The notes beneath the pieces are model-generated. The model made no database searches and had not been told where the DNA came from. It was given only the letters and a program-made list of their open reading frames with translations. From positions 4,588,001 through 4,652,000 of the forward strand of contig NZ_LR594659.1 in NCBI RefSeq assembly GCF_901827155.1: a DNA stretch of 64,000 nt, written 5' to 3'. This stretch comes from Variovorax sp. PBL-H6. GTDB lineage: Bacteria > Pseudomonadota > Gammaproteobacteria > Burkholderiales > Burkholderiaceae_C. Made by a program: the position numbers and the translations under genes. Of this stretch, positions 1 to 64,000 are shown piece after piece. Numbering within the stretch: the stretch's first letter is position 1; each line of letters opens with the position of its first letter.

Positions 1-588
1 GGTCTCGAGCGCGATGGCGGTGGTCATGACCCGCGTGAAGCCGTCGATGTTGCCCCCGACGATCATCACCGCGCCGACCTCCGACACGGCGCGGCCGAAG
101 GCGGCGATCAGCACGGTGACCAGCGCGTAGCGCTCGTCCCACACCAGCAGCAGCGCTCGCACCAGGCCACGCGCACCGAGCGAGCGCAACTGCTCGCCGT
201 GGCCGCGGTCCGCGTCCTCGATGGACTGGCGCGTGAGGGCCGTGACCACCGGCAGCACCAGCAGCGTCTGCGCGAGCACCATGGCCTTGAAAGAGAACAA
301 CCAGCCCAGGAAGCCCAGCGGCCCCGAGCGCGACAGCAGGAGGTAGATCACCAGCCCCACCACCACCGAAGGCAGCGCCAGCAGCGTATTGAGCAAGGTG
401 AGCAGCAGCCCACGCCCCGCGAAGCGTGCAACCGCGAGCCAGGCGCCGAGCAGCAGGCCGAAGCCGCAGGCCAGCGCGCAGGCCGTGGCGCTGACGGCCA
501 GTGAACGGCCGACAATGGCAAGTAGCACGGGGTCGCCGGCGACCAGCAGGTGCCAGGCAGCGATGGCGCTGTCGGTGAAGGTGTTCAT
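1..588 (-). CDS. tupB: Tungstate ABC transporter permease TupB (C-terminus cut by window edge)
   Basis: The N-terminal 196 residues of an integral-membrane ABC permease are present; the rest lies beyond base 1. The protein begins MNTFTDSAIAAWHLL and has several hydrophobic segments. The EVGAVMIVGGNID stretch, followed by TRVMTTAIALET, is typical of the TupB/ModB group and sits around the cytoplasmic loop that contacts the ATPase. TupB would form the membrane channel of a tungstate (possibly molybdate) importer with TupA and TupC, which must lie to the left if present. The start at 588 faces a perfect inverted repeat and a divergent ModE-like regulator, which supports oxyanion uptake over another substrate. 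Family assignment is from remembered sequence. Confidence 0.82.
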   Translation of the reverse strand, partial: MNTFTDSAIAAWHLLVAGDPVLLAIVGRSLAVSATACALACGFGLLLGAWLAVARFAGRGLLLTLLNTLLALPSVVVGLVIYLLLSRSGPLGFLGWLFSFKAMVLAQTLLVLPVVTALTRQSIEDADRGHGEQLRSLGARGLVRALLLVWDERYALVTVLIAAFGRAVSEVGAVMIVGGNIDGFTRVMTTAIALET

Positions 589-636
589 CGGGGACGGCTG
601 GCTTAATTCGCGCAGTATCGGAAAGGCCGGCGCACA

Positions 637-660
637 ACCTATGCAAACACGTGCATAGGT
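637..660. promoter_or_regulatory. Perfect 9-bp inverted repeat, likely operator for the ModE-like regulator
   Basis: ACCTATGCA (637-645) and TGCATAGGT (652-660) are exact reverse complements around six bases. The repeat lies 49 bp upstream of the tupB start and 56 bp before the preferred regulator start at 716, so it is central to the divergent promoter region. It differs from the classical TATAT-rich ModE box, but position and symmetry argue for autoregulation plus control of tupB. Confidence 0.6.
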
Positions 661-715
661 GGAAGACGCACTCTGCATAATCCTCCGCGCCATCCCGGCC
701 TTCTCCTCCACCGTC

Positions 716-1813
716 GTGCAGCAGATCGAACTCTCCTACGCCATCGCCCCGCGCCGCAGCGGGCGCACGCTGATCCGCAATCCGCTCATGGAGCTGCTGC
801 ACGCGGTGCGCGAACACGGCTCCATCTCGGCCGCGGCGCGGGCGCTCGGCCTGTCGTACCGCCATGTCTGGGGCGAACTCAAGCATTGGGAGCAGGCCTT
901 GGGCCATCCGCTGGTCAGCGGTGAGCAGGGCCGCTCGGCCCAGCTCTCGGAATTCGGCGACAAGCTGCTGTGGGCCGAGCGGCAGGCGCAGGCCCGGCTG
1001 GCGCCGCAGATCGAGGCCCTGCATGCCGACCTGGAGCGCGCCTTCGCCATGGCCTTCGACGACGGCCTGCACGTGCTCAGCCTGCATGCCAGCCACGACG
1101 ATGCGCTGGTGCTGCTGCGCGCCCACGCGGCCGAGCGTGCGCGGCTGCAGCTCGACATCCGCTTCACCGGCAGCGTGGACGCGATCAGCGCACTCAACCA
1201 GGGGCGCTGCGTGATGGCGGGTTTCCACACGCTGGAGCGACCGCCGGCCGGCTCGCTCGCACAGCGCACCTACAAGCCGCTGCTCAAGCCCGGGCTGCAC
1301 AAGCTGATCGGCTTTGCGCGCCGTACGCAGGGCCTGATCGTCGCGCCCGGCAATCCGCTGGGCCTGCGCAGCATCGGCGATGTGGCGCGGCAGCGCGCAC
1401 GCTATGTGAACCGTGCCCTCGGCACCGGCACGCGGGTGCTGCTGGACGAGCTGCTGGTGCAGGAAGGGCTGGACGCGAACGTGCTCGAGGGCTATGCGCG
1501 CGACGAGCCCTCGCACACGGCGGTCGCCCATGCGGTGGCATCCGGCCGGGCCGACGCGGGCCTTGGAATCGAATCGGCCGCGCGGGGCGCGAACCTTGGC
1601 TTCGTGCCGCTGGTTCACGAGCGTTACCACCTTGCCTGTCTCAAGTCGGCGCTGGACCAGCCGGCTATCCAGGCCTTGCTCGCGCTGCTGCGCAGCGCCG
1701 GGTGGCAGCACCAGCTCGGCACGTTGGCGGGCTACGAGAGCGCCGGCAGCGGCGAGGTGCAGTCGCTGAGCGCGCTGCTGCCGTGGTGGCGCTTCAAGGC
1801 GCCGAAGCGGTAG
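716..1813 (+). CDS. ModE-type HTH regulator fused to a periplasmic-binding-like domain
   Basis: From a GTG at 716 this is 365 residues. Residues ~20-85 form a LysR/ModE-type winged helix (SISAAARALGLSYRHVWGEL). The remainder resembles the PBP-like domain of proteins annotated as molybdate-binding HTH regulators (COG1910 type), which probably senses tungstate or molybdate in the cytoplasm. A GTG at 659 extends the frame but would begin inside the inverted repeat at 637-660, so the later start is preferred; no strong ribosome site marks either. Divergence from tupB suggests it controls the tup genes. Sensing both oxyanions or only one cannot be told from the sequence. Confidence 0.75.
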   Translation: MQQIELSYAIAPRRSGRTLIRNPLMELLHAVREHGSISAAARALGLSYRHVWGELKHWEQALGHPLVSGEQGRSAQLSEFGDKLLWAERQAQARLAPQIEALHADLERAFAMAFDDGLHVLSLHASHDDALVLLRAHAAERARLQLDIRFTGSVDAISALNQGRCVMAGFHTLERPPAGSLAQRTYKPLLKPGLHKLIGFARRTQGLIVAPGNPLGLRSIGDVARQRARYVNRALGTGTRVLLDELLVQEGLDANVLEGYARDEPSHTAVAHAVASGRADAGLGIESAARGANLGFVPLVHERYHLACLKSALDQPAIQALLALLRSAGWQHQLGTLAGYESAGSGEVQSLSALLPWWRFKAPKR

Positions 1814-1867
1814 CCGAAGGCGCGGCTTCGCGCTGCGAAATCGCCGGGTCGGCGTACCAGGCCCTGG

Positions 1868-2368
1868 TCAACGCAGCTTGCGGTCCTCGCGCTTGGCGTC
1901 GGCCATCGCCTCGGGCTCCAGTTCCTCGGCCGAGCGATTGAGGCGGACGAACAGGCCCCATCCGGCCAGCAGGAGCGCGACCGAACCCACCAAGCTGCCT
2001 GCATACAGCAGTTGCGCCGGTTCGTCGCGCGCCCTGAACGTGGCCACCAGCCCTTCGACCGCCAGGGCCACCACGATGACCACCATGAAACGCGACAGGA
2101 AGCGACGCACGCGGGTAGGCGCGCTGATGTGCGCGTCGCGCACCACTTCCTCCTCGGTGATGGTCTGTGCCACCTGCAGCGCGACCACCGCCGCAGCCAG
2201 CAGGCCCACCGCCTCGATGATCGATTCCGCGGCCGCGCGGTCGAATCCCTCGCCCACGGCCGACCAGCCGATACGCGCCGACACGGCAATCAGCATCAGC
2301 GCTGCGCAGGCGAAGAGCAGTGCCATGAAGGCATGAATGCCGGAGAACACGCGCCGCAGCCATTTCAT
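1868..2368 (-). CDS. Conserved hypothetical membrane protein
   Basis: This protein of 166 residues has about four hydrophobic segments (roughly 13-35, 50-70, 93-112 and 120-142), ending in a charged tail (DAKREDRKLR). A GGAG lies eight bases before the ATG at 2368, which supports the start. I recognise no catalytic motif. It lies between the oxyanion regulator and the DUF4259 gene with no clear operon partner. It may be an inner-membrane protein of unknown role. Confidence 0.6.
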   Translation of the reverse strand: MKWLRRVFSGIHAFMALLFACAALMLIAVSARIGWSAVGEGFDRAAAESIIEAVGLLAAAVVALQVAQTITEEEVVRDAHISAPTRVRRFLSRFMVVIVVALAVEGLVATFRARDEPAQLLYAGSLVGSVALLLAGWGLFVRLNRSAEELEPEAMADAKREDRKLR

Positions 2369-2417
2369 TGTCAGGCTCCGTTTGTTGTTGGATGCCGCAG
2401 TGTCGCGTTCTTTGTGT

Positions 2418-2921
2418 CTAGCGACTGTCAGCCGGGGCCCTTTGCTTGGCGCACAACAACGAGTTGCGAAGACGCGCCGCCAAGCGCTGCACGCTCGCTG
2501 TCCACCGGTTCGGCTTCTCTTCCGCCCACTGCTGCGCGAGCTCTGAAGACGCGGGTTCCGTCACGCGGACCATGGCCTGCGCCGCGCGTGGCGCCAGTGC
2601 GCGCAGCTGCTCGGGCGGCGTCGCGGACAGGCATGGCGCCACCCTCGTCTTCGGGGCCGCGCCGTTGCTGCCGAGTGCGCTGGCGATGAGCTCGGCGGCA
2701 GCCACGGCGGCGGCTCCATCATCGGCATCGACAAAGCTCGCCGTCAGCGCCATGTCGATGGCCTGGGCCACCACGGTGGCGTCGGTGGAGCGCGCGCATT
2801 CCGCCAGGAAGTCCTGCGCGGCATCGTTGTCGAAGGCGCCCTCGCCCCAGGCACCCGCCCGGACCGGCAAGGTCAGCATCCATGCGAGGACGGCGACGCA
2901 GGCGCGCCTGGACACGTTCAT
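2418..2921 (-). CDS. DUF4259 domain protein with signal peptide
   Basis: This 167-residue protein opens with an export signal (MNVSRRACVAVLAWMLTLPV, cleavage near residue 23). It is followed directly by WGEGAFDNDAAQDFL, the hallmark of DUF4259, whose members begin with a W-G-x-G-x-F-x-N-D motif. Function is unknown in the family. Most DUF4259 proteins I recall are cytosolic, so the signal peptide is a small oddity. The start codon overlaps the end of the DUF72 gene by four bases (ATGA), so the two are probably co-translated. Confidence 0.7.
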   Translation of the reverse strand: MNVSRRACVAVLAWMLTLPVRAGAWGEGAFDNDAAQDFLAECARSTDATVVAQAIDMALTASFVDADDGAAAVAAAELIASALGSNGAAPKTRVAPCLSATPPEQLRALAPRAAQAMVRVTEPASSELAQQWAEEKPNRWTASVQRLAARLRNSLLCAKQRAPADSR

Positions 2922-3835
2922 GCGGCGAATTCTCCATCGGGGCCCAGCCCGGTGGCCACGCCCAGGCGCCGCGCGAGGTTCGCGGCGTCATAGGGTGCAT
3001 GCACCTTGGCGTCGTTGTCGAAATAGCAATACACATCGCGCGCGGCGCGGCGCGGCGCAGCGCGCGTCGAGGCCTTGCGAGCATCCTCCACCTGCCGGCC
3101 ATGGCGCCAGGCATCGATGCGCGCGGCCCACCGGTCCAGCGCGGCATCGTCGTAGCCGCTGGCATAGAGCTCCTTGTCGCCATGCAGCCGCAGGTAGACG
3201 AAATCGGCGGTCAGGTCCTCGATCAACGGCCACCGGCCGGCGGTGTCGGCGACCACCAGCGCGATGCCGTGCTGGCGCAATTGGGCGATGAAAGCCGGGT
3301 CGACGAAGCTCGGATGGCGCACTTCCACCGCGTGCCGCAGCGCCCGCTTCGCGGAACGCTTGAGCCAGCTCCGGCCCTCGAGCCGCTCGTCATGCTCGCG
3401 CGCAAGCGCCAGTGCCGCGCTCGTGTCGCGCGGCAGCAGCGAGAAAAAATCTTCGAGCCGCTCTGGCTCATAGGCCATCGAAGGTGGCAGCTGCCACAGG
3501 AACGGCCCCAGCTTCGCGCGCAAGGCGAGCACGCCCGAGGCCAGGAAGTTCGCCAGCGCGATGCGGATGTCCTTCAGCCGCCGCATGTGCGTGATGTAGC
3601 GCGAGCCCTTGACTGCGAACACGAAACCGTCGGGCGTCTCGTCGTGCCAGGCGAGGTACGACTCTGGCCGTTGCAGCGAATAGAAGGACCCGTTGAGTTC
3701 GATGGTGGGCAGCATGCGCGAGGCGAAAGCCAGTTCCTGGCGCTGCGGCAAGCCCTTGGGATAGAACTTGCCTCGCCAGGGCGCATAGCGCCAGCCTGAG
3801 ATGCCGACGCGGGTCTCGCCGGGTGTTCCAGCCAT
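2918..3835 (-). CDS. DUF72 family protein
   Basis: This protein of 305 residues starts MAGTPGETRVGISGWRYAPW and carries GKFYPKGLPQRQELAFAS, NGSFYSLQ and FAVKGSRYITH, the conserved core of the DUF72 TIM-barrel family. The family is widespread and uncharacterised biochemically; some members sit near metal or nucleic-acid genes, which is not informative here. It overlaps the DUF4259 gene downstream. A glycoside-hydrolase-like barrel fold is expected from family knowledge, but no activity is assigned. Confidence 0.8.
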   Translation of the reverse strand: MAGTPGETRVGISGWRYAPWRGKFYPKGLPQRQELAFASRMLPTIELNGSFYSLQRPESYLAWHDETPDGFVFAVKGSRYITHMRRLKDIRIALANFLASGVLALRAKLGPFLWQLPPSMAYEPERLEDFFSLLPRDTSAALALAREHDERLEGRSWLKRSAKRALRHAVEVRHPSFVDPAFIAQLRQHGIALVVADTAGRWPLIEDLTADFVYLRLHGDKELYASGYDDAALDRWAARIDAWRHGRQVEDARKASTRAAPRRAARDVYCYFDNDAKVHAPYDAANLARRLGVATGLGPDGEFAA

Positions 3836-3958
3836 GCTTTCCTGGGCTCTGAAGGAGCCTTCGCGTACGGGCCCGCGCGGGATGCCGTGCCTCGGCGCGC
3901 GATTTTGTGTGGTGGCACGGCCTCGCCGTGAAGGACAAGGCCGCGCCTGCCGCCCTTG

Positions 3959-4705
<747 letters not shown>

Positions 4706-4744
4706 GGTCTTGCTCCCTCCCCCAGCGGCAGAGGAAGCAAGACC
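4706..4744 (-). promoter_or_regulatory. Hairpin sequestering the livF ribosome-binding site
   Basis: In the leftward transcript, GGTCTTGCTTCCTC (4744-4731) can pair with GAGGGAGCAAGACC (4719-4706), 13 of 14 positions, with an 11-base loop. The second strand contains the purine-rich ribosome site and ends one base before the livF ATG. Translation of livF would therefore need the hairpin opened, for example by ribosomes finishing livMG 17 bases upstream. Confidence 0.6.
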
Positions 4745-4760
4745 GGAAGCAATGCGCCGC

Positions 4761-6599
<1,839 letters not shown>

Positions 6600-6803
6600 T
6601 GGCAAACCTCCCGACGGCTTGTCGCTTCAGCCTGCGAGCCGGCGGGGTCTTGGACTTTGAGAACACTCATGGTAGTGCTCGCTTCCCCTCGCTTGCGCCC
6701 TCTCCCTCGGGGAGTGGGCTGGGGTGAGGGCGCTTTGGCTGTCGATTCGTACTGTGCGCTCGTTCGGAGGCTGGAGCCGGGGCGTCGTCCCGGCAGCCGA
6801 GTC

Positions 6804-6831
6804 ACTTTCTTTTGCTTCGCCAAAAGAAAGT
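6804..6831. repeat. Perfect 11-bp hairpin in left arm
   Basis: ACTTTCTTTTG (6804-6814) and CAAAAGAAAGT (6821-6831) are exact reverse complements around CTTCGC. The same hairpin recurs in the right arm at 7451-7461/7468-7478. It may act as a transcription or processing signal within the liv message. Confidence 0.75.
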
Positions 6832-7109
6832 AACCAAAGAAAAGGCGACCCCACTGGCCGCGACCCTCCGCTTCGCTGCGGGCAACCTGCGGTGCTCGCT
6901 TTTCGCGGGGTCCGCGCAAACTCGCTGCGCTCAAACACGCGCGGCCCTGATCCGCGAAAAGCTCCGCTCCTCGGCGCGGCCAGAGGGGATTTGAACTCCA
7001 ACGCGCCATGGCGCGTCCTTCTGTGGAGTGCAGATCGGCGTGAACTCTGGGTCCTCGCTCACGTCGACACTCGCGCACACGCACACGCACACGCACAGGT
7101 GCAGGCACA

Positions 7110-7176
<67 letters not shown>

Positions 7177-7288
7177 AGCGATGCACATGCGCGTGCTCCC
7201 GTTCGCACGCATACGCACGCACCTGTTCGAGGCCTCGCGCAGCGAGGCCGTCGGTGGCCGAGCGAAGCAATGGCCCGACTGGTCCCCC

Positions 7289-7533
7289 ATCCCCTCTGCG
7301 CGTGCCGAGGAGCGGAGCCTTTCGCGGAAAAAGGGCCGCGCGTGTTTGAGCCGCAGGCGAGTTTGCGCGGACCCCGCGAAAAGCGAGCACCGCAGGTTGC
7401 CCGTAGCGAAGCGAAGGGTCACGCGCAGTGGGGTCGCCTTTTCTTTGGTTACTTTCTTTTGGCGAAGCAAAAGAAAGTGACTCGGCCGCCGGGACGAACC
7501 CCCGGCTCCTGCCTCCGAACAAGCGCAAAGTAC
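7289..7533. repeat. Right arm of the inverted-repeat element
   Basis: This arm is the reverse complement of 6749-6990 with scattered substitutions. It carries the second copy of the 11-bp hairpin at 7451-7478 and ends about 88 bp from the livH stop codon. Confidence 0.75.
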
Positions 7534-7620
7534 AAATCGAAATAGACGTGCAAATCAGAGCCCCGGTGCCGCCCCAACCCTCCCACAGAGGCCGAGAGAG
7601 CAAATCGGAAACCAGCGCGC

Positions 7621-8649
7621 TCATTCCTCATCCTCCACATGCCGGCTGCTCAACGAGCGCCACCACAGCACCGGGATGATCAGCGTGAACACGAAGACCT
7701 CCTTGAACGCACTCGCCCAGAAGGACGAGAAGGCCTCGAGCTGCCCCACGATCAGCGCCCCCACCAATGCCAGCGGGTAACTCGCCAGCCCGCCGACGAT
7801 CGCCGCCACGAAGCCTTTCAGCCCGATCAGGAAGCCGGTGTCGTAGTAGATGGTGGTGATCGGCGCGATCAGCAGCCCGGAGACCGCGCCGATCGCTGCT
7901 GCCAGCGCGAAGCTCAGGTCGCCCGAAAGCCCGGTGGGAATGCCCATCAGCCGAGCACCGACACGATTGATCGCGGTCGCGCGCAGCGCCTTGCCCACGA
8001 TCGAGCGTTCGAAGAACAGGAACATCAAGACCACCAGCGCAGCCGTGACCGCCACGACCACCAGCGACTGGCCGGTGACCGCGACTCCGCCCAGGTCTAC
8101 CCGCATCTCGGAAAAGGCCGGCGTGCGCGAGCCCTCGGCGCCGAAGAACAGCAACCCCAGGCCCACGAGCACGCCGTGCAGCGCCACCGACACGATCAGC
8201 AGCGTGAGCACGGTCGCATCGGCCAGCGGCCGGTAGGCCAGCCGGTAGAGCAGCGGGCCCAGCGGCACGATCACGGCAAACGCGGCGAGCGTCTGGGTGA
8301 ACTGCGATTCGGGCCGCAGCAGCAGCACCAGCGCGCACGCCACCAGCGGCAGCACCACGCACCAGGCGAGTGTCGAAACCCAATCGACGGCCACGCCGCG
8401 CTTCCACCGCCACAGTTCGACGATGAGTGCCGCCGCAGCCAGCACCAGCAGCAGCCACAGCGTGGCAGGCACCCGGCCAGCCTGCAGCGCCACGACCGAC
8501 AGCGCGCTGAAGGCCACGAATTCCCCTTGCGGGATGAAGATGACGCGGGTCACGGAGAACACCAGCACCAGGGCCAGGGCCATGAGCCCGTAGATCGCGC
8601 CGTTCACGATGCCGTCCTGCCCCAGGATCAGGGCGATTTGCAAATCCAT
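7621..8649 (-). CDS. livH: LivH-type ABC transporter permease
   Basis: This 342-residue membrane protein begins MDLQIALILGQDGIVNGAIY and has VTRVIFIPQGEFVAFSA and VGKALRATAINRVGARLMGI, the signature loops of LivH permeases. About nine hydrophobic segments are visible. At about 340 residues it is longer than E. coli LivH (~308), with extra sequence around residues 60-110 including a tryptophan-rich stretch (LWRWKRGVAVDW). It pairs with the LivM half of the fusion protein to form the channel. The distance to livMG (about 1 kb of repeat element) is unusual for subunits needed in equal amounts. Confidence 0.9.
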   Translation of the reverse strand: MDLQIALILGQDGIVNGAIYGLMALALVLVFSVTRVIFIPQGEFVAFSALSVVALQAGRVPATLWLLLVLAAAALIVELWRWKRGVAVDWVSTLAWCVVLPLVACALVLLLRPESQFTQTLAAFAVIVPLGPLLYRLAYRPLADATVLTLLIVSVALHGVLVGLGLLFFGAEGSRTPAFSEMRVDLGGVAVTGQSLVVVAVTAALVVLMFLFFERSIVGKALRATAINRVGARLMGIPTGLSGDLSFALAAAIGAVSGLLIAPITTIYYDTGFLIGLKGFVAAIVGGLASYPLALVGALIVGQLEAFSSFWASAFKEVFVFTLIIPVLWWRSLSSRHVEDEE

Positions 8650-8724
8650 GCATCCACTCCGACGCAGAGCGCCAAGGCTCCCATTGACTCATTGCTCCAA
8701 AACGAACGCGGCCCCCTTCGGGAA

Positions 8725-8815
8725 ACACCGCGGAACCGGCTTTGCCGGGCCGCTGGTGTTGCCCCCGGCAGGGGTGGGCGGCTACACGAAGTGAGCCAAC
8801 CTGGGGGCGAGCTTA
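8725..8815. repeat. Dispersed hairpin repeat, copy 1, ending at the livK stop codon
   Basis: The segment starts ACACCGCGGAACCGG and shares about 80-90 bases with 42910-43005, including a nested hairpin (CCGGC-TTT-GCCGG inside ACACC...GGTGT) and the ending GAGCTTA-like run. The last three bases supply the TAA stop of livK on the minus strand. It may act as a transcript end or stability element between livK and livH. Confidence 0.75.
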
Positions 8816-9964
8816 GTCTTGCGGCTGGTACTTCCAGGCGCCGTTTTCGATCTTCACCATCACGCGCGCGCGCTGGTCCAGGCCCAGGTGGTCAGTCGGG
8901 GACATGGTGAAGATGCCATGCGCGCCGGGGACGTTCTTCACCTCTTCCAGCGCATCGCGCAGCGCGGCGCGGAAGGCCGGCGTGCCGGGCTGCGCCTTCT
9001 TCAGCGCGACAGGGATCGCGGCGTTCATGATCAGGCCGGCATCCCAGGCATGGCCGCCGAAGGTCGACACGCTGCCCTTGCCGTTGGCCGCTTCGTAGGC
9101 ATTGACGTAGGCCAGCGCGGACTTCTTGAGCGGATGCGAATCGGGCAGTTGCGACGCCACCAGCATCGGGCCGGACGGCAGCAGCGTGCCCTCGACGTCC
9201 TTGCCGCCGACGCGCAGGAAGTCGGAGTTGGCGACGCCGTGGGTCTGGTAGATCTTGCCGGCGTAGCCGCGCTCCTTGAGCGTCTTCTGCGGCAGAGCGG
9301 CCGGGGTGCCGGAGCCGGCGATCAGCACGGCGTCGGGCTTGGCGGAGATGAGCTTGAGCGTCTGGCCGGTGACCGAGGTGTCGCTGCGAGCATAGCGCTC
9401 GTTGGCCACGACCTTGAGCTTTCTCAACTCGGCGGCCTTGGTGAATTCCTGGAACCAGCCTTCGCCGTAGGCGTCGGAAAAGCCGATGAAGCCGACCGTC
9501 TTCACGCCGTTGGCTGCCATGTGCTCGGCGATGGCGAGCGACATCATGATGTCGTTCTGCGGGGTCTTGAAGACCCACTTGCGCTTGGCGTCCATGGGCT
9601 CGACGATGCGCGACGAGGCGGCCATCGAAATCATCGGCACCTTCTCCTCGGCCACCACGTCGATCATGGCCAGCGAGTTGGGCGTGACGGTGGAGCCGAG
9701 CACGATGTCGACCTTGTTCTCGCTGATCAGCTTGCGCGTGTTCGACACCGCGGCCGTGGTGTCGGAGGCATCGTCGAGCACGATGTAGTTGATCTTCTGC
9801 CCGCCGATGGTCTTCGGCATGAGTGCGATGGTGTTCTTTTCGGGAATGCCGAGGGAGGCGGCGGGCCCGGTTGCCGACAAGGTGACGCCGACATTGATGT
9901 CGGCGTGCGCGGCAAAGGCCATGGCGCACAGCAGTGCCACGCCGAGGCGGGTGAAAGAACTCAT
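8813..9964 (-). CDS. livK: ABC transporter periplasmic substrate-binding protein, LivK family
   Basis: This 383-residue protein has a signal peptide (cleavage after AFAAHA near residue 21), then INVGVTLSATGPAASLG, the opening of family-1 (Peripla_BP_6) binding proteins. It captures the ligand for LivH/LivMG/LivF. It starts only 33 bp after paaE on the same strand. I therefore infer that the ligand is phenylacetate or another aromatic acid feeding the Paa pathway; leucine-type amino acids remain possible. Its stop codon coincides with the edge of a dispersed repeat. Confidence 0.88.
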   Translation of the reverse strand: MSSFTRLGVALLCAMAFAAHADINVGVTLSATGPAASLGIPEKNTIALMPKTIGGQKINYIVLDDASDTTAAVSNTRKLISENKVDIVLGSTVTPNSLAMIDVVAEEKVPMISMAASSRIVEPMDAKRKWVFKTPQNDIMMSLAIAEHMAANGVKTVGFIGFSDAYGEGWFQEFTKAAELRKLKVVANERYARSDTSVTGQTLKLISAKPDAVLIAGSGTPAALPQKTLKERGYAGKIYQTHGVANSDFLRVGGKDVEGTLLPSGPMLVASQLPDSHPLKKSALAYVNAYEAANGKGSVSTFGGHAWDAGLIMNAAIPVALKKAQPGTPAFRAALRDALEEVKNVPGAHGIFTMSPTDHLGLDQRARVMVKIENGAWKYQPQD

Positions 9965-9997
9965 GAAGGTCTCCGGTAGTTGAAAAAACGTGTGCGC

Positions 9998-11083
9998 TCA
10001 GCGTTCGTCGAAGGACAGCCGCACGCGCTCGGTCAGGGGGTGTGCCTGGCAGGTGAGGATAAAGCCACCCGCGACCTCATTCTTGTCGAGCGCGAAGTTG
10101 CGCTCCATCCGCACTTCCCCTTCCAGGAGCTTGGCGCGGCAGGTGCCGCACACGCCGGAGGTGCAGGAATACGGCACCTCCAGGCCGGCGGAAGACGCCG
10201 CGTCCAGGATGCTGGGCTGCCCCAGCGTGTACGGGATCTCCCGCGCGATACCGTCGCGCACGATGGTGATGCGCGCGGTCTCGGCATCGCCCGGCTGCGG
10301 CTCGTGCACGACCGCGCCTACCGTGCCGCTGGGCGACTGGGCGAGGCCGAAGCGCTCGATGTGGATGCGCTCCTCGGGCACGCCGGCCTCCAGGAGCGCG
10401 GCCTCGGCCTCGTCGTTCATCTGGAAGGGGCCGCAGACATAGACGTGGTCGATGCTGCCGGGTGCCACCAGGCCCCTGAGGAACTCGGCGATCTTCTCGC
10501 GGTTCATCAGGCCGGCGTTGATGGGCACGTCGGTGTGCTCGTCGGAGAACACGAGCTGCAGCGACAGGCGCGTCATGTAGCGGTTCTTCAGGTCCTCGAT
10601 TTCTTCCTTGAACATCGTGGACCGGAGCTGCCGGTTGCCGTAGATGAGAGTGAAGCGCGAATGCGGCTCGCGCGCCAGCACCGTCTTCATGATGGAGAGG
10701 ATGGGCGTGATGCCGCTGCCGCCCGCGATGCCTACGTGGTGGCGCCGTGCGTCGGGCTCAATCGGCACGAAGAAGCGGCCCTGTGGCGCCATCACCTGCA
10801 GCGTGTCGCCGGGCTGGAGGCTGCTGTTGATCCAGTTGGAGAACAGGCCCTGCTGCACCTTGCGCACGCCGACCCGCAACTCGCCGTCGTCCACCCCGGC
10901 GCAGATGGAGTAGGAGCGGCGCAGGTCCTGGCCGTCGATCTCCTTGCGCAGCGTGAGGTACTGGCCCTGGGTGAAGCCGAACACGCCGCGCAGTTCCTCC
11001 GGCACGTCGAAGGAGACGATCACCGCCTCGGCGGTGTCGGGCTCGATGCTGCGCACGCGCAGCGGGTGGAAGATGACGCTCAT
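9998..11083 (-). CDS. paaE: Phenylacetyl-CoA epoxidase reductase PaaE
   Basis: This protein of 361 residues transfers electrons from NAD(P)H through FAD and a 2Fe-2S centre to the PaaABC epoxidase in the cytoplasm. Residues ~1-105 form the FAD domain (RRSYSICAG), ~110-235 the nucleotide domain (GIAGGSGITPILSI) and ~270-361 the plant-type ferredoxin, with cysteines at 307, 312, 315 and 345 (CTSGVCGTC...C). Length and domain order match PaaE. It follows paaD by three bases, placing it at the end of the catalytic genes. Confidence 0.96.
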   Translation of the reverse strand: MSVIFHPLRVRSIEPDTAEAVIVSFDVPEELRGVFGFTQGQYLTLRKEIDGQDLRRSYSICAGVDDGELRVGVRKVQQGLFSNWINSSLQPGDTLQVMAPQGRFFVPIEPDARRHHVGIAGGSGITPILSIMKTVLAREPHSRFTLIYGNRQLRSTMFKEEIEDLKNRYMTRLSLQLVFSDEHTDVPINAGLMNREKIAEFLRGLVAPGSIDHVYVCGPFQMNDEAEAALLEAGVPEERIHIERFGLAQSPSGTVGAVVHEPQPGDAETARITIVRDGIAREIPYTLGQPSILDAASSAGLEVPYSCTSGVCGTCRAKLLEGEVRMERNFALDKNEVAGGFILTCQAHPLTERVRLSFDER

Positions 11084-11086
11084 GGC

Positions 11087-11620
11087 TCAGAGGGGTTTGA
11101 AGTGCTCGAAGGGTTCGCGGCAATCGAGGCAGCGGTAGAGCGACTTGCACGCGGTGGAGCCGAAGGCCGAAAGCCGCTCCGTGTGGGCGCTTCCGCATCG
11201 CGGACAGGCCACCGGCGCGGCCGGCGGGCGGCGCACCAGGCGAATCGGCACCGCGCCGCCATGCGAGCCCGCTGCGCCTGGCGGCGCGATGCCGTATTCG
11301 CGCAGCTTGCGCTTGCCTTCGGAGCTGATCCAGTCGGTGGTCCAGGCCGGCGCGCGGCGAAGGGTCACGCGGGCCGGACCGAGCCCCGCGGCGTCGATGG
11401 CCTCGAGCACGCTGCGCTCGATCACCTCGGTGGCGGGGCAGCCGGAATAGGTGGGCGTCAGCACGATCTCGAACCCCTCCTCTCGCGGCAGGATCTCGCG
11501 CACGATGCCCAGGTCGCAGACCGACAGCGCGGGCACCTCGGGGTCGAGCACGGTGCCCAGTACCTCCCAGGCGCGTGCAATCCGAGCCTCTTCAGCAGCA
11601 GGAAGGCGCAGCGCATCCAT
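11087..11620 (-). CDS. paaD: Fe-S cluster maturation-type protein PaaD
   Basis: This 177-residue protein has an N-terminal MIP18/DUF59 domain (EVLGTVLDPEVPALSVCDLG, then PTYSGCPATEVIE) and a C-terminal zinc-ribbon-like set of cysteines (139, 142, 158, 164, 167). PaaD is needed for an active phenylacetyl-CoA epoxidase and probably helps mature the iron-sulfur centre of PaaE. The frame is open upstream, but the ATG at 11620 overlaps the paaC stop (TGATG) and matches family starts, so upstream residues are excluded. Confidence 0.94.
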   Translation of the reverse strand: MDALRLPAAEEARIARAWEVLGTVLDPEVPALSVCDLGIVREILPREEGFEIVLTPTYSGCPATEVIERSVLEAIDAAGLGPARVTLRRAPAWTTDWISSEGKRKLREYGIAPPGAAGSHGGAVPIRLVRRPPAAPVACPRCGSAHTERLSAFGSTACKSLYRCLDCREPFEHFKPL

Positions 11621-12393
11621 CACCACACCCCGCCGGGATAGGCGCGCTGCAGAAACTGCATTTCGGCGAGGATGTAGCCCATGTGCTCGCTGTGCAGGCC
11701 GCGCTTGCCGGTGCTCAGGAAGGCGGATTCGGCCGGCATGGCGAGCGTGGCCTCCTCGAGCACCGAACCCATCTCGGCAAACCAGGCTTCCCGCAGCTCG
11801 GACCAGGCCGGCCCCAGGCCGCTGGCGCGCGCCTCCTCGTCGATGGCGTCCGACGCGAAGAGCTCGGGCACATAGCGCCACAGCTGGGTCAGCGCAGCCT
11901 CCATGCGCGAATGCGATTCGTCGGTGCCGTCGCCCAGGCGCACCACCCAGTCGGCCGCATGCTGCTGGTGGTAGCGCGCTTCCTTGATGGCCTTGGCCGC
12001 AATGGCTGCCACCTCGGCATCGCTCGAGGATTCAAGCCTTTCCCACAGCAGCTTGAGCAGCGTCGCGGCCATCGCGTTGCGAAGCACGCTGAAGGCGAAG
12101 TCGCCGCGCGGCAGTTCGACCAGCGTGGGGTTGAAGTAGTCGCGCTCGTCGCGCAGGAAGGCCAACTGGTCTTCATCGTGCGCGCGGCTTTCGATCTGGC
12201 CGGCGCGGGTCAGCAGCGCACGCGCCTGGCCCACGAGGTCGAGCGCCATGTTGGTCATGGCGATGTCCTCTTCCAGCACGGGCGCGTGGCCGCACCATTC
12301 GCCGAGGCGCTGCGCGAGGATCAGGCAGGTATCGCCGATGCGCAGCAGGTACTGCACGGCGGGGCTGCGGTCGAGTTCGATGGATGCTTGCAT
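11620..12393 (-). CDS. paaC: Phenylacetyl-CoA epoxidase structural subunit PaaC
   Basis: This 257-residue subunit resembles PaaA in fold but lacks the di-iron site; it pairs with PaaA to hold the substrate pocket. Visible family features are QYLLRIGDTCLILAQRLGEW near the start and YHQQHAADWVVRLGDGT in the middle. It sits between paaB (9-bp gap) and paaD (one-base overlap), as in other paa operons. Confidence 0.95.
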   Translation of the reverse strand: MQASIELDRSPAVQYLLRIGDTCLILAQRLGEWCGHAPVLEEDIAMTNMALDLVGQARALLTRAGQIESRAHDEDQLAFLRDERDYFNPTLVELPRGDFAFSVLRNAMAATLLKLLWERLESSSDAEVAAIAAKAIKEARYHQQHAADWVVRLGDGTDESHSRMEAALTQLWRYVPELFASDAIDEEARASGLGPAWSELREAWFAEMGSVLEEATLAMPAESAFLSTGKRGLHSEHMGYILAEMQFLQRAYPGGVW

Positions 12394-12402
12394 GGCGTCA
12401 CG

Positions 12403-12705
12403 TCACATGTGGTCGACCGATTTCGGCAAGGCGTAGAAGGTCGGATGGCGGTAGACCTTGTCTTCCGCCGGGTCGAAGAACATGTCCTTGTCGCCGGGGT
12501 CGCTGGCGACGATCTGGTCGGAGCGCACCACCCAGACGCTGACGCCTTCCTGGCGCCGCGTGTAGACGTCTCGTGCCATCTGGAGCGCCATCTTGGGGTC
12601 GGGCGCATGCAGGCTGCCGCAATGCTTGTGGTCCAGGCCGGCCTTGCTGCGGACGAACACTTCCCAAAGCGGCCACTCATGTTCGGTTGCGGTCGCGTCG
12701 ATCAT
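12403..12705 (-). CDS. paaB: Phenylacetyl-CoA epoxidase subunit PaaB
   Basis: This small subunit of 100 residues has [20 protein letters not shown] near the start and [14 protein letters not shown] in the middle, diagnostic of PaaB. In E. coli it bridges PaaAC heterodimers in the epoxidase complex. The start overlaps the end of paaA by four bases. Confidence 0.96.
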
Positions 12706-13709
12706 GCTGCTTCCTTCAGATGATGTTGCTTGCGCGCATGGGCCAGCGCGGCATCGCGCACCCAGGCGCCCTCATCCCAGGCCTTCACCCGCGCGCCGAG
12801 CCGCTCGCGGTTGCAGGGCCCGTCACCGCCGATCACCCGCCAGAACTCGGCCCAGTCGATCAGCCCATGGTCGTTCGCCTGGCGCTCCTCGTTCCACTTC
12901 AGGTCGGGGTCGGGCAGGGTCACGCCCAGCACCTTGGCCTGCTCGACAGCGGCATCGATGAACTTCTGGCGCAGCTCGTCGTTGGTGAAGCGCTTGATGC
13001 CCCAGCGCATCGACTGCGCACTGTTGGGCGACTGGTCGTCGGGCGGACCGAACATCATGATCGAGGGCCACCACCAGCGGTTGACCGCGTCCTGCACCAT
13101 CGCCTTCTGGGCCTCGGTACCGTGCTGCATCATCGTCAGCAGCGCCTCGTAGCCCTGGCGCTGATGGAAGCTCTCCTCGCGGCAGATGCGGATCATGGCG
13201 CGTGCATAGGGCGCATACGAGCAGCGGCAGATCGGCACCTGGTTCATGATCGCCGCGCCGTCGACCAGCCAGCCGATGGTGCCCATGTCGGCCCAGGTCA
13301 GCGTGGGGTAGTTGAAGATCGAGCTGTACTTGGCCTTGCCGCTGTGCAGCGCGTCCAGCATCTGGTCGCGGCTGGTGCCCAGGGTCTCGGCGGCGGCGTA
13401 CAGGTAGAGGCCATGGCCTCCCTCATCCTGGACCTTGGCCAGCAGGATGGCCTTTCGTTTCAGCGTGGGGGCGCGGCTGATCCAGTTGCCCTCGGGCAGC
13501 ATGCCGACGATCTCGGAATGCGCATGCTGGCTGATCTGGCGCACCAGCGTCTTGCGGTAGTGCTCGGGCATCCAGTCTTTGGCCTCGATGAAATCGCCGG
13601 CATCGATGCGATCGTCGAAGCGCTGCTGCAGGCGCATCTCCTCGGCCGAGCGCACGGCCTTGGGGCCGTCCTTGTCCTTGCCCATGGTGTCCATCGCTTG
13701 GGTGTACAT
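12702..13709 (-). CDS. paaA: Phenylacetyl-CoA epoxidase catalytic subunit PaaA
   Basis: This is the 335-residue di-iron oxygenase subunit that forms the 1,2-epoxide of phenylacetyl-CoA. Carboxylate-histidine pairs of the metal site are visible in QDEGGHG and EESFHQ, with a glutamate-rich helix at [15 protein letters not shown]. The ATG at 13709 ([12 protein letters not shown]) has AAAGGA six bases upstream and is chosen over a TTG at 13727. Gene order paaK-A-B-C-D-E on one strand supports co-transcription. Confidence 0.96.
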
Positions 13710-13731
13710 GGCGTGTCCTTTCAGCAAACTC

Positions 13732-15051
13732 TCAGGTCTTGGGGCGTTCGTCGATCACGCGCCGGGCCTTGCCGGTCAGCGTGCGTTCGAGCGTGGCGGG
13801 GGGCTGCACCAGCACCGCGGTCGAGATGCCGACCAGGGTCTTGACGCGCTGCTGCACCCATTGGGCGATCTGGTCGCACTCGGCATCGGGGATGCCGGCG
13901 GCGCCCTGCTGCAGCTCGCAGCGCACTTCCACATGGTCCAGGTGGCCCTCGCGGCCTACCTTGATCAGGTACTGGCCCGAAAGCTTCTCGTGCGCAAGCA
14001 CGATCTCCTCGATCTGCGTGGGGAACACATTGACGCCACGGATGATCAGCATGTCGTCGCTGCGCCCGACGATCTTGCCCATGCGGCGGAAGCTGCGCGA
14101 GGTGGGCGGCAAGAGGCGCGTGAGGTCGCGCGTGCGGTAGCGCACGATCGGCAGCGCCTCCTTGGTGAGCGAGGTGAAGACCAGCTCGCCCTCTTCGCCG
14201 TCAGGCAGCACCTCGCCGGTCTCGGGGTCGATGATCTCGGGATAGAAATGGTCTTCCCACACGACCGGCCCGTCCTTGCTCTCGATGCATTCGCTGGCCA
14301 CGCCGGGGCCCATCACCTCCGACAGGCCGTAGATGTCGACTGCGTCCATGCCGCCCTTGTGCTCGATCTCGCGGCGCATGGCCTCGGTCCACGGCTCGGC
14401 GCCGAAGATGCCGACCTTGAGCGAGTTCTCGCGGGCATCCAGCCCCTGGCGCTGGAACTCCTCGATGATCACCTGCATGTAGCTGGGCGTGACCATGATG
14501 ATGTCGGGCCGGAAGTCGCGGATCAGCTGCACCTGCTTCTCGGTCTGGCCGCCTGACATCGGGATCACGGTGCAGCCGGCGCGCTCGGCGCCGTAGTGCG
14601 CGCCCAGGCCGCCTGTGAAAAGACCGTAGCCGTAGGCCACGTGCACGATGTCGCCGGCCCGCCCGCCTGCGGCGCGGATCGAACGCGCCACGAGGTTGGC
14701 CCAATGCTCGATGTCCTGCAGGGTGTACCCCACGACGGTCGGCTTGCCGGTGGTGCCCGAGGAAGCGTGGATGCGGGCCACCTGCTCGCGCGGCACGGCG
14801 AACATGCCGAAGGGATAGTTGTCGCGCAAGTCCTTCTTGACGGTGAAAGGAAACTTCGCGACGTCGCTCAGCTGCTTCAGGTCGCCCGGATGCACGCCGC
14901 GTGCATCGAAGGCCTGACGGTAGTGCGGCACCTTGTCGTAGGCGCGCTGCAGGGTGGCCTGGAGGCGCTGCAGCTGAAGCGCGGCGATCTCGTCGCGGCT
15001 CGCGGTTTCGATGGGTTCGAGATCACCGGGCGAAGGGCGTCGGGCGGGCAT
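13732..15051 (-). CDS. paaK: Phenylacetate-CoA ligase PaaK
   Basis: This 439-residue adenylate-forming enzyme activates phenylacetate with CoA and ATP, the committed first step. The AMP-binding motif is [16 protein letters not shown] (about residues 94-109). [16 protein letters not shown] and the C-terminal lid ([15 protein letters not shown]) match PaaK. It ends 22 bases before the paaA start. Homologues for other arylacetates are possible, but the surrounding genes settle the assignment. Confidence 0.96.
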
Positions 15052-15085
15052 GGAAATCTCCTCAAATCCTGGGGGCTGTTGCGAT

Positions 15086-15523
15086 TCACGCCGGTGCGAC
15101 CGGCTTGCCCTTGAGAGTGTAGGAACGCCCGCGGAACACCGCGACCCGCTCGCCGCGCTGGTTCAGCACCTCGGTGTCGTAGACGCCCGTGCGGCCTGTC
15201 TTCGAGACCTCGACGCAGCGCGCAAGCAGCCGATCGCCCTCACGCGCCGGTGCAACGAAGTCGATGCCGAAGCCGGATGCGACGGTGACCTCGTTGTAGG
15301 AGTTGCAGGCATAGGCGAAGGCCGAATCGGCCAGGGCCGAGATGAAGCCGCCATGGCAGATGTCGTGGCCGTTGAGCATGTCTTCGCGCACGGTCATGGT
15401 GACGTCGGCGCGGCCGGGTGCGATGGCCTCGATCTCCATGCCGAGGCCGCGCACGGCGCGGTCCCTGGCGAACATGGCATCGCGCACGCGTTCGGCGGTG
15501 TTCTGGGCGTGGGTGTCGCTCAT
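15086..15523 (-). CDS. paaI: Hydroxyphenylacetyl-CoA thioesterase PaaI
   Basis: This 145-residue hotdog-fold thioesterase carries the LNGHDICHGGFISALADSAF motif, whose Asn, His and Asp-containing helix are conserved in PaaI. It removes CoA from stalled aromatic CoA esters and protects the CoA pool. The frame is open upstream over paaG, but the ATG at 15523 (MSDTHAQNTAERVRDAM) fits the family and falls just past the paaG stop. Confidence 0.94.
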   Translation of the reverse strand: MSDTHAQNTAERVRDAMFARDRAVRGLGMEIEAIAPGRADVTMTVREDMLNGHDICHGGFISALADSAFAYACNSYNEVTVASGFGIDFVAPAREGDRLLARCVEVSKTGRTGVYDTEVLNQRGERVAVFRGRSYTLKGKPVAPA

Positions 15524-15537
15524 CGGTCGAAGCTTTT

Positions 15538-16341
15538 TCAACGGTCGTTGAACTGCGGCAGGCGCTTGCCGCGGAAAGCCTCCACGCCTTCGCGGTAGTC
15601 GGCAGCGGCACCGAGCTCGCGCTGCATCGCGGCCTCGCGCGCCATCGCGGCGGGCAGGTCCAGCGCCTGTGCATCGGCCAGCGCCTTGCGCGTGGCGACC
15701 AGCGCGCGCACCGGCATGGCGGCCAGGCGCTGCGCCAGCGACTCGACGGCGAGGCTGAGCTCGTCGTCCTCCACACACTTCCAGATCAGGCCCATTTGCG
15801 CCGCCTCGGCCGCCGGCAGCTTGTCGCCCAGCAGGGCGAGGCCCAGCGCGCGCGCCTGCCCGACCAGGCGCGGCAGCAGCCAGCTGCCGCCGGTGTCGGG
15901 CACCAGGCCGATCTTGGTGAAGGCCTGGATGAAGCTCGCTGAGCGGCCGGCGATCACGAGGTCGCAGGCCAGCGCAAGATTGGCGCCGGCGCCGGCCGCG
16001 ACGCCATGCACCTCGGCGATCACCGGCACCGGCATCGAGCGGATGCGCAGGACGAGCGGCGCGTACAGCGACTCGATCACGTGGCCCAGGTCCTTGGGGG
16101 TGGCGCCGGGCGTGAAGTCCGGCGCCACCATCGGGTCGGACAGGTCCTGGCCGGCACAGAAGGCGCGACCCACGCCGCCCAGCACGACACAGCGCACCGC
16201 GGAATCGTCCGCGGCTTCGTCGAGCGCAGCCATGAGCGCGGCATGCAGCTGCGAGGTAAAACTGTTGAGCGCCTCCGGCCGGTTGAGCTGGAGCGTGCGC
16301 ACGGCGCCCGATTGCGTGCTACGTACCAAGGGTTCGTTCAT
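15538..16341 (-). CDS. paaG: Ring-1,2-epoxyphenylacetyl-CoA isomerase PaaG
   Basis: This crotonase-family enzyme of 267 residues converts the epoxide to the oxepin form and also isomerises a later double bond. Oxyanion-hole segments are visible at VVLGGVGRAFCAGQDLSD (about residues 52-69) and EVHGVAAGAGANLALACD (about 112-129). It is the first gene of the leftward paa array. The palindrome at 16396-16423 lies about 55 bases upstream and is the likely repressor site. Confidence 0.93.
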   Translation of the reverse strand: MNEPLVRSTQSGAVRTLQLNRPEALNSFTSQLHAALMAALDEAADDSAVRCVVLGGVGRAFCAGQDLSDPMVAPDFTPGATPKDLGHVIESLYAPLVLRIRSMPVPVIAEVHGVAAGAGANLALACDLVIAGRSASFIQAFTKIGLVPDTGGSWLLPRLVGQARALGLALLGDKLPAAEAAQMGLIWKCVEDDELSLAVESLAQRLAAMPVRALVATRKALADAQALDLPAAMAREAAMQRELGAAADYREGVEAFRGKRLPQFNDR

Positions 16342-16395
16342 CGTGGTTGCTGCTGGTGGGGTTGACGGCAGGCCATCGGCCGCAGGATGTCTCGA

Positions 16396-16423
16396 ATAAT
16401 TGACCGACCGTTCGGTTGATTAT
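16396..16423. promoter_or_regulatory. TetR-type palindrome, probable PaaR operator
   Basis: ATAATTGACCGACC (16396-16409) is mirrored by GTTCGGTTGATTAT (16410-16423) with three mismatched pairs. The core ACCGA-N4-TCGGT resembles PaaR sites I recall from Burkholderia. It lies in the 181-bp region between divergent paaG and paaY and so can control both promoters. Confidence 0.78.
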
Positions 16424-16522
16424 AGGATTCGCGATCTCGCCCGCGCAAGCTTTCGCCTTCGGTACTAACCCTGAGGGCGAGCGCGCGTCGACCTGTCTTC
16501 CAATCGTGAGGGAACGGATCTC

Positions 16523-17125
16523 ATGCCCTGTTATGCGCTCGAAGGCGTGGTGCCGGTCGTCGACCCCGGCGCCTACGTGCACCCCACCGCCGTTCTGATA
16601 GGCGACGTGATCGTGGGGCCTGGCTGCTACGTCGGCCCTTGCGCCAGCCTGCGAGGCGACTTCGGGCGCATCGTGCTCGAGCGCGGCGCCAACGTGCAGG
16701 ACAACTGCGTGATCCACGGCTTCCCGGACCAGGACACCGTGGTCGAGGAGGACGGCCATATCGGCCACGGCGCGGTGCTGCACAGTTGCGTGGTGCGGCG
16801 CGATGCGTTGGTGGGCATGAACGCGGTGGTGATGGACGAGGCCGAGATCGGCGAATCCGCCTTCGTCGCGGCCTGCGCCTTCGTGCCAGCCGGCATGAAG
16901 GTGCCCGCGCGCAGTCTGGTGACGGGCGTGCCGGCCCGCGTACGGCGCCAGCTCGGCGATGAAGAGGTCGCGTGGAAGCAGGAAGGCACGCGGACCTACC
17001 AGGACCTCACCAAGCGCTGCCTCGCGAGCCTGGTCGAGGTGCAGCCCCTGGCCGCGGCGGAAGAGAACCGGCCGCGCCTGCAGTCGCCTGACGTGCGTCC
17101 GCTGATCGCCACGCGGCGCGGCTGA
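16523..17125 (+). CDS. paaY: PaaY hexapeptide-repeat thioesterase/acyltransferase-like protein
   Basis: This left-handed beta-helix protein of 200 residues has repeats such as [20 protein letters not shown] and metal-binding histidines in [15 protein letters not shown]. PaaY proteins act as thioesterases that relieve a dead-end CoA adduct of the Paa pathway. Divergence from paaG over a shared operator places it in the PaaR regulon. The C-terminal ~40 residues (after [11 protein letters not shown]) are less conserved. Confidence 0.92.
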
Positions 17126-17151
17126 GCCCGCTGTCTCTTTCTAATCGCTCC

Positions 17152-17808
17152 TCAACGCAGCTTGCGCGCACCGGCCACTGCGCGCTCGCCCTTCGGGGCC
17201 AACGCCGGCGGCAGTTCCACCGCCCGCACGCCGCCGAAGAACAGGTCGGCGACGATCTCGCCGATCGCCTCGTGGTCGAGCTCGCGGCCGGGCTTCATCC
17301 AGGTGAACATCCAGTTGATCATGCCGAAGAGCAGCATCGCCATCGGCTTGCCGAGCTTGCTCGCCGGATCCTCGCCGCGCACTTCGGCAATGGTGCGCGC
17401 GAAGGCAGCGACCACGCGCCGCTCGACGCCGACGATGCGCTGCTGATCCTCTTCTCGCAGAAAGCGCACGTCTTCGGTCAGCACGCGCTGGGCGTTCTGC
17501 GCCATCGCGTATTCGGCCACGAAGCTGCGGATCAGCGCACCGAGGCGGGCCTCGGGCGTCTCGTGTTCGCGCAGCACTTCATCCACCACCGTTTCGAGGC
17601 GCTGCACGTGCTCTTCGGCGATGCGCACGGCGAGGTCGTGCTTGTCGCGCACGTAGTGGTAGAGCGTCGCCTTGGAAACGCCGCAAGCCGCGGCCACTTC
17701 GTTCATCGACGTGCCCGCATAGCCGCGCTGCGCGAACAGCTGTGCCGCGTTCGAAAGAATCATTTCTCGCTGGCCGTCGTAGCCAGCCGGGTCACGCACG
17801 CGAGCCAT
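17152..17808 (-). CDS. paaR: TetR family repressor, probable PaaR
   Basis: This 218-residue regulator has an N-terminal helix-turn-helix (GTSMNEVAAACGVSKATLYH, about residues 34-53) and a ligand domain. PaaR proteins release DNA on binding phenylacetyl-CoA. The ATG at 17808 (MARVRDPAGY) is preferred; the frame stays open upstream without a plausible start. It converges on paaY with a 26-bp gap, and the likely operator is the 16396-16423 palindrome. Confidence 0.87.
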   Translation of the reverse strand: MARVRDPAGYDGQREMILSNAAQLFAQRGYAGTSMNEVAAACGVSKATLYHYVRDKHDLAVRIAEEHVQRLETVVDEVLREHETPEARLGALIRSFVAEYAMAQNAQRVLTEDVRFLREEDQQRIVGVERRVVAAFARTIAEVRGEDPASKLGKPMAMLLFGMINWMFTWMKPGRELDHEAIGEIVADLFFGGVRAVELPPALAPKGERAVAGARKLR

Positions 17809-17860
17809 CCGCAAGCGCCCTTTCCGTCGATGTTGTGCCGGCGCCGATGATGGCACGCCG

Positions 17861-19156
17861 CTAGAGCGCGCAGGTCCGGAACCCGAAGAACCCGTCATCC
17901 CGCTCCGGCCAGGCGAAGCCGCGTCGCTTCGGTGAACGCAGGCGTGCGCGGGTGGCGGTGGAAGCGCCGCGCAGCACGCGCGCCGTGCCGAAGGCAGGCT
18001 GCGGATCGAACTCGGTGCCTGCGCTCCAGGGGTCGGCGCGGAAGCCAGGCCAGGGCCGCAGGGTGCCGGCGGTCCACTCGTGCACATCGGCCCAGCGGAA
18101 GCCGTGCCGCACGGCGGTATGGGCGGCGATCTCCCATTCGATCTCGGTCACGAGCCGGCGCCCGGCCCAGCGCGACCAGGCATCGGCCTCCCACCAGCTC
18201 ACATGCACCGCGCTCTGGTTGCCGGCCGCGCGCACGGGGCGGCCGAAGCGCTGCTGCAGCACAGAGCCGCCGCCGCCACGCCGCGCGGCGCCGATCTGCT
18301 CCACATGGCGGGGGCCACGGCGTCCCTCCGTCTGGGCAGCGAGCCAGGCCAGCCCGCCCGGCAGCCACAGCGCTTCGCGGTCGTAGCCACCGTCGTCGAC
18401 GAACTCCACGTACTGGCTCCAGGTGATGGGCTGCGCATCGATCTCGAACTCCGGAACTTGCAGCATGCGTTGGCCGCGCTCCTGCGCGAAGCCAAAGCCG
18501 GACTCGTGGAGCCCGAGCGTCCAGGCGGTGGCGGGCAGCAGCAACGGCTGGTGTTCCACCGGCGCCGCTCGGGCCTCGATGCCCAGCGGCAGACCGAGGG
18601 TCTGCGCCATCACGACCAGTTGCTCGCCACGCAGGTCTTCGTGGAACAGCGCCAAGCGGTAGAAGTAAAGGCCGGCATCGGTCTCGACCGCATGCTCCAG
18701 AAGTTCAAGCGTGCTCTCCAGTGTCTCGAGCAGGTAAGCCTTGGTCATCGAGAGATCGGGCAGCTCCGGCGACCAGCGCGCCTTGGCCTCGACCTGCGAC
18801 GGGTTCCACCATGCATCGGCCTGCGGCTCGATGGCGGCCAGCCGCGTCGGCCGCACAGGACAGTCGGCGCCGAAGGCGCGCTGCGTGTTGCGCGCAATCC
18901 ACCATTCGGAGAACCAGCCGATGTGGCCGGCCAGCCAGAGCGGCGGATCGATGCCTTCCTGCCGCGGCACCGCGAGGCTCTGGGAGCCCAGCGCCTGCTC
19001 GTAGAGCGAGAGAAGGTGCAGCGTGTGGTTGCGCGCGTCGATCAGTGCCAGCGAGAGCAGCTCGCGGCCCGCGCGCCGCATGTCTGGCGAGTCGATGGCA
19101 TGGGGAGGCGGGCCGGAGCTGCCGAAAGGCGGGCGGGACGGCGGACTCGAAGGCAT
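17861..19156 (-). CDS. senA: SenA/EgtB-like non-haem iron enzyme with an altered metal motif
   Basis: This protein of 431 residues has an N-terminal DinB-like helical domain (about 26-190) and a C-terminal SUMF1/FGE-sulfatase domain (about 215-431). The opening LIDARNHTLHLLSLYEQAL and PPLWLAGHIGWFSEWWIARN resemble selenoneine synthase SenA more than ergothioneine EgtB. Of the expected three metal histidines, H78 and H172 are present. The H-x3-H-x-E motif reads HEDLRGE, with Arg176 (codon at 18631-18629, CGT) where His is expected. No senB or senC neighbour is present. Start at 19156 is chosen; the ATG at 19081 is an alternative. It may be a paralogue with a new role or a weakened enzyme. Confidence 0.72.
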   Translation of the reverse strand: MPSSPPSRPPFGSSGPPPHAIDSPDMRRAGRELLSLALIDARNHTLHLLSLYEQALGSQSLAVPRQEGIDPPLWLAGHIGWFSEWWIARNTQRAFGADCPVRPTRLAAIEPQADAWWNPSQVEAKARWSPELPDLSMTKAYLLETLESTLELLEHAVETDAGLYFYRLALFHEDLRGEQLVVMAQTLGLPLGIEARAAPVEHQPLLLPATAWTLGLHESGFGFAQERGQRMLQVPEFEIDAQPITWSQYVEFVDDGGYDREALWLPGGLAWLAAQTEGRRGPRHVEQIGAARRGGGGSVLQQRFGRPVRAAGNQSAVHVSWWEADAWSRWAGRRLVTEIEWEIAAHTAVRHGFRWADVHEWTAGTLRPWPGFRADPWSAGTEFDPQPAFGTARVLRGASTATRARLRSPKRRGFAWPERDDGFFGFRTCAL

Positions 19157-19313
19157 GCGCTCATTATGGCCACCGCCCTCGCGCGACACGGGGGGACTTC
19201 GCAGGGTAAACCCGCCGAGTGCGCGAGCGGGCGTTCTGCGGCGGCGAGTTAACATTCCGGGCTTTGCGCCGACCCTACCCGACTGGCGCCGAACCACCCC
19301 AAAGAGACATACC

Positions 19314-19853
19314 TTGTCCGCATTCCTCAAGTTCGCGCTGGCCATGGACTGGATCAGCGCCCAGCTCGGCAAGCTCGCGGCATGGGCCGTCCTCGCCGCC
19401 TCCTTGATCTCCGCAGGCAACGCCTTCGTGCGCTACGGACTCGATTTGAGCTCCAATGCGTGGCTCGAGATCCAGTGGTACCTGTTCGCCGCCACGGTGA
19501 TGCTCGGCGCGCCGCTGGTGCTCAAGCTCAACGAGCACGTGCGGGTGGACATCATCTACGGCAAGCTCAAGCGCAACGGGCCGGTCTACGTCGATCTCTT
19601 CGGCCTGATCTGTTTCCTGCTGCCGGTCATGGGCCTGCTGTTCTGGCTCACCCTCCCCTTCTTCCTCGGCATGCTGAGGAGCGGCGAGATGTCCGGAAAC
19701 ATCGGTGGCCTGATCCGCTGGCCGGCGGCGTTGATGATGCCCGTGGGTTTCGGCGCCGTGTTCCTGCAGGGCGTGGCCGAGGTGATCAAGCGCGTCGCCT
19801 ACCTGCGCGGCCTGATCAAGATGGATACGCACTACGAGAAGCCGGTGCAATAA
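19314..19853 (+). CDS. dctQ: TRAP transporter small permease (DctQ family)
   Basis: From a TTG at 19314 (preceded by AAAGAGA) this is 179 residues. Four membrane segments are visible, with RVDIIYGKLKRNGPVYVDLFG, a DctQ-type cytoplasmic loop. It pairs with the large permease encoded 36 bp downstream. Such three-part systems import carboxylates driven by sodium. The matching binding protein is probably dctP at 29608-30687, now 8 kb away on the other strand. Confidence 0.85.
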   Translation: MSAFLKFALAMDWISAQLGKLAAWAVLAASLISAGNAFVRYGLDLSSNAWLEIQWYLFAATVMLGAPLVLKLNEHVRVDIIYGKLKRNGPVYVDLFGLICFLLPVMGLLFWLTLPFFLGMLRSGEMSGNIGGLIRWPAALMMPVGFGAVFLQGVAEVIKRVAYLRGLIKMDTHYEKPVQ

Positions 19854-19889
19854 GCACCCCCCCAACCGCACCGCTTCCCAGGACAAGAA

Positions 19890-21442
<1,553 letters not shown>

Positions 21443-21446
<4 letters not shown>

Positions 21447-21922
21447 GCCCCGCCGAGGCGGACTGGGGTACACCGCTCGAGAGCCCCGCGTATCCGCCTT
21501 TGGTGCGGATCCTGGCCGTGCTTCTCGTCGTCGACCTGATCGCCTTCGGCCTGTGGAGCCTGCCCGCGCTGCGAAGCGCCGAGTGGTCGACGCCCAGCCT
21601 GCTGCTGTTCGCCGGCGCAGCGGTCTGCATCGTGTGGGTCGGCTACTGGATCGTCTACAGCCGCACCCGGCTCGAAGGCGACGTGCTGACGCAGACCTGG
21701 ATCTGGAACCGGCGAGCGGACGCGGGCAAGGTCACGCAGCTCAAGCTGGTGCATTGGCGCTGGGTCGACCGCATCGTCGCGCCGCGGCTGCTGGTGCGGC
21801 AAGGCCCCACGGTCACCTGGTTCCACTCTTCCGATGCGCGGTTGTTGACTGGGTTTGCCGAACGGGTGGCTGAGCGGATGGCTCTGGACAGAGGCGCGTC
21901 TTCAGCGCAACGGCCAGGCTGA
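21443..21922 (+). CDS. Conserved hypothetical membrane protein
   Basis: This 159-residue protein starts at a GTG that overlaps the dctM stop. Two membrane segments (about 20-40 and 50-70) are followed by a soluble domain with WIWNRRADAGKVTQLKLVHW, which looks like a PH-like or DUF-type membrane-associated domain. Function is unknown. Translational coupling to dctM suggests co-production. It ends 17 bp from the convergent repeat-protein gene, which marks one border of the accessory locus. Confidence 0.65.
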
Positions 21923-21939
21923 GGCGCCGATCGTTGCAC

Positions 21940-24570
21940 TTACCAGTCCCCTGAAGGCGCAAGCGGCCCGACGTCGACATGAGCGTTGGGATAAGGATCG
22001 TAAGGGTCATGGTACGGCGGCGGAGAAGGAGACTCCGTCGGGCGGCCGTAGAACAATGGCGGTGGCGGCGGGAGGTGCGGGCTATCGACCTGCGCCTCCC
22101 TATATACCTGCAGGCCGAAAGCATTGAACGTGGTGACCATCCTGAGGCCGACGTCGAGATACTCGATCCGCATCCGGCTGCCGTCATCGTTGAAAACATC
22201 GGCAGTGGACTCATAGCCCCACGTGGTGAAATGCTGTTCGACCCTGCTCCACGGCTTCGTATTGTCCTGGTCGTAGTCGCAGCGTATGCGCGTCATGTTG
22301 TCCATGAAAACGGTGGCTTCATCCTCACGCCCCCAGGCGTCGAAATGGGACATCACGCGCGTCCAGTCTTGCGTGCCGTCCTGGTCATAGTCGTATCGGT
22401 CACGCGTCCCGTCGTCCATGGACATGTCGGCAAAGTCTTCGCGCCCCCTCGCGTCGAAATGCGACACAACCGCACTCCAACTCTGGCTGCCCACTTGATC
22501 GTAGTCGTGGCGCTCGCGGCTGCCGTTGTCCAGGTACAGATCGGCGTAGTCCTCGCGGCCCCAGGCATCGAAACGGGATTCGACCCGACTCCAGGCCTGT
22601 GAGCCGTCCTGGTCGTAGTCGTACCAGTTGCGGCTTCCGTCGTCGAGAGTGATGCTTGCCCAATCTTCGCGTCCCCACGCGTCGGTGCGGTTCTGCCAGA
22701 TACTGTCGCCACGCTCGTTGTTCTGGTCGTAGTCGGTCCAGTCACGGCTACCGTCATCCTGGGTCACATAGGTCCAGTCAAGACGGCCTTGGGCATCTGT
22801 GTGGGACTGTGAGATGCTGTCCGCGCGCGCGCCGGTCTGGTCATAGTCCGCCCAGTCGCAGCTGCCGTCATCCTGGGTGACATAGGTCCAGTCGAGAAGG
22901 CCCTGGCTATCCGTATGGGACTGCGAGATGCTGTCCGCGCGCACGCCGGTCTGGTCATAGTCCGTCCAGTCGCGGCTGCCATCGTCCTGGCTGACATAGG
23001 TCCAGTCCAGGCGGCCTTGGGCGTCCATGTGACTCTGTGAGATGCTGTCCGCGCGCGCGCCGGTCTGGTCATAGTCCGCCCAGTCCACGCTGCCGTCATC
23101 CAAAGTGGCGTAAGTCCAATCGGTACGGCCTTGAGCATCCATGTGCGTCTGCCATGTGCGGTCGCCGCGGACATTGGTCTGGTCGTAGTCGATCGAGTCC
23201 ACGCTGCCGTCATCCTGGGTCACGTAGGTCCAATCGGCGCGGCCTTGGGCGTCGAAGTGCGTCTGCGATGCGCGGTCAGCGCGGACGTTGGTTTGGTCGT
23301 AGTCAGTCGAGTCCACACTGTCGTCATCCTGGGTCACGTAGACCCAATCGGTGCGGCCTTGGGCGTCGACGTGCGTCTGCGATGTGCGGTCGCCGCGAAC
23401 ATTGGTCTGGTCGTAGTCGGTCGAGTCCACACTGCCATCGTCCTGGATCACGTAAGTCGAGTCGGTGCGGCCTTGGGCGTCAATGCACGTCTGCGATGTC
23501 CTGTCGCCGCGGGCGTTGGTTTGGTCGTAGTCGTAAACGATCCGGCTGCCGTCGTCGATGAAAGTAGTGGCGTAGTCCTCGCGACCCTGGGCGTCGAAGC
23601 GCGACTCGATGCGGCTCCAGAGTCGCGTGCCGTTCTGGTCGTAGTCGGTCGTGTCGCGGGTGCCGTCGTCGCGACGTACGTCGATCGAATCTATGCGGCC
23701 CTGAACGTCGTAGGTGGTGACGCGGGTGCCGTAGCCGGCATCGTTGTGCGCTCCATCGGTCTCGATGACCTGGATCAGGCGACCGGAGGAGTCATAGTCT
23801 CGGATGACCTCGTCGCTGGTGTAGTTGGCCACGTAGTTCGAGGGCAATGAGCCCTGCGCATGCTCGGCCACATAGCTTGCGAGCGCCGTGCCGGAATAGC
23901 CCATCGCCCTGCCGCTCAGCTCCGCGTCCATCAGGTTTGCGTAGATGGTACCTTCCTGTGTGCGCATGTGGTACTCGGTAGGTGTCATCTCGCCGGAATC
24001 GCGCAGCGAGCGCAACGTCTGCAGGTCGGCATACCAGCCGGCCGCTTCGGCCCTCATCATCAGTTCGACAGAAGCGGCCGCACGCCCTGCGCCCGTTAAC
24101 GCGGGGTGGTAGGTGGCGGGGCTGGTATCGCGAAGGCGGTAGGCTTCGTCGTACCAGTTCTGGCTGGCGTTGTGCTGGACCTCGTGGACCGTGAGGCCCA
24201 TGCGGGTGGATGCACCGATGGAGGTAGCCCAGGCCGCAGCTTGGATGACAACAGCGTGGCCATCGACTGTTGTGGTGCGGTTGACGAACCAGTCTTGATC
24301 GAGTTGGACGGCGAACTTGCCGCCACGGCGCACGAAAAGATCCGAGTCACGACCAGAGTCATACATCGCCGCGGCCCGGTTCTCCTCAAGTCTGGCGTGA
24401 CTGACCAGCTCAAATACAGCATCACCTCGACTGACCATTGCACTGACCTGTGCGTTGGCGTAAGTATCTCGGTTGAGTGCATTCACAAAGTTCTGTAGCG
24501 CCGTCAAATCCGCTCCCTCAGCAGACTTGATTCGATCGAAGATCAGGTCACTCGTGGTAAATGCGGTCAT
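21940..24570 (-). CDS. HEXXH repeat protein, putative type I secretion cargo
   Basis: This 876-residue protein has three parts. Residues 1-~280 include HEVQH (129-133), a zinc-peptidase HEXXH motif. It is followed 41 residues later by Glu175 in LMMRAEAAGWYADL, a plausible third ligand as in gluzincins. Residues 288-818 are fourteen tandem units of 38 residues, each with DAQGR, DDGS and DYDQ; they are Asp-rich and distantly reminiscent of YD/RHS repeats. The tail (819-876) is proline-rich (DSPHLPPPPPLF). There is no N-terminal signal peptide, as expected for type I export. A GGGAG eight bases before the ATG supports the start. Cargo status is inferred from the adjacent exporter genes; no RTX nonapeptides are present. 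Confidence 0.7.
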   Translation of the reverse strand: MTAFTTSDLIFDRIKSAEGADLTALQNFVNALNRDTYANAQVSAMVSRGDAVFELVSHARLEENRAAAMYDSGRDSDLFVRRGGKFAVQLDQDWFVNRTTTVDGHAVVIQAAAWATSIGASTRMGLTVHEVQHNASQNWYDEAYRLRDTSPATYHPALTGAGRAAASVELMMRAEAAGWYADLQTLRSLRDSGEMTPTEYHMRTQEGTIYANLMDAELSGRAMGYSGTALASYVAEHAQGSLPSNYVANYTSDEVIRDYDSSGRLIQVIETDGAHNDAGYGTRVTTYDVQGRIDSIDVRRDDGTRDTTDYDQNGTRLWSRIESRFDAQGREDYATTFIDDGSRIVYDYDQTNARGDRTSQTCIDAQGRTDSTYVIQDDGSVDSTDYDQTNVRGDRTSQTHVDAQGRTDWVYVTQDDDSVDSTDYDQTNVRADRASQTHFDAQGRADWTYVTQDDGSVDSIDYDQTNVRGDRTWQTHMDAQGRTDWTYATLDDGSVDWADYDQTGARADSISQSHMDAQGRLDWTYVSQDDGSRDWTDYDQTGVRADSISQSHTDSQGLLDWTYVTQDDGSCDWADYDQTGARADSISQSHTDAQGRLDWTYVTQDDGSRDWTDYDQNNERGDSIWQNRTDAWGREDWASITLDDGSRNWYDYDQDGSQAWSRVESRFDAWGREDYADLYLDNGSRERHDYDQVGSQSWSAVVSHFDARGREDFADMSMDDGTRDRYDYDQDGTQDWTRVMSHFDAWGREDEATVFMDNMTRIRCDYDQDNTKPWSRVEQHFTTWGYESTADVFNDDGSRMRIEYLDVGLRMVTTFNAFGLQVYREAQVDSPHLPPPPPLFYGRPTESPSPPPYHDPYDPYPNAHVDVGPLAPSGDW
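22117..23709 (-). repeat. Fourteen 114-bp coding tandem repeats
   Basis: Units of 114 bp encode 38 residues each; thirteen are exactly 38 and the last is 37. Copies 3-9 are the most alike, while the first two and last five have diverged, the pattern expected when unequal exchange homogenises the centre. Copy number may vary between strains. Confidence 0.9.
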
Positions 24571-25282
24571 CTTTGTACTCCCTAAGCATGAACAAATTGC
24601 CTATCGAAATGCTGTCTAAACAACCGCCGCGGCCGAGATGGAAGCTCACGCTCCCGCTGCTCTTGTGCGGCGCGCGAAACTCTGCGGTGTAGGGGCGTCC
24701 ATCATGTGGGCCGGTTGGCGGAACGCCCGGTGGCAATGTCCACTCTCGCAACTGCGCATGGACGTCCTGTGGCCGATACCTGAATGGCTTTCCCCAGTAC
24801 GCCTCCAGCAGGCGCGACGGATAACACATGATTCCGGGATCATCGCGGCTTTGCGCGTAGCCCAACTCGATCGTCATGCTCCAGGTGCCGGACTCCTTGT
24901 ATTCAAAGTAAGCCAAGCGTCCTTTCCAGAAGGTGCCTGTCAATGGCCCCTCCTTGACAAACGGTTCAACCAGAATTCGATCGCCCCGGCTGTTTGATGT
25001 TGGCTTCGAGACGATCAGCCTCGCACCCAATGTCTTCTCGATCGACTCTCTGTTGAGGATCAGCCCAGGCACCTCATGCAAGTGCCTGGCAGCATCGATC
25101 ATTTGCTGGAGTTCAAGAGGTAATTCAGTTGCGATGCTCCTGCCCTCGAAAGTCGCAGCTCCCGACGCCGGCGTTTCAACACCAGGCGGCCCGATTGCTT
25201 GACCCCAAGCGTCCGGAGCAAGCGCGGTTGCTCCTGCCGCAGCCAGCACACGCAGAATCCGCGATGGCCCGAGCCAGTTCAC
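24548..25282 (-). CDS. Unrecognised exported protein of the secretion locus
   Basis: With a GTG start at 25282 (AAGGGGG six bases upstream) this is 244 residues and begins with a clear signal peptide ending near DAWGQA (residue ~29). The in-frame ATG at 25357 would bury the signal behind a charged extension and is less likely. The mature part is mixed alpha/beta in character, with two cysteines (GIMCYPSRLL and GRGGCLDS). I recognise no family. It overlaps the start of the repeat-protein gene by 23 bases, so the two are probably made together. A periplasmic partner, chaperone or immunity protein is conceivable but unproven. Base composition is lower in GC than flanking core genes (33 of 60 in the row at 24961). 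Confidence 0.6.
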   Translation of the reverse strand: MNWLGPSRILRVLAAAGATALAPDAWGQAIGPPGVETPASGAATFEGRSIATELPLELQQMIDAARHLHEVPGLILNRESIEKTLGARLIVSKPTSNSRGDRILVEPFVKEGPLTGTFWKGRLAYFEYKESGTWSMTIELGYAQSRDDPGIMCYPSRLLEAYWGKPFRYRPQDVHAQLREWTLPPGVPPTGPHDGRPYTAEFRAPHKSSGSVSFHLGRGGCLDSISIGNLFMLREYKDDRIYHE

Positions 25283-25436
25283 CTCATGCCCCCTTGCCCG
25301 ACAAGATTGCTGCAACGCCCTCCGATCCCTGAGTCCATTTGATTCTTCCCCTGACATCGACAAAGTGGGCGATGCTCTCGCAATTCCTGCTCCGCGCATA
25401 GATGACAAATGTCCCTCCCAAACCCTCGTTGTCCTT

Positions 25437-26159
25437 CTATCTAAGCAAAGCAATGAGCTCTGTCCTCTTGCACACGCCCACGCGCGCATAAACCTTCGCC
25501 AGCTGATTGCGAACGCTCTTTTCGGTGATCCCCCCGATCGACTGCGCGATGCCCTTGTTGCTCTTGCCGGCGGCCAGTTGCCGCACGATTTCCTTTTGCC
25601 TCGGCGTCAATCCATCGAGCCCACTCGCCACTGCAGGCAGCGTCAGCGCGATGTGGGACAGCATCAGGTCATTGAGCACCGGCGCAATCAGCGTCAGCGC
25701 TTCGAGGTGCCAGTCGCCCAGCGGCTCCCTGACGCCAGCAAAGCCGAAATAGATTCCCGCATTGGCCTTGACGTTGAGCACACCGTGCCCCGCCACATTG
25801 CCGAAGCCGAAGCGCTCGATCTCGTCGAGCTCGAAGGCGCTTGCATGCTCGGATGGATTCTTCGGGTTGATGTGGAAGGGTTGCCGGCTCGAGAACCACC
25901 ACCTCAAGGACCCGCGCTGGTTCAGCTCGAAGGTGGTCGGAAGCTGACGCAGGTAAGCATCGTCGTGGCCTGTGGCAAGCATGTGCGTGACATTGAGTTG
26001 CCCCGCAACGAGCTCTCCGTGCCCGAGCACGACACCCTTGAACGGGAAGAACTTTCGCAGCGGCCCTTCGAGCCATGCAGTCAGGCTGTCGGCCGAAGCG
26101 AGCGGATGGGTCACGGCGGTGACCCAGGCTTTCAGATCATTCTTTGTGAGATGTTGCAT
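25437..26159 (-). CDS. LuxR-family transcriptional regulator
   Basis: This 240-residue protein has a C-terminal LuxR helix-turn-helix (LTPRQKEIVRQLAAGKSN then ITEKSVRNQLAKVYARVGV, about residues 178-235). The N-terminal ~165 residues look like a GAF/autoinducer-binding-like sensor but lack a motif I can name. The start at 26159 (MQHLTKNDLK) leaves 23 bp after the adaptor gene. A regulator of this sort inside a type I secretion operon is probably its local control. No luxI homologue is nearby. Confidence 0.8.
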   Translation of the reverse strand: MQHLTKNDLKAWVTAVTHPLASADSLTAWLEGPLRKFFPFKGVVLGHGELVAGQLNVTHMLATGHDDAYLRQLPTTFELNQRGSLRWWFSSRQPFHINPKNPSEHASAFELDEIERFGFGNVAGHGVLNVKANAGIYFGFAGVREPLGDWHLEALTLIAPVLNDLMLSHIALTLPAVASGLDGLTPRQKEIVRQLAAGKSNKGIAQSIGGITEKSVRNQLAKVYARVGVCKRTELIALLR

Positions 26160-26182
26160 CGATCGACTCCCTGTCTCCTGCC

Positions 26183-27556
26183 TCACCGTTCCCGCATGCT
26201 TCGCCGAATCCCATCGAGCACCGGATCGAACAGATAGCGCCACGCACTGCGCTCCCCCGTGGGAATGAACACCTCTGCCTGCATGCCGGGCGACAGCACC
26301 AGCGGCTGGCCCGCCAGCTTGCTGGCAGCCTGCAGCGCTTCCTGACTCACGGTGACATGCGCGACGTAGTAGGGCGCACCTGGGTTGGCCGAACGAGGAT
26401 CGGTCACCCGGTCGGCGCCCACATAGCTGAGCAGCCCCTCGACCTGCGGCGTGGCGCGGGCGCGGTACGCGGTGAGCATCACGTGCGCAACGCCCGTGTT
26501 GGCCTGCACACGCTGCACGTCACGGATATCGGCCGGCGCGATGCGCGCCTCGATGATCAGCTCCGAGCCGGTGGGCACGATGTCCATCACCGGCTCGCGC
26601 GGCCCGATGGCGGCGCCGACGGTGTGTGCCTTCAGGTCCACCACTTCTCCGGCGACCGGCGCCACGAGCCGCTGCCGCGTCTGTGCATCGAGCGCCGGGC
26701 GCAGCGCCTGTTCGATCTGCGCGAGTTGGGCGGTTACGTCTTTCAGCTCGTCGGCCGCGGCTCGCGCGAATTCCGTCTTCTGCGCCGAGAGCTTGAGACG
26801 GATGTCCGCCTCCTTCTGGCGCGCCTGTGCCATTTGGCCCTGGCTGGCCTGCACGCGGGCGCGGTAGTCGACCACGACGCGCTGCAGTTCGCTCAGTCTC
26901 GCGTCGCTGATGAATCCATCGGCCTTGAGCTTCTCGTTGGCGGCAAGGTCGCTCTGGGCGAGTTTCGAGGCCGACTCGGTCGTGGCGATCAGTTCGCCCT
27001 GGGTCGCGATCTCGCGCTGGATCTGCGACAGCTGCTCGCTCAGCCAACGCGCCTGCTCGGCCTGCTGGTGGGCACGGGCGACAAACAGTCCCTGCTCGCG
27101 CTGGGCGAGCACCGTCCACTGCGGCAGGTCGCCCATCTCGCCGCTTGCAGCGATGCGCTCGTCCAGAGCCTTGAGGTCCGGCGCGAACCGATTGCCGGCG
27201 GTCTCGGCTTCGAGCCGCTGCGCCTTCAGCATGCTCATCATCCACTGCTCGCGCAGCGCCTGTGCGCCAGCAGCCACGCGCTCATCGGCCAGGGTGATGA
27301 GCGGCTGGCCCTGCACGACCCGATCGCCGTCCTTCACGTGGATGGCGGCGACGATGCCGCCTTCGGCATGCTGCACAGTCTTGCGGTTGCCCACCGACTT
27401 GACCGTGCCCTCTGCGACCACAGCGGCGGCCAGTGGCGCCAGCGCCGCCCAGGCGCTCAGCGCAAGGATGCCGAGCAAGGTACCGCACAGGCCCGCGCGC
27501 AGGGCGCGGCGCATTTCCTGCTGCCAGGGTGGCGAAGGGGTGTGATCGGCGCTCAT
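26183..27556 (-). CDS. HlyD-family type I secretion membrane-fusion protein
   Basis: This 457-residue protein has a single N-terminal membrane anchor (about 19-45, LCGTLLGILALSAWAALAPL), a lipoyl-type half (KTVQHAEGGIVAAIHVKDGD), a long coiled-coil hairpin (about 130-300) and a beta-barrel end. This is the PrtE/HlyD layout. It links the ABC exporter to an outer-membrane TolC-type channel, which is not encoded in the window. It overlaps the ABC gene by four bases (ATGA). Confidence 0.9.
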   Translation of the reverse strand: MSADHTPSPPWQQEMRRALRAGLCGTLLGILALSAWAALAPLAAAVVAEGTVKSVGNRKTVQHAEGGIVAAIHVKDGDRVVQGQPLITLADERVAAGAQALREQWMMSMLKAQRLEAETAGNRFAPDLKALDERIAASGEMGDLPQWTVLAQREQGLFVARAHQQAEQARWLSEQLSQIQREIATQGELIATTESASKLAQSDLAANEKLKADGFISDARLSELQRVVVDYRARVQASQGQMAQARQKEADIRLKLSAQKTEFARAAADELKDVTAQLAQIEQALRPALDAQTRQRLVAPVAGEVVDLKAHTVGAAIGPREPVMDIVPTGSELIIEARIAPADIRDVQRVQANTGVAHVMLTAYRARATPQVEGLLSYVGADRVTDPRSANPGAPYYVAHVTVSQEALQAASKLAGQPLVLSPGMQAEVFIPTGERSAWRYLFDPVLDGIRRSMRER

Positions 27557-29403
27557 GTCCGGTCCCCCTGCTTCGCCAACATGGCCTGGTTGCGCTTGAT
27601 CATCCATTGCCGCACCTGCTCGCGCGGACCGAACTGCTCGACCGTACCCTGGCCCAGCATCAGCACATGGCTGGCCAGGCCGATCAGGTGTGGACGGTGG
27701 GTGATCACCACAACCGTGGTTCCCTGTCGGTGCAGACCGTGGAGGCAGCGCTCCAGGGCTGCCTCACCATCGGCGTCGAGATGACTGTTGGGTTCGTCGA
27801 GGATGACCAAGCTCGGCTCGCCGGAGCCCGGCGTGGCGTAGATTGCGCGGGCCAAGGCGATGCGCTGGCGCTGGCCGCCCGAGAGGGCCTGCGCCCCGGG
27901 ATCGTGGCCGAGAAGCGTGTCGTAACCCTTGAGTAGCGAAGTGATCAGCTCATGGGCTCCGGCGCGTTTCGCGGCCTTGATCACGGCCTCGCTTTGTTCG
28001 GGCGTGAGGGGCTTGGTCGGCTGCCACAGGCGAGCGATGTTGTGGGCCACGCTGCCGCTGTGCAATTGCACATCCTGTGGCAAGTAGCCGGTGGCCTGGC
28101 CGCGGGCCTGTGGGCTGTATTGATGCAGCGCGGCGCCATCGAGCGCCACCTCACCCTGGCTGGCTGCCTGCACGCCGGCCAATACGCGCGCCAGGGTGCT
28201 CTTGCCGCTGCCGCTGTCTCCCAGCACGGCGAGCAGCGCACCCGAAGGCAACTCGAAGTCGAGGTTGTGCAGGATGCTGGCCACATCGCACGAGGGCCTG
28301 ACGCCCAGATGCGCGATGCGCAGCTCGCCGCGGCTGGGCGGCAGGACGGTTTCCGGCAAGAGACTGGCGGCCCGACCCTGGGATGCCAAGCCATGGCGCA
28401 GCCGAGCCCATGCCTTTCGAGCTTCCAGTTGCTGCTTCCAGCTGCCGATCAGCACTTCCAGCGGCATCAAGCCCTTGCCGAGCAGGATGCTGCCCGCGAT
28501 CATCACGCCGCCAGTGGCCCGGTCGTGGAGCACCAGCCATGCACCGGTGGCAAGCATCGCCAACTGCAAGACCTGGCGCAGCAGCTTGCCCCAGCCCTTG
28601 AGGCTGTGGCCCGGAAGATCGGCGGCAAGCTGCGCGCTCGATGCGCGGTCCTTGATGGTGCCCAGCGCTGCGCCCACCTGGCCTTGTTGGCCATGCGCTT
28701 GCAGTACTTCGGCGAAGTCTGCGATCTCGCTGGTTCTGCGCTGCGCCTGCGTCCGGGCCTGCCCGGCCAAGTCCACGGCGCCTCGCAATCGCCATTCGGT
28801 GAGCCAGGCCAGCCCGATGAGCATCAGCGTTCCGGCCAGCGCCACGGCGCCCAGCAATGGATGGAAGGCGGCGATGACAAGCAGGTAGATCAGGCTCCAG
28901 GGCAGGTCGATCGCCGCAAGGAGCGCCGGGCCGCCGACGAATCCCCTCAGCGATGCGACGTCCCGCCACAGTTGCTCGGCCATCGCGCCCGCCTGCGAAG
29001 CAGGAACATGAAGCATCAACGGGATCAGCGCGCGCGTCAGCCGTGCTTCCAACCCCGCCGCGCATGCCGCATGCCAGCGCACGCGCGAGGTGTCGGTCAT
29101 CCACCATGCTGCCAGCGACAGCGCCGCGGCGGCCAGCAGCATGAGCAGGGTTTCGCTGCTTCGGCTGGTCAACACCCGGTCGTAGATCTGTAGCGTGATG
29201 AGGGTCGGGATCAGCAGCAGCAGGTGAACCACGGAGCTGGCAAGAAGCGCACCCGCGATGCCATGCGATACCGGCCAGGAAACGACGGGGTCGAACAGCG
29301 TTGACCGATCGGCCCTCACGTTGCGCTCTGGTTTTCGTGGCGGTGCGCCAATGCGGGGAACGGCAGCACGCACGGCGGCCCCCGCTTCATTTTTCTTGTC
29401 CAT
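27553..29403 (-). CDS. Type I secretion ABC permease/ATPase, PrtD type
   Basis: This 616-residue exporter has a membrane domain (about 40-330; LITLQIYDRVLTSRS is typical of PrtD/LapB) and an ATPase domain with Walker A GDSGSGKST near 392, signature LSGGQRQRIALARA near 504 and Walker B LVILDEPNSHLD near 530. There is no N-terminal C39 peptidase, so its cargo should carry an uncleaved C-terminal signal. The ATG at 29403 has GGGACGG just upstream. It is the first gene of the five-gene leftward locus. Confidence 0.9.
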   Translation of the reverse strand: MDKKNEAGAAVRAAVPRIGAPPRKPERNVRADRSTLFDPVVSWPVSHGIAGALLASSVVHLLLLIPTLITLQIYDRVLTSRSSETLLMLLAAAALSLAAWWMTDTSRVRWHAACAAGLEARLTRALIPLMLHVPASQAGAMAEQLWRDVASLRGFVGGPALLAAIDLPWSLIYLLVIAAFHPLLGAVALAGTLMLIGLAWLTEWRLRGAVDLAGQARTQAQRRTSEIADFAEVLQAHGQQGQVGAALGTIKDRASSAQLAADLPGHSLKGWGKLLRQVLQLAMLATGAWLVLHDRATGGVMIAGSILLGKGLMPLEVLIGSWKQQLEARKAWARLRHGLASQGRAASLLPETVLPPSRGELRIAHLGVRPSCDVASILHNLDFELPSGALLAVLGDSGSGKSTLARVLAGVQAASQGEVALDGAALHQYSPQARGQATGYLPQDVQLHSGSVAHNIARLWQPTKPLTPEQSEAVIKAAKRAGAHELITSLLKGYDTLLGHDPGAQALSGGQRQRIALARAIYATPGSGEPSLVILDEPNSHLDADGEAALERCLHGLHRQGTTVVVITHRPHLIGLASHVLMLGQGTVEQFGPREQVRQWMIKRNQAMLAKQGDRT

Positions 29404-29546
29404 TCCGTCCCTTGAATCTGCGTGCGACCACGCGGCCGCGCGTGATTCTGCGAGAAAAAAGGCCAGATGAACCTGATGAATTCTGACGTCTTGGAACAGA
29501 GGAGCCCGGACTTGCACCAAGGCTCGCCGATGCTGCGTGCCCAAGA

Positions 29547-29577
29547 AAAAAGCCCCGCCATCACTGGCGGGGCTTTT
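29547..29577 (-). terminator. Intrinsic terminator after dctP
   Basis: AAAGCCCCGCCA and TGGCGGGGCTTT pair around four bases. On the minus strand the stem is followed by a T run, 31 bases past the dctP stop. It insulates dctP from the secretion locus downstream. Confidence 0.85.
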
Positions 29578-29607
29578 CGCTTCAGGATCAGGAAACGGAT
29601 TACCCGA

Positions 29608-30687
29608 TCACAGCTTCTGCTGCTGCATGAATCGATCGAAGGTGCCTTCGGTAAAGCGGAACCAGGCGTTCTGGTCGGCCAGGAACTTGGCCCAGTCGCC
29701 GTAGATCTTCTTCCACTCCGGGTTGGTGTTGTTCAGCTCGGAGTAGATCTGCTGGGCCGACTTGAAGGCGGCGTTCATCACGTCGTGCGTGAAGGGCTTG
29801 AGCACCGTGCCCGAGCCGACCAGCTGCTTCAGTGCAATGGGATTGCGCGCGTCGTACTTCGCGGTCATCGTGATGTTGGCCTGCGCGGCCGCCGCTTCGA
29901 CGATGGCCTTGTACTCGGCCGAGAGGCCTTCCCAGGCCTTGGTGTTGATGTAGAAGTCCAGCTGCGGGCCGCCTTCCCACCACCCGGGGTAGTAGTAGAA
30001 CTTCGCGACCTTGTTGAAGCCCAGCTTCTGGTCGTCGTAAGGGCCGACCCATTCGAGCGCGTCCAGCGTGCCCTTCTCGAGCGCAGGGTACAGGTCGGCG
30101 CCGGGGATGGACTGCGGGATCATGCCGAAGGGCTCGAGCACCCTGCCCGCAAAGGGGTTGGTGCGGAACTTCAGGCCCTTCAGGTCGGCGACCGACTTGA
30201 TCTCCTTGCGGAACCAGCCGCCCATCTGCGCGCCCGTGTTGCCACCGGGCAGGTTGAAGATGTTGTACTTGGCGTAGAAGGCACGCATCAGCTTGAGGCC
30301 GTTGCCTTCGTACATCCAGGCGTTCATCTGTCGCGTGTTCATGCCGAAGGGCACCGCGCAGCCGAGGCAGAAGGTCGGGTCCTTGCCGTAGAAGTAGTAC
30401 GGCGCGGTATGCGCCATCTCGACCGAGGCGTTCTGCACACCATCCACCACGCCGAAAGCCGGCATGAGCTCGCCGCCCGCATGCACGGAGATCTGGAATT
30501 TGCCGCTGGTTGCGTCGCTCACCTGCTTGGCGAACACCTCGGCCGTTCCGTAGATTGTGTCCAGCGACTTGGGAAAGCTCGAGGCCAGGCGCCAGCGCAC
30601 CGCCGCCTGCGCGTGGACTGCGGGCGCGATGCCGGCAGCGAGGACGCCGGCGATGCCTGCGTTTTTGATAAGGGAACGACGATCCAT
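29608..30687 (-). CDS. dctP: TRAP transporter substrate-binding protein DctP
   Basis: This 359-residue periplasmic protein opens with a twin-arginine-like signal (MDRRSLIKNAGIAGVLAAG). VRWRLASSFPKSLDTIYG, RTNPFAGRVLEPFGM and GPYDDQKLGFNK place it in the mannitol/chloroaromatic-type DctP subgroup. The ligand is not evident. It is isolated from its presumed permeases dctQ-dctM, which lie across the secretion locus and point towards it. Confidence 0.88.
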   Translation of the reverse strand: MDRRSLIKNAGIAGVLAAGIAPAVHAQAAVRWRLASSFPKSLDTIYGTAEVFAKQVSDATSGKFQISVHAGGELMPAFGVVDGVQNASVEMAHTAPYYFYGKDPTFCLGCAVPFGMNTRQMNAWMYEGNGLKLMRAFYAKYNIFNLPGGNTGAQMGGWFRKEIKSVADLKGLKFRTNPFAGRVLEPFGMIPQSIPGADLYPALEKGTLDALEWVGPYDDQKLGFNKVAKFYYYPGWWEGGPQLDFYINTKAWEGLSAEYKAIVEAAAAQANITMTAKYDARNPIALKQLVGSGTVLKPFTHDVMNAAFKSAQQIYSELNNTNPEWKKIYGDWAKFLADQNAWFRFTEGTFDRFMQQQKL

Positions 30688-30711
30688 TTGAGGTTGACTC
30701 CGAGTACTTGG

Positions 30712-30742
30712 AAAAAACAAGAACGCGGCTCGTGGCCGCGTT
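30712..30742 (-). terminator. Terminator between dxs and dctP
   Basis: AACGCGGC and GCCGCGTT form an 8-bp stem with a 5-base loop. Reading leftward, a run of six T follows after four bases, 41 bases past the dxs stop. Confidence 0.65.
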
Positions 30743-30782
30743 GCCGACTTTGCTGTCGAGGCAGCAAGATTGTAAAAAGTGC

Positions 30783-32669
30783 TTACATGGCCCCGGGTCG
30801 GGTTTTCCCTGCGGGCTCGCTCGCGCCGAAGCGCTCGCGTATCGATTGCTCGATGCCGGCCGCGTCGAGGCCGATGCTCGCGAGCAGCTTGCCCGGATCG
30901 CCGTGCTCGATGAAGCGGTCGGGCAGCCCGAGCTGCAGCACTGGCCGCTGCACATCGGCCGCCTGCAGCGCCTCGATGACCGCACTGCCCGCGCCGCCCA
31001 TGACGGCGCCTTCCTCGAGGGTCACGATGCACTCGTGCGTGGCCACGGTCTTCAGCAGCAGCTCGACGTCGAGCGGCTTGACCCAGCGCATGTTGAGCAC
31101 GGTTGCATCGAGCGCCTCGGCGGCCTTGAGCGCCGGGTACAGCAACGTGCCGAAGACCACGATCGCGATGCGCTGGCCCGAGCGGCGCAGCTCGCCCTTG
31201 CCGAAGGGCAGCGCGTCCAGCCCCGGCGGGGTCGCGACGCCGGCGCCAGCGCCGCGCGGATAGCGCACAGCCACCGGATGATCCTGCGCGAAGGCGGTGG
31301 AGAGCAGCTGCCTGCACTCGGCCTCGTCGGCCGGGCAGGCGAGGCTCATGTTGGGGATGCAGCGGATGAAGGCGACGTCATAGGCGCCCGCGTGGGTGGC
31401 GCCGTCGGCACCCACCAGTCCCGCGCGGTCGAGCGCGAAGACGACCGGCAGGTTCTGGATCGCCACGTCGTGGATCATCTGGTCGTAGGCGCGCTGCAGG
31501 AAGGTCGAGTAGATCGCGACCACCGGCTTGAGTCCTTCGCAGGCCAGGCCCGCGGCGAAGGTGACGGCGTGCTGCTCGGCGATGCCGACGTCGAAGTAAC
31601 GCTCGGGGAAGCGCTGCTCGAACTCGACCAGGCCCGAGCCCTCGCGCATCGCCGGCGTGATGCCGACCAGTCGCTTGTCGTGTGCCGCCATGTCGCACAG
31701 CCATTGACCGAAGACCTGCGTGAAGGTCTGCTTGGGCGCGGTGGCGGGCTTGACCAGGCCGATGGCCGGATCGAACTTGGCGGGCCCGTGGTAAGCGACC
31801 GGGTCGGCCTCCGCCAGCTTGTAGCCCTGCCCCTTCTTCGTGACCACGTGCAGGAACTGCGGGCCCTGCAGGTGCTTGAGGTTCTCGAGCGTGGGCACCA
31901 GCGAGTCGAGGTCGTGTCCGTCGATCGGGCCCACATAGTTGAAGCCGAACTGCTCGAAGAGCGTGGCCGGCACCACCATGCCCTTGGCATGCTGCTCGAG
32001 CCGCTTGGCCAGTTCGAAGAGCGGCGGCGCGGCGCGCAGCACGCTCTTGCCCACGTTCTTGGCAGCGGCGTAGAAATTGCCGCTCATCAACTGCGCAAGA
32101 TAGCGGTTGAGCGCACCAACGGGCGGGCTGATCGACATGTCGTTGTCGTTCAGGATCACCAGCAGCTTGCAGTCGTCGTACACGCCCGCGTTGTTGAGCG
32201 CCTCGAAGGCCATGCCGGCGGTCATCGCGCCGTCGCCGATGATCGCGACCGCGTGCCGGTCCTCGCCCTTCTGCCTGGCCGCCAATGCCATGCCGAGCGC
32301 AGCCGAGATGCTGGTGGAGGAATGCGCGGTGCCGAAGGTGTCGTACTCGCTTTCGCTGCGCTGCGGAAAGCCGGAGATGCCGCCGATCTGGCGCAGGCTG
32401 GGCATGCGCTCGCGCCGGCCGGTGAGGATCTTGTGCGGATAGGTCTGGTGGCCCACGTCCCACACCAGCCGGTCGTGAGGCGTGTTGAACACGTGGTGCA
32501 GCGCCACCGTGAGCTCGACCGTGCCGAGGTTCGAGCTCAGGTGACCGCCGGTACGCGAGACGTTGTCGAGCACGCAGCTGCGCACCTCGTCGGCCAGCTG
32601 CTTGAGCTGCCCGCGGTCGAAATGACGCAGAGCGGAGGGATCGTGGAGGGTGGGGAGCAGCGGGGCCAT
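30783..32669 (-). CDS. dxs: 1-deoxy-D-xylulose-5-phosphate synthase
   Basis: This 628-residue thiamine-diphosphate enzyme makes DXP from pyruvate and glyceraldehyde phosphate, the entry to the MEP isoprenoid route. [20 protein letters not shown] with ILNDNDMSI is the thiamine/Mg site; [15 protein letters not shown] and the C-terminal transketolase domain complete it. The frame is open far upstream, but [15 protein letters not shown] at 32669 is the natural start. It follows ispA by 14 bp, making a dxs-ispA-xseB unit. Confidence 0.96.
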
Positions 32670-32683
32670 GGGTTTGTAGTTCT

Positions 32684-33598
32684 CTATCGATCGCGGTCCA
32701 CGACCATGTAGGCCAGCGCGCGCAACGCGCCGGTATCGGCCAGCCCACTGCGCTCGAGCGCCTGCAGCGCGTCGACCAGCAGCTCGCGCGCCTGCGCACG
32801 CGCGCCGTCGAGGCCGAGCAGCGAAACATACGTGGGCTTGTCGCTCGCCGCGTCCTTGCCCGCGGTCTTGCCGAGGGTCTGCGAGTCGGCCGTGACGTCG
32901 AGGATGTCGTCCACCACCTGGAAGGCCAGGCCGATCGCGGCGCCGTAGGCACGCAGCGCATCGAGCGCCTGGGCATCGATGCTGCCGCAGGCGGCGCCCA
33001 TCTCGACGCTGCCCTGCAGCAGGGCGCCGGTCTTCAGGCGATGCATCTCGCGCAGTTCGGCCTCGTCGAGCGCGAGGCCGACGCTGGCCAGGTCGATTGC
33101 CTGGCCGCCGGCCATGCCTTGGCTGCCGGCCGCGCGCGCCAGCAGGCGGCACAGCCGGGCCTGCACCGCGGGCGCGATGCCTTCGTCTTCGGGCGTGAGC
33201 AGCTCGAAAGCCAGGGCCTGCAAGGCATCGCCGGCCAGCAGCGCATCGGCCTCGCCGAACTTCACATGCACGGTGGGCTTGCCACGGCGCAGCACGTCGT
33301 TGTCCATGCAGGGCAGGTCGTCGTGCACGAGCGAATAGGCATGGATCAGCTCGGCCGCACAGGCGGCGCGCAGCGCGGCCTCGGCCTGGCCGCCCACCGA
33401 CTCGCTGGCGGCGAAGACCAGCAACGGCCGCAGCCGCTTGCCGCCGTCGAGCACGGCGTAGCGCATCGCATCGCCCAACAGGACCGGCGCATCGACGCCT
33501 ACCCACCGCGACAGCGCGGCCTCGACATGCGCGAGCAGCGGTTCGCTCCACGCCGCAAGGCGCTGTGCGTCCCAGCGCGGGGTATCGGCGGCCCTCAT
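32684..33598 (-). CDS. ispA: Farnesyl diphosphate synthase (polyprenyl synthetase)
   Basis: This 304-residue prenyl elongase carries both aspartate-rich motifs, DDLPCMD and DDILD, and the [14 protein letters not shown] segment. It condenses IPP and DMAPP to farnesyl diphosphate in the cytoplasm. The start at 33598 overlaps xseB by four bases. It is typical of IspA in the betaproteobacterial xseB-ispA-dxs cluster. Confidence 0.95.
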
Positions 33599-33861
33599 TC
33601 GGCGTTCCAGACCTTCAGGCCGTTTGCATCGAGCACCTTGATCTGATCTTCGACTGCCTGCAGCTTGTCGCGGCAAAAGGCCAGCAGCGCGGCGCCCCGC
33701 TGGTAGCTGCCGAGCAGTTGGTCGAGCGGCAGTTGCCCCGATTCGAGCTCGGCCACCAGTTGTTCGAGCTCCTGAAGCCCGGCTTCGTAGGTTGCGGGCA
33801 GGGTCCCGGCATCGGGAGCGGAGGAAGAAGCTGGCGGGGACGGAGGGGACACCTTGGGCAT
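33595..33861 (-). CDS. xseB: Exodeoxyribonuclease VII small subunit
   Basis: This 88-residue protein has the coiled-coil core [20 protein letters not shown] and [15 protein letters not shown] that defines XseB. The N-terminal ~20 residues are Ser/Pro-rich and variable. It partners with XseA in degrading single-stranded DNA. It heads the leftward unit with ispA and dxs. Confidence 0.95.
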
Positions 33862-34009
33862 GCAGCGACGGGGGTGAAACGAGGCATTTTAGGGCGCAGG
33901 GCATCATGGCCCGCCGCTCGGCGCCACCACCAGGCTACCCAGGCCCTTCCCGACAGAGGGCAAAACAGCAGCATGCGTATTTTTCCCGGGGTACAATCAC
34001 CCGCTCTCG

Positions 34010-34027
34010 CGCCGGCCCCAGCCGGCG
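34010..34027 (+). other. Stem-loop in the leader of the Rieske operon
   Basis: CGCCGGC and GCCGGCG pair around CCCA, followed by ATTTTC. A TACAAT (-10-like) lies just upstream at 33992. It could be a leader structure or weak attenuator; no -35 is obvious. Confidence 0.35.
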
Positions 34028-34106
34028 ATTTTCTTCGGGCCGCCCACCCTCAGCGGCAGCTCGTTTTGGTTCTTTCCTCCCTGTGGGGAGCTTGGTCAGG
34101 TCACCC

Positions 34107-35255
34107 ATGTCTGATTTAAGTCTTCGACTGCAGCAGGCTTCCAGCCAACTCCCGGTTTCCGCGTACTTCGACGAGGCGCTCTATGCCCGCGAGCTGCAAA
34201 CCCTTTTCGCCGGCGGTCCGCGCTACGTCGGCCATCGACTCGCAGTGCCCGAACCGGGCAACTATCACGCCCTGCCGCAGGAGCAGCAGGGTCGTGCGCT
34301 GGTGCACACGCCCAAGGGCGTGGAGCTGATCTCCAATGTATGCCGGCATCGCCAGGCGCTGATCCTGCAGGGCCGAGGCACGCTCGATCAGCAGGCCGGC
34401 GGCGGCAACATCGTGTGCCCCTTGCACCGCTGGACCTACGCCGCCGCCGACGCGCGCACCACCGGCAAGCTGATCGGCGCGCCGCATTTCACGCAAGATC
34501 CCTGCCTGGACCTGCAAAACTATCCGTTGACCGAATGGAACGGCCTGCTGTTCGAGCGGAGCCCGCAGGGCGTGGGGCGCGATGTCGCCGCCGACCTGGC
34601 CCGGCTCGGTCCGCGCGAGGACCTCGACTTCGAAGGCTATGCGCTCGACCGCGTCGAGCTGCACGAGTGCAACTACAACTGGAAGACCTTCATCGAGGTC
34701 TACCTCGAGGACTACCACGTCGGGCCCTTTCATCCCGGCCTTGGCAGCTTCGTGACCTGCGAAGACCTGCGCTGGGAATTCGGCCATCACCACTCGGTGC
34801 AGACCGTGGGCGTTGCCAACCGGCTGGGCCGCGCCGGCAGCCCCGTCTACCAGAAGTGGCAGGAGCAGTTGCTGAAGTACCGCGAGGGCAAGCCGCCCAA
34901 GTACGGGGCGATCTGGCTCACCTACTACCCGCACGTGATGATCGAGTGGTATCCGCACGTTCTCACCGTGTCGACGCTTCACCCGATGGGCCCGCAGAAG
35001 ACGCTCAACATGGTGGAGTTCTTCTACCCCGAGGAGATCGTCGCCTTCGAGCGCGAGTTCGTCGAGGCGCAGCAGGCCGCCTACATGGAGACCTGCGTGG
35101 AGGACGACGAGATCGCCGAGCGCATGGACGCCGGACGCCGCGCGCTGATGCTGCGCGGGGACGATGAAAGCGGCCCCTACCAGAGCCCGATGGAAGACGG
35201 GATGCAGCAGTTCCATGAGTGGTATCGCCGCGAGATGAGCGAGACGAATCCCTAA
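34107..35255 (+). CDS. Rieske-type aromatic ring-hydroxylating oxygenase alpha subunit
   Basis: This 382-residue protein has the Rieske 2Fe-2S motif C79-x-H81...C104-x2-H107 and a mononuclear iron motif in VYLEDYHVGPFHPG. It should hydroxylate or demethylate a small organic substrate with help from an unlinked reductase. The substrate cannot be read from the sequence, and no beta subunit or ferredoxin is adjacent. The start at 34107 (MSDLSLRLQQ) fits the family. It abuts the next gene with no gap, so it heads a long operon. Confidence 0.85.
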   Translation: MSDLSLRLQQASSQLPVSAYFDEALYARELQTLFAGGPRYVGHRLAVPEPGNYHALPQEQQGRALVHTPKGVELISNVCRHRQALILQGRGTLDQQAGGGNIVCPLHRWTYAAADARTTGKLIGAPHFTQDPCLDLQNYPLTEWNGLLFERSPQGVGRDVAADLARLGPREDLDFEGYALDRVELHECNYNWKTFIEVYLEDYHVGPFHPGLGSFVTCEDLRWEFGHHHSVQTVGVANRLGRAGSPVYQKWQEQLLKYREGKPPKYGAIWLTYYPHVMIEWYPHVLTVSTLHPMGPQKTLNMVEFFYPEEIVAFEREFVEAQQAAYMETCVEDDEIAERMDAGRRALMLRGDDESGPYQSPMEDGMQQFHEWYRREMSETNP

Positions 35256-36188
35256 GTGCAAGCTCTCTGGATGGTGCTGGCCGCACTGATCTTCGCCACC
35301 ATGGGCGTGTGCGTGAAGATCGCCTCGGCCTGGTTCACGAGCGCCGAGCTGGTGCTCTATCGCGGCCTCATCGGCATGCTGTTCCTGTGGGCGCTGGCGC
35401 GCCAGCGCGGCATCACGCTCGCCACGCCTTATCCCGGCATGCACGCGTGGCGCAGCCTGATCGGCGTGTTCTCGATGGGCGCATGGTTCTACGCGATCGC
35501 CCACCTGCCGCTGGCGACCGCCATGACGCTCAACTACATGAGCAGTGTCTGGATTGCCGCGTTCCTGGTCGGCGGGGCCCTGCTCGCCTGGGTGCCCGTG
35601 CCGGGCCGCGACGGGCGAGTGGCGCGGCCACCGCTGCAAGGGCCGCTGGTGCTGACCGTGCTGGCTGGGTTCGGCGGCGTGGTGCTGATGCTCAGGCCCA
35701 GCGTGGGCGAGAGCCAGGGCTTCGCGGGGCTGGTGGGCCTGCTGTCGGGGCTGACCGCCGCCTTCGCCTACATGCAGGTGGTCGCGCTCTCGCGCGTAGG
35801 CGAGCCCGAGTCGCGCACGGTTTTCTATTTTGCGGTCGGCTCGGCGGTTGCCGGTGGCCTCGTCACGGTGCTGGGCAGCTTCACGCCATGGGAGCGATGG
35901 ACCTGGGCGCACGCGGCATGGCTGCTGCCGGTCGGCGTGCTCGCAGCCCTGGGCCAGCTGTGCATGACGCGCGCTTATGCCAGCGCCAAAACCCAAAGCG
36001 GCACGCTCGTCGTGGCCAACCTGCAATATTCCGGCATCGTCTTCGCGGCCGTCTACAGTGTGCTTCTGTTCGGCGACCGCATCGATGCGGCCGGCTGGGC
36101 CGGCATGGTGCTGATCGTCGGCAGCGGCATCGCGGCTACCGTCCTGCGCCAGCGCTCGCTGCCCAAAGCGCCCGCCGAAGAGCATTGA
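35256..36188 (+). CDS. EamA/DMT-family transporter
   Basis: This 310-residue protein has about ten membrane segments in two EamA repeats (MVLAALIFATMGVCVKIAS at the start; GQLCMTRAYASAKTQSGTL in the second half). The GTG start follows the Rieske stop directly. It probably exports a metabolite; the substrate is unknown. Confidence 0.85.
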   Translation: MQALWMVLAALIFATMGVCVKIASAWFTSAELVLYRGLIGMLFLWALARQRGITLATPYPGMHAWRSLIGVFSMGAWFYAIAHLPLATAMTLNYMSSVWIAAFLVGGALLAWVPVPGRDGRVARPPLQGPLVLTVLAGFGGVVLMLRPSVGESQGFAGLVGLLSGLTAAFAYMQVVALSRVGEPESRTVFYFAVGSAVAGGLVTVLGSFTPWERWTWAHAAWLLPVGVLAALGQLCMTRAYASAKTQSGTLVVANLQYSGIVFAAVYSVLLFGDRIDAAGWAGMVLIVGSGIAATVLRQRSLPKAPAEEH

Positions 36189-36204
36189 GCAAGAAAGGAC
36201 TGCC

Positions 36205-37116
36205 ATGTACCAGACCCTGATTTCCGTCGACCAGTTCATGGACCTGCAGCGCAGCGGGGCCCCGCAGATGGTGTTCGACTGCAGCTTCGACCTGATGAAG
36301 CCCGAGGCCGGCCTCGAGCAGTACCTGGCGGCCCACATCCCTGGAGCGATCTACGCGAACCTCGACACCGACCTGAGCGCGAAGCATGGCGTTCCCGGCG
36401 CCAACGGTGAGGTCGTGGTGACGCAGGCCGACGAGGGCCTGCCCGCTTCGGGCGGCCGGCATCCGCTGCCCAGCCGCGAGAAGTTCGCGGCCTGGCTCTC
36501 CGGCATCGGTTTTGCGAACAACATGCAGGCCGTGGTCTACGACCGCAACGGCGCCAACTACTGCGGCCGGCTCTGGTGGATGCTGAAGTGGATGGGCCAC
36601 GACGCCGTGGCCGTGCTCGACGGCGGCCTGCAGGCCTGGCAGGCGGCGGGCGGCGCGACCCACGAGGGCGAGGAGCCGGCGCGCTTCCAATCGAACTTTG
36701 TCCTTGGCGAACCGCTCGTGCCGCTGGTCGACACACGCACCGTCGCCGCGCGGCTCGAGACAGCCGACCAGACGCTGATCGACGCGCGCGCCGCCGCACG
36801 CTATCGCGGCGAGGTGGAACCTCTGGACCCGATCGCCGGTCACATCCCCGGCGCTCTGAACCGGCCCTTCAGCGAGAACCTCGGCCCCGAGGGCAAGTTC
36901 AAGCCTGCCGCGCAGCTGCGCGCCGAGTTCGAAGCGCTGCTGCAGGGCCGCGACCCCGCCACGGTGGTCCACCACTGCGGCAGCGGCGTAAGCGCGGTGC
37001 CGAACGTGCTGGCGATGCAGGTTGCGGGGCTCGGACCGACCGCGCTCTATGCCGGCAGCTGGAGCGAATGGAGCAACACCCCGGGACTGCCGACCCGGCA
37101 AGGTGCGGATGCATGA
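36205..37116 (+). CDS. sseA: Sulfurtransferase, 3-mercaptopyruvate type
   Basis: This 303-residue protein has two rhodanese domains (about 10-140 and 165-295) and the active loop CGSGVSA with Cys258. The CGSG loop is characteristic of mercaptopyruvate rather than thiosulfate sulfurtransferases. It lies 16 bp after the EamA gene and overlaps the DUF2796 gene by four bases. Confidence 0.87.
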   Translation: MYQTLISVDQFMDLQRSGAPQMVFDCSFDLMKPEAGLEQYLAAHIPGAIYANLDTDLSAKHGVPGANGEVVVTQADEGLPASGGRHPLPSREKFAAWLSGIGFANNMQAVVYDRNGANYCGRLWWMLKWMGHDAVAVLDGGLQAWQAAGGATHEGEEPARFQSNFVLGEPLVPLVDTRTVAARLETADQTLIDARAAARYRGEVEPLDPIAGHIPGALNRPFSENLGPEGKFKPAAQLRAEFEALLQGRDPATVVHHCGSGVSAVPNVLAMQVAGLGPTALYAGSWSEWSNTPGLPTRQGADA

Positions 37117-37658
37117 ACCTTCAACGCCCTCTCTGGACTTTGGCGTTCACGGGCCTGGTCGCGGCAGCCCCGCTGGCCGCGCTGGCACAGCCGCGCGCGC
37201 ATGTCCACGGCCAGCTCAAGCTGGACATCGCCATCGAGGGCCCGACCGTGGTGATCGAGATGGAATCGCCGCTCGAGAACTTTGTCGGCTTCGAGCACGC
37301 GCCCAAGACCGAGCCCGAGAAGAAGATGGCCGACGACGTCGTTGCGCAGCTGCGCGCGGCCGACCAGCTGTTCAAGATCGACCCTGCCGCCAATTGCAAG
37401 CTGGGTCCCGTCACGCTCCGTTCGGCGGCGCTGGGCGTGGGCAAGGCCGAGACCGGCGCGGGCGAAGGCCATGCGGATCTCGATGGCACTTTCGCGTTCA
37501 ATTGCACCAAGGCCACGGAAACGAAGTTCATCGAACTTGCGTTGTTCAACGCCTTCAAGGCCGTGCGGCAGATTGACGTGCAGATCGTCGCGCCCGACGG
37601 CCAGTTCAAGCGCACGCTCAAACGGCCCGCCACGCGTCTGACGTGGGGCGGCAAGTGA
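37113..37658 (+). CDS. DUF2796 periplasmic protein, ZrgA-like
   Basis: This 181-residue protein has a signal peptide (cleavage after AALAQ near 26) and the DUF2796 hallmarks RAHVHGQLKLDIAIEG and NFVGFEHAPKTE. Vibrio ZrgA, a DUF2796 protein, supports zinc uptake with a linked ABC transporter. The usual His-rich insertion is poor here, with few histidines after FEHAP, so zinc is likely but not proven. It overlaps sseA by four bases and leads the ABC/DUF3299 genes. Confidence 0.78.
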   Translation: MNLQRPLWTLAFTGLVAAAPLAALAQPRAHVHGQLKLDIAIEGPTVVIEMESPLENFVGFEHAPKTEPEKKMADDVVAQLRAADQLFKIDPAANCKLGPVTLRSAALGVGKAETGAGEGHADLDGTFAFNCTKATETKFIELALFNAFKAVRQIDVQIVAPDGQFKRTLKRPATRLTWGGK

Positions 37659-37668
37659 CGTTGCTGCG

Positions 37669-38373
37669 GTGAGTGCGGTCCTTTCGGCCAAAGCGCTGCG
37701 CTTCGCCTGGCCTGGCGCCACTGCCCCCTGCATCGACATCGAACATCTCGACATCGAGGCCGGCGAGGCCGTGTTCCTGCACGGGCCGAGCGGCTGCGGC
37801 AAGAGCACGCTGCTGTCGCTGCTGGCCGGCGTGCTGGTAGCGGATGCTGGCCGCGTCACCTTGCTGGGCCAGGACTGGGCCGCGCTCTCGGGCGCCGCGC
37901 GCGACCGCCAGCGCGTGGCGCACGTGGGCTACATCTTCCAGCAGTTCAACCTGCTGCCCTACCTGAGCGTGCTCGACAATGTACTGTTGCCCTGCCGCTT
38001 CTCGGCGCGACGCCGCGAGCAGGCCGGGCGCGAAGGCGGCGCCCGCGCACAGGCGGGCCAACTGCTCGAAGCGATGGGCCTGCCGCAAACGATGTGGAAG
38101 CGCGAGGCGCTGCAGCTGTCGGTCGGACAGCAGCAGCGCGTGGCGGCGGCACGCGCGCTCATCGGGCATCCCGAGGTCGTGATCGCCGACGAGCCCACCT
38201 CGGCACTCGACGAGGACCGCCGCGAGGCTTTCCTCGACGTGCTCGTCGAGGCCTGCCGCACGAACCACAGCGCGCTGGTGTTCGTGAGCCACGACCAGCG
38301 CATCGCCGCCCGTTTCGGCCGGCATCTGCTCTTGCCCGAGATCAACCGCGCGGCGCAGCTTGCACAGCCATGA
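37669..38373 (+). CDS. ABC transporter ATPase, LolD/MacB-like
   Basis: This 234-residue ATPase has Walker A GPSGCGKST near 40, signature LSVGQQQRVAAARAL and Walker B VVIADEPTSALD. It belongs to the family that works with FtsX-like permeases. The signature has Val for the usual Gly (LSVGQ). The GTG start is 10 bases past the DUF2796 stop, and the end overlaps the permease by four bases. Confidence 0.88.
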   Translation: MSAVLSAKALRFAWPGATAPCIDIEHLDIEAGEAVFLHGPSGCGKSTLLSLLAGVLVADAGRVTLLGQDWAALSGAARDRQRVAHVGYIFQQFNLLPYLSVLDNVLLPCRFSARRREQAGREGGARAQAGQLLEAMGLPQTMWKREALQLSVGQQQRVAAARALIGHPEVVIADEPTSALDEDRREAFLDVLVEACRTNHSALVFVSHDQRIAARFGRHLLLPEINRAAQLAQP

Positions 38374-39632
38374 GGACGCTCATCGCCATCGCGTGGAAGA
38401 GCGCCTGGAACCGCCGCTTCACGCTCGCACTCACGGTGTTGTCGATCGCGCTGTCCACCTTCCTGCTGTTGGGCGTCGAGCGCATACGCACCGAGCTGCG
38501 TGACAACTTCTCCGCATCGGTCTCGGGCACCGACCTGATCGTCGGCGCGCGCACCGGCTCATCGCAATTGCTGCTGTACTCGGTGTTCCGCATCGGCGCC
38601 GCCACGAACAACATGCAGTGGCAGAGCGTGCAGGCGCTGGCCGCGCATCCGGGCGTGGACTGGGTGGTGCCGCTGTCCTTGGGCGATTCACACCGCGGCT
38701 TCGCGGTGCTCGCGACCTCGCCGGACTACTTCAAGCATTTCCGCTACGGCAATCGCCAGCCGCTGCGCCTGCGCGAGGGCAAGCCGTTCGCCGAACTCTT
38801 CGACACGGTGATCGGCGCCGAGGTGGCGGATCGCCTGGGCTACCAAGTCGGCCAGCGCATCACCCTGGCGCACGGCAGCGGCGAGCTCAACGTGGCCGAG
38901 CACTCCGACAAGCCCTTCGTCGTGGCGGGCGTTCTCGCGCGCACGGGCACGCCGGTCGATCGCACGGTCCATATCGGCCTCGAAGCGATGGAGGCCCTGC
39001 ACCTCGAATGGCGCGGCGGGGCGCCGCTGCCGGGCGTGCACATCCCGGCCGAGCAGGTGCGCAAGTTCGATCTCAAGCCGAAGACCGTGACGGCCGCGCT
39101 CGTGGGGCTCAAGAACCGGGCGGCAGTGTTCTCGGTGCAGCGCTGGGTTTCAACCTACCAGCCCGAAGCGCTGATGGCCATCCTGCCCGGCGTGGCGCTC
39201 GACGAGCTGTGGAGCGTGATCGGCGTCGGCGAGAACGCGCTGCTGCTGATGTCCGCATTGGTCGCACTGGTGAGCCTCGCGGGGCTGGTGTCGGTGGTGA
39301 TGGCCGGTCTGAACGAGCGGCGCCGCGAGCTCGCGGTGCTGCGCGCGGTGGGCGCCAGCCTGCGCCATGTGCTGGCATTGCTGGCGCTCGAAGGCGCAAT
39401 CGTCACGCTGCTGGGCGTGGTGCTGGGCCTCGTGACCGCGGCGCTGGGCATCGCCCTGCTTTCGCCATGGCTGCAGGCCCGGTTCGGGCTGGCACTCTCG
39501 CTGTCCGAACCTACACTCGATGAATGGGCCCTGCTCGCTGCCCTGCTGGCGGCGGGCTGGCTGGCGAGCCTGCTGCCGGGCGTGCGCGCCTACCGTCTCT
39601 CGCTCGCCGACGGCCTCTCTCCAAGGACCTGA
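38370..39632 (+). CDS. FtsX/MacB-like ABC transporter permease
   Basis: This 420-residue protein has one N-terminal membrane segment, a large periplasmic domain (about 45-280) and three C-terminal segments with NERRRELAVLRAVGASLRHV, the FtsX-family coupling region. It partners with the preceding ATPase. In the Zrg-like arrangement this pair would act with DUF2796 and DUF3299 proteins in metal handling; lipoprotein trafficking is the main alternative. Confidence 0.85.
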   Translation: MRTLIAIAWKSAWNRRFTLALTVLSIALSTFLLLGVERIRTELRDNFSASVSGTDLIVGARTGSSQLLLYSVFRIGAATNNMQWQSVQALAAHPGVDWVVPLSLGDSHRGFAVLATSPDYFKHFRYGNRQPLRLREGKPFAELFDTVIGAEVADRLGYQVGQRITLAHGSGELNVAEHSDKPFVVAGVLARTGTPVDRTVHIGLEAMEALHLEWRGGAPLPGVHIPAEQVRKFDLKPKTVTAALVGLKNRAAVFSVQRWVSTYQPEALMAILPGVALDELWSVIGVGENALLLMSALVALVSLAGLVSVVMAGLNERRRELAVLRAVGASLRHVLALLALEGAIVTLLGVVLGLVTAALGIALLSPWLQARFGLALSLSEPTLDEWALLAALLAAGWLASLLPGVRAYRLSLADGLSPRT

Positions 39633-39634
39633 AC

Positions 39635-40237
39635 ATGATGAAGAAGACCTTGCGTCCCCTGCTCCTTGCGCTGTGCGCCGCGACCGTGACGGCCTTTGCA
39701 GCCGACCCCGCGCCGCAGTCGACCTCGCCCGCGAATCCCCTAGGCGGCAAGGACGCCGGCGCCAAGCCCGCCGCGGGCCAGCCGCGGCTGATCGCCTGGG
39801 AAGAACTGGTGCCCAAGGACTGGGACCCGATGAAGGAATTCAAGGGCATGGACCTGAGCAAGCTCGAGGACGGCGATCCGCGCGCCAACGAGCTGCTGAT
39901 GAAGATGCAGGAAGCGTCGAACAACGCGCCGACCAACCCGGCAATGAACGGCATCGAGATCAAGCTGCCGGGCTTCATCGTGCCGCTGGAAGAGAACAAG
40001 GGCGAGGTCACGGAGTTCCTGCTGGTGCCTTACTTCGGCGCCTGCATCCACACCCCGCCGCCGCCGGCCAACCAGATCGTGCATGTGCGCCCACGCCATG
40101 GCGCGAAGTTCCGCGCCATGGACACGGTGTGGATCACCGGCAAGCTCCAGACCCTGCGCAACGATTCGATGATGGGCGTAAGCGGCTACCACGTGACGGC
40201 GGAGACCGTCACCAAGTACACCAGCGGCGCGAAGTAG
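39635..40237 (+). CDS. DUF3299 periplasmic protein
   Basis: This 200-residue protein has a signal peptide (cleavage near AFAADP) and the conserved DUF3299 stretch IKLPGFIVPLEENKGEVTEF followed by PYFGACIHTPPPPANQIVHV, with a Cys-His pair that may bind metal. DUF3299 genes commonly accompany DUF2796 and ABC genes. It starts two bases after the permease stop, with AAGGA upstream. Confidence 0.8.
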   Translation: MMKKTLRPLLLALCAATVTAFAADPAPQSTSPANPLGGKDAGAKPAAGQPRLIAWEELVPKDWDPMKEFKGMDLSKLEDGDPRANELLMKMQEASNNAPTNPAMNGIEIKLPGFIVPLEENKGEVTEFLLVPYFGACIHTPPPPANQIVHVRPRHGAKFRAMDTVWITGKLQTLRNDSMMGVSGYHVTAETVTKYTSGAK

Positions 40238-40266
40238 CGGACAGCTGCAGGGCCCGCGCCTATGAT
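40238..40266 (+). promoter_or_regulatory. Candidate sigma-70 promoter for dodecin
   Basis: CGGACA (40238) and TATGAT (40261) are 17 bases apart. An 8-ish bp hairpin (40275-40295) lies in the predicted leader before the dodecin start. Confidence 0.4.
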
Positions 40267-40325
40267 GAACGGGACGCTGCCCTTTCACGGCAGCGCACCT
40301 GGTCCCACTACCCAAGGAGCGCTCC

Positions 40326-40535
40326 ATGTCCAATCACGTCTACAAGATCCTCGAACTCACCGGCTCCTCGCCCACGAGCAGCGACGATGCCGTGCAGTGT
40401 GCGATCGCGAAGGCCAGCGAGTCGGTGCGCAACATCCAGTGGTTCGAGGTCACCGAAACCCGTGGCCACGTGCAGGACGGCAAGATCGCGCATTGGCAGG
40501 TCACGCTGAAAGTGGGCTTCACCCTCGAGGACTGA
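40326..40535 (+). CDS. Dodecin (flavin-binding)
   Basis: This 69-residue protein, [15 protein letters not shown]..., has [19 protein letters not shown], the flavin-stacking Trp and beta-sheet motif of dodecins. Twelve copies assemble into a hollow shell that stores flavin or CoA. It lies 88 bp after the DUF3299 gene with its own promoter-like site. Confidence 0.93.
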
Positions 40536-40559
40536 AGAAAGGCCCCGGTAGGGACCTTC

Positions 40560-40784
40560 TCAGTCCGGCGCTTGCATGACGCGATCGAATTCCTCGTCGG
40601 CCGGCACGTTGTCGGCATCGAGCTCGCTGGCGTCGCTCAGGTCGATGCCCGTTTCGGAAAGCTCGTCGGACACCTCGGTTTCGTCCAGAGCTTCGTCTGC
40701 GGACAGCTCGTCGTCCTCTAGTTCTTCTTCCGTTGGATCGTCGATGGGATCGACGGAGCGCAGCGGTGGATCGGCGCGGTTCAT
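40560..40784 (-). CDS. Small acidic hypothetical protein
   Basis: This 74-residue protein, starting MNRADPPLRSVDPIDD, is dominated by Asp and Glu with no predicted membrane segment. The reading direction opposes dodecin. Codon pattern resembles neighbours. It is likely real but of unknown role; disorder is expected. Confidence 0.5.
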   Translation of the reverse strand: MNRADPPLRSVDPIDDPTEEELEDDELSADEALDETEVSDELSETGIDLSDASELDADNVPADEEFDRVMQAPD

Positions 40785-40914
40785 GTTCGGCTCCTAGGCT
40801 GTTATGGCTCGCGTTGGCGAGCCCCAAGTGTGAGCCTCCTCGCCCGACTTGGGTAGCCCGAGTTTGCAACCGGCCGAACGGCCGGCGTGTCGGAAATTAG
40901 CGCGTTCGCGGCCT

Positions 40915-41796
40915 TCAGGGCGTGTGTCCGTGTTCCTCGTGGGCAGGCTCGGCATGCTCATGGGCATGCCCGTGCGGACCATGGGCCAGCCGGCTAACGC
41001 CCATCACCAGCAGGAGACCCGCGGCAAGCCAGGCGACCTGCCACGCGGTCTCGCGTGCGGTCAGACGCTTCTGCAACTGTGGGATCAGGTCAGCCAGCGC
41101 GACGTAGACAAAACTGCTGGAAGCCAGCACCAGGAAGTAAGGCAGCCAGCCATGGAGCTGGTCAACCAGCCACCAACCAGCCAAGCCGCCCAGCGCGGTC
41201 ATGGTGCCGGCAAGCGACACCTTGACCAACGCCGCACGCGCATCGGGCGAGCTCTGGCGCAGCACGACCAGGTCGCCGATGTGATGCGGCACTTCGTGCG
41301 CCAACACCGCAAGCGCCGCGACCAGCCCCAGGCGCAGGTCGGCGATGAAGGCCGAGGCGATCAGGATGCCGTCGCCGAAGCAATGCACGCTGTCGCCGGT
41401 GAGCACGGCCCAGCCGCCACCCTTGCGCACAGGCTCGTGGCCTTGTGAATGCGCGTGTCCGTGTCCGTGCCCATGTACATGTCGGTGCTGCGCCTCCTCG
41501 CCATGATGATGCTCATGGCCGTGGTGCCAGAGTTCGGCCTTGTCGAGCAGGAAGAACAGCACCAGCCCACCCAGCAGCACGCCGAACAGCAGTCCCGGTT
41601 CGATGCGGCTCTCGAACGCCTCGGGCAGCAGATGCATGAAGGCCGTGGCCAGCAGCGCACCGGCGGCCAGGCTCAGGAGGTGCTGCGGATCGACGCCGCC
41701 GCCGCGGCGCACGCCCACGCGCAGCAGCAGCGCGGCGACCCAGACACTTCCGATGCCGGCAACCAGGGTGGCGGCGATGATGACGAACAGGTTCAT
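40915..41796 (-). CDS. ZIP-family metal transporter
   Basis: This 293-residue membrane protein has the metal-site motifs HCFGDGILIASAF and LAHEVPHHIGD in adjacent helices. It has a His-rich loop (GHEHHHGEEAQHRHVHGHGH, about residues 93-112) and a His-rich tail, matching ZupT-like zinc importers. The start at 41796 (MNLFVIIAATLV) is preferred. Nearness to the Zrg-like operon hints at a zinc theme, though it is read from the other strand. Confidence 0.93.
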   Translation of the reverse strand: MNLFVIIAATLVAGIGSVWVAALLLRVGVRRGGGVDPQHLLSLAAGALLATAFMHLLPEAFESRIEPGLLFGVLLGGLVLFFLLDKAELWHHGHEHHHGEEAQHRHVHGHGHGHAHSQGHEPVRKGGGWAVLTGDSVHCFGDGILIASAFIADLRLGLVAALAVLAHEVPHHIGDLVVLRQSSPDARAALVKVSLAGTMTALGGLAGWWLVDQLHGWLPYFLVLASSSFVYVALADLIPQLQKRLTARETAWQVAWLAAGLLLVMGVSRLAHGPHGHAHEHAEPAHEEHGHTP

Positions 41797-41810
41797 GTCG
41801 GCTTCACGAG

Positions 41811-41841
41811 AAAAACAAAAGCCGCCCATCGGACGGCTTTC
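41811..41841 (-). terminator. Terminator retained downstream of the dienelactone hydrolase remnant
   Basis: AAAGCCG and CGGCTTT pair across about ten bases. Reading leftward a T-rich run follows, about 20 bases past the remnant stop and before the ZIP gene. Confidence 0.65.
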
Positions 41842-41859
41842 AGCAGAAAGCGAGGCGCC

Positions 41860-42041
41860 TCAGTCGACGCCGTGAGTCTTGACCAGGCCCGCCTTCGCTT
41901 TCAGCCGTCCTCGGCCGGGCCCGCGACGTAGCTCGGCCGGTAGTCGGCGTGGAAGGCGTGGCCCGCTTCGGGGTACACGACGAACTGCGAGGCTTGGCCG
42001 CCGGCGAGCCGGTGGCAAGAGCCGCTTTCATCTTATCAACC
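41860..42041 (-). pseudogene. C-terminal remnant of a dienelactone hydrolase-family gene
   Basis: Reading leftward, VDKMKAAL appears in one frame, then ASQFVVYPEAGHAFHADY RPSYVAGPAEDG in a second, then KAGLVKTHGVD and a stop in a third. Together these match the last ~60 residues of dienelactone hydrolases, with the catalytic His in GHAF. At least two frameshifts separate them and the first ~190 residues are absent. The original terminator survives downstream. Confidence 0.75.
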
Positions 42042-42118
42042 GTGTCAAGGGATGCCCTGGTCCTTGCCGCCACAGGGACGGAGGCCCGCTTGGAGCGCAA
42101 AGGCGGCACTGTAGGCGA

Positions 42119-42871
42119 TCAAGCATGAATCCGCTGGGAAACCCCGTCATAGGCCCGCAAGGCAAGCGCCGAAGCCAGGACCCGTGCCGGATCGACCAGC
42201 CGCAGCCCGGCAACGGCGGCCGAGCCTTGCAGCCCCAGCGGGATCTCCGTGCAGCCCATGACGATGGCCACAGGCCCATGCCGCTGCGCCAGTTGCAGTG
42301 CGACCTGGCTGAAGCAATGCTCCGCCAAACGCATGTCACCGGCTTTCACGCCTTCGTAGATGCCGCGCATCAGCAGGCTGCGCTCCTCTGCAAGCGGCAA
42401 GTGGCACGCCAGGCCCGCATCGGCGAGCGCCTGCTCGTAAAGGCCCACGCGGTACGTGCCCTCGGTCGCCATCAGCGCCGTGCCGCGCACGCCCTCGGCC
42501 GCCAGCTGGGCCGAGACCTCGCGCGCCACATGCAACACCTCGACCTGCGGAAAGCGCGCCTGCAGCGTCGCGTGCCAGGCATGGGCCGTGTTGCACGCGA
42601 TCGCCACGGCGCGGCTGCCAAGGGCGGCCAGCCGGCCCAGCGCCTGCAGCATGGGCTCGAGCGGCTGATGGGCGCCGAGCGCGTTGGATTCGATTGCGCC
42701 GCTGCGGTCGGGCACCGGCACCTGCGCCAGCCAGTGCTCGGGAAAGGCCTGGTCCCGCACCGGCTCGCCGCGCGCACGCATGAGCCGGGCACAGGCTTCG
42801 ACGAAGAGGCGCACGAAGTCGGCGCCGGCCGCCGGCCCCATGCCGCCGAGAATGCCAACAACGTTTGTCAC
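42119..42871 (-). CDS. Aspartate/glutamate racemase-family protein
   Basis: This 250-residue protein has the paired active-site cysteines Cys93 (IACNTAHAWH) and Cys207 (VMGCTEIPL) and opens with VGILGGMGPAAGADF, the family signature. It interconverts D- and L-forms of an acidic amino acid or a related acid. Neighbours are a glutamate/aspartate binding protein and a D-amino-acid dehydrogenase-like flavoprotein, which fit such a substrate. Confidence 0.88.
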   Translation of the reverse strand: MTNVVGILGGMGPAAGADFVRLFVEACARLMRARGEPVRDQAFPEHWLAQVPVPDRSGAIESNALGAHQPLEPMLQALGRLAALGSRAVAIACNTAHAWHATLQARFPQVEVLHVAREVSAQLAAEGVRGTALMATEGTYRVGLYEQALADAGLACHLPLAEERSLLMRGIYEGVKAGDMRLAEHCFSQVALQLAQRHGPVAIVMGCTEIPLGLQGSAAVAGLRLVDPARVLASALALRAYDGVSQRIHA

Positions 42872-42909
42872 GGATCGAGTTTTCCGATGAGCCTGGCTTC
42901 ATTCCAGAG

Positions 42910-43005
42910 ACACCGCGGAACCGGCTTTGCCGGGCCGCTGGTGTCGCCCCCGGAAGGGGGTTGGCGAAAGCGACACGAAGTGCGCGAAGCCTCGGGGAGA
43001 GCTTA
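42910..43005. repeat. Dispersed hairpin repeat, copy 2, ending at the gltI-like stop codon
   Basis: This segment shares the ACACCGCGG...GGTGT cruciform and the following GCCCCCGG-rich stretch with 8725-8815 and ends in AGCTTA. The final TTA is the stop codon (TAA, minus strand) of the binding-protein gene, exactly as in copy 1. Confidence 0.75.
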
Positions 43006-43884
43006 TGTGGCCGGTTTATCAGTGGGAGACTTGATGTTGTCTCGCAGCTGCGGGCTCATCGGCAGGTTCAGCGGCACGTTCTTGGGCGGGATCGGCTGCA
43101 TGAACCACTTGTTGTACAGCTTCTCGAACTCCCCGCTCTTCATCAGTCCGATGAAGGTATCGTCCACCACTTTCTTGAAAGCGGTGTCGTCCTTGGCCAG
43201 CATGCAGGCATAGGGCTCGACCTGCAGCGCCTCGCCAACCACCTCGAACTCGGCCGGGTTCTTCGCGTTGGCCATGAGTCCGTACAGCAGGATGTCGTCC
43301 ATTGCGAAGGCCGCCGCGCGGCCGCTCTCGACCAGCAGGAAGGCATCCGCATGGTCCTTGGCCAGCACGAGGTCCATGTCGAGGTTCTTCTCGGCGTTGT
43401 ACTTGCGCATGACCAGCGCGTTGGTGGTGCCGGTGGTGCTGGTGACTGTCTTCTTCGCGAGGTCGGCGTAGTCCTTGATGTTCGACGACTTCTTCACCAG
43501 CAGGCGCGTACCCGTGTAGAAGTGGTTGACGGCAAAGCTCACGTCCTTGGCCCGTGCGCTGTTGTTCGTGGTAGAGCCGCACTCGAGGTCGATGGTGCCG
43601 TTGCTCAGCAGCGGGATGCGGTTCTGCGAGGTCACGGCCATCATCGCCACCTCCAGGTTGGGCTTGTTGAGCTTCTTCTTGACGGCCTCGACCACCGCGT
43701 TGGAGAGCTCGACCGAGAAGCCGATCGGCTTGCCTCCATCCAGGTAGCTGAAGGGCACCGAGGACTCGCGGTAGGCGAGCGTGATCTTGCCGGAGGCGGC
43801 GATCTTGGCCAGGGTGTCGGCAGCCTGCGCGCCGGTTGCGGCAGCAGCGAGCGACACGGCGGCCACCAATACGGAAATCTTCAT
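43003..43884 (-). CDS. gltI: Glutamate/aspartate-type ABC binding protein (GltI-like)
   Basis: This 293-residue protein has a signal peptide (cleavage after TGAQA near 21) and the family-3 binding fold: ESSVPFSYLDGGKPIGFSVE, DLECGSTTNNSARAKDVSF and SGEFEKLYNKWF. GltI-type proteins bind glutamate or aspartate. No permease or ATPase gene accompanies it, so it must share a transporter encoded elsewhere. Its stop codon merges with a dispersed repeat. Confidence 0.87.
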   Translation of the reverse strand: MKISVLVAAVSLAAAATGAQAADTLAKIAASGKITLAYRESSVPFSYLDGGKPIGFSVELSNAVVEAVKKKLNKPNLEVAMMAVTSQNRIPLLSNGTIDLECGSTTNNSARAKDVSFAVNHFYTGTRLLVKKSSNIKDYADLAKKTVTSTTGTTNALVMRKYNAEKNLDMDLVLAKDHADAFLLVESGRAAAFAMDDILLYGLMANAKNPAEFEVVGEALQVEPYACMLAKDDTAFKKVVDDTFIGLMKSGEFEKLYNKWFMQPIPPKNVPLNLPMSPQLRDNIKSPTDKPAT

Positions 43885-44106
43885 GCGAGCCCTTTCGGTC
43901 GGATTGAAATGTGTTGCGGAGTGTAGGAACGATTCACTCCGTCGTCACAATTCCTTTTGCGGGCATGGCCATGATCAAAAGTTATGACTTGGGCGCTCGA
44001 GGGCATGAGCTTTGGCTATGGGCCGCCGCGCTTTTGGCATTTCACGCACCGGCGGCCACCGCCTAGAGTCGGCACATTCCAATGAAAGCGACAGGAAGAA
44101 GGCGTC

Positions 44107-45318
44107 ATGCATGTGGGTGTGCTGGGTGCGGGCATCGTCGGCTTGGCCACGGCCTGGCAGTTGAGCCGGCGGGGCTGCCAGGTGAGCGTGGTTGATCGCG
44201 CGGTGCCCGGGTCCGGCGCGAGCGGCGGCAATGGCGCGCAGCTGAGCTATTCCTACGTGCAGCCGCTGGCGGATCCCTCCATCTGGAAGCAGCTGCCGAA
44301 GTTGCTGTTCTCGCCCTCCTCCCCGCTCAAGCTGCGGCCCCAGCTCGATCCGCTGCAGTGGCGTTGGGGGCTGGCCTTTCTCGCGGCATGCAACGCGCGC
44401 ACCTCGCGCGAGACCACGGCTCGACTGCTGGGATTGGCTGCCGAGAGCCGCACCGCGTTCGATGCCATGCTCGCCGAGCTCGAACCCGACTGCGATTTCT
44501 CCAGCACAGGCAAGTTGGTTCTGTATGCGAGCGCCGCCTCGCTGCATGGCGCCGGCCGTCAACTCGCGCTTCAGCGCACGATGGGCAGCGAGCAGCGCCT
44601 GGTCACGCCCGACGAATGCATCGCAATCGAACCGGCACTGACGGCATATCGCGACCAGATGGCGGGCGCCATCCACACGCCCAGCGAATGCGCTGCCGAC
44701 TGTCTCAAGCTCTGCATCGCGCTCGAAGGTGCATTGAGGGCGCGCGGCGTGCGCTTCCTGCTCGACTGCGAGGTGCAGGGCTTCGAACGCGGTGATGGCC
44801 GTCTGGCTGCGGTGCGCACCAGCGCGGGCGACCTGGAGGCCGACGCCTTCGTCATGGCCCTCGGCACCGCCTCGCACCGGCTGGGTCGCCAGCTCGGCAG
44901 CTACTTGCCGGTCTATCCGCTCAAGGGATACAGCATCACGGTCGATGTGGATGGCGCACCCGACGCCGCGCCGCGCGTCAGCGTGACCGACAGCGCGCGC
45001 AAGGTGGTGTTCGCGCGCATCGGCTCGCGCCTGCGGGTGGCCGGAATGGCCGAGTTGGTGGGGCACGATGCGAGCATACCGGCCACGCGCATCGAGACGC
45101 TGGCGGCGGCGACGCGCGCCGTGTTTCCGCAGGCCAGCCGCATGCAGGCGCTCCATCCCTGGACCGGCATGCGCCCGGCCACACCGACAGGCGTTCCGAT
45201 CATCGGTCGCGTGGCCGGTGCGCCGTCGAACATGTTGTTCAACACCGGCCATGGCGCGCTGGGTTTCACGCTGGCCTTCGGGTCGGCAGAGCGCGTGGCG
45301 CGGCAATTGGCTGGCTAG
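44107..45318 (+). CDS. dadA: FAD-dependent D-amino-acid dehydrogenase-like oxidoreductase
   Basis: This 403-residue protein has an N-terminal dinucleotide fold (MHVGVLGAGIVGLATAW), a DAO-type domain with YPLKGYSITVDVD, and a C-terminal MRPATPTGVPIIGR plus GHGALGFTLAFGSA, all typical of DadA. It would oxidise D-amino acids to keto acids. It is divergent from the binding-protein gene (222 bp apart) and preceded by AGGAAGAAGG. Acidic D-amino acids are the suggested substrate from context. Confidence 0.85.
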   Translation: MHVGVLGAGIVGLATAWQLSRRGCQVSVVDRAVPGSGASGGNGAQLSYSYVQPLADPSIWKQLPKLLFSPSSPLKLRPQLDPLQWRWGLAFLAACNARTSRETTARLLGLAAESRTAFDAMLAELEPDCDFSSTGKLVLYASAASLHGAGRQLALQRTMGSEQRLVTPDECIAIEPALTAYRDQMAGAIHTPSECAADCLKLCIALEGALRARGVRFLLDCEVQGFERGDGRLAAVRTSAGDLEADAFVMALGTASHRLGRQLGSYLPVYPLKGYSITVDVDGAPDAAPRVSVTDSARKVVFARIGSRLRVAGMAELVGHDASIPATRIETLAAATRAVFPQASRMQALHPWTGMRPATPTGVPIIGRVAGAPSNMLFNTGHGALGFTLAFGSAERVARQLAG

Positions 45319-46217
45319 GCCATCTCCTCGATCGCATCGCGCATGCAGCGCGTGATGCCGCGGACCGCCACCGAATCGGGCCGCTCGGCAAATCGCAAGG
45401 CACGGATCGGCACCGGGATGCGCGGCTCGAGCGCCAGCACATCCACCTTGTCGCGATCGGCCGAGCTGGCGGTGCAGCCGTCGACCAGCGCCACGCCCAA
45501 GCCATGGTGCGCCATGGCAAGCGCGGCATGGTAGGTCTGCACCGTGACGATCGCCTCTTGAAAACCCACGCCGGCCTGCCTGCAAGCCTGGCTCAGGGTC
45601 GTGCCCACGGGGTCGCGGCTGTCGAGCCCCACCACCGGGACCTTGACCAGATCGTGCAGCGCCGCCGAGCCATTGCGAACCAGCACGCGCGGCAACATCC
45701 CCTTGGGTGCGATGCACACCATTCGGCTGTCGGCCAGCGCCTCCTGGGTGAGCGAGGGATGCACCGCCGGACTGAAGGCGAAGCCGACATCCGCCTCTTG
45801 CCGAAGCAGCGCGGACATGATCTGCGGCGAATGCAGCGATTCCACGGTGACGGCAATTCCCGGGTGCTTCTGCCGAAAGGCCTTGAGCGCACGCGGCAGC
45901 ACTTCATAGCTCAACGCCAGCACCGTGAGGATGCGCAGCTCGCCCGCATCGCTGCCCGTGCGCAGGTGGGCTGCCAGCCGCTGTACCTCGTCGAGCTGAG
46001 CGAACAGGCGCTCGATGTGCGGATACAGCGCCTGCGCCTCGGTCGTGGGGGTGAGGCGCCCCTTGGCGCGCTGGAACAGCGGAAATCCCAACTGGAGCTC
46101 CGCATGCTGCAGCGTGCGGCTGACGGCCGGCTGCGTGATGTTGATGAGCCTGGCCGCCGCGCTCACGCTGCCGGTGAGCATGATGGCGTTGAAGACCTCG
46201 ATGTGGCGCAGGCGCAT
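45315..46217 (-). CDS. LysR-family regulator
   Basis: This 300-residue regulator has an N-terminal winged helix (GSVSAAARLINITQPAVSRT, residues ~16-35) and an effector domain. It converges with and overlaps the dadA-like gene by four bases at the stops. It may control dadA or the nearby peptidase. Its start is seven bases after the peptidase stop on the same strand, suggesting co-transcription with it. Confidence 0.85.
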   Translation of the reverse strand: MRLRHIEVFNAIMLTGSVSAAARLINITQPAVSRTLQHAELQLGFPLFQRAKGRLTPTTEAQALYPHIERLFAQLDEVQRLAAHLRTGSDAGELRILTVLALSYEVLPRALKAFRQKHPGIAVTVESLHSPQIMSALLRQEADVGFAFSPAVHPSLTQEALADSRMVCIAPKGMLPRVLVRNGSAALHDLVKVPVVGLDSRDPVGTTLSQACRQAGVGFQEAIVTVQTYHAALAMAHHGLGVALVDGCTASSADRDKVDVLALEPRIPVPIRALRFAERPDSVAVRGITRCMRDAIEEMA

Positions 46218-46224
46218 CGAGCAA

Positions 46225-47514
46225 CTACTTCGGATCGACCTTGCCGCGCGAGATGTCCATCACCATCCGCGCCGCCAGGTAGAGCCGCGGCTCGATGGAG
46301 TCGATCAACACGTACTCGGCATCCGCCGAGTGCGCGCCGAAGCCCTGCAAGCCGAAGCGCTCCACCACGGGCGCCTTGGTCTGCAGCGCCGCAAAGGCCG
46401 CATCGGTGCCGCCACCGGCCACCTTGTCGTCCGCGCCGAGATCGCGACCCAGTTCCTTGTAGACCGCCTGTGCATGCGAGGCGAGCGTGCGCGAGGCGTC
46501 GGTCGCCTCCAGCGGCGGCCGGCGTCGCTCGAACTTCATCTCGACCCTGGCCTCGGGGATCAGCTGCTTCTTCACGCGCTCCTGCACCTGCTTCTCGATG
46601 CGGTCGTAGTCGCTGACCTTGAGCACACGCACGTCGGCTCCGGCGCTGGCCGACGCCGGGATCACGTTGCGATTGGTGCCCGCCTTCGCGATGGTCCAGT
46701 TCATCTTGAGGCCGGTTGCCGGATCGGACAGGTCGCGCATCTGCAGGATCTGGTGCGAGAGCTCGTAGAGCGCGTTCACACCCAGCTCCGGCGCCGAGCC
46801 CGCATGCGAGGCCTTGCCGCTGACGTTGAGCGACACCGAGGCGATGCCGGCGGTGGCCAGCGAGAGCTTGTCTTCCTTGATCGAGGCGCCCTCGTACGAC
46901 ATCACCGCGTCGTGCTCCGCGCCGAGCCGGCTGATGAGCGCGCGCGAGCCGGGCGAGCTGATTTCCTCGTCGCCGTTGATCAGCACCGTGAGCGTGCCGT
47001 ACTCGTTGAAGTCCAGCGCCTTCAGCAGCGCCACGGCGTGCAGGATGACGGCGACACCCTGCTTGTCGTCGGCAATGCCGAGGCCGTAAGCCTTGTCGCC
47101 TTCGATGCGGAACGGCTGCTTGTTCAGCATGCCGATTCGATAGACCGTGTCCATGTGGGCGATCAGCATGATCTTCTTGCTGCCCGTGCCCTTGAAGGTG
47201 GCGCGTACTGCCTTGCCGATCTTCTCCGGCGTGTCCTCCATGCGGTAGGCCTCGGCCGTCGGGTCGACCAGCTCGACCTGGCCGCCCATCGCCTTGAGCC
47301 GCTCGGCGATCAGGTTGGCGATCTTGTCCAGCCCTTCGAGGTCGCGGCTGCCCGATTCGATGGAGACCAGCTGCTTCAAGGTATCGAGCAGGGCGGGCTT
47401 TTCCTTGGCGGCCAGCGCGGCGATGCGCTCATCGGGCGCGGCCGAGGCGATGCCGAGCCAGGCGGCGCAGAGGGCGCCGAGCGCGAAGGCGCGGAGGGAA
47501 TGCGGGAGCTTCAT
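46225..47514 (-). CDS. M20-family carboxypeptidase G2-like protein
   Basis: This 429-residue protein has a signal peptide (cleavage near GIASA, ~25), metal ligands in AHMDTVY, GIADDKQG and GDEEISSPGS, and a dimerisation domain insert (about 225-330). CPG2-type enzymes remove C-terminal glutamate from folates and peptides in the periplasm. This fits a local glutamate theme with the GltI-like and racemase genes. It reads away from polA's end (51 bp). Confidence 0.88.
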   Translation of the reverse strand: MKLPHSLRAFALGALCAAWLGIASAAPDERIAALAAKEKPALLDTLKQLVSIESGSRDLEGLDKIANLIAERLKAMGGQVELVDPTAEAYRMEDTPEKIGKAVRATFKGTGSKKIMLIAHMDTVYRIGMLNKQPFRIEGDKAYGLGIADDKQGVAVILHAVALLKALDFNEYGTLTVLINGDEEISSPGSRALISRLGAEHDAVMSYEGASIKEDKLSLATAGIASVSLNVSGKASHAGSAPELGVNALYELSHQILQMRDLSDPATGLKMNWTIAKAGTNRNVIPASASAGADVRVLKVSDYDRIEKQVQERVKKQLIPEARVEMKFERRRPPLEATDASRTLASHAQAVYKELGRDLGADDKVAGGGTDAAFAALQTKAPVVERFGLQGFGAHSADAEYVLIDSIEPRLYLAARMVMDISRGKVDPK

Positions 47515-47565
47515 CTTTCTTGTCTTTCCTTTCTTTCTCGGGTCCGTCTTCTTTCTCTTCGTCCT

Positions 47566-50358
47566 TCAGTGGGCCTTGTCCCAGTTCGGGCCGAAGCCGA
47601 TCTCGGCCAGGAGCGGGACCTTGAGTTCCGCCACGCCCGCCATGATCCGCGGGATCTCGCCGCGAACCCAGTCGACTTCATCCTCGGGCACCTCGAACAC
47701 CAGTTCGTCGTGCACCTGCATGATCATCTTGGTACGGCGCTGCTCGGCGTCGAGCACCTCCTGCACCTTGACCATGCTGAGCTTGATCAGGTCGGCCGCC
47801 GTGCCCTGCATCGGCGCGTTGATGGCGGCGCGCTCGGCTGCACCGCGACGAGGCCCGTTGGGCGACCTGATTTCGGGCAGGTAGAGGCGCCGGCCGAAAA
47901 CTGTCTCGACGTATCCCATTTCCTTGGCCGACGCCTTGGTCTCGTCCATGTAGATCTTCACGCCCGGATAGCGGGCGAAGTAACGGTCGATGTAGGAGGC
48001 AGCGGCCTTGGTCTCGATGCCGAGGTTGCGCGCCAGGCCGAAGCTGCTCATGCCGTAGATCAGCCCGAAGTTGATCACCTTGGCGTAGCGGCGCTGCTCG
48101 TTCGACACCTGGTCCACCGCCACGCCGAACACCTCGGCAGCGGTCGCGCGGTGCACGTCGATGCCTTCGGTGAATGCGCGCAGCAGCGACGCGTCGCCAC
48201 TGATGTGGGCCATGATGCGCAGCTCGATCTGCGAGTAGTCGGAACTCGCGATCACACTGCCCGCGGGTGCCACGAAAGCCTCGCGCACGCGCCGTCCTTC
48301 AGGGGTGCGGATGGGGATGTTCTGCAGGTTGGGGTCGTTGCTGGACAGCCGCCCCGTCACCGCCACGGCCTGTGCGTAGTGCGTGTGCACGCGGCCCGAG
48401 CGCGGATGCGCCAGCTGGCCCAGCTTGTCGGTGTAGGTGCCCTTGAGCTTGGACAGGCCGCGGTGCTCGAGGATCTTGGCCGGCAGCGGGAAGTCCTCGG
48501 CCAGTTTCTCCAGCACCTCCTCGTCGGTGCTCGGGGCGCCGCTCGGCGTCTTCTTGACCACCGGCAGCCCCAGCTTGGTGAAGAAGACCTCGCCGATCTG
48601 CTTCGGCGAGCCCAGGTTGAAGGGTTGGCCCGCGAGCTCATACGCCTCCTGCTCCAGCGCCATGATGCGCTTGCCCAGTTCGTTGCTCTGCGCCGCCAGT
48701 GTGGGCGCGTCGATCAGCACGCCATTGCGCTCGACCCGGTAGAGCGCCTCGCTGGAGGCCATCTCCAGTTCGTAGATGAAGCGAAGCTTGTCGTCGGCCT
48801 GCAGTCTGGGCCAGAGCGCGAGGTGCACGTCCAGCGTCTGGTCGGAGTCCTCGCAGGCGTACTCGGCAGCCTTGTCGATCGACACCTGGCTGAACGGGAT
48901 CTGGTGCGCGCCCTTGCCGCACAGGTCTTCGTAGTCGATGCCGCTGCGGCCCAGGTGGCGCTCGGCCAGGCTGGCCAGGCCGTGCGGCTTGTGCACTTCC
49001 AGCACGTAGCTCTGCAGCATGGTGTCGTGCGCATAGCCCTGCACCTCGATGCCGTGGTTGGCGAACACATGGCGGTCGTACTTGACGTGCTGCCCCAGCT
49101 TCTTCTTCGTGCCGTCCTGGAGCCAGGGCTTGAGTTTGGCGAGCACCTCGTCGCGCGGCAGTTGCACCGGCGCGTCGCCGTAGTTGTGCGCCACCGGGAT
49201 GTAGGCCGCCTCGCCCGGCTTGACGCTGAAGCTGATGCCCACGATCTCGGCATGGACCTCGTCCAGCGAGGTGGTCTCGGTGTCCAGCGCGACCAGCTCG
49301 GCGGCCTCGACCTTCGCCAGCCAGGCTTCGAAGAGTGCCCAGTCGAGGACCGTGTCGTAGACCAGGTTGCTGGCCTTGGCCGCGGCATCGGCGGCCGGCT
49401 CCTCGAGCAGGCCGGTGCCGCCCTCCGGGCCGCGCATCGCCTTGTTCTCCTCGATGAGCTCGGGCGGGACTTCGTGCGCCTCCAGCGTCTTCACCAGGCT
49501 CTTGAAGCCATACCTCTCATAGAAGCTCTTCAGTGCGTCGACCTGCTGCGGGCCGATGGCGATGCCGTCGAGCGCGGGCAGCCCCGGCACATGGCCATCG
49601 AGCTCGCAATCGGTGCGGATGGTCACCAGGCGCCTGCCCTGCGGCAGCCAGTCGAGCGCCTTTCGCAGGTTCTCGCCGGCCTGGCCCTTGACCTCGCCGG
49701 CGCGGGCGATCAGCGCATCGAGCGAGCCGTACTCCAGCAGCCACTTGGCGGCCGTCTTCGGGCCCACCTTGTCGACCCCGGGCACGTTGTCGACGCTGTC
49801 GCCCACCAGCGTCTGGTAGTCGACCATCAGGCGGGGCGGCACGCCGAACTCGGCCGTGACGCCGGCCACGTCGCGCTTCTTGCCGTTCATGGTGTCGATG
49901 ATGGTGACGTGCTGGTCGACCAGTTGGCTCAGGTCCTTGTCTCCGCTGGAGACGATCACCTCGACGCCCTGGTTCGCCGCGGTGCGCGCCAGCGTGCCGA
50001 TCACGTCGTCGGCCTCGATGTCGGGCACGCACAGCACCGGCCATCCCAGGAGCTTGACGACTTCGTGAATAGGCTCGACCTGGCTGCGCAGGTCGTCGGG
50101 CATCGGGGAGCGGTTGGCCTTGTACTCGGGATACCAATCATCCCTGAAGGTCTTGCCGGGCGCGTCGAAGACGCAGGCGGCGTAGTCGGCGCGCACCTCG
50201 CGGCGCAGCACCTGCAGCATGTTGATCATGCCGCGGATGGCGCCTGTCGCCGGGCTGCGGGGATCGCCCGGCACCGCGCGCAGATCGGGCATCGCGTGGA
50301 AAGCGCGGTAGAGGTAGCTCGAACCATCCACGAGCAGCAATGTTTTCTTGTCGGTCAT
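47566..50358 (-). CDS. polA: DNA polymerase I
   Basis: This 930-residue enzyme has a 5'-3' exonuclease domain (about 1-260, LLLVDGSSYLYRAFHAMPDL), a 3'-5' proofreading domain with the DxE pair intact (LVALDTETTSLDEVHAEI) and a polymerase domain (about 530-930, SSDYSQIELRIMAHISGD and IMQVHDELVFEVPEDEV). The ATG at 50358 (MTDKKTLLLVDG) is preferred over one three codons earlier. Long rightward open frames over this gene are GC-driven shadows. Confidence 0.97.
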   Translation of the reverse strand: MTDKKTLLLVDGSSYLYRAFHAMPDLRAVPGDPRSPATGAIRGMINMLQVLRREVRADYAACVFDAPGKTFRDDWYPEYKANRSPMPDDLRSQVEPIHEVVKLLGWPVLCVPDIEADDVIGTLARTAANQGVEVIVSSGDKDLSQLVDQHVTIIDTMNGKKRDVAGVTAEFGVPPRLMVDYQTLVGDSVDNVPGVDKVGPKTAAKWLLEYGSLDALIARAGEVKGQAGENLRKALDWLPQGRRLVTIRTDCELDGHVPGLPALDGIAIGPQQVDALKSFYERYGFKSLVKTLEAHEVPPELIEENKAMRGPEGGTGLLEEPAADAAAKASNLVYDTVLDWALFEAWLAKVEAAELVALDTETTSLDEVHAEIVGISFSVKPGEAAYIPVAHNYGDAPVQLPRDEVLAKLKPWLQDGTKKKLGQHVKYDRHVFANHGIEVQGYAHDTMLQSYVLEVHKPHGLASLAERHLGRSGIDYEDLCGKGAHQIPFSQVSIDKAAEYACEDSDQTLDVHLALWPRLQADDKLRFIYELEMASSEALYRVERNGVLIDAPTLAAQSNELGKRIMALEQEAYELAGQPFNLGSPKQIGEVFFTKLGLPVVKKTPSGAPSTDEEVLEKLAEDFPLPAKILEHRGLSKLKGTYTDKLGQLAHPRSGRVHTHYAQAVAVTGRLSSNDPNLQNIPIRTPEGRRVREAFVAPAGSVIASSDYSQIELRIMAHISGDASLLRAFTEGIDVHRATAAEVFGVAVDQVSNEQRRYAKVINFGLIYGMSSFGLARNLGIETKAAASYIDRYFARYPGVKIYMDETKASAKEMGYVETVFGRRLYLPEIRSPNGPRRGAAERAAINAPMQGTAADLIKLSMVKVQEVLDAEQRRTKMIMQVHDELVFEVPEDEVDWVRGEIPRIMAGVAELKVPLLAEIGFGPNWDKAH

Positions 50359-50456
50359 CCGGCCCATTTTGCCGCGCCGCGTCCGAGCGCCCGCACGACG
50401 GAGAACGTCGCCACCGGCTGACAACGGCGCACGGGACTGCCGCCTACAATCCGCCC

Positions 50457-50819
50457 ATGTCCTCCACTCCCCTTCTGCTTGCCCGCGCCGTCCTGCTGAG
50501 CGCGCTGGCCGGTGCCGCACCGCTGGCCGCCGTTCATGCCCAGAGCGCGCCGCCGCCCGCCGAGGCCCAGGCCACGCCCGAATCGCCGCGCCGCAACCAG
50601 AAGATCGAGCACATCCACGTCGAGGATGCCGGTGCGCGCGTCGACGAGGTGCGGTACGGCGGCCGGACCCAGAGCATCACGGTCCAGCCCAAGGCGAACG
50701 TGCCCTCCTACGAGGTGCTGCCCAACAACAGCGGGCTCGATCGGCAGGGTCCCACGGACGCCGGCGGCGGCAGCGGCAACGGCAACGGCGCGCGGGTCTG
50801 GAACGTGCTCAAGTTCTGA
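50457..50819 (+). CDS. DUF2782-like exported protein
   Basis: This 120-residue protein has a signal peptide (cleavage after AVHAQ near 29), a polar middle, and RVDEVRYGGRTQSITVQPKA, which resembles DUF2782, a family usually encoded between polA and thrB. That position is conserved here. The Gly/Asn-rich end (GGGSGNGNGARVWNVLKF) is distinctive. Function unknown. It diverges from polA by 98 bp. Confidence 0.65.
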   Translation: MSSTPLLLARAVLLSALAGAAPLAAVHAQSAPPPAEAQATPESPRRNQKIEHIHVEDAGARVDEVRYGGRTQSITVQPKANVPSYEVLPNNSGLDRQGPTDAGGGSGNGNGARVWNVLKF

Positions 50820-50831
50820 GCGCCGGCGGCC

Positions 50832-51881
50832 GTGGCGGTTTTCACCGAAGTCGGGTTCGACGAAGCCGATGCGCTGGTTCAGCGCCTCGGCCTGGGCCCG
50901 CTCACCGCACTGCGAGGCATCGAAGGCGGCATCGAGAACACCAACTTTTTCGCCAGCACCGCATCGGGCGAATTCGTCCTGACGCTGTTCGAGCGCCTGG
51001 GGCCGCAGCAACTGCCCTATTACCTGTGCCTGATGAAGCATCTGGCCTCGCGTGGCATTCCGGTGCCTGAGCCGGTTGCCGACCCGGCGGTCGAGCCGCC
51101 AGGCGGGCACGCCCTCTCCATTCCGGCGAATGCGCCATGCGAATTCCTGCATCGGGTCGCGGACAAGCCGGCCGCGCTGGTGCAGCGGCTCGAAGGCAAG
51201 AGCGAGCTGGCCCCGACCGCCGCGCATTGCGCCGAGCTGGGCCGTCTCCTCGCGCGCATGCATCAGGCGGCACGCGACTTCCCCCGCATCCAGCCCAACC
51301 TGCGGGGCCTGGACTGGTGGAATGACACCGCACCCGTGGTGCTGCCCCACCTCGAAGCGCCGCAGGCGGCACTGTTGAAGAGCGAGCTTGCCTACCAGAA
51401 CCACGTCGCGCAATCCTCGGCCTACGCGGCGCTGCCGCGCGGCCCGGTGCATGCCGACCTGTTCCGCGACAACGCCATGTTCGCGGCAGACGGCGACTCG
51501 CCGCGCCTGACCGGCGTGTTCGACTTCTACTTCGCCGGCACCGACACCTGGCTGTTCGACCTGGCGGTGTGCCTCAACGACTGGGCGATCGACTTGCCTA
51601 CAGGTCGGCACGACCCGGTACGCGCCGACGCCCTGCTGGCCGCGTACGGCACCGTGCGGCCACTCACCGGGGCCGAGCGAGCCCTGCTGCCCGCAATGCT
51701 GCGCGCCGCGGCCCTGCGCTTCTGGATCTCGCGGCTCTGGGACTTCCACCTGCCGCGCGAGGCGAGCCTGCTCAAGGCTCATGACCCGACCCACTTCGAG
51801 CGCGTGCTGCGCGAACGCTCGCGGGCACCGGCCACACCTTTGTCTTCTTGCAATGCCCTCGGCGAGCCGCAGGCCGCCTGA
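50832..51881 (+). CDS. thrB: Homoserine kinase (APH-fold type)
   Basis: This 349-residue kinase of the choline/aminoglycoside-phosphotransferase fold has the catalytic loop GPVHADLFRDNAMFA and the GIEGGIENTNFFAS phosphate-binding region. It phosphorylates homoserine for threonine synthesis, as in Pseudomonas and Burkholderia ThrB. The GTG start is 12 bp past the DUF2782 stop. Confidence 0.92.
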   Translation: MAVFTEVGFDEADALVQRLGLGPLTALRGIEGGIENTNFFASTASGEFVLTLFERLGPQQLPYYLCLMKHLASRGIPVPEPVADPAVEPPGGHALSIPANAPCEFLHRVADKPAALVQRLEGKSELAPTAAHCAELGRLLARMHQAARDFPRIQPNLRGLDWWNDTAPVVLPHLEAPQAALLKSELAYQNHVAQSSAYAALPRGPVHADLFRDNAMFAADGDSPRLTGVFDFYFAGTDTWLFDLAVCLNDWAIDLPTGRHDPVRADALLAAYGTVRPLTGAERALLPAMLRAAALRFWISRLWDFHLPREASLLKAHDPTHFERVLRERSRAPATPLSSCNALGEPQAA

Positions 51882-51898
51882 GTCTCGGCGCACCCCTC

Positions 51899-52702
51899 AT
51901 GAAACTGAACCTCGTGCCGGCACGCACCGGCGCCGAATGGGTCCGCATCGGGCTCAAGACTTTCTGGCGGCAGCCGCTGGCCTTCATCTCGCTCTTCTTC
52001 CTGTTCATGGCCTCGATCTCGATCGCCTCGCAGCTGCCGTTGATCGGCAGCGTGCTGGCGCCGATCCTGCTGCCCTTCATGACGCTGGGGCTGATGGTCG
52101 CGACCTCGGTCGCCTACGCCAACGACCGGCAGAAGCCGGCCGCGCCAGCCATGTTCGCGTCCGCGGCCGAAGCGGTGCGCAGCGAGTGGCGGCCGATGAT
52201 CGTGCTGGGCCTGATCTCGGCCGCCTACTTCGTCCTGGCCGTCGGCGCCTCGGCCCTGCTGGACGGCGGGCAGCTGGCGCGCGCCTACCTGCTCGACGAG
52301 ACGCTCGCGCCCGAGGTGATGGCCAGCAGCGAGTTCCAGGCCGCGCGCATGTTCGTCATGGTCCTCAACCTGCCGCTGTCACTGGCCATGTGGCATGCGC
52401 CGGCGCTGGTGCACTGGCATCACGTGGAACCGGTGAAGAGCCTGTTCTTCAGCCTGGTCGCGTTGTTCCGCAACTTCGGCGCCTACGCGATGTTCTGCCT
52501 CTCCTGGTTCGGCGTGTTCCTCGTCGCCGGCATCGCCATCGGGCTGCTGGCTACGGTGCTGGTGGGTGTCGGCGCCATCGGCATGGGCGGCGGCGCCTCC
52601 GCCATCGGCAGCGCGCTGATGATCGGCAGCGCCCTGGTGCTGGCGGCCATGTCGCTGAGCTCGACCTGGTTCACTTTCAGGGACAGCTTCCGGGCGGACT
52701 GA
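51899..52702 (+). CDS. BPSS1780-type membrane protein
   Basis: This 267-residue protein starts MKLNLVPARTGAEWVRIG and has about six membrane segments. It matches a Burkholderiales-restricted family named after BPSS1780, whose function is unknown. It follows thrB by 17 bp and converges with uvrD. Confidence 0.8.
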   Translation: MKLNLVPARTGAEWVRIGLKTFWRQPLAFISLFFLFMASISIASQLPLIGSVLAPILLPFMTLGLMVATSVAYANDRQKPAAPAMFASAAEAVRSEWRPMIVLGLISAAYFVLAVGASALLDGGQLARAYLLDETLAPEVMASSEFQAARMFVMVLNLPLSLAMWHAPALVHWHHVEPVKSLFFSLVALFRNFGAYAMFCLSWFGVFLVAGIAIGLLATVLVGVGAIGMGGGASAIGSALMIGSALVLAAMSLSSTWFTFRDSFRAD

Positions 52703-52729
52703 TCCGGGAACCGGAACCGGACGCAGCGC

Positions 52730-55093
52730 TCAGACCGGCGTCAGCTTCGCCACCGACAGCGCCAGCCACTTGATGCCGTGGCGCGGAAAGTTGATCTGCG
52801 CGCGTGCATCGTCACCGCTGCCCTCCAGCGCGAGCACGGTGCCCTCGCCGAACTTGTTGTGGAAGACCTGCATGCCCGAACGCAACCCATGCGAAGGCGC
52901 GGCCTTTTGCGGTGGCACGGGTGGGCTGGCGAAGCTTTCCTTGCTGCCGTAGCTGCCGCCGCGCGTGCTCGCGTAGCCGCCGCCGTAGCCGAAAGCCGAA
53001 GGCGTGAAGCCCTGGTTCTTCGGCGTCAGCCACTTGAGCGCGGTCTCCGGCAGCTCGTCGAAGAAGCGGCTCTTGAGGTTGTAGCGGGTCTGGCCGTGCA
53101 GCATGCGCGTCTGCGAGTGGCTCAGGTAGAGGCGCTTTCGGGCGCGCGTGATGGCCACGTACATCAGCCGCCGCTCCTCTTCCAGGCTTTCGAAATCCGA
53201 CAGCGAGTTCTCGTGTGGAAAGAGGCCCTCCTCCATGCCGGTGATGAACACGCAATCGAACTCCAGGCCCTTGGCTGCGTGAACCGTCATCAGCTGCACC
53301 GCGTCCTGCCCGGCCTGCGCCTGGTTGTCGCCCGACTCCAGAGCGGCGTGGGTCAGGAAGGCGGCGAGCGGGCTCATGGTCTCGCCGGTTTCGGCGTCGG
53401 GCGCGAGCGGCTCGTCGGTGATCGGCAGGTTGGGGTCGAGGCCCTGGCTGGCCGGCGACTGGCGCAGTTCGTCGACCGGCATCGCCACCGCATCGCGGCC
53501 GAAGCCCTCCTGCGTGACGAAGCTCTCGGCTGCATTGACCAGTTCCTCCAGGTTCTCGATGCGGTCGGCGCCTTCGCGCTCGCTGCGGTAGTGCTCGATC
53601 AGGCCGCTGTGTTGCAGCACCAGCTCGATGATCTCGCGCAGGGACTGGCCTTGGGTCTGCTCGCGCAGCACGTCGATCTTGGCGACGAAGGCCGACAGGT
53701 TGGCGCCGGCCTTGCCACCGACGGCGGCGACCGCATCGTGCATGGATTGGCTCGCGGCACGGGCCGCATCCTGTAATTGCTCGATGCTGCGCGCGCCGAT
53801 GCCGCGCGGCGGGAAGTTGACGATGCGCAGGAAGCTGGTGTCGTCGTCCTTGTTCTCGAGCAGCCGCAGGTAGGCCAGCGCATGCTTGATCTCGGCGCGC
53901 TCGAAGAAGCGCAGTCCGCCGTAGACGCGGTAAGGTACCGCGGCATTGAAGAGCGCGGTCTCGATCACGCGGCTCTGTGCGTTGCTGCGGTAGAGCACCG
54001 CCATTTCCTTGCGCTCGATGCCGTCGCGCACCAGCTGCCGCATCTCCTCGACCATCCACTGCGCCTCGGCGAAGTCGCTGGTGGATTCGTAGACGCGCAC
54101 CGGCTCGCCGGGCCCCTGGTCGGTGCGCAGGTTCTTGCCCAGCCGCTTCTTGTTATGGCTGATCAGCGCGTTGGCCGAGTCGAGGATGTTGCTGTAGCTG
54201 CGGTAGTTCTGTTCCAGCTTGATCTGGTGCGTGACGTTGAACTCCTGCACGAAATCCGCCATGTTGCCCACTCGCGCCCCGCGGAAGGCGTAGATGCTCT
54301 GGTCGTCGTCGCCCACCGCGAGCACGCTGTTGTCGCCGGGGACGAAGCGACCCTCCACTGTGTGGCCGGCGAGCATCTTGATCCAGGCGTACTGCAGGCG
54401 GTTGGTGTCCTGGAATTCGTCGATGAGGATATGGCGGAAGCGCCGCTGGTAGTGCTCGCGCACCGGGTCGTTGTCGCGCAGCAGCTCGTAGCTGCGCAGC
54501 ATCAGCTCGCCGAAATCGACCACGCCTTCGCGCTGGCACTGCTCCTCGTAGAGCTGGTAGAGCTCGACCTTCTTGCGGTCGTCCTCGCTGCGGGCCTCGA
54601 CATCGCGCGGCCGCAGGCCGTCTTCCTTGGCGCCGGCGATGAACCACTGGGTCTGCTTGGCCGGGAAGCGCTCTTCGTCGACGTTGTACTGCTTCATCAG
54701 CCGCTTGATGGCCGAGAGCTGGTCCTGGGTGTCGAGGATCTGGAAGGTTGACGGTAGCCCGGCCAGCTTCCAGTGCGCGCGCAGGAAACGGTTGCACAGG
54801 CCGTGGAAGGTGCCGATCCACATGCCGCGGGCGTTGACGGGCAGCATGGCAGTGAGCCGCGCCATCATTTCCTTGGCTGCCTTGTTGGTGAAGGTGACGG
54901 CCAGGATGCCGCCAGGCGAGACCTGGCCGGTCTGCAGCAGCCAGGCGATGCGGGTGGTCAGGACGCGAGTCTTGCCGGAGCCGGCGCCGGCCAGGATCAG
55001 GGCGTTGCCGACGGGCAGCGTGACGGCGGCGAGCTGCTCGGGGTTGAGGTTTTGCAACAAAGGGGAGGCGGGCGCGGGGGTGTCGGACTGCAT
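52730..55093 (-). CDS. uvrD: UvrD-family DNA helicase II
   Basis: This 787-residue SF1 helicase has Walker A AGAGSGKTR around residues 35-43, DEFQDTNRLQYAWIKML, GDDDQSIYAFRGA, and the C-terminal motifs QLMTVHAAKGLEFDCVFI and YVAITRARKRLYL. The ATG at 55093 (MQSDTPAPAS) is chosen over in-frame upstream codons. It unwinds DNA in mismatch and excision repair. The C-terminal Gly/Tyr/Ser-rich linker (about 700-740) precedes a Tudor-like end. Confidence 0.95.
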   Translation of the reverse strand: MQSDTPAPASPLLQNLNPEQLAAVTLPVGNALILAGAGSGKTRVLTTRIAWLLQTGQVSPGGILAVTFTNKAAKEMMARLTAMLPVNARGMWIGTFHGLCNRFLRAHWKLAGLPSTFQILDTQDQLSAIKRLMKQYNVDEERFPAKQTQWFIAGAKEDGLRPRDVEARSEDDRKKVELYQLYEEQCQREGVVDFGELMLRSYELLRDNDPVREHYQRRFRHILIDEFQDTNRLQYAWIKMLAGHTVEGRFVPGDNSVLAVGDDDQSIYAFRGARVGNMADFVQEFNVTHQIKLEQNYRSYSNILDSANALISHNKKRLGKNLRTDQGPGEPVRVYESTSDFAEAQWMVEEMRQLVRDGIERKEMAVLYRSNAQSRVIETALFNAAVPYRVYGGLRFFERAEIKHALAYLRLLENKDDDTSFLRIVNFPPRGIGARSIEQLQDAARAASQSMHDAVAAVGGKAGANLSAFVAKIDVLREQTQGQSLREIIELVLQHSGLIEHYRSEREGADRIENLEELVNAAESFVTQEGFGRDAVAMPVDELRQSPASQGLDPNLPITDEPLAPDAETGETMSPLAAFLTHAALESGDNQAQAGQDAVQLMTVHAAKGLEFDCVFITGMEEGLFPHENSLSDFESLEEERRLMYVAITRARKRLYLSHSQTRMLHGQTRYNLKSRFFDELPETALKWLTPKNQGFTPSAFGYGGGYASTRGGSYGSKESFASPPVPPQKAAPSHGLRSGMQVFHNKFGEGTVLALEGSGDDARAQINFPRHGIKWLALSVAKLTPV

Positions 55094-55315
55094 GGCGCAT
55101 TGTAGGAAGTGCAGTTTTGCACGATTCAACTGCACACCATCACGCGCCCTCGTAGGAAAGATGGAATCGTTTCCGGCCATTCGTTACTTATCTTGCACAG
55201 GATGTCGCATAGCAGGAAGCGCCGTCCCGACTGTCTCGTTGACTGACTACTTCGGTTTTTCATGGCAGATGAATATTTCTGCGAATTGTCACTCTGAGCT
55301 CTTCAGATCTCACTT

Positions 55316-57103
55316 ATGCGATCAACCACCGCAACCATCAAACCCGAAGTCAAGTTCTACGAAGTAACACCGAAGGCCGAGAGTAGTCCAGCGCAGGTAT
55401 CGCGCACACCCACCGACACCGTTAAACAACTGGGCTTAAATAAACACTCCAAGGAGCGCATCGGGTTCGAGGGCCGGGGCACGGTCATTTATGCAAAGAC
55501 GTGGGCAGAGCCTAAGCGTGCCAAGCGTCTATGGGAGGCAGCGAGCGGCCGTTCTAAAAACAGCAAGAATTCAGCAAGAGCTGTCCTAGATCGGCTCGAA
55601 AAAGATGTCGACAACAGAGGCGTTTCAAGGAACCCTCTCGTGCAAGAAAAGCTGGATGTGGTACGGGCCCAGATCAAGGAATCGGACTCCGTTGTCGCGA
55701 AAGATCTGCACGCGCTGCTGGACATTATCCCCAAGGCGGAGCAAGCCCATGCCGAACAGCAACGGAAATTCAATGCGAACATGAAGGTCGTCGCCGACAA
55801 ATTGATAAAGACGCAGAGGACTCACTATTTCCTCAAAGCGTTGCCGTCCAAAAATGTGTCTCCTACTACGTTCACCCAGAAATCCATTGACGATTTTCTG
55901 AACTTCGCCAAGAGAATGGCTGCTCTCGATGTAGACGCTCTCGGAACGAATCCGATTGCCCACGAAGAGATCAAGACAGCCTGGGAGTTCGCCGAGATCT
56001 GGGCCAACGCTACGCCCAAGGCCGCGCTCGGAAGCCCAAAAGCCACATATCTCATTGATCACCTCGTCAGCCTGATACGCAACGGCGATATGAAAATGAA
56101 TGGCGCCGACAGGCAAGACTTGGACCAATTCAAATGGGTCGACGAGAAAAAGCTCATCCACGGCACGGCCGAGTTCGTGCGTGATGACACCCCCATCTGT
56201 AAAAATGGCCCATATATCTACAGGTGCGGCACTAGGACCGTTGTCGTGAAGTCGTTGCACCATGACGACAAAGAAAAGGCGCCCCAAGCCCTGCGGGAAG
56301 CTCGGGTACACGCCCACGTAACGATGGGCAAGCCCGAGCACATCGTGGGGCTCCTGGGAATCGTACAAACGCCCGAAGCCGGACCGATGATGGTTCTCCA
56401 GCATGCACCAAACGGTGATGCCAACAAGGCTCTATTGAAGCTGCAGAAACTTGGCAGCGCGCGCGCGTCGCATTCGCTCATGACCATGTTCGCGAACATG
56501 GTCACGGGGGCGAAGAACGCCCATGCCCAGGGTGTTATGCATCTTGATCTCAAACCCGAGAACTACGCTCTCGATGAGAACGGTGCGCCTTTACTTATCG
56601 ACTTCGGCACTTCACGCGCGACGCTCGCCAAGACCATGTTGAGCCCGACCGACTCACCCGAGTTCAGTGCCCCAGAACTGATTAACGGACTCAACAACGC
56701 AGGAACTATCACCTTTGAGGCCGACATCTGGTCATTGGGAGTGGTTTTGTACCAATTTAATTCGCCACGGTTCGATGGCCAAGACTCGACCGACGACCCT
56801 AGACGCCTTCTGCCGTTCCCACACCAGGGATTCAATACAGTCACCGTCAACCTAATCAACGACTTCATCACAAAAGATGAGCGCGGTCGACTCCAGCAGC
56901 TTGGATTTGACCCCGACAACCCGTTGCCATTGCACCAGCTCATCATCCAGATGCTTGATCCGAATCCCTCCAGGCGGCCTTCGCTCACGGACGTGCTCGA
57001 GCACCCGTCGATCAAGTCCTATGCGAATCAGAGTCCCGCTGAATTGTTCGCTGCGCGCGAGCTGATCCTCGAACCTCCTGCCAATCAACTGATCGAGGTT
57101 TGA
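55316..57103 (+). CDS. Eukaryotic-type Ser/Thr protein kinase with unknown N-terminal half, likely acquired
   Basis: This 595-residue protein has an N-terminal half (1-~285) I do not recognise, lysine-rich and helical. Residues ~290-565 are a protein kinase: Lys312 (VVVKSL), Glu328, catalytic loop HLDLKPEN (409-416, Leu in place of the usual Arg), DFG at 429-431, APE at 452-454, DIWSLGVVLYQF and a closing DPNPSRRPSL. The glycine loop is degenerate. There is no membrane segment or PASTA domain, so it is not a classic PknB. DNA is visibly AT-richer than neighbours (27 G+C in the 60-base row at 55861). It interrupts two core genes. A host-directed effector is possible, but no secretion signal is evident. 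Confidence 0.82.
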   Translation: MRSTTATIKPEVKFYEVTPKAESSPAQVSRTPTDTVKQLGLNKHSKERIGFEGRGTVIYAKTWAEPKRAKRLWEAASGRSKNSKNSARAVLDRLEKDVDNRGVSRNPLVQEKLDVVRAQIKESDSVVAKDLHALLDIIPKAEQAHAEQQRKFNANMKVVADKLIKTQRTHYFLKALPSKNVSPTTFTQKSIDDFLNFAKRMAALDVDALGTNPIAHEEIKTAWEFAEIWANATPKAALGSPKATYLIDHLVSLIRNGDMKMNGADRQDLDQFKWVDEKKLIHGTAEFVRDDTPICKNGPYIYRCGTRTVVVKSLHHDDKEKAPQALREARVHAHVTMGKPEHIVGLLGIVQTPEAGPMMVLQHAPNGDANKALLKLQKLGSARASHSLMTMFANMVTGAKNAHAQGVMHLDLKPENYALDENGAPLLIDFGTSRATLAKTMLSPTDSPEFSAPELINGLNNAGTITFEADIWSLGVVLYQFNSPRFDGQDSTDDPRRLLPFPHQGFNTVTVNLINDFITKDERGRLQQLGFDPDNPLPLHQLIIQMLDPNPSRRPSLTDVLEHPSIKSYANQSPAELFAARELILEPPANQLIEV

Positions 57104-57206
57104 CGCAACCAGTGCAAGCGGCGCGACGATTGGTTCATTCGCCCCCTTGCATGGACGGTATTTGCACATCGGTCTGCACACGCGCCGCCTCACTACTAGA
57201 ATCACT

Positions 57207-57239
57207 CACCGGGCCCAAGCTTCTTGCGCCCGGTTTTTT
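57207..57239 (+). terminator. Intrinsic terminator after the kinase gene
   Basis: CCGGGC and GCCCGG pair, extended by CAAG/CTTG inside, and are followed by six T. It ends about 90 bp before the guaC start and would stop kinase transcription before guaC. Confidence 0.85.
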
Positions 57240-57328
57240 GTGCGCGTCTTCTTTGCGAAGCGCGCGCCAAGACCGGCCAGACCAAGCGCTCATTCGTTCT
57301 TCAACGACCTCTTCAGGAGCTTGGTTCC

Positions 57329-58306
57329 ATGCAGATCTTCGACTACGACAACATCCTCCTGCTGCCGCGCAAATGCGTGGTGGAAAGCCGCTCCGAGTGT
57401 GACGCCAGTGTCACGCTGGGCGGCCGCACCTTCCGCATCCCGACCGTGCCCGCGAACATGAAAACGGTGGTCGACGAGACCATCTGCACCTGGCTGGCGC
57501 AGAACGGCTACTTCTACGTGATGCACCGCTTCGACCTCGACAACGTCCTGTTCGTGAAGGACATGCACGCCAAGGGCGTCTTCGCCTCCATCTCGCTGGG
57601 CGTCAAGAAGCCGGACTACGAGACGGTGGACCGCCTGGCCGCCGAGGGCTTGGCGCCCGAGTACATCACCATCGACATCGCACACGGCCACGCCGACACG
57701 GTGAAGAACATGATCGCCTACCTCAAGAAGAAGCTGCCGAAGGCCTTCGTGATCGCAGGCAACGTGGGCACGCCCGAGGCGGTGATCGACCTCGAGAACT
57801 GGGGCGCCGACGCCACCAAGGTCGGCATCGGCCCGGGCAAGGTCTGCATCACGAAGCTCAAGACCGGCTTCGGCACCGGCGGCTGGCAGCTGTCGGCGCT
57901 CAAGTGGTGCGCGCGAGTGGCCACCAAGCCCATCATCGCCGACGGCGGCATCCGCGACCACGGCGACATCGCCAAGAGCATCCGCTTCGGCGCGTCGATG
58001 GTGATGATCGGTTCGCTGTTCGCCGGCCACGAGGACTCCCCGGGCAGGACGGTGGAAGTCGACGGAGCGCTCTTCAAAGAGTACTACGGCTCGGCCAGCG
58101 ACTTCAACAAGGGCGAGTACAAGCACGTCGAGGGCAAGCGCATCCTCGAGCCGATCAAGGGCAAGCTGGCCGACACGCTGGTCGAGATGGAACAGGACAT
58201 CCAGAGTTCCATCAGCTACTCGGGCGGGCGCAAGCTCATGGATATCCGCAAGGTCAACTACGTCACGCTGGGCGGCGACAACGCGGGCGAGCACCTGCTG
58301 ATGTAA
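57329..58306 (+). CDS. guaC: GMP reductase
   Basis: This 325-residue (beta/alpha)8 enzyme converts GMP to IMP with [24 protein letters not shown] holds the catalytic cysteine, and [18 protein letters not shown] and [19 protein letters not shown] are nucleotide-binding. The ATG at 57329 with CAGGAGC upstream is preferred. It resembles the GuaC2 type of Gram-positives and many betaproteobacteria. Confidence 0.92.
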
Positions 58307-58358
58307 GACGCGAGTGGCGCCGGGGTCGCTCGATTCTGGTTAGAATTTGCGCTGCGTT

Positions 58359-58434
<76 letters not shown>

Positions 58435-58487
58435 ACTCTTCTCATGCGGCCTCGGCATTCGCCGGGGCCTTTTTGCTTTCAGGGTTT

Positions 58488-59195
58488 TCAGGCGTCCAGC
58501 GTCAGGTGCTGGCCGTGCAGCGCCGCAGCCGCGGGCGAGGCCAGGAAGCCGATGGTCTGGGCCGCCACCGTCGTCGAGACCCAGCTCTCAGGCTTGGCGT
58601 TGGGCATGGCCTGGCGGTTGGCCGGCGTGTCCAGCGTGCTGGGCGCAATGCTGTTCACTGTGATCCCATGCGGCGCCAGTTCGGCAGCCGAGGCTTCGAC
58701 GAGGCGCTGCAGCGCGCTCTTCGACGCGATGTAGGCGGCCATGGCTGCGGCGCCGCGCGCGGCGCCCTTGGCCGTGACAGCAATCACGCTGCCGGACTTG
58801 CGCTCGATCATCGAGGGCACCAGCGCCTGCGAGACTGCGACGAAGGACCATGCGTTCAGGTTCATCATTCGGTCCCAGGCCGGGCGGCTCAGCGCGTGCA
58901 CCTCTTCGCCCATCTCGAAGCCGCCGGCGATGTGCACCAGCGCATCCACATGCTTGAAGGCTGCAAGGATGCGACCAGCCGCATCCCCCATGCTCTCCCC
59001 GGAAGTCACGTCAGCCTCGAGCAACAGGTGTTGTGAGTTGTCCAGTCCCGGGAAGACGTTGACGATGTGTTCCATCCGGTGGTCGAGCAGGGCGATGCGG
59101 GCGCCCTGGTCGAGGAAGTGCTGCACGACGGCGCGGCCCAAGGCGCCGGCAGCGCCTGTGACCACGACATGGCGGGAGGTGTTGGGGTCGATCAT
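58488..59195 (-). CDS. Short-chain dehydrogenase/reductase
   Basis: This 235-residue SDR has the cofactor motif TGAAGALGRAV near the start, NAWSF and the catalytic YIASK. The substrate is unknown. The start at 59195 (MIDPNTSRHVVVTGAAG) is chosen; the open frame upstream is antisense to the thiolase gene. It lies between tRNA-Ala and the divergent thiolase gene. Confidence 0.87.
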   Translation of the reverse strand: MIDPNTSRHVVVTGAAGALGRAVVQHFLDQGARIALLDHRMEHIVNVFPGLDNSQHLLLEADVTSGESMGDAAGRILAAFKHVDALVHIAGGFEMGEEVHALSRPAWDRMMNLNAWSFVAVSQALVPSMIERKSGSVIAVTAKGAARGAAAMAAYIASKSALQRLVEASAAELAPHGITVNSIAPSTLDTPANRQAMPNAKPESWVSTTVAAQTIGFLASPAAAALHGQHLTLDA

Positions 59196-59306
59196 TTCGC
59201 GGCTCCTTGTTCGGGCAGGCATCGTAACGCCGAGGTCACGCAGGAAACGTGCATCATTGTCCCTTTCCCCTCCCCTCCCCCTTTCAACTGCACTCGGAGA
59301 CTTGTC

Positions 59307-60488
59307 ATGAAAGAAGTAGTTGTTGTCAGCGGCGTTCGCACGGCGATCGGTACCTTCGGCGGCGCGCTCAAGGACGTGCCGCCCACGCGCCTCGCCGCGC
59401 TGGTGACCCAGGAAGCGCTCGCGCGCGCCAAAGTCGACGGCAAGGACGTGGGCCATGTGGTCTTCGGCCACGTGGTCAATACCGAGCCGCGCGACATGTA
59501 CATGGCCCGCGTGGCCGCCATCGAGGGCGGCTGCGCCCAGGAAACGCCTGCGCTCACGGTCAACCGCCTCTGCGGCTCCGGCCTGCAGGCGATCGTGAGC
59601 GCGGCGCAGAGCATCCAGCTCGGCGACGCGAAGGTGGCCGTCGGCGGTGGCGCCGAGAGCATGAGCCGCGCCCCGCTGTCCTCGCTCACCGCGCGCTGGG
59701 GCGTGCGCATGGGCGACATGAAACTGGTGGACATGATGATCGGCGCGCTGCACGACCCCTTCGAGAACATCCACATGGGCGTGACGGCCGAGAACGTGGC
59801 CAAGAAGTGGAACATCAGCCGTGAGACGCAGGACCAGACCGCGCTGACCAGCCACCAGCGTGCGCAGAAGGCGATCGAGAGCGGCTACTTCAAGAGCCAG
59901 ATCATCCCGGTGCCGCTGCAGAGCCGCAAGGGCCCGACGCAGTTCGACACCGACGAGCATGTGCGCTTCGACGCCAAGATGGAAGACATGGCCAAGCTCA
60001 AGCCCGCCTTCCTGAAGGAGAACGGCACGGTGACGGCCGGCAATGCCTCCGGCATCAACGACGCCGCCGCGGCCGTGGTGCTGATGGAGAAGGAAGAGGC
60101 GGCGCGCCGCGGCCTGAAGCCGATGGCGCGGATCGTGGCCTACGCCTTCGCTGGCGTGGACCCGAATTACATGGGCATCGGGCCGGTGCCGGCCTCGCGC
60201 AAGGCGCTGGAGAAGGCGGGCCTCAAAGCTTCGGACATGGACGTGGTCGAGGCCAACGAGGCCTTTGCCGCACAGGCTTGCGCGGTCAGTCAGGACCTCG
60301 GTCTGGACCCCGCGAAGGTGAACCCCAACGGCTCCGGCATCTCCCTCGGCCATCCGATCGGCGCCACCGGCGCGCTGATTACCGTCAAGGCGCTCTACGA
60401 GCTGGAGCGCATCCAGGGCCGCTATGCGCTGGTGACCATGTGCATCGGCGGCGGCCAGGGCATCGCCTGCATCTTCGAGCGCGCGTGA
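59307..60488 (+). CDS. bktB: Acetyl-CoA acetyltransferase/beta-ketothiolase
   Basis: This 393-residue thiolase has Cys89 ([18 protein letters not shown]), the GHPIGATG histidine motif and CIGGGQG near the end. It condenses or cleaves acyl-CoAs; BktB/PhaA roles in polyhydroxybutyrate and in the last step of aromatic degradation are both possible. The ATG at 59307 has CGGAGA upstream. Confidence 0.88.
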
Positions 60489-60511
60489 GACGAGGACGCA
60501 TTCATTGTTGC

Positions 60512-60517
60512 TATAAT
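60512..60517 (+). promoter_or_regulatory. TATAAT -10 element for tRNA-Lys
   Basis: A perfect TATAAT lies 36 bases before the tRNA start, fitting a promoter for the gene. The -35 region is poor. Confidence 0.5.
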
Positions 60518-60552
60518 CTTTGGATTGCCTGAATGACAGCAATGTCGATCAG

Positions 60553-60628
60553 GGGCTCTTAGCTCAGTTGGTAGAGCAGCGGACTCTTAATCCGTAGGTC
60601 GAGTGTTCGAGTCACTCAGGGCCCACCA
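60553..60628 (+). tRNA. tRNA-Lys (anticodon CTT)
   Basis: The 76-base cloverleaf runs from GGGCTCT to AGGGCCC-ACCA. The anticodon stem GCGGA/TCCGT encloses CTCTTAA, so the anticodon is CTT. CCA is encoded. Confidence 0.95.
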
Positions 60629-60648
60629 AAATTACCGCACCAACGCTG

Positions 60649-60684
60649 AAAAGCCCGCCATCCGAAGATGGCGGGCTTTTTTCT
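60649..60684 (+). terminator. Terminator after tRNA-Lys
   Basis: A 14-bp stem (AAAAGCCCGCCATC with its mirror) around CGAA is followed by TTTTTTC, 20 bases past the tRNA end. Confidence 0.85.
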
Positions 60685-60731
60685 TTGGAGGTGGTTTCGG
60701 ACGGACTTTCACAGGCGCACCAGCGCGCAGT

Positions 60732-60759
60732 AAAAAAAAACGCGGGCGATGCGCCCGCG
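60732..60759 (-). terminator. Terminator after gabD
   Basis: CGCGGGCG and CGCCCGCG pair around ATG. On the minus strand nine T follow directly. It lies 24 bases past the gabD stop. Confidence 0.85.
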
Positions 60760-60783
60760 TCTTCCGTCCGGCCGCAGCCGGCC

Positions 60784-62229
60784 TCAGGCCGCCATGATCG
60801 ACACGGCCTTGGTGTTGAGATAGGCCTCCATCGCCTCCGGCCCGCCCTCGGAACCGTAGCCCGAGTCCTTGACGCCGCCGAAGGGCATTTCCGGCGAAGG
60901 CGCGGCCGGCTGGTTGATCCACAGCATGCCGACTTCGAGCTGCTGCGACAGCAGGTGCGTGTTCTTGAACGAGCGCGTGAAGGCATAGCCCGCCAGGCCG
61001 AATGGCAGGCGGTTGGCCTCGGCAATGGCTTCCTCGAGCGCGTCGAAGCCGCGGATGGCGGCGACCGGCCCGAAGGGCTCGTTGTTGAACACGTCGGCTT
61101 CGAGGGGCACGTCAGTCAGCACGGTGGGGGCGAAGAAGTTGCCGACCGAGCCGATGCGCTCGCCGCCGGTCGCGACTTTCGCGCCCTTGCTCCGTGCATC
61201 GTCCAGGACCTGGGCCATGGCCGTGAGGCGGCGTGCATTGGCCAGCGGCCCGAGGGTCGTGCCCTCGGTCAGGCCGTCGCCCAGCTTGAGGCCTTCGGCA
61301 TGTTTGACCAGCGCTTGCGCGAATTCGGCCTTGATGCTGTTGTGCACCAGGAAGCGCGTCGGCGAGATGCACACCTGCCCCGCGTTGCGGAACTTGGCGC
61401 CGCCCGCGGCCTTGACGGCAAGGGCAACGTCGGCATCGTCGGCGACGATCACCGGCGCGTGGCCGCCCAGTTCCATCGTGGCGCGCTTCATGTGCTGGCC
61501 GGCCAGGGCGGCGAGCTGCTTGCCCACCGGGGTGGAGCCCGTGAAGGTGACCTTGCGGATGATCGGATGCGCGATCAGGTAGCTGGAGATCTCGGCGGGG
61601 TTGCCGAACACCAGGCCCACCGTGCCGGGCGGCACACCGGCGTCGACGAAGGCCTGCAGCAGGGCCGCGGGCGAGGCTGGTGTCTCTTCGGGCGCCTTCG
61701 CCAGGAAGGAGCAGCCGGTGGCCAGCGCGGCACCCAGCTTGCGCACGACCTGGTTGATCGGGAAGTTCCAGGGCGTGAAGGCGGCCACTGGGCCGACCGG
61801 CTCCTTGATCACCAGTTGCTGCGCCGCCAGATTGCGCGAAGGCACGATGCGCCCGTAGACGCGGCGGCCTTCGTCGGCGAACCATTCGATGATGTCGGCG
61901 CCTGCGAGCACCTCGACGCGCGCCTCTGCGAAGGGCTTGCCCTGCTCCAGCGTCAGCAGGCGGGCGATCTCGGGTGCGCGCTCGCGCAGCAGACCGGCGG
62001 CCTTGCGCATGGTGGCCGCGCGTTCGTTGGCGGGGATCTTTCGCCAGGCCTGGAAGCCACGCTGCGCGGCCTCCAGCGCGCGGTCCAGGTCGGCGATGCC
62101 GGCGTGCGCGACCTTGCCGATGGACTTGCCGGTGGCCGGGTTGACGACGTCCAGGGTCTTGCCGCTCGCGGCGTCGCACCATTCGCCATTGATCAGCAGG
62201 CGGGTGTCAACGTAGGTCGATGTGCTCAT
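60784..62229 (-). CDS. gabD: NAD(P)-dependent succinate-semialdehyde dehydrogenase
   Basis: This 481-residue aldehyde dehydrogenase has the catalytic Cys in [12 protein letters not shown], Glu in [10 protein letters not shown] and [15 protein letters not shown]. The sequence is of the GabD type, converting succinate semialdehyde to succinate. Related semialdehydes remain possible. No gabT is adjacent. Confidence 0.87.
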
Positions 62230-62398
62230 GTCGGTCCTTGGGTTCTTTCAGGGGGGGATGTTGATGCCGGATTCGGACGGGAGCGGGCGCGAGGCCGTCC
62301 CGTGCGCCATTGTCGCCCGACGCGGCGGGTCGCCTCCACGAGTGGGACAAAACCCCTCGCGCCCGGGCTCCACATGGAGGCCTGGGCTTCGCGGACGC

Positions 62399-62429
62399 AA
62401 AAAAGCCCGCCTCGGGGAAGGCGGGCTTT
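62399..62429 (-). terminator. Terminator after the helicase gene
   Basis: AAAGCCCGCC and GGCGGGCTTT pair around eight bases. A T run follows on the minus strand, 18 bases past the gene end. Confidence 0.8.
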
Positions 62430-62446
62430 GCAGAGAGATCGACGCT

Positions 62447-64000
62447 TCAACGGGTCGGCTTGAAGGCGCGGCGCTGCCCTTCGCGCGGCACGAAGGCCTT
62501 GGCGCCCCCATGCGCGCCGCCGTGTCCGCGAGGGCCACCAGCGCCAGCGCCAGCGCTGGCGCGCGGCGCGCTGTCGCCCCAGCCGGGCTTGCGGCCGTAG
62601 CTACCGGCCTCGTCACGGCCCCTCCCCTGCGCTTGGCCCGGGCCCTGGCCCTGGAAGCCGCGTGAAGGCGCGTGGCCGCGCGGCGCCGGGCCGCGGTCGT
62701 TGAAGCCGCTGGCATTGGCATAGCCGGCGCGCGGGCCGCCGAACTTGCGGTCGCGCGAATGGTTTTCGCGGTTCTCGCGACCGCGGCCGCCGCCGAAGTC
62801 TCCCTGCGGACGGCCCTGCGGGAAGCGCTGCTGCGGCTCCAGGCCGGGGATCACCTCGGCCGTGAAGGGCTGGCGGCTGTAGGCCTCGATGTCGAAGATC
62901 TTGCGGCGATCGCGGAACTCGGCAAAGGTCACGGCCAGGCCGTCGCGTCCGGCCCGGCCGGTGCGGCCGATACGGTGCGTGTAGTCCTCCGCCTTCATCG
63001 GCAGGCCGAAGTTGAAGACGTGGGTGATGGTCGGCACGTCGATGCCGCGCGCGGCCACGTCGGTGGCCACCAGGATCTGCACCTGACCCTGGCGCAGCGC
63101 CATCAGCCGGCGGTTGCGCAGGCCCTGGCTCAGCGCACCGTGCAGCGCCACTGCGCTGAAGCCGCCCTGTTGCAGGTCAGCAGCGAGGCCGTCGCATTCC
63201 ACCTGCGTGCTGCAGAAGACGATGGCCTGGTTGATGCTGGTGTCGCGCAGCCAATGGTCGAGCAGCTTGCGCTTGTGCTGGGCGTTGTCGCTCCAGAACA
63301 GCACCTGCTTGATGTTGGCGTGCTTCTCCTGGGGGTTATCGATGGTCACGCGCTGCGGCTCGCGCATCACGCGCTGTGCCAGTTGCTGGATGCGCGGCGC
63401 GAAAGTGGCGCTGAACATCATGGTCTGCTGGCGCTCGATGGTGAGCTGGTTGATCTCGGCCAGGTCGTCGGCAAAGCCGAGGTCGAGCATCCGGTCGGCC
63501 TCGTCGACCACCAGGAACTTGACTTGGTCGAGCTTGATCTGCATCGAGCGCTGCAGGTCCAGCAGCCGGCCGGGCGTGGCGACCACGAGGTCGGCGTTCT
63601 GCAGCCGGGCGATCTGCAACTGATAGGGCATGCCGCCCACCACATTGGCGATACGCAGGCCGCGGCAGTGCTTCACCAGGTCGATCGCGTCGTGCGCGAC
63701 CTGCTGGGCCAGCTCGCGCGTGGGGCACAGGATCAACGCGCCGGGGGTGGCGGCCTTGAAGTGGCGTGGGTTGGTCGGGTCCTTGCGCTTGCTCTTCTTG
63801 GGCTGCGCTTCGCCGCGGGCGGCGGCCTCAGCGGCTTGGCGCTGGTGCTCGGCCTTGGCCGCGGCAGCGGCTTCGGCCTGGCGCTGCAGCAGGGTGTGCA
63901 GCACAGGCAGCAGGAAAGCGGCGGTCTTGCCGCTGCCGGTCTGGCTGGAGACCATCAGGTCGACGAAGCGGGCTGCACCGTCGGCTCCGCCGCTGGCGCC
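62447..64000 (-). CDS. rhlE: DEAD-box RNA helicase, RhlE type (N-terminus cut by window edge)
   Basis: The last ~517 residues are present; the start lies beyond base 64000. SSQTGSGKTAAFLLP (motif I), CPTRELA, VVDEADRMLDLGF (DEAD), FSATF and HRIGRTGRAGRDG (motif VI) are complete. An Ala/Lys-rich insertion of about 45 residues follows motif I (AAKAEHQRQAAEAAARGEAQ), a feature of some betaproteobacterial members. The tail from about residue 370 is Arg/Gly-rich and likely binds RNA. It acts in ribosome assembly or cold-adapted RNA remodelling. Confidence 0.9.
   Translation of the reverse strand, partial: GASGGADGAARFVDLMVSSQTGSGKTAAFLLPVLHTLLQRQAEAAAAAKAEHQRQAAEAAARGEAQPKKSKRKDPTNPRHFKAATPGALILCPTRELAQQVAHDAIDLVKHCRGLRIANVVGGMPYQLQIARLQNADLVVATPGRLLDLQRSMQIKLDQVKFLVVDEADRMLDLGFADDLAEINQLTIERQQTMMFSATFAPRIQQLAQRVMREPQRVTIDNPQEKHANIKQVLFWSDNAQHKRKLLDHWLRDTSINQAIVFCSTQVECDGLAADLQQGGFSAVALHGALSQGLRNRRLMALRQGQVQILVATDVAARGIDVPTITHVFNFGLPMKAEDYTHRIGRTGRAGRDGLAVTFAEFRDRRKIFDIEAYSRQPFTAEVIPGLEPQQRFPQGRPQGDFGGGRGRENRENHSRDRKFGGPRAGYANASGFNDRGPAPRGHAPSRGFQGQGPGQAQGRGRDEAGSYGRKPGWGDSAPRASAGAGAGGPRGHGGAHGGAKAFVPREGQRRAFKPTR

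Follow-up and report, generated by a model that had tools for sequence, protein, structure and literature searches.

An inserted five-gene cassette in Variovorax with a putative type I-secreted cargo and an exchangeable N-terminal domain

A cassette of five genes within a 64,000-nucleotide stretch of a Variovorax genome (the window) probably encodes a type I-secreted polymorphic effector system, in which an N-terminal zincin-like enzyme is accompanied by its own periplasmic protector. The enzyme domain would belong to a repeat protein (REP) and the protector would be the product of the adjoining upstream gene (X). Comparison with relatives indicates that the N-terminal domain of REP and X form one exchangeable module, a feature beyond what an earlier reading of the window (the original prediction) could see. 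A toxin-like variable domain sits on a conserved carrier, as is characteristic of polymorphic toxin systems. Gene order, modularity, exchange boundaries, pairing and insertion are all apparent from the sequences.

Layout, gene families and insertion of the cassette

The original prediction had placed five genes on one strand, with overlaps of 4 bp (ABC/HlyD) and 23 bp (X/REP) and gaps of 23 and 154 bp. An ORF check of the window returned all five frames on the minus strand at the same coordinates, and this layout is correct. The features are as follows.

27553..29403, minus strand: ABC exporter, PrtD-like, 616 aa, with no room for a C39 domain; TIGR01842 match from residue 50
26183..27556, minus strand: HlyD-type periplasmic adaptor (TIGR01843)
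25437..26159, minus strand: LuxR-type regulator with a weak EpsA-like match; GerE domain
24548..25282, minus strand: X, putative periplasmic protector, 244 aa; Sec-type signal by eye; conserved Cys 153 and 221
21940..24570, minus strand: REP, putative cargo, 876 aa
23760..24570, minus strand: N-terminal variable domain of REP, zincin-like, residues 1-270
24172..24186, minus strand: HEVQH, REP residues 129-133
24046..24048, minus strand: Glu175, candidate third zinc ligand, invariant in nine aligned type-1 proteins
22135..23730, minus strand: 14 YD-like repeats of 38 aa, edges approximate
21940..22083, minus strand: C-terminal tail of REP, possible export signal, about residues 830-876; common to several N-terminal types
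23758..25430, minus strand: exchange module of X and REP residues 1-270; L017 and L021 give no DNA match here but match on either side
21926..29530, no strand assigned: inserted cassette; flanks adjacent in seven of eight relatives examined

An earlier start of the HlyD frame, at 27607, is also open, and the 4-bp overlap with the ABC gene belongs to the later ATG. The GTG start of X is a choice, as the upstream frame remains open and would give a 313-aa ORF.

The best NCBIfam match of the ABC protein is the PrtD type (TIGR01842, 487.9 bits), just below the curated cut-off of 510.15, and the HlyD protein matches TIGR01843 with 300 bits against a cut-off of 208.65. The LuxR protein resembles EpsA weakly (52.6 bits, cut-off 170). 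TolC-family matches (PF02321) number 21 at 11 places in the genome itself and zero in the cassette. A match of the LuxR protein to a PADLOC defence family reached 21.8 bits over the DNA-binding part only and looks like a common helix-turn-helix; a defence-system identity for the cassette was considered and set aside. Phage origin was likewise set aside, the five genes, to which this assessment applies, showing nothing phage-like.

The left-flank site was fetched in nine genomes and compared in eight. In seven of these it is empty, the left flank (ending at window positions 21876-21925) being joined directly to a right flank that begins at 29524-29603; the exception is L082, whose fetched stretch yielded no right flank. 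Since the flanks are adjacent in these seven relatives, the cassette is an insertion of about 7.6 kb. Duplicated ends of the insertion could not be established. X, the N-terminal domain of REP and the LuxR gene have a G+C content of 58-61%, the exporter genes 67-69% and the window 66.6%. Positions 54001-58000 fall to about 55-59% against this window value and mark a second possible insertion.

REP, X and the exporter in relatives

REP contains exactly 14 DDG-type anchors with a spacing of 38 residues throughout, which bears out the 14 repeats counted earlier and led us to set aside a chance repeat. The protein comprises 161 acidic and 75 basic residues and three Cys. Its HEVQH motif is followed 42 residues further on by a conserved Glu; across nine aligned proteins of this N-terminal type (type 1) both HExxH and Glu are invariant, 40-42 residues apart in the seven measured. 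The serralysin motif HEXXHXXGXXH is absent from REP, which reads HEVQHNASQNW at this place. RTX repeats (GGxGxD) were counted at zero in REP (P0001) and 10 homologues, and no PF00353 match was obtained.

No Pfam or NCBIfam profile matches REP or X beyond its curated cut-off, and PDB sequences gave no meaningful match to either protein. Weak matches of REP to SHOCT, GvpG and peptidoglycan hydrolase profiles (Pfam, NCBIfam, PADLOC) lie far under cut-off, and no RHS family was returned for it from Pfam or NCBIfam at E up to 1. When a model of REP was submitted to Foldseek, the top matches were Rhs cores with poor superposition (TM 0.07-0.10); RhsA (7q97) reached an E value of 5.9e-16 but a TM of 0.09, the model itself having a pTM of 0.37. 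Structure comparison of this model did not identify an enzyme fold. A protein search with REP residues 1-255 yielded no new family; several relatives of REP in the protein search come from Variovorax. Four serralysin-type RTX proteins (P0036, P0039, P0040, P0043) terminate in DYDQ-type repeats of the same kind, which connects the repeats to other cargos of type I secretion systems (T1SS).

For X, no Pfam family was matched at E up to 1 and hence no Inh inhibitor family. Four matches were obtained against PDB sequences, the solved FrpD not being among them, and structure comparison assigned no fold to X, with FrpD absent from the best rows of these weak comparisons. By eye and by regular expression, no lipobox was found in X of the window, L019 or L020. 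A loose lipobox pattern matches 17 of 32 upstream proteins; this pattern is not a predictor and some of the matches look false.

Among 101 genomes of the genus, HlyD at E <= 1e-90 identified seven loci in six genomes. A REP relative with a signal-bearing X gene directly upstream adjoins the HlyD gene at every one of them, although contig ends cut L019 and L021 such that only 91 and 283 residues of cargo are visible, respectively. This coupling supports, at the level of genomics, the earlier inference that REP is the cargo of the exporter. Neither REP homologues consistently lacking an exporter nor an unrelated cargo beside the same exporter was seen in the genomes searched. The LuxR gene is present in four of the seven loci, and at the same threshold a sample of 399 family-level genomes returned the own genome only. 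A scan of genome contigs gave one locus, on the contig of L021; L028 and L021 are one locus and entered the count a single time, and L025 and L027 were dropped (E 1.6e-5 and 2.1e-4, with no reference protein matching an ORF there).

At L017 the exporter is broken, with a stop in HlyD and only a fragment of ABC. In this locus (G094:C1:3508000-3527000) REP and two X genes are open despite the broken exporter, and the genome has an empty site at the position of the window's cassette. On plasmids, 13 records match REP and none covers 80% of it; among the matches listed, all start only at REP residue 279 or later, outside the N-terminal domain.

Exchange and pairing of the N-terminal domain with X

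By their N-termini, the 31 repeat proteins compared (the window's and P0006-P0035) form four clusters with 12, 9, 8 and 2 members, and the main tail cluster (18 proteins) occurs with all four N-terminal types. Type 4 carries HELGH. Two of the eight type-2 proteins have HExxH, and the others that were read have HEGxGH. Type 3 has a GENC motif (GENCxxFV) and no HExxH; the motif is reminiscent of Cys peptidases, a tentative label that Pfam searches at E up to 5 did not back.

Exchange is most apparent at the DNA level. The window and L021 are 87.6% identical from 29496 to 25430, at the LuxR end; between 25430 and 23758 (REP residue 271) there is no match of at least 80 nt, and afterwards identity resumes at 78.7% up to the contig end. 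Against L017 the same two boundaries are found, identity being 88.7% as far as 25430 and, where it resumes at 23758, 74.6%. HlyD of L017 and L021 is 94% (over 267 aa) and 89% identical to that of the window, respectively, while their X and N-terminus are unrelated to the window's. As the flanks match and X together with REP residues 1-270 does not, X and the N-terminal domain have been replaced together. The earlier proposal that the 244-residue protein is a partner or protector of REP, its signal being judged by eye, gains support from this joint change with the N-terminal domain.

A search of the genus with REP and an X profile placed the same pairs on other cargos. Type 1 with its partner X1 was found on L023 (3593 aa), L024 (2782 aa) and L046 (505 aa, without HExxH), and type 2 with X2 on L047 (over 3000 aa) and L048 (2405 aa). 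The N/X family of the window thus spans both chassis, repeat proteins and RTX giants. The cargo of L024 carries RTX-type repeats, and the neighbouring exporters of L024 and L047, the two tested, are of the HlyB type, scoring 1018 and 1007 bits against a cut-off of 725.55. Of the 101 genomes, 34 contain the RTX C-terminus seen in L024. Other N-termini, among 28 further loci, are serralysin-like, lipase-like (motif by eye), Tle1-like phospholipase, or helical without a profile match, and a small signal- or membrane-bearing gene is commonly found upstream. In L078 (G097:C1:4307970-4313570), a Tle1-like phospholipase domain occupies the same N-terminal place (30.7 bits, cut-off 27); three small lipoprotein-like genes lie in a row upstream of this RTX cargo. 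Two RTX cargos in the window's own genome (L070 with a frame of 1812 aa and L071 with one of 2032 aa, on G000:C1 near 1.23 and 2.90 Mb) have helical N-termini and membrane-protein-like genes upstream.

For a pairing test over 32 loci, cargo residues 1-250 were clustered, and so were the proteins encoded upstream. Nine of 41 loci (L053, L055, L058, L059, L062, L072, L074, L075, L079) were left out by eye before clustering, for a broken or missing cargo start, a contig end or no clear upstream gene. Among the 496 locus pairs, the N-terminal cluster is common to 56, the X cluster to 45 and both to 45, such that every same-X pair is also a same-N pair. None of 20,000 shuffles reached 45 (mean 5.1, maximum 22), in a statistic that ignores relatedness and a test that is circular only in part: X led to L046-L048, upon which their N-termini agreed, and the N-terminus led to L023 and L024, upon which X agreed. 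L017, L018 and L022 were found via the repeats or the repeat tail of the type-4 domain, and the remaining loci via the RTX end. The 11 same-N pairs that differ in X lie in the serralysin-like set (five) and among L070, L071, L073 and L076 (six).

The junctions between X and cargo are type-specific across carriers. For type 1, X and cargo overlap by 20-23 nt in six of six loci on both carriers, and for type 2 a gap of 2-6 nt is seen in three pairs. Tandem duplicates of X occur in L017 and L022. Beside the intact type-2 pair of L048 (G007:C13:1794500-1814000), a type-4 N-terminus cut down to 120 aa and a fragment resembling a lipoprotein, at about 10272-11373, look like a displaced orphan module. 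In L049 (G013:C6:38000-57500) an orphan X2 with one internal stop lies at about 9128-9763, with no adjoining cargo among the ORFs listed.

Proposed function, known systems and rival explanations

We propose that REP is the cargo and that its N-terminal ~270 residues form a zinc-dependent enzyme of zincin-like type (HExxH...E), for which a protease or an envelope peptidase is the likeliest identity. The 38-aa YD-like repeats and the tail would act as the carrier for secretion through the PrtD-like ABC/HlyD pair; this dedicated exporter probably relies on a TolC-type protein whose gene lies elsewhere. X would enter the periplasm by Sec and neutralise the cognate enzyme domain, thereby shielding the producer and its kin while the enzyme is used against competing bacteria; the LuxR protein may control the cassette. 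Domain and protector would be inherited and exchanged as one module, carried also by giant RTX proteins with HlyB-type exporters. We favour an effector with its protector because of the exporter-cargo coupling, the exchange together with a signal-bearing partner, and the tandem (L017, L022), displaced (L048) and orphan (L049) partners.

The original prediction knew of no described system with this combination, a claim that gives way to two precedents. In aprA-inh-aprDEF operons, as a passage of PMC3034196 describes, a T1SS exporter is encoded with a metalloprotease and a Sec-exported periplasmic inhibitor, Inh, the presumed guard of periplasmic proteins. The cassette is like AprA-Inh(AprI)-AprDEF and PrtA-Inh-PrtDEF in setting a T1SS exporter beside genes for an HEXXH enzyme and a Sec-exported periplasmic partner. 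Unlike these operons, it lacks the serralysin motif, RTX repeats, a Pfam inhibitor match and an outer-membrane gene, it contains a LuxR gene, and domain and X are swapped for unrelated pairs. In the frpDC operon, according to passages of PMC5233953 and PMC6759196, a lipoprotein gene accompanies a T1SS-secreted RTX protein whose N-terminus the lipoprotein binds. FrpC/FrpD of Neisseria meningitidis and Smlt3024/Smlt3025 are hypothesised, in the passage of PMC6759196, to be antibacterial effector and immunity; like the cassette, both combine a signal-bearing partner with a T1SS cargo whose active part is N-terminal. FrpC differs in its RTX repeats and self-cleavage, REP having YD-like repeats and an HExxH domain.

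A constant carrier, a variable toxin-like domain, an adjoining co-varying partner and tandem, orphan and displaced modules are also found in polymorphic toxins such as CDI and Rhs. In contrast to the classical systems with their C-terminal toxin domain, the swapped domain here is N-terminal, the partner gene lies upstream and export would be by T1SS. Rhs/YD-repeat proteins share the YD-like repeats, and Rhs cores top the Foldseek list, yet REP has neither an RHS profile match nor a C-terminal toxin. In the passages concerned, PMC3482391 mentions T1SS only for large RTX toxins. Min-Wnt domains at the N-termini of RTX-like repeats, suggestive of T1SS in the passage of PMC12419801, likewise place an effector domain on a repeat carrier; unlike here, that passage describes no module common to two carrier types. 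No description of the cassette, or of modules common to two T1SS carriers, was found among open-access papers.

The main rival is a protease with its inhibitor serving nutrition: REP would be an ordinary exoenzyme, a nutritional or matrix-degrading protease, and X an Inh-like guard against leaked enzyme in the producer's own periplasm, with no competition involved. The aprA-inh-aprDEF passage (PMC3034196) provides an exact functional parallel, the exporter is PrtD-like, and the repeats are held in common with serralysin-RTX proteins. Whole swaps of domain plus X, the occurrence of several domain types without mutual relationship, X genes in tandem or left as orphans, and the phospholipase-like N-terminus nevertheless fit antagonism better than nutrition, and we regard this explanation as unlikely. 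Still less probable is that X is not an inhibitor and instead anchors or adapts the secreted N-terminal domain to the producer's surface. Such tethering was speculated for the outer-membrane lipoprotein FrpD, which binds the FrpC N-terminus with very high affinity (in the passage of PMC5233953), and several X proteins look like lipoproteins; against this stand the X proteins without a lipobox, that of the window included, and the tandem duplicates and orphans, which are more like immunity genes. It is highly improbable that the exporter serves another substrate, with REP and X as bystanders: the only point in its favour is that REP has no recognised export signal, whereas REP is found at all seven exporter loci and the five genes came as one insertion.

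Returning to the effector-with-protector interpretation, we lean slightly towards the view that the genus possesses a T1SS-delivered polymorphic toxin-immunity system whose modules are portable between two unrelated carriers, one YD-repeat/PrtD-like and the other giant RTX/HlyB-type. Host toxins, proteases, lipases and adhesins are the textbook substrates of type I secretion. Should domain and X indeed be effector and immunity, this machinery would also serve antagonism in modular form, in a genus common in soil and on roots and with many domain/partner pairs yet to be characterised. On the two-carrier view, T1SS would be a general means of antagonism between bacteria, its toxin placed at the end opposite to that in classical polymorphic toxins. 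The antibacterial suggestion for FrpC/FrpD, made in the passage of PMC6759196, would then gain a testable general frame. New zincin-like domains and their dedicated protectors would moreover offer clean protein-inhibitor pairs for structure work. A further zincin-like N-terminal family is carried by the giants of L026, L054, L056 and L077 (HETQH, HELQH, HEGKH and HEASH), with an upstream family of its own.
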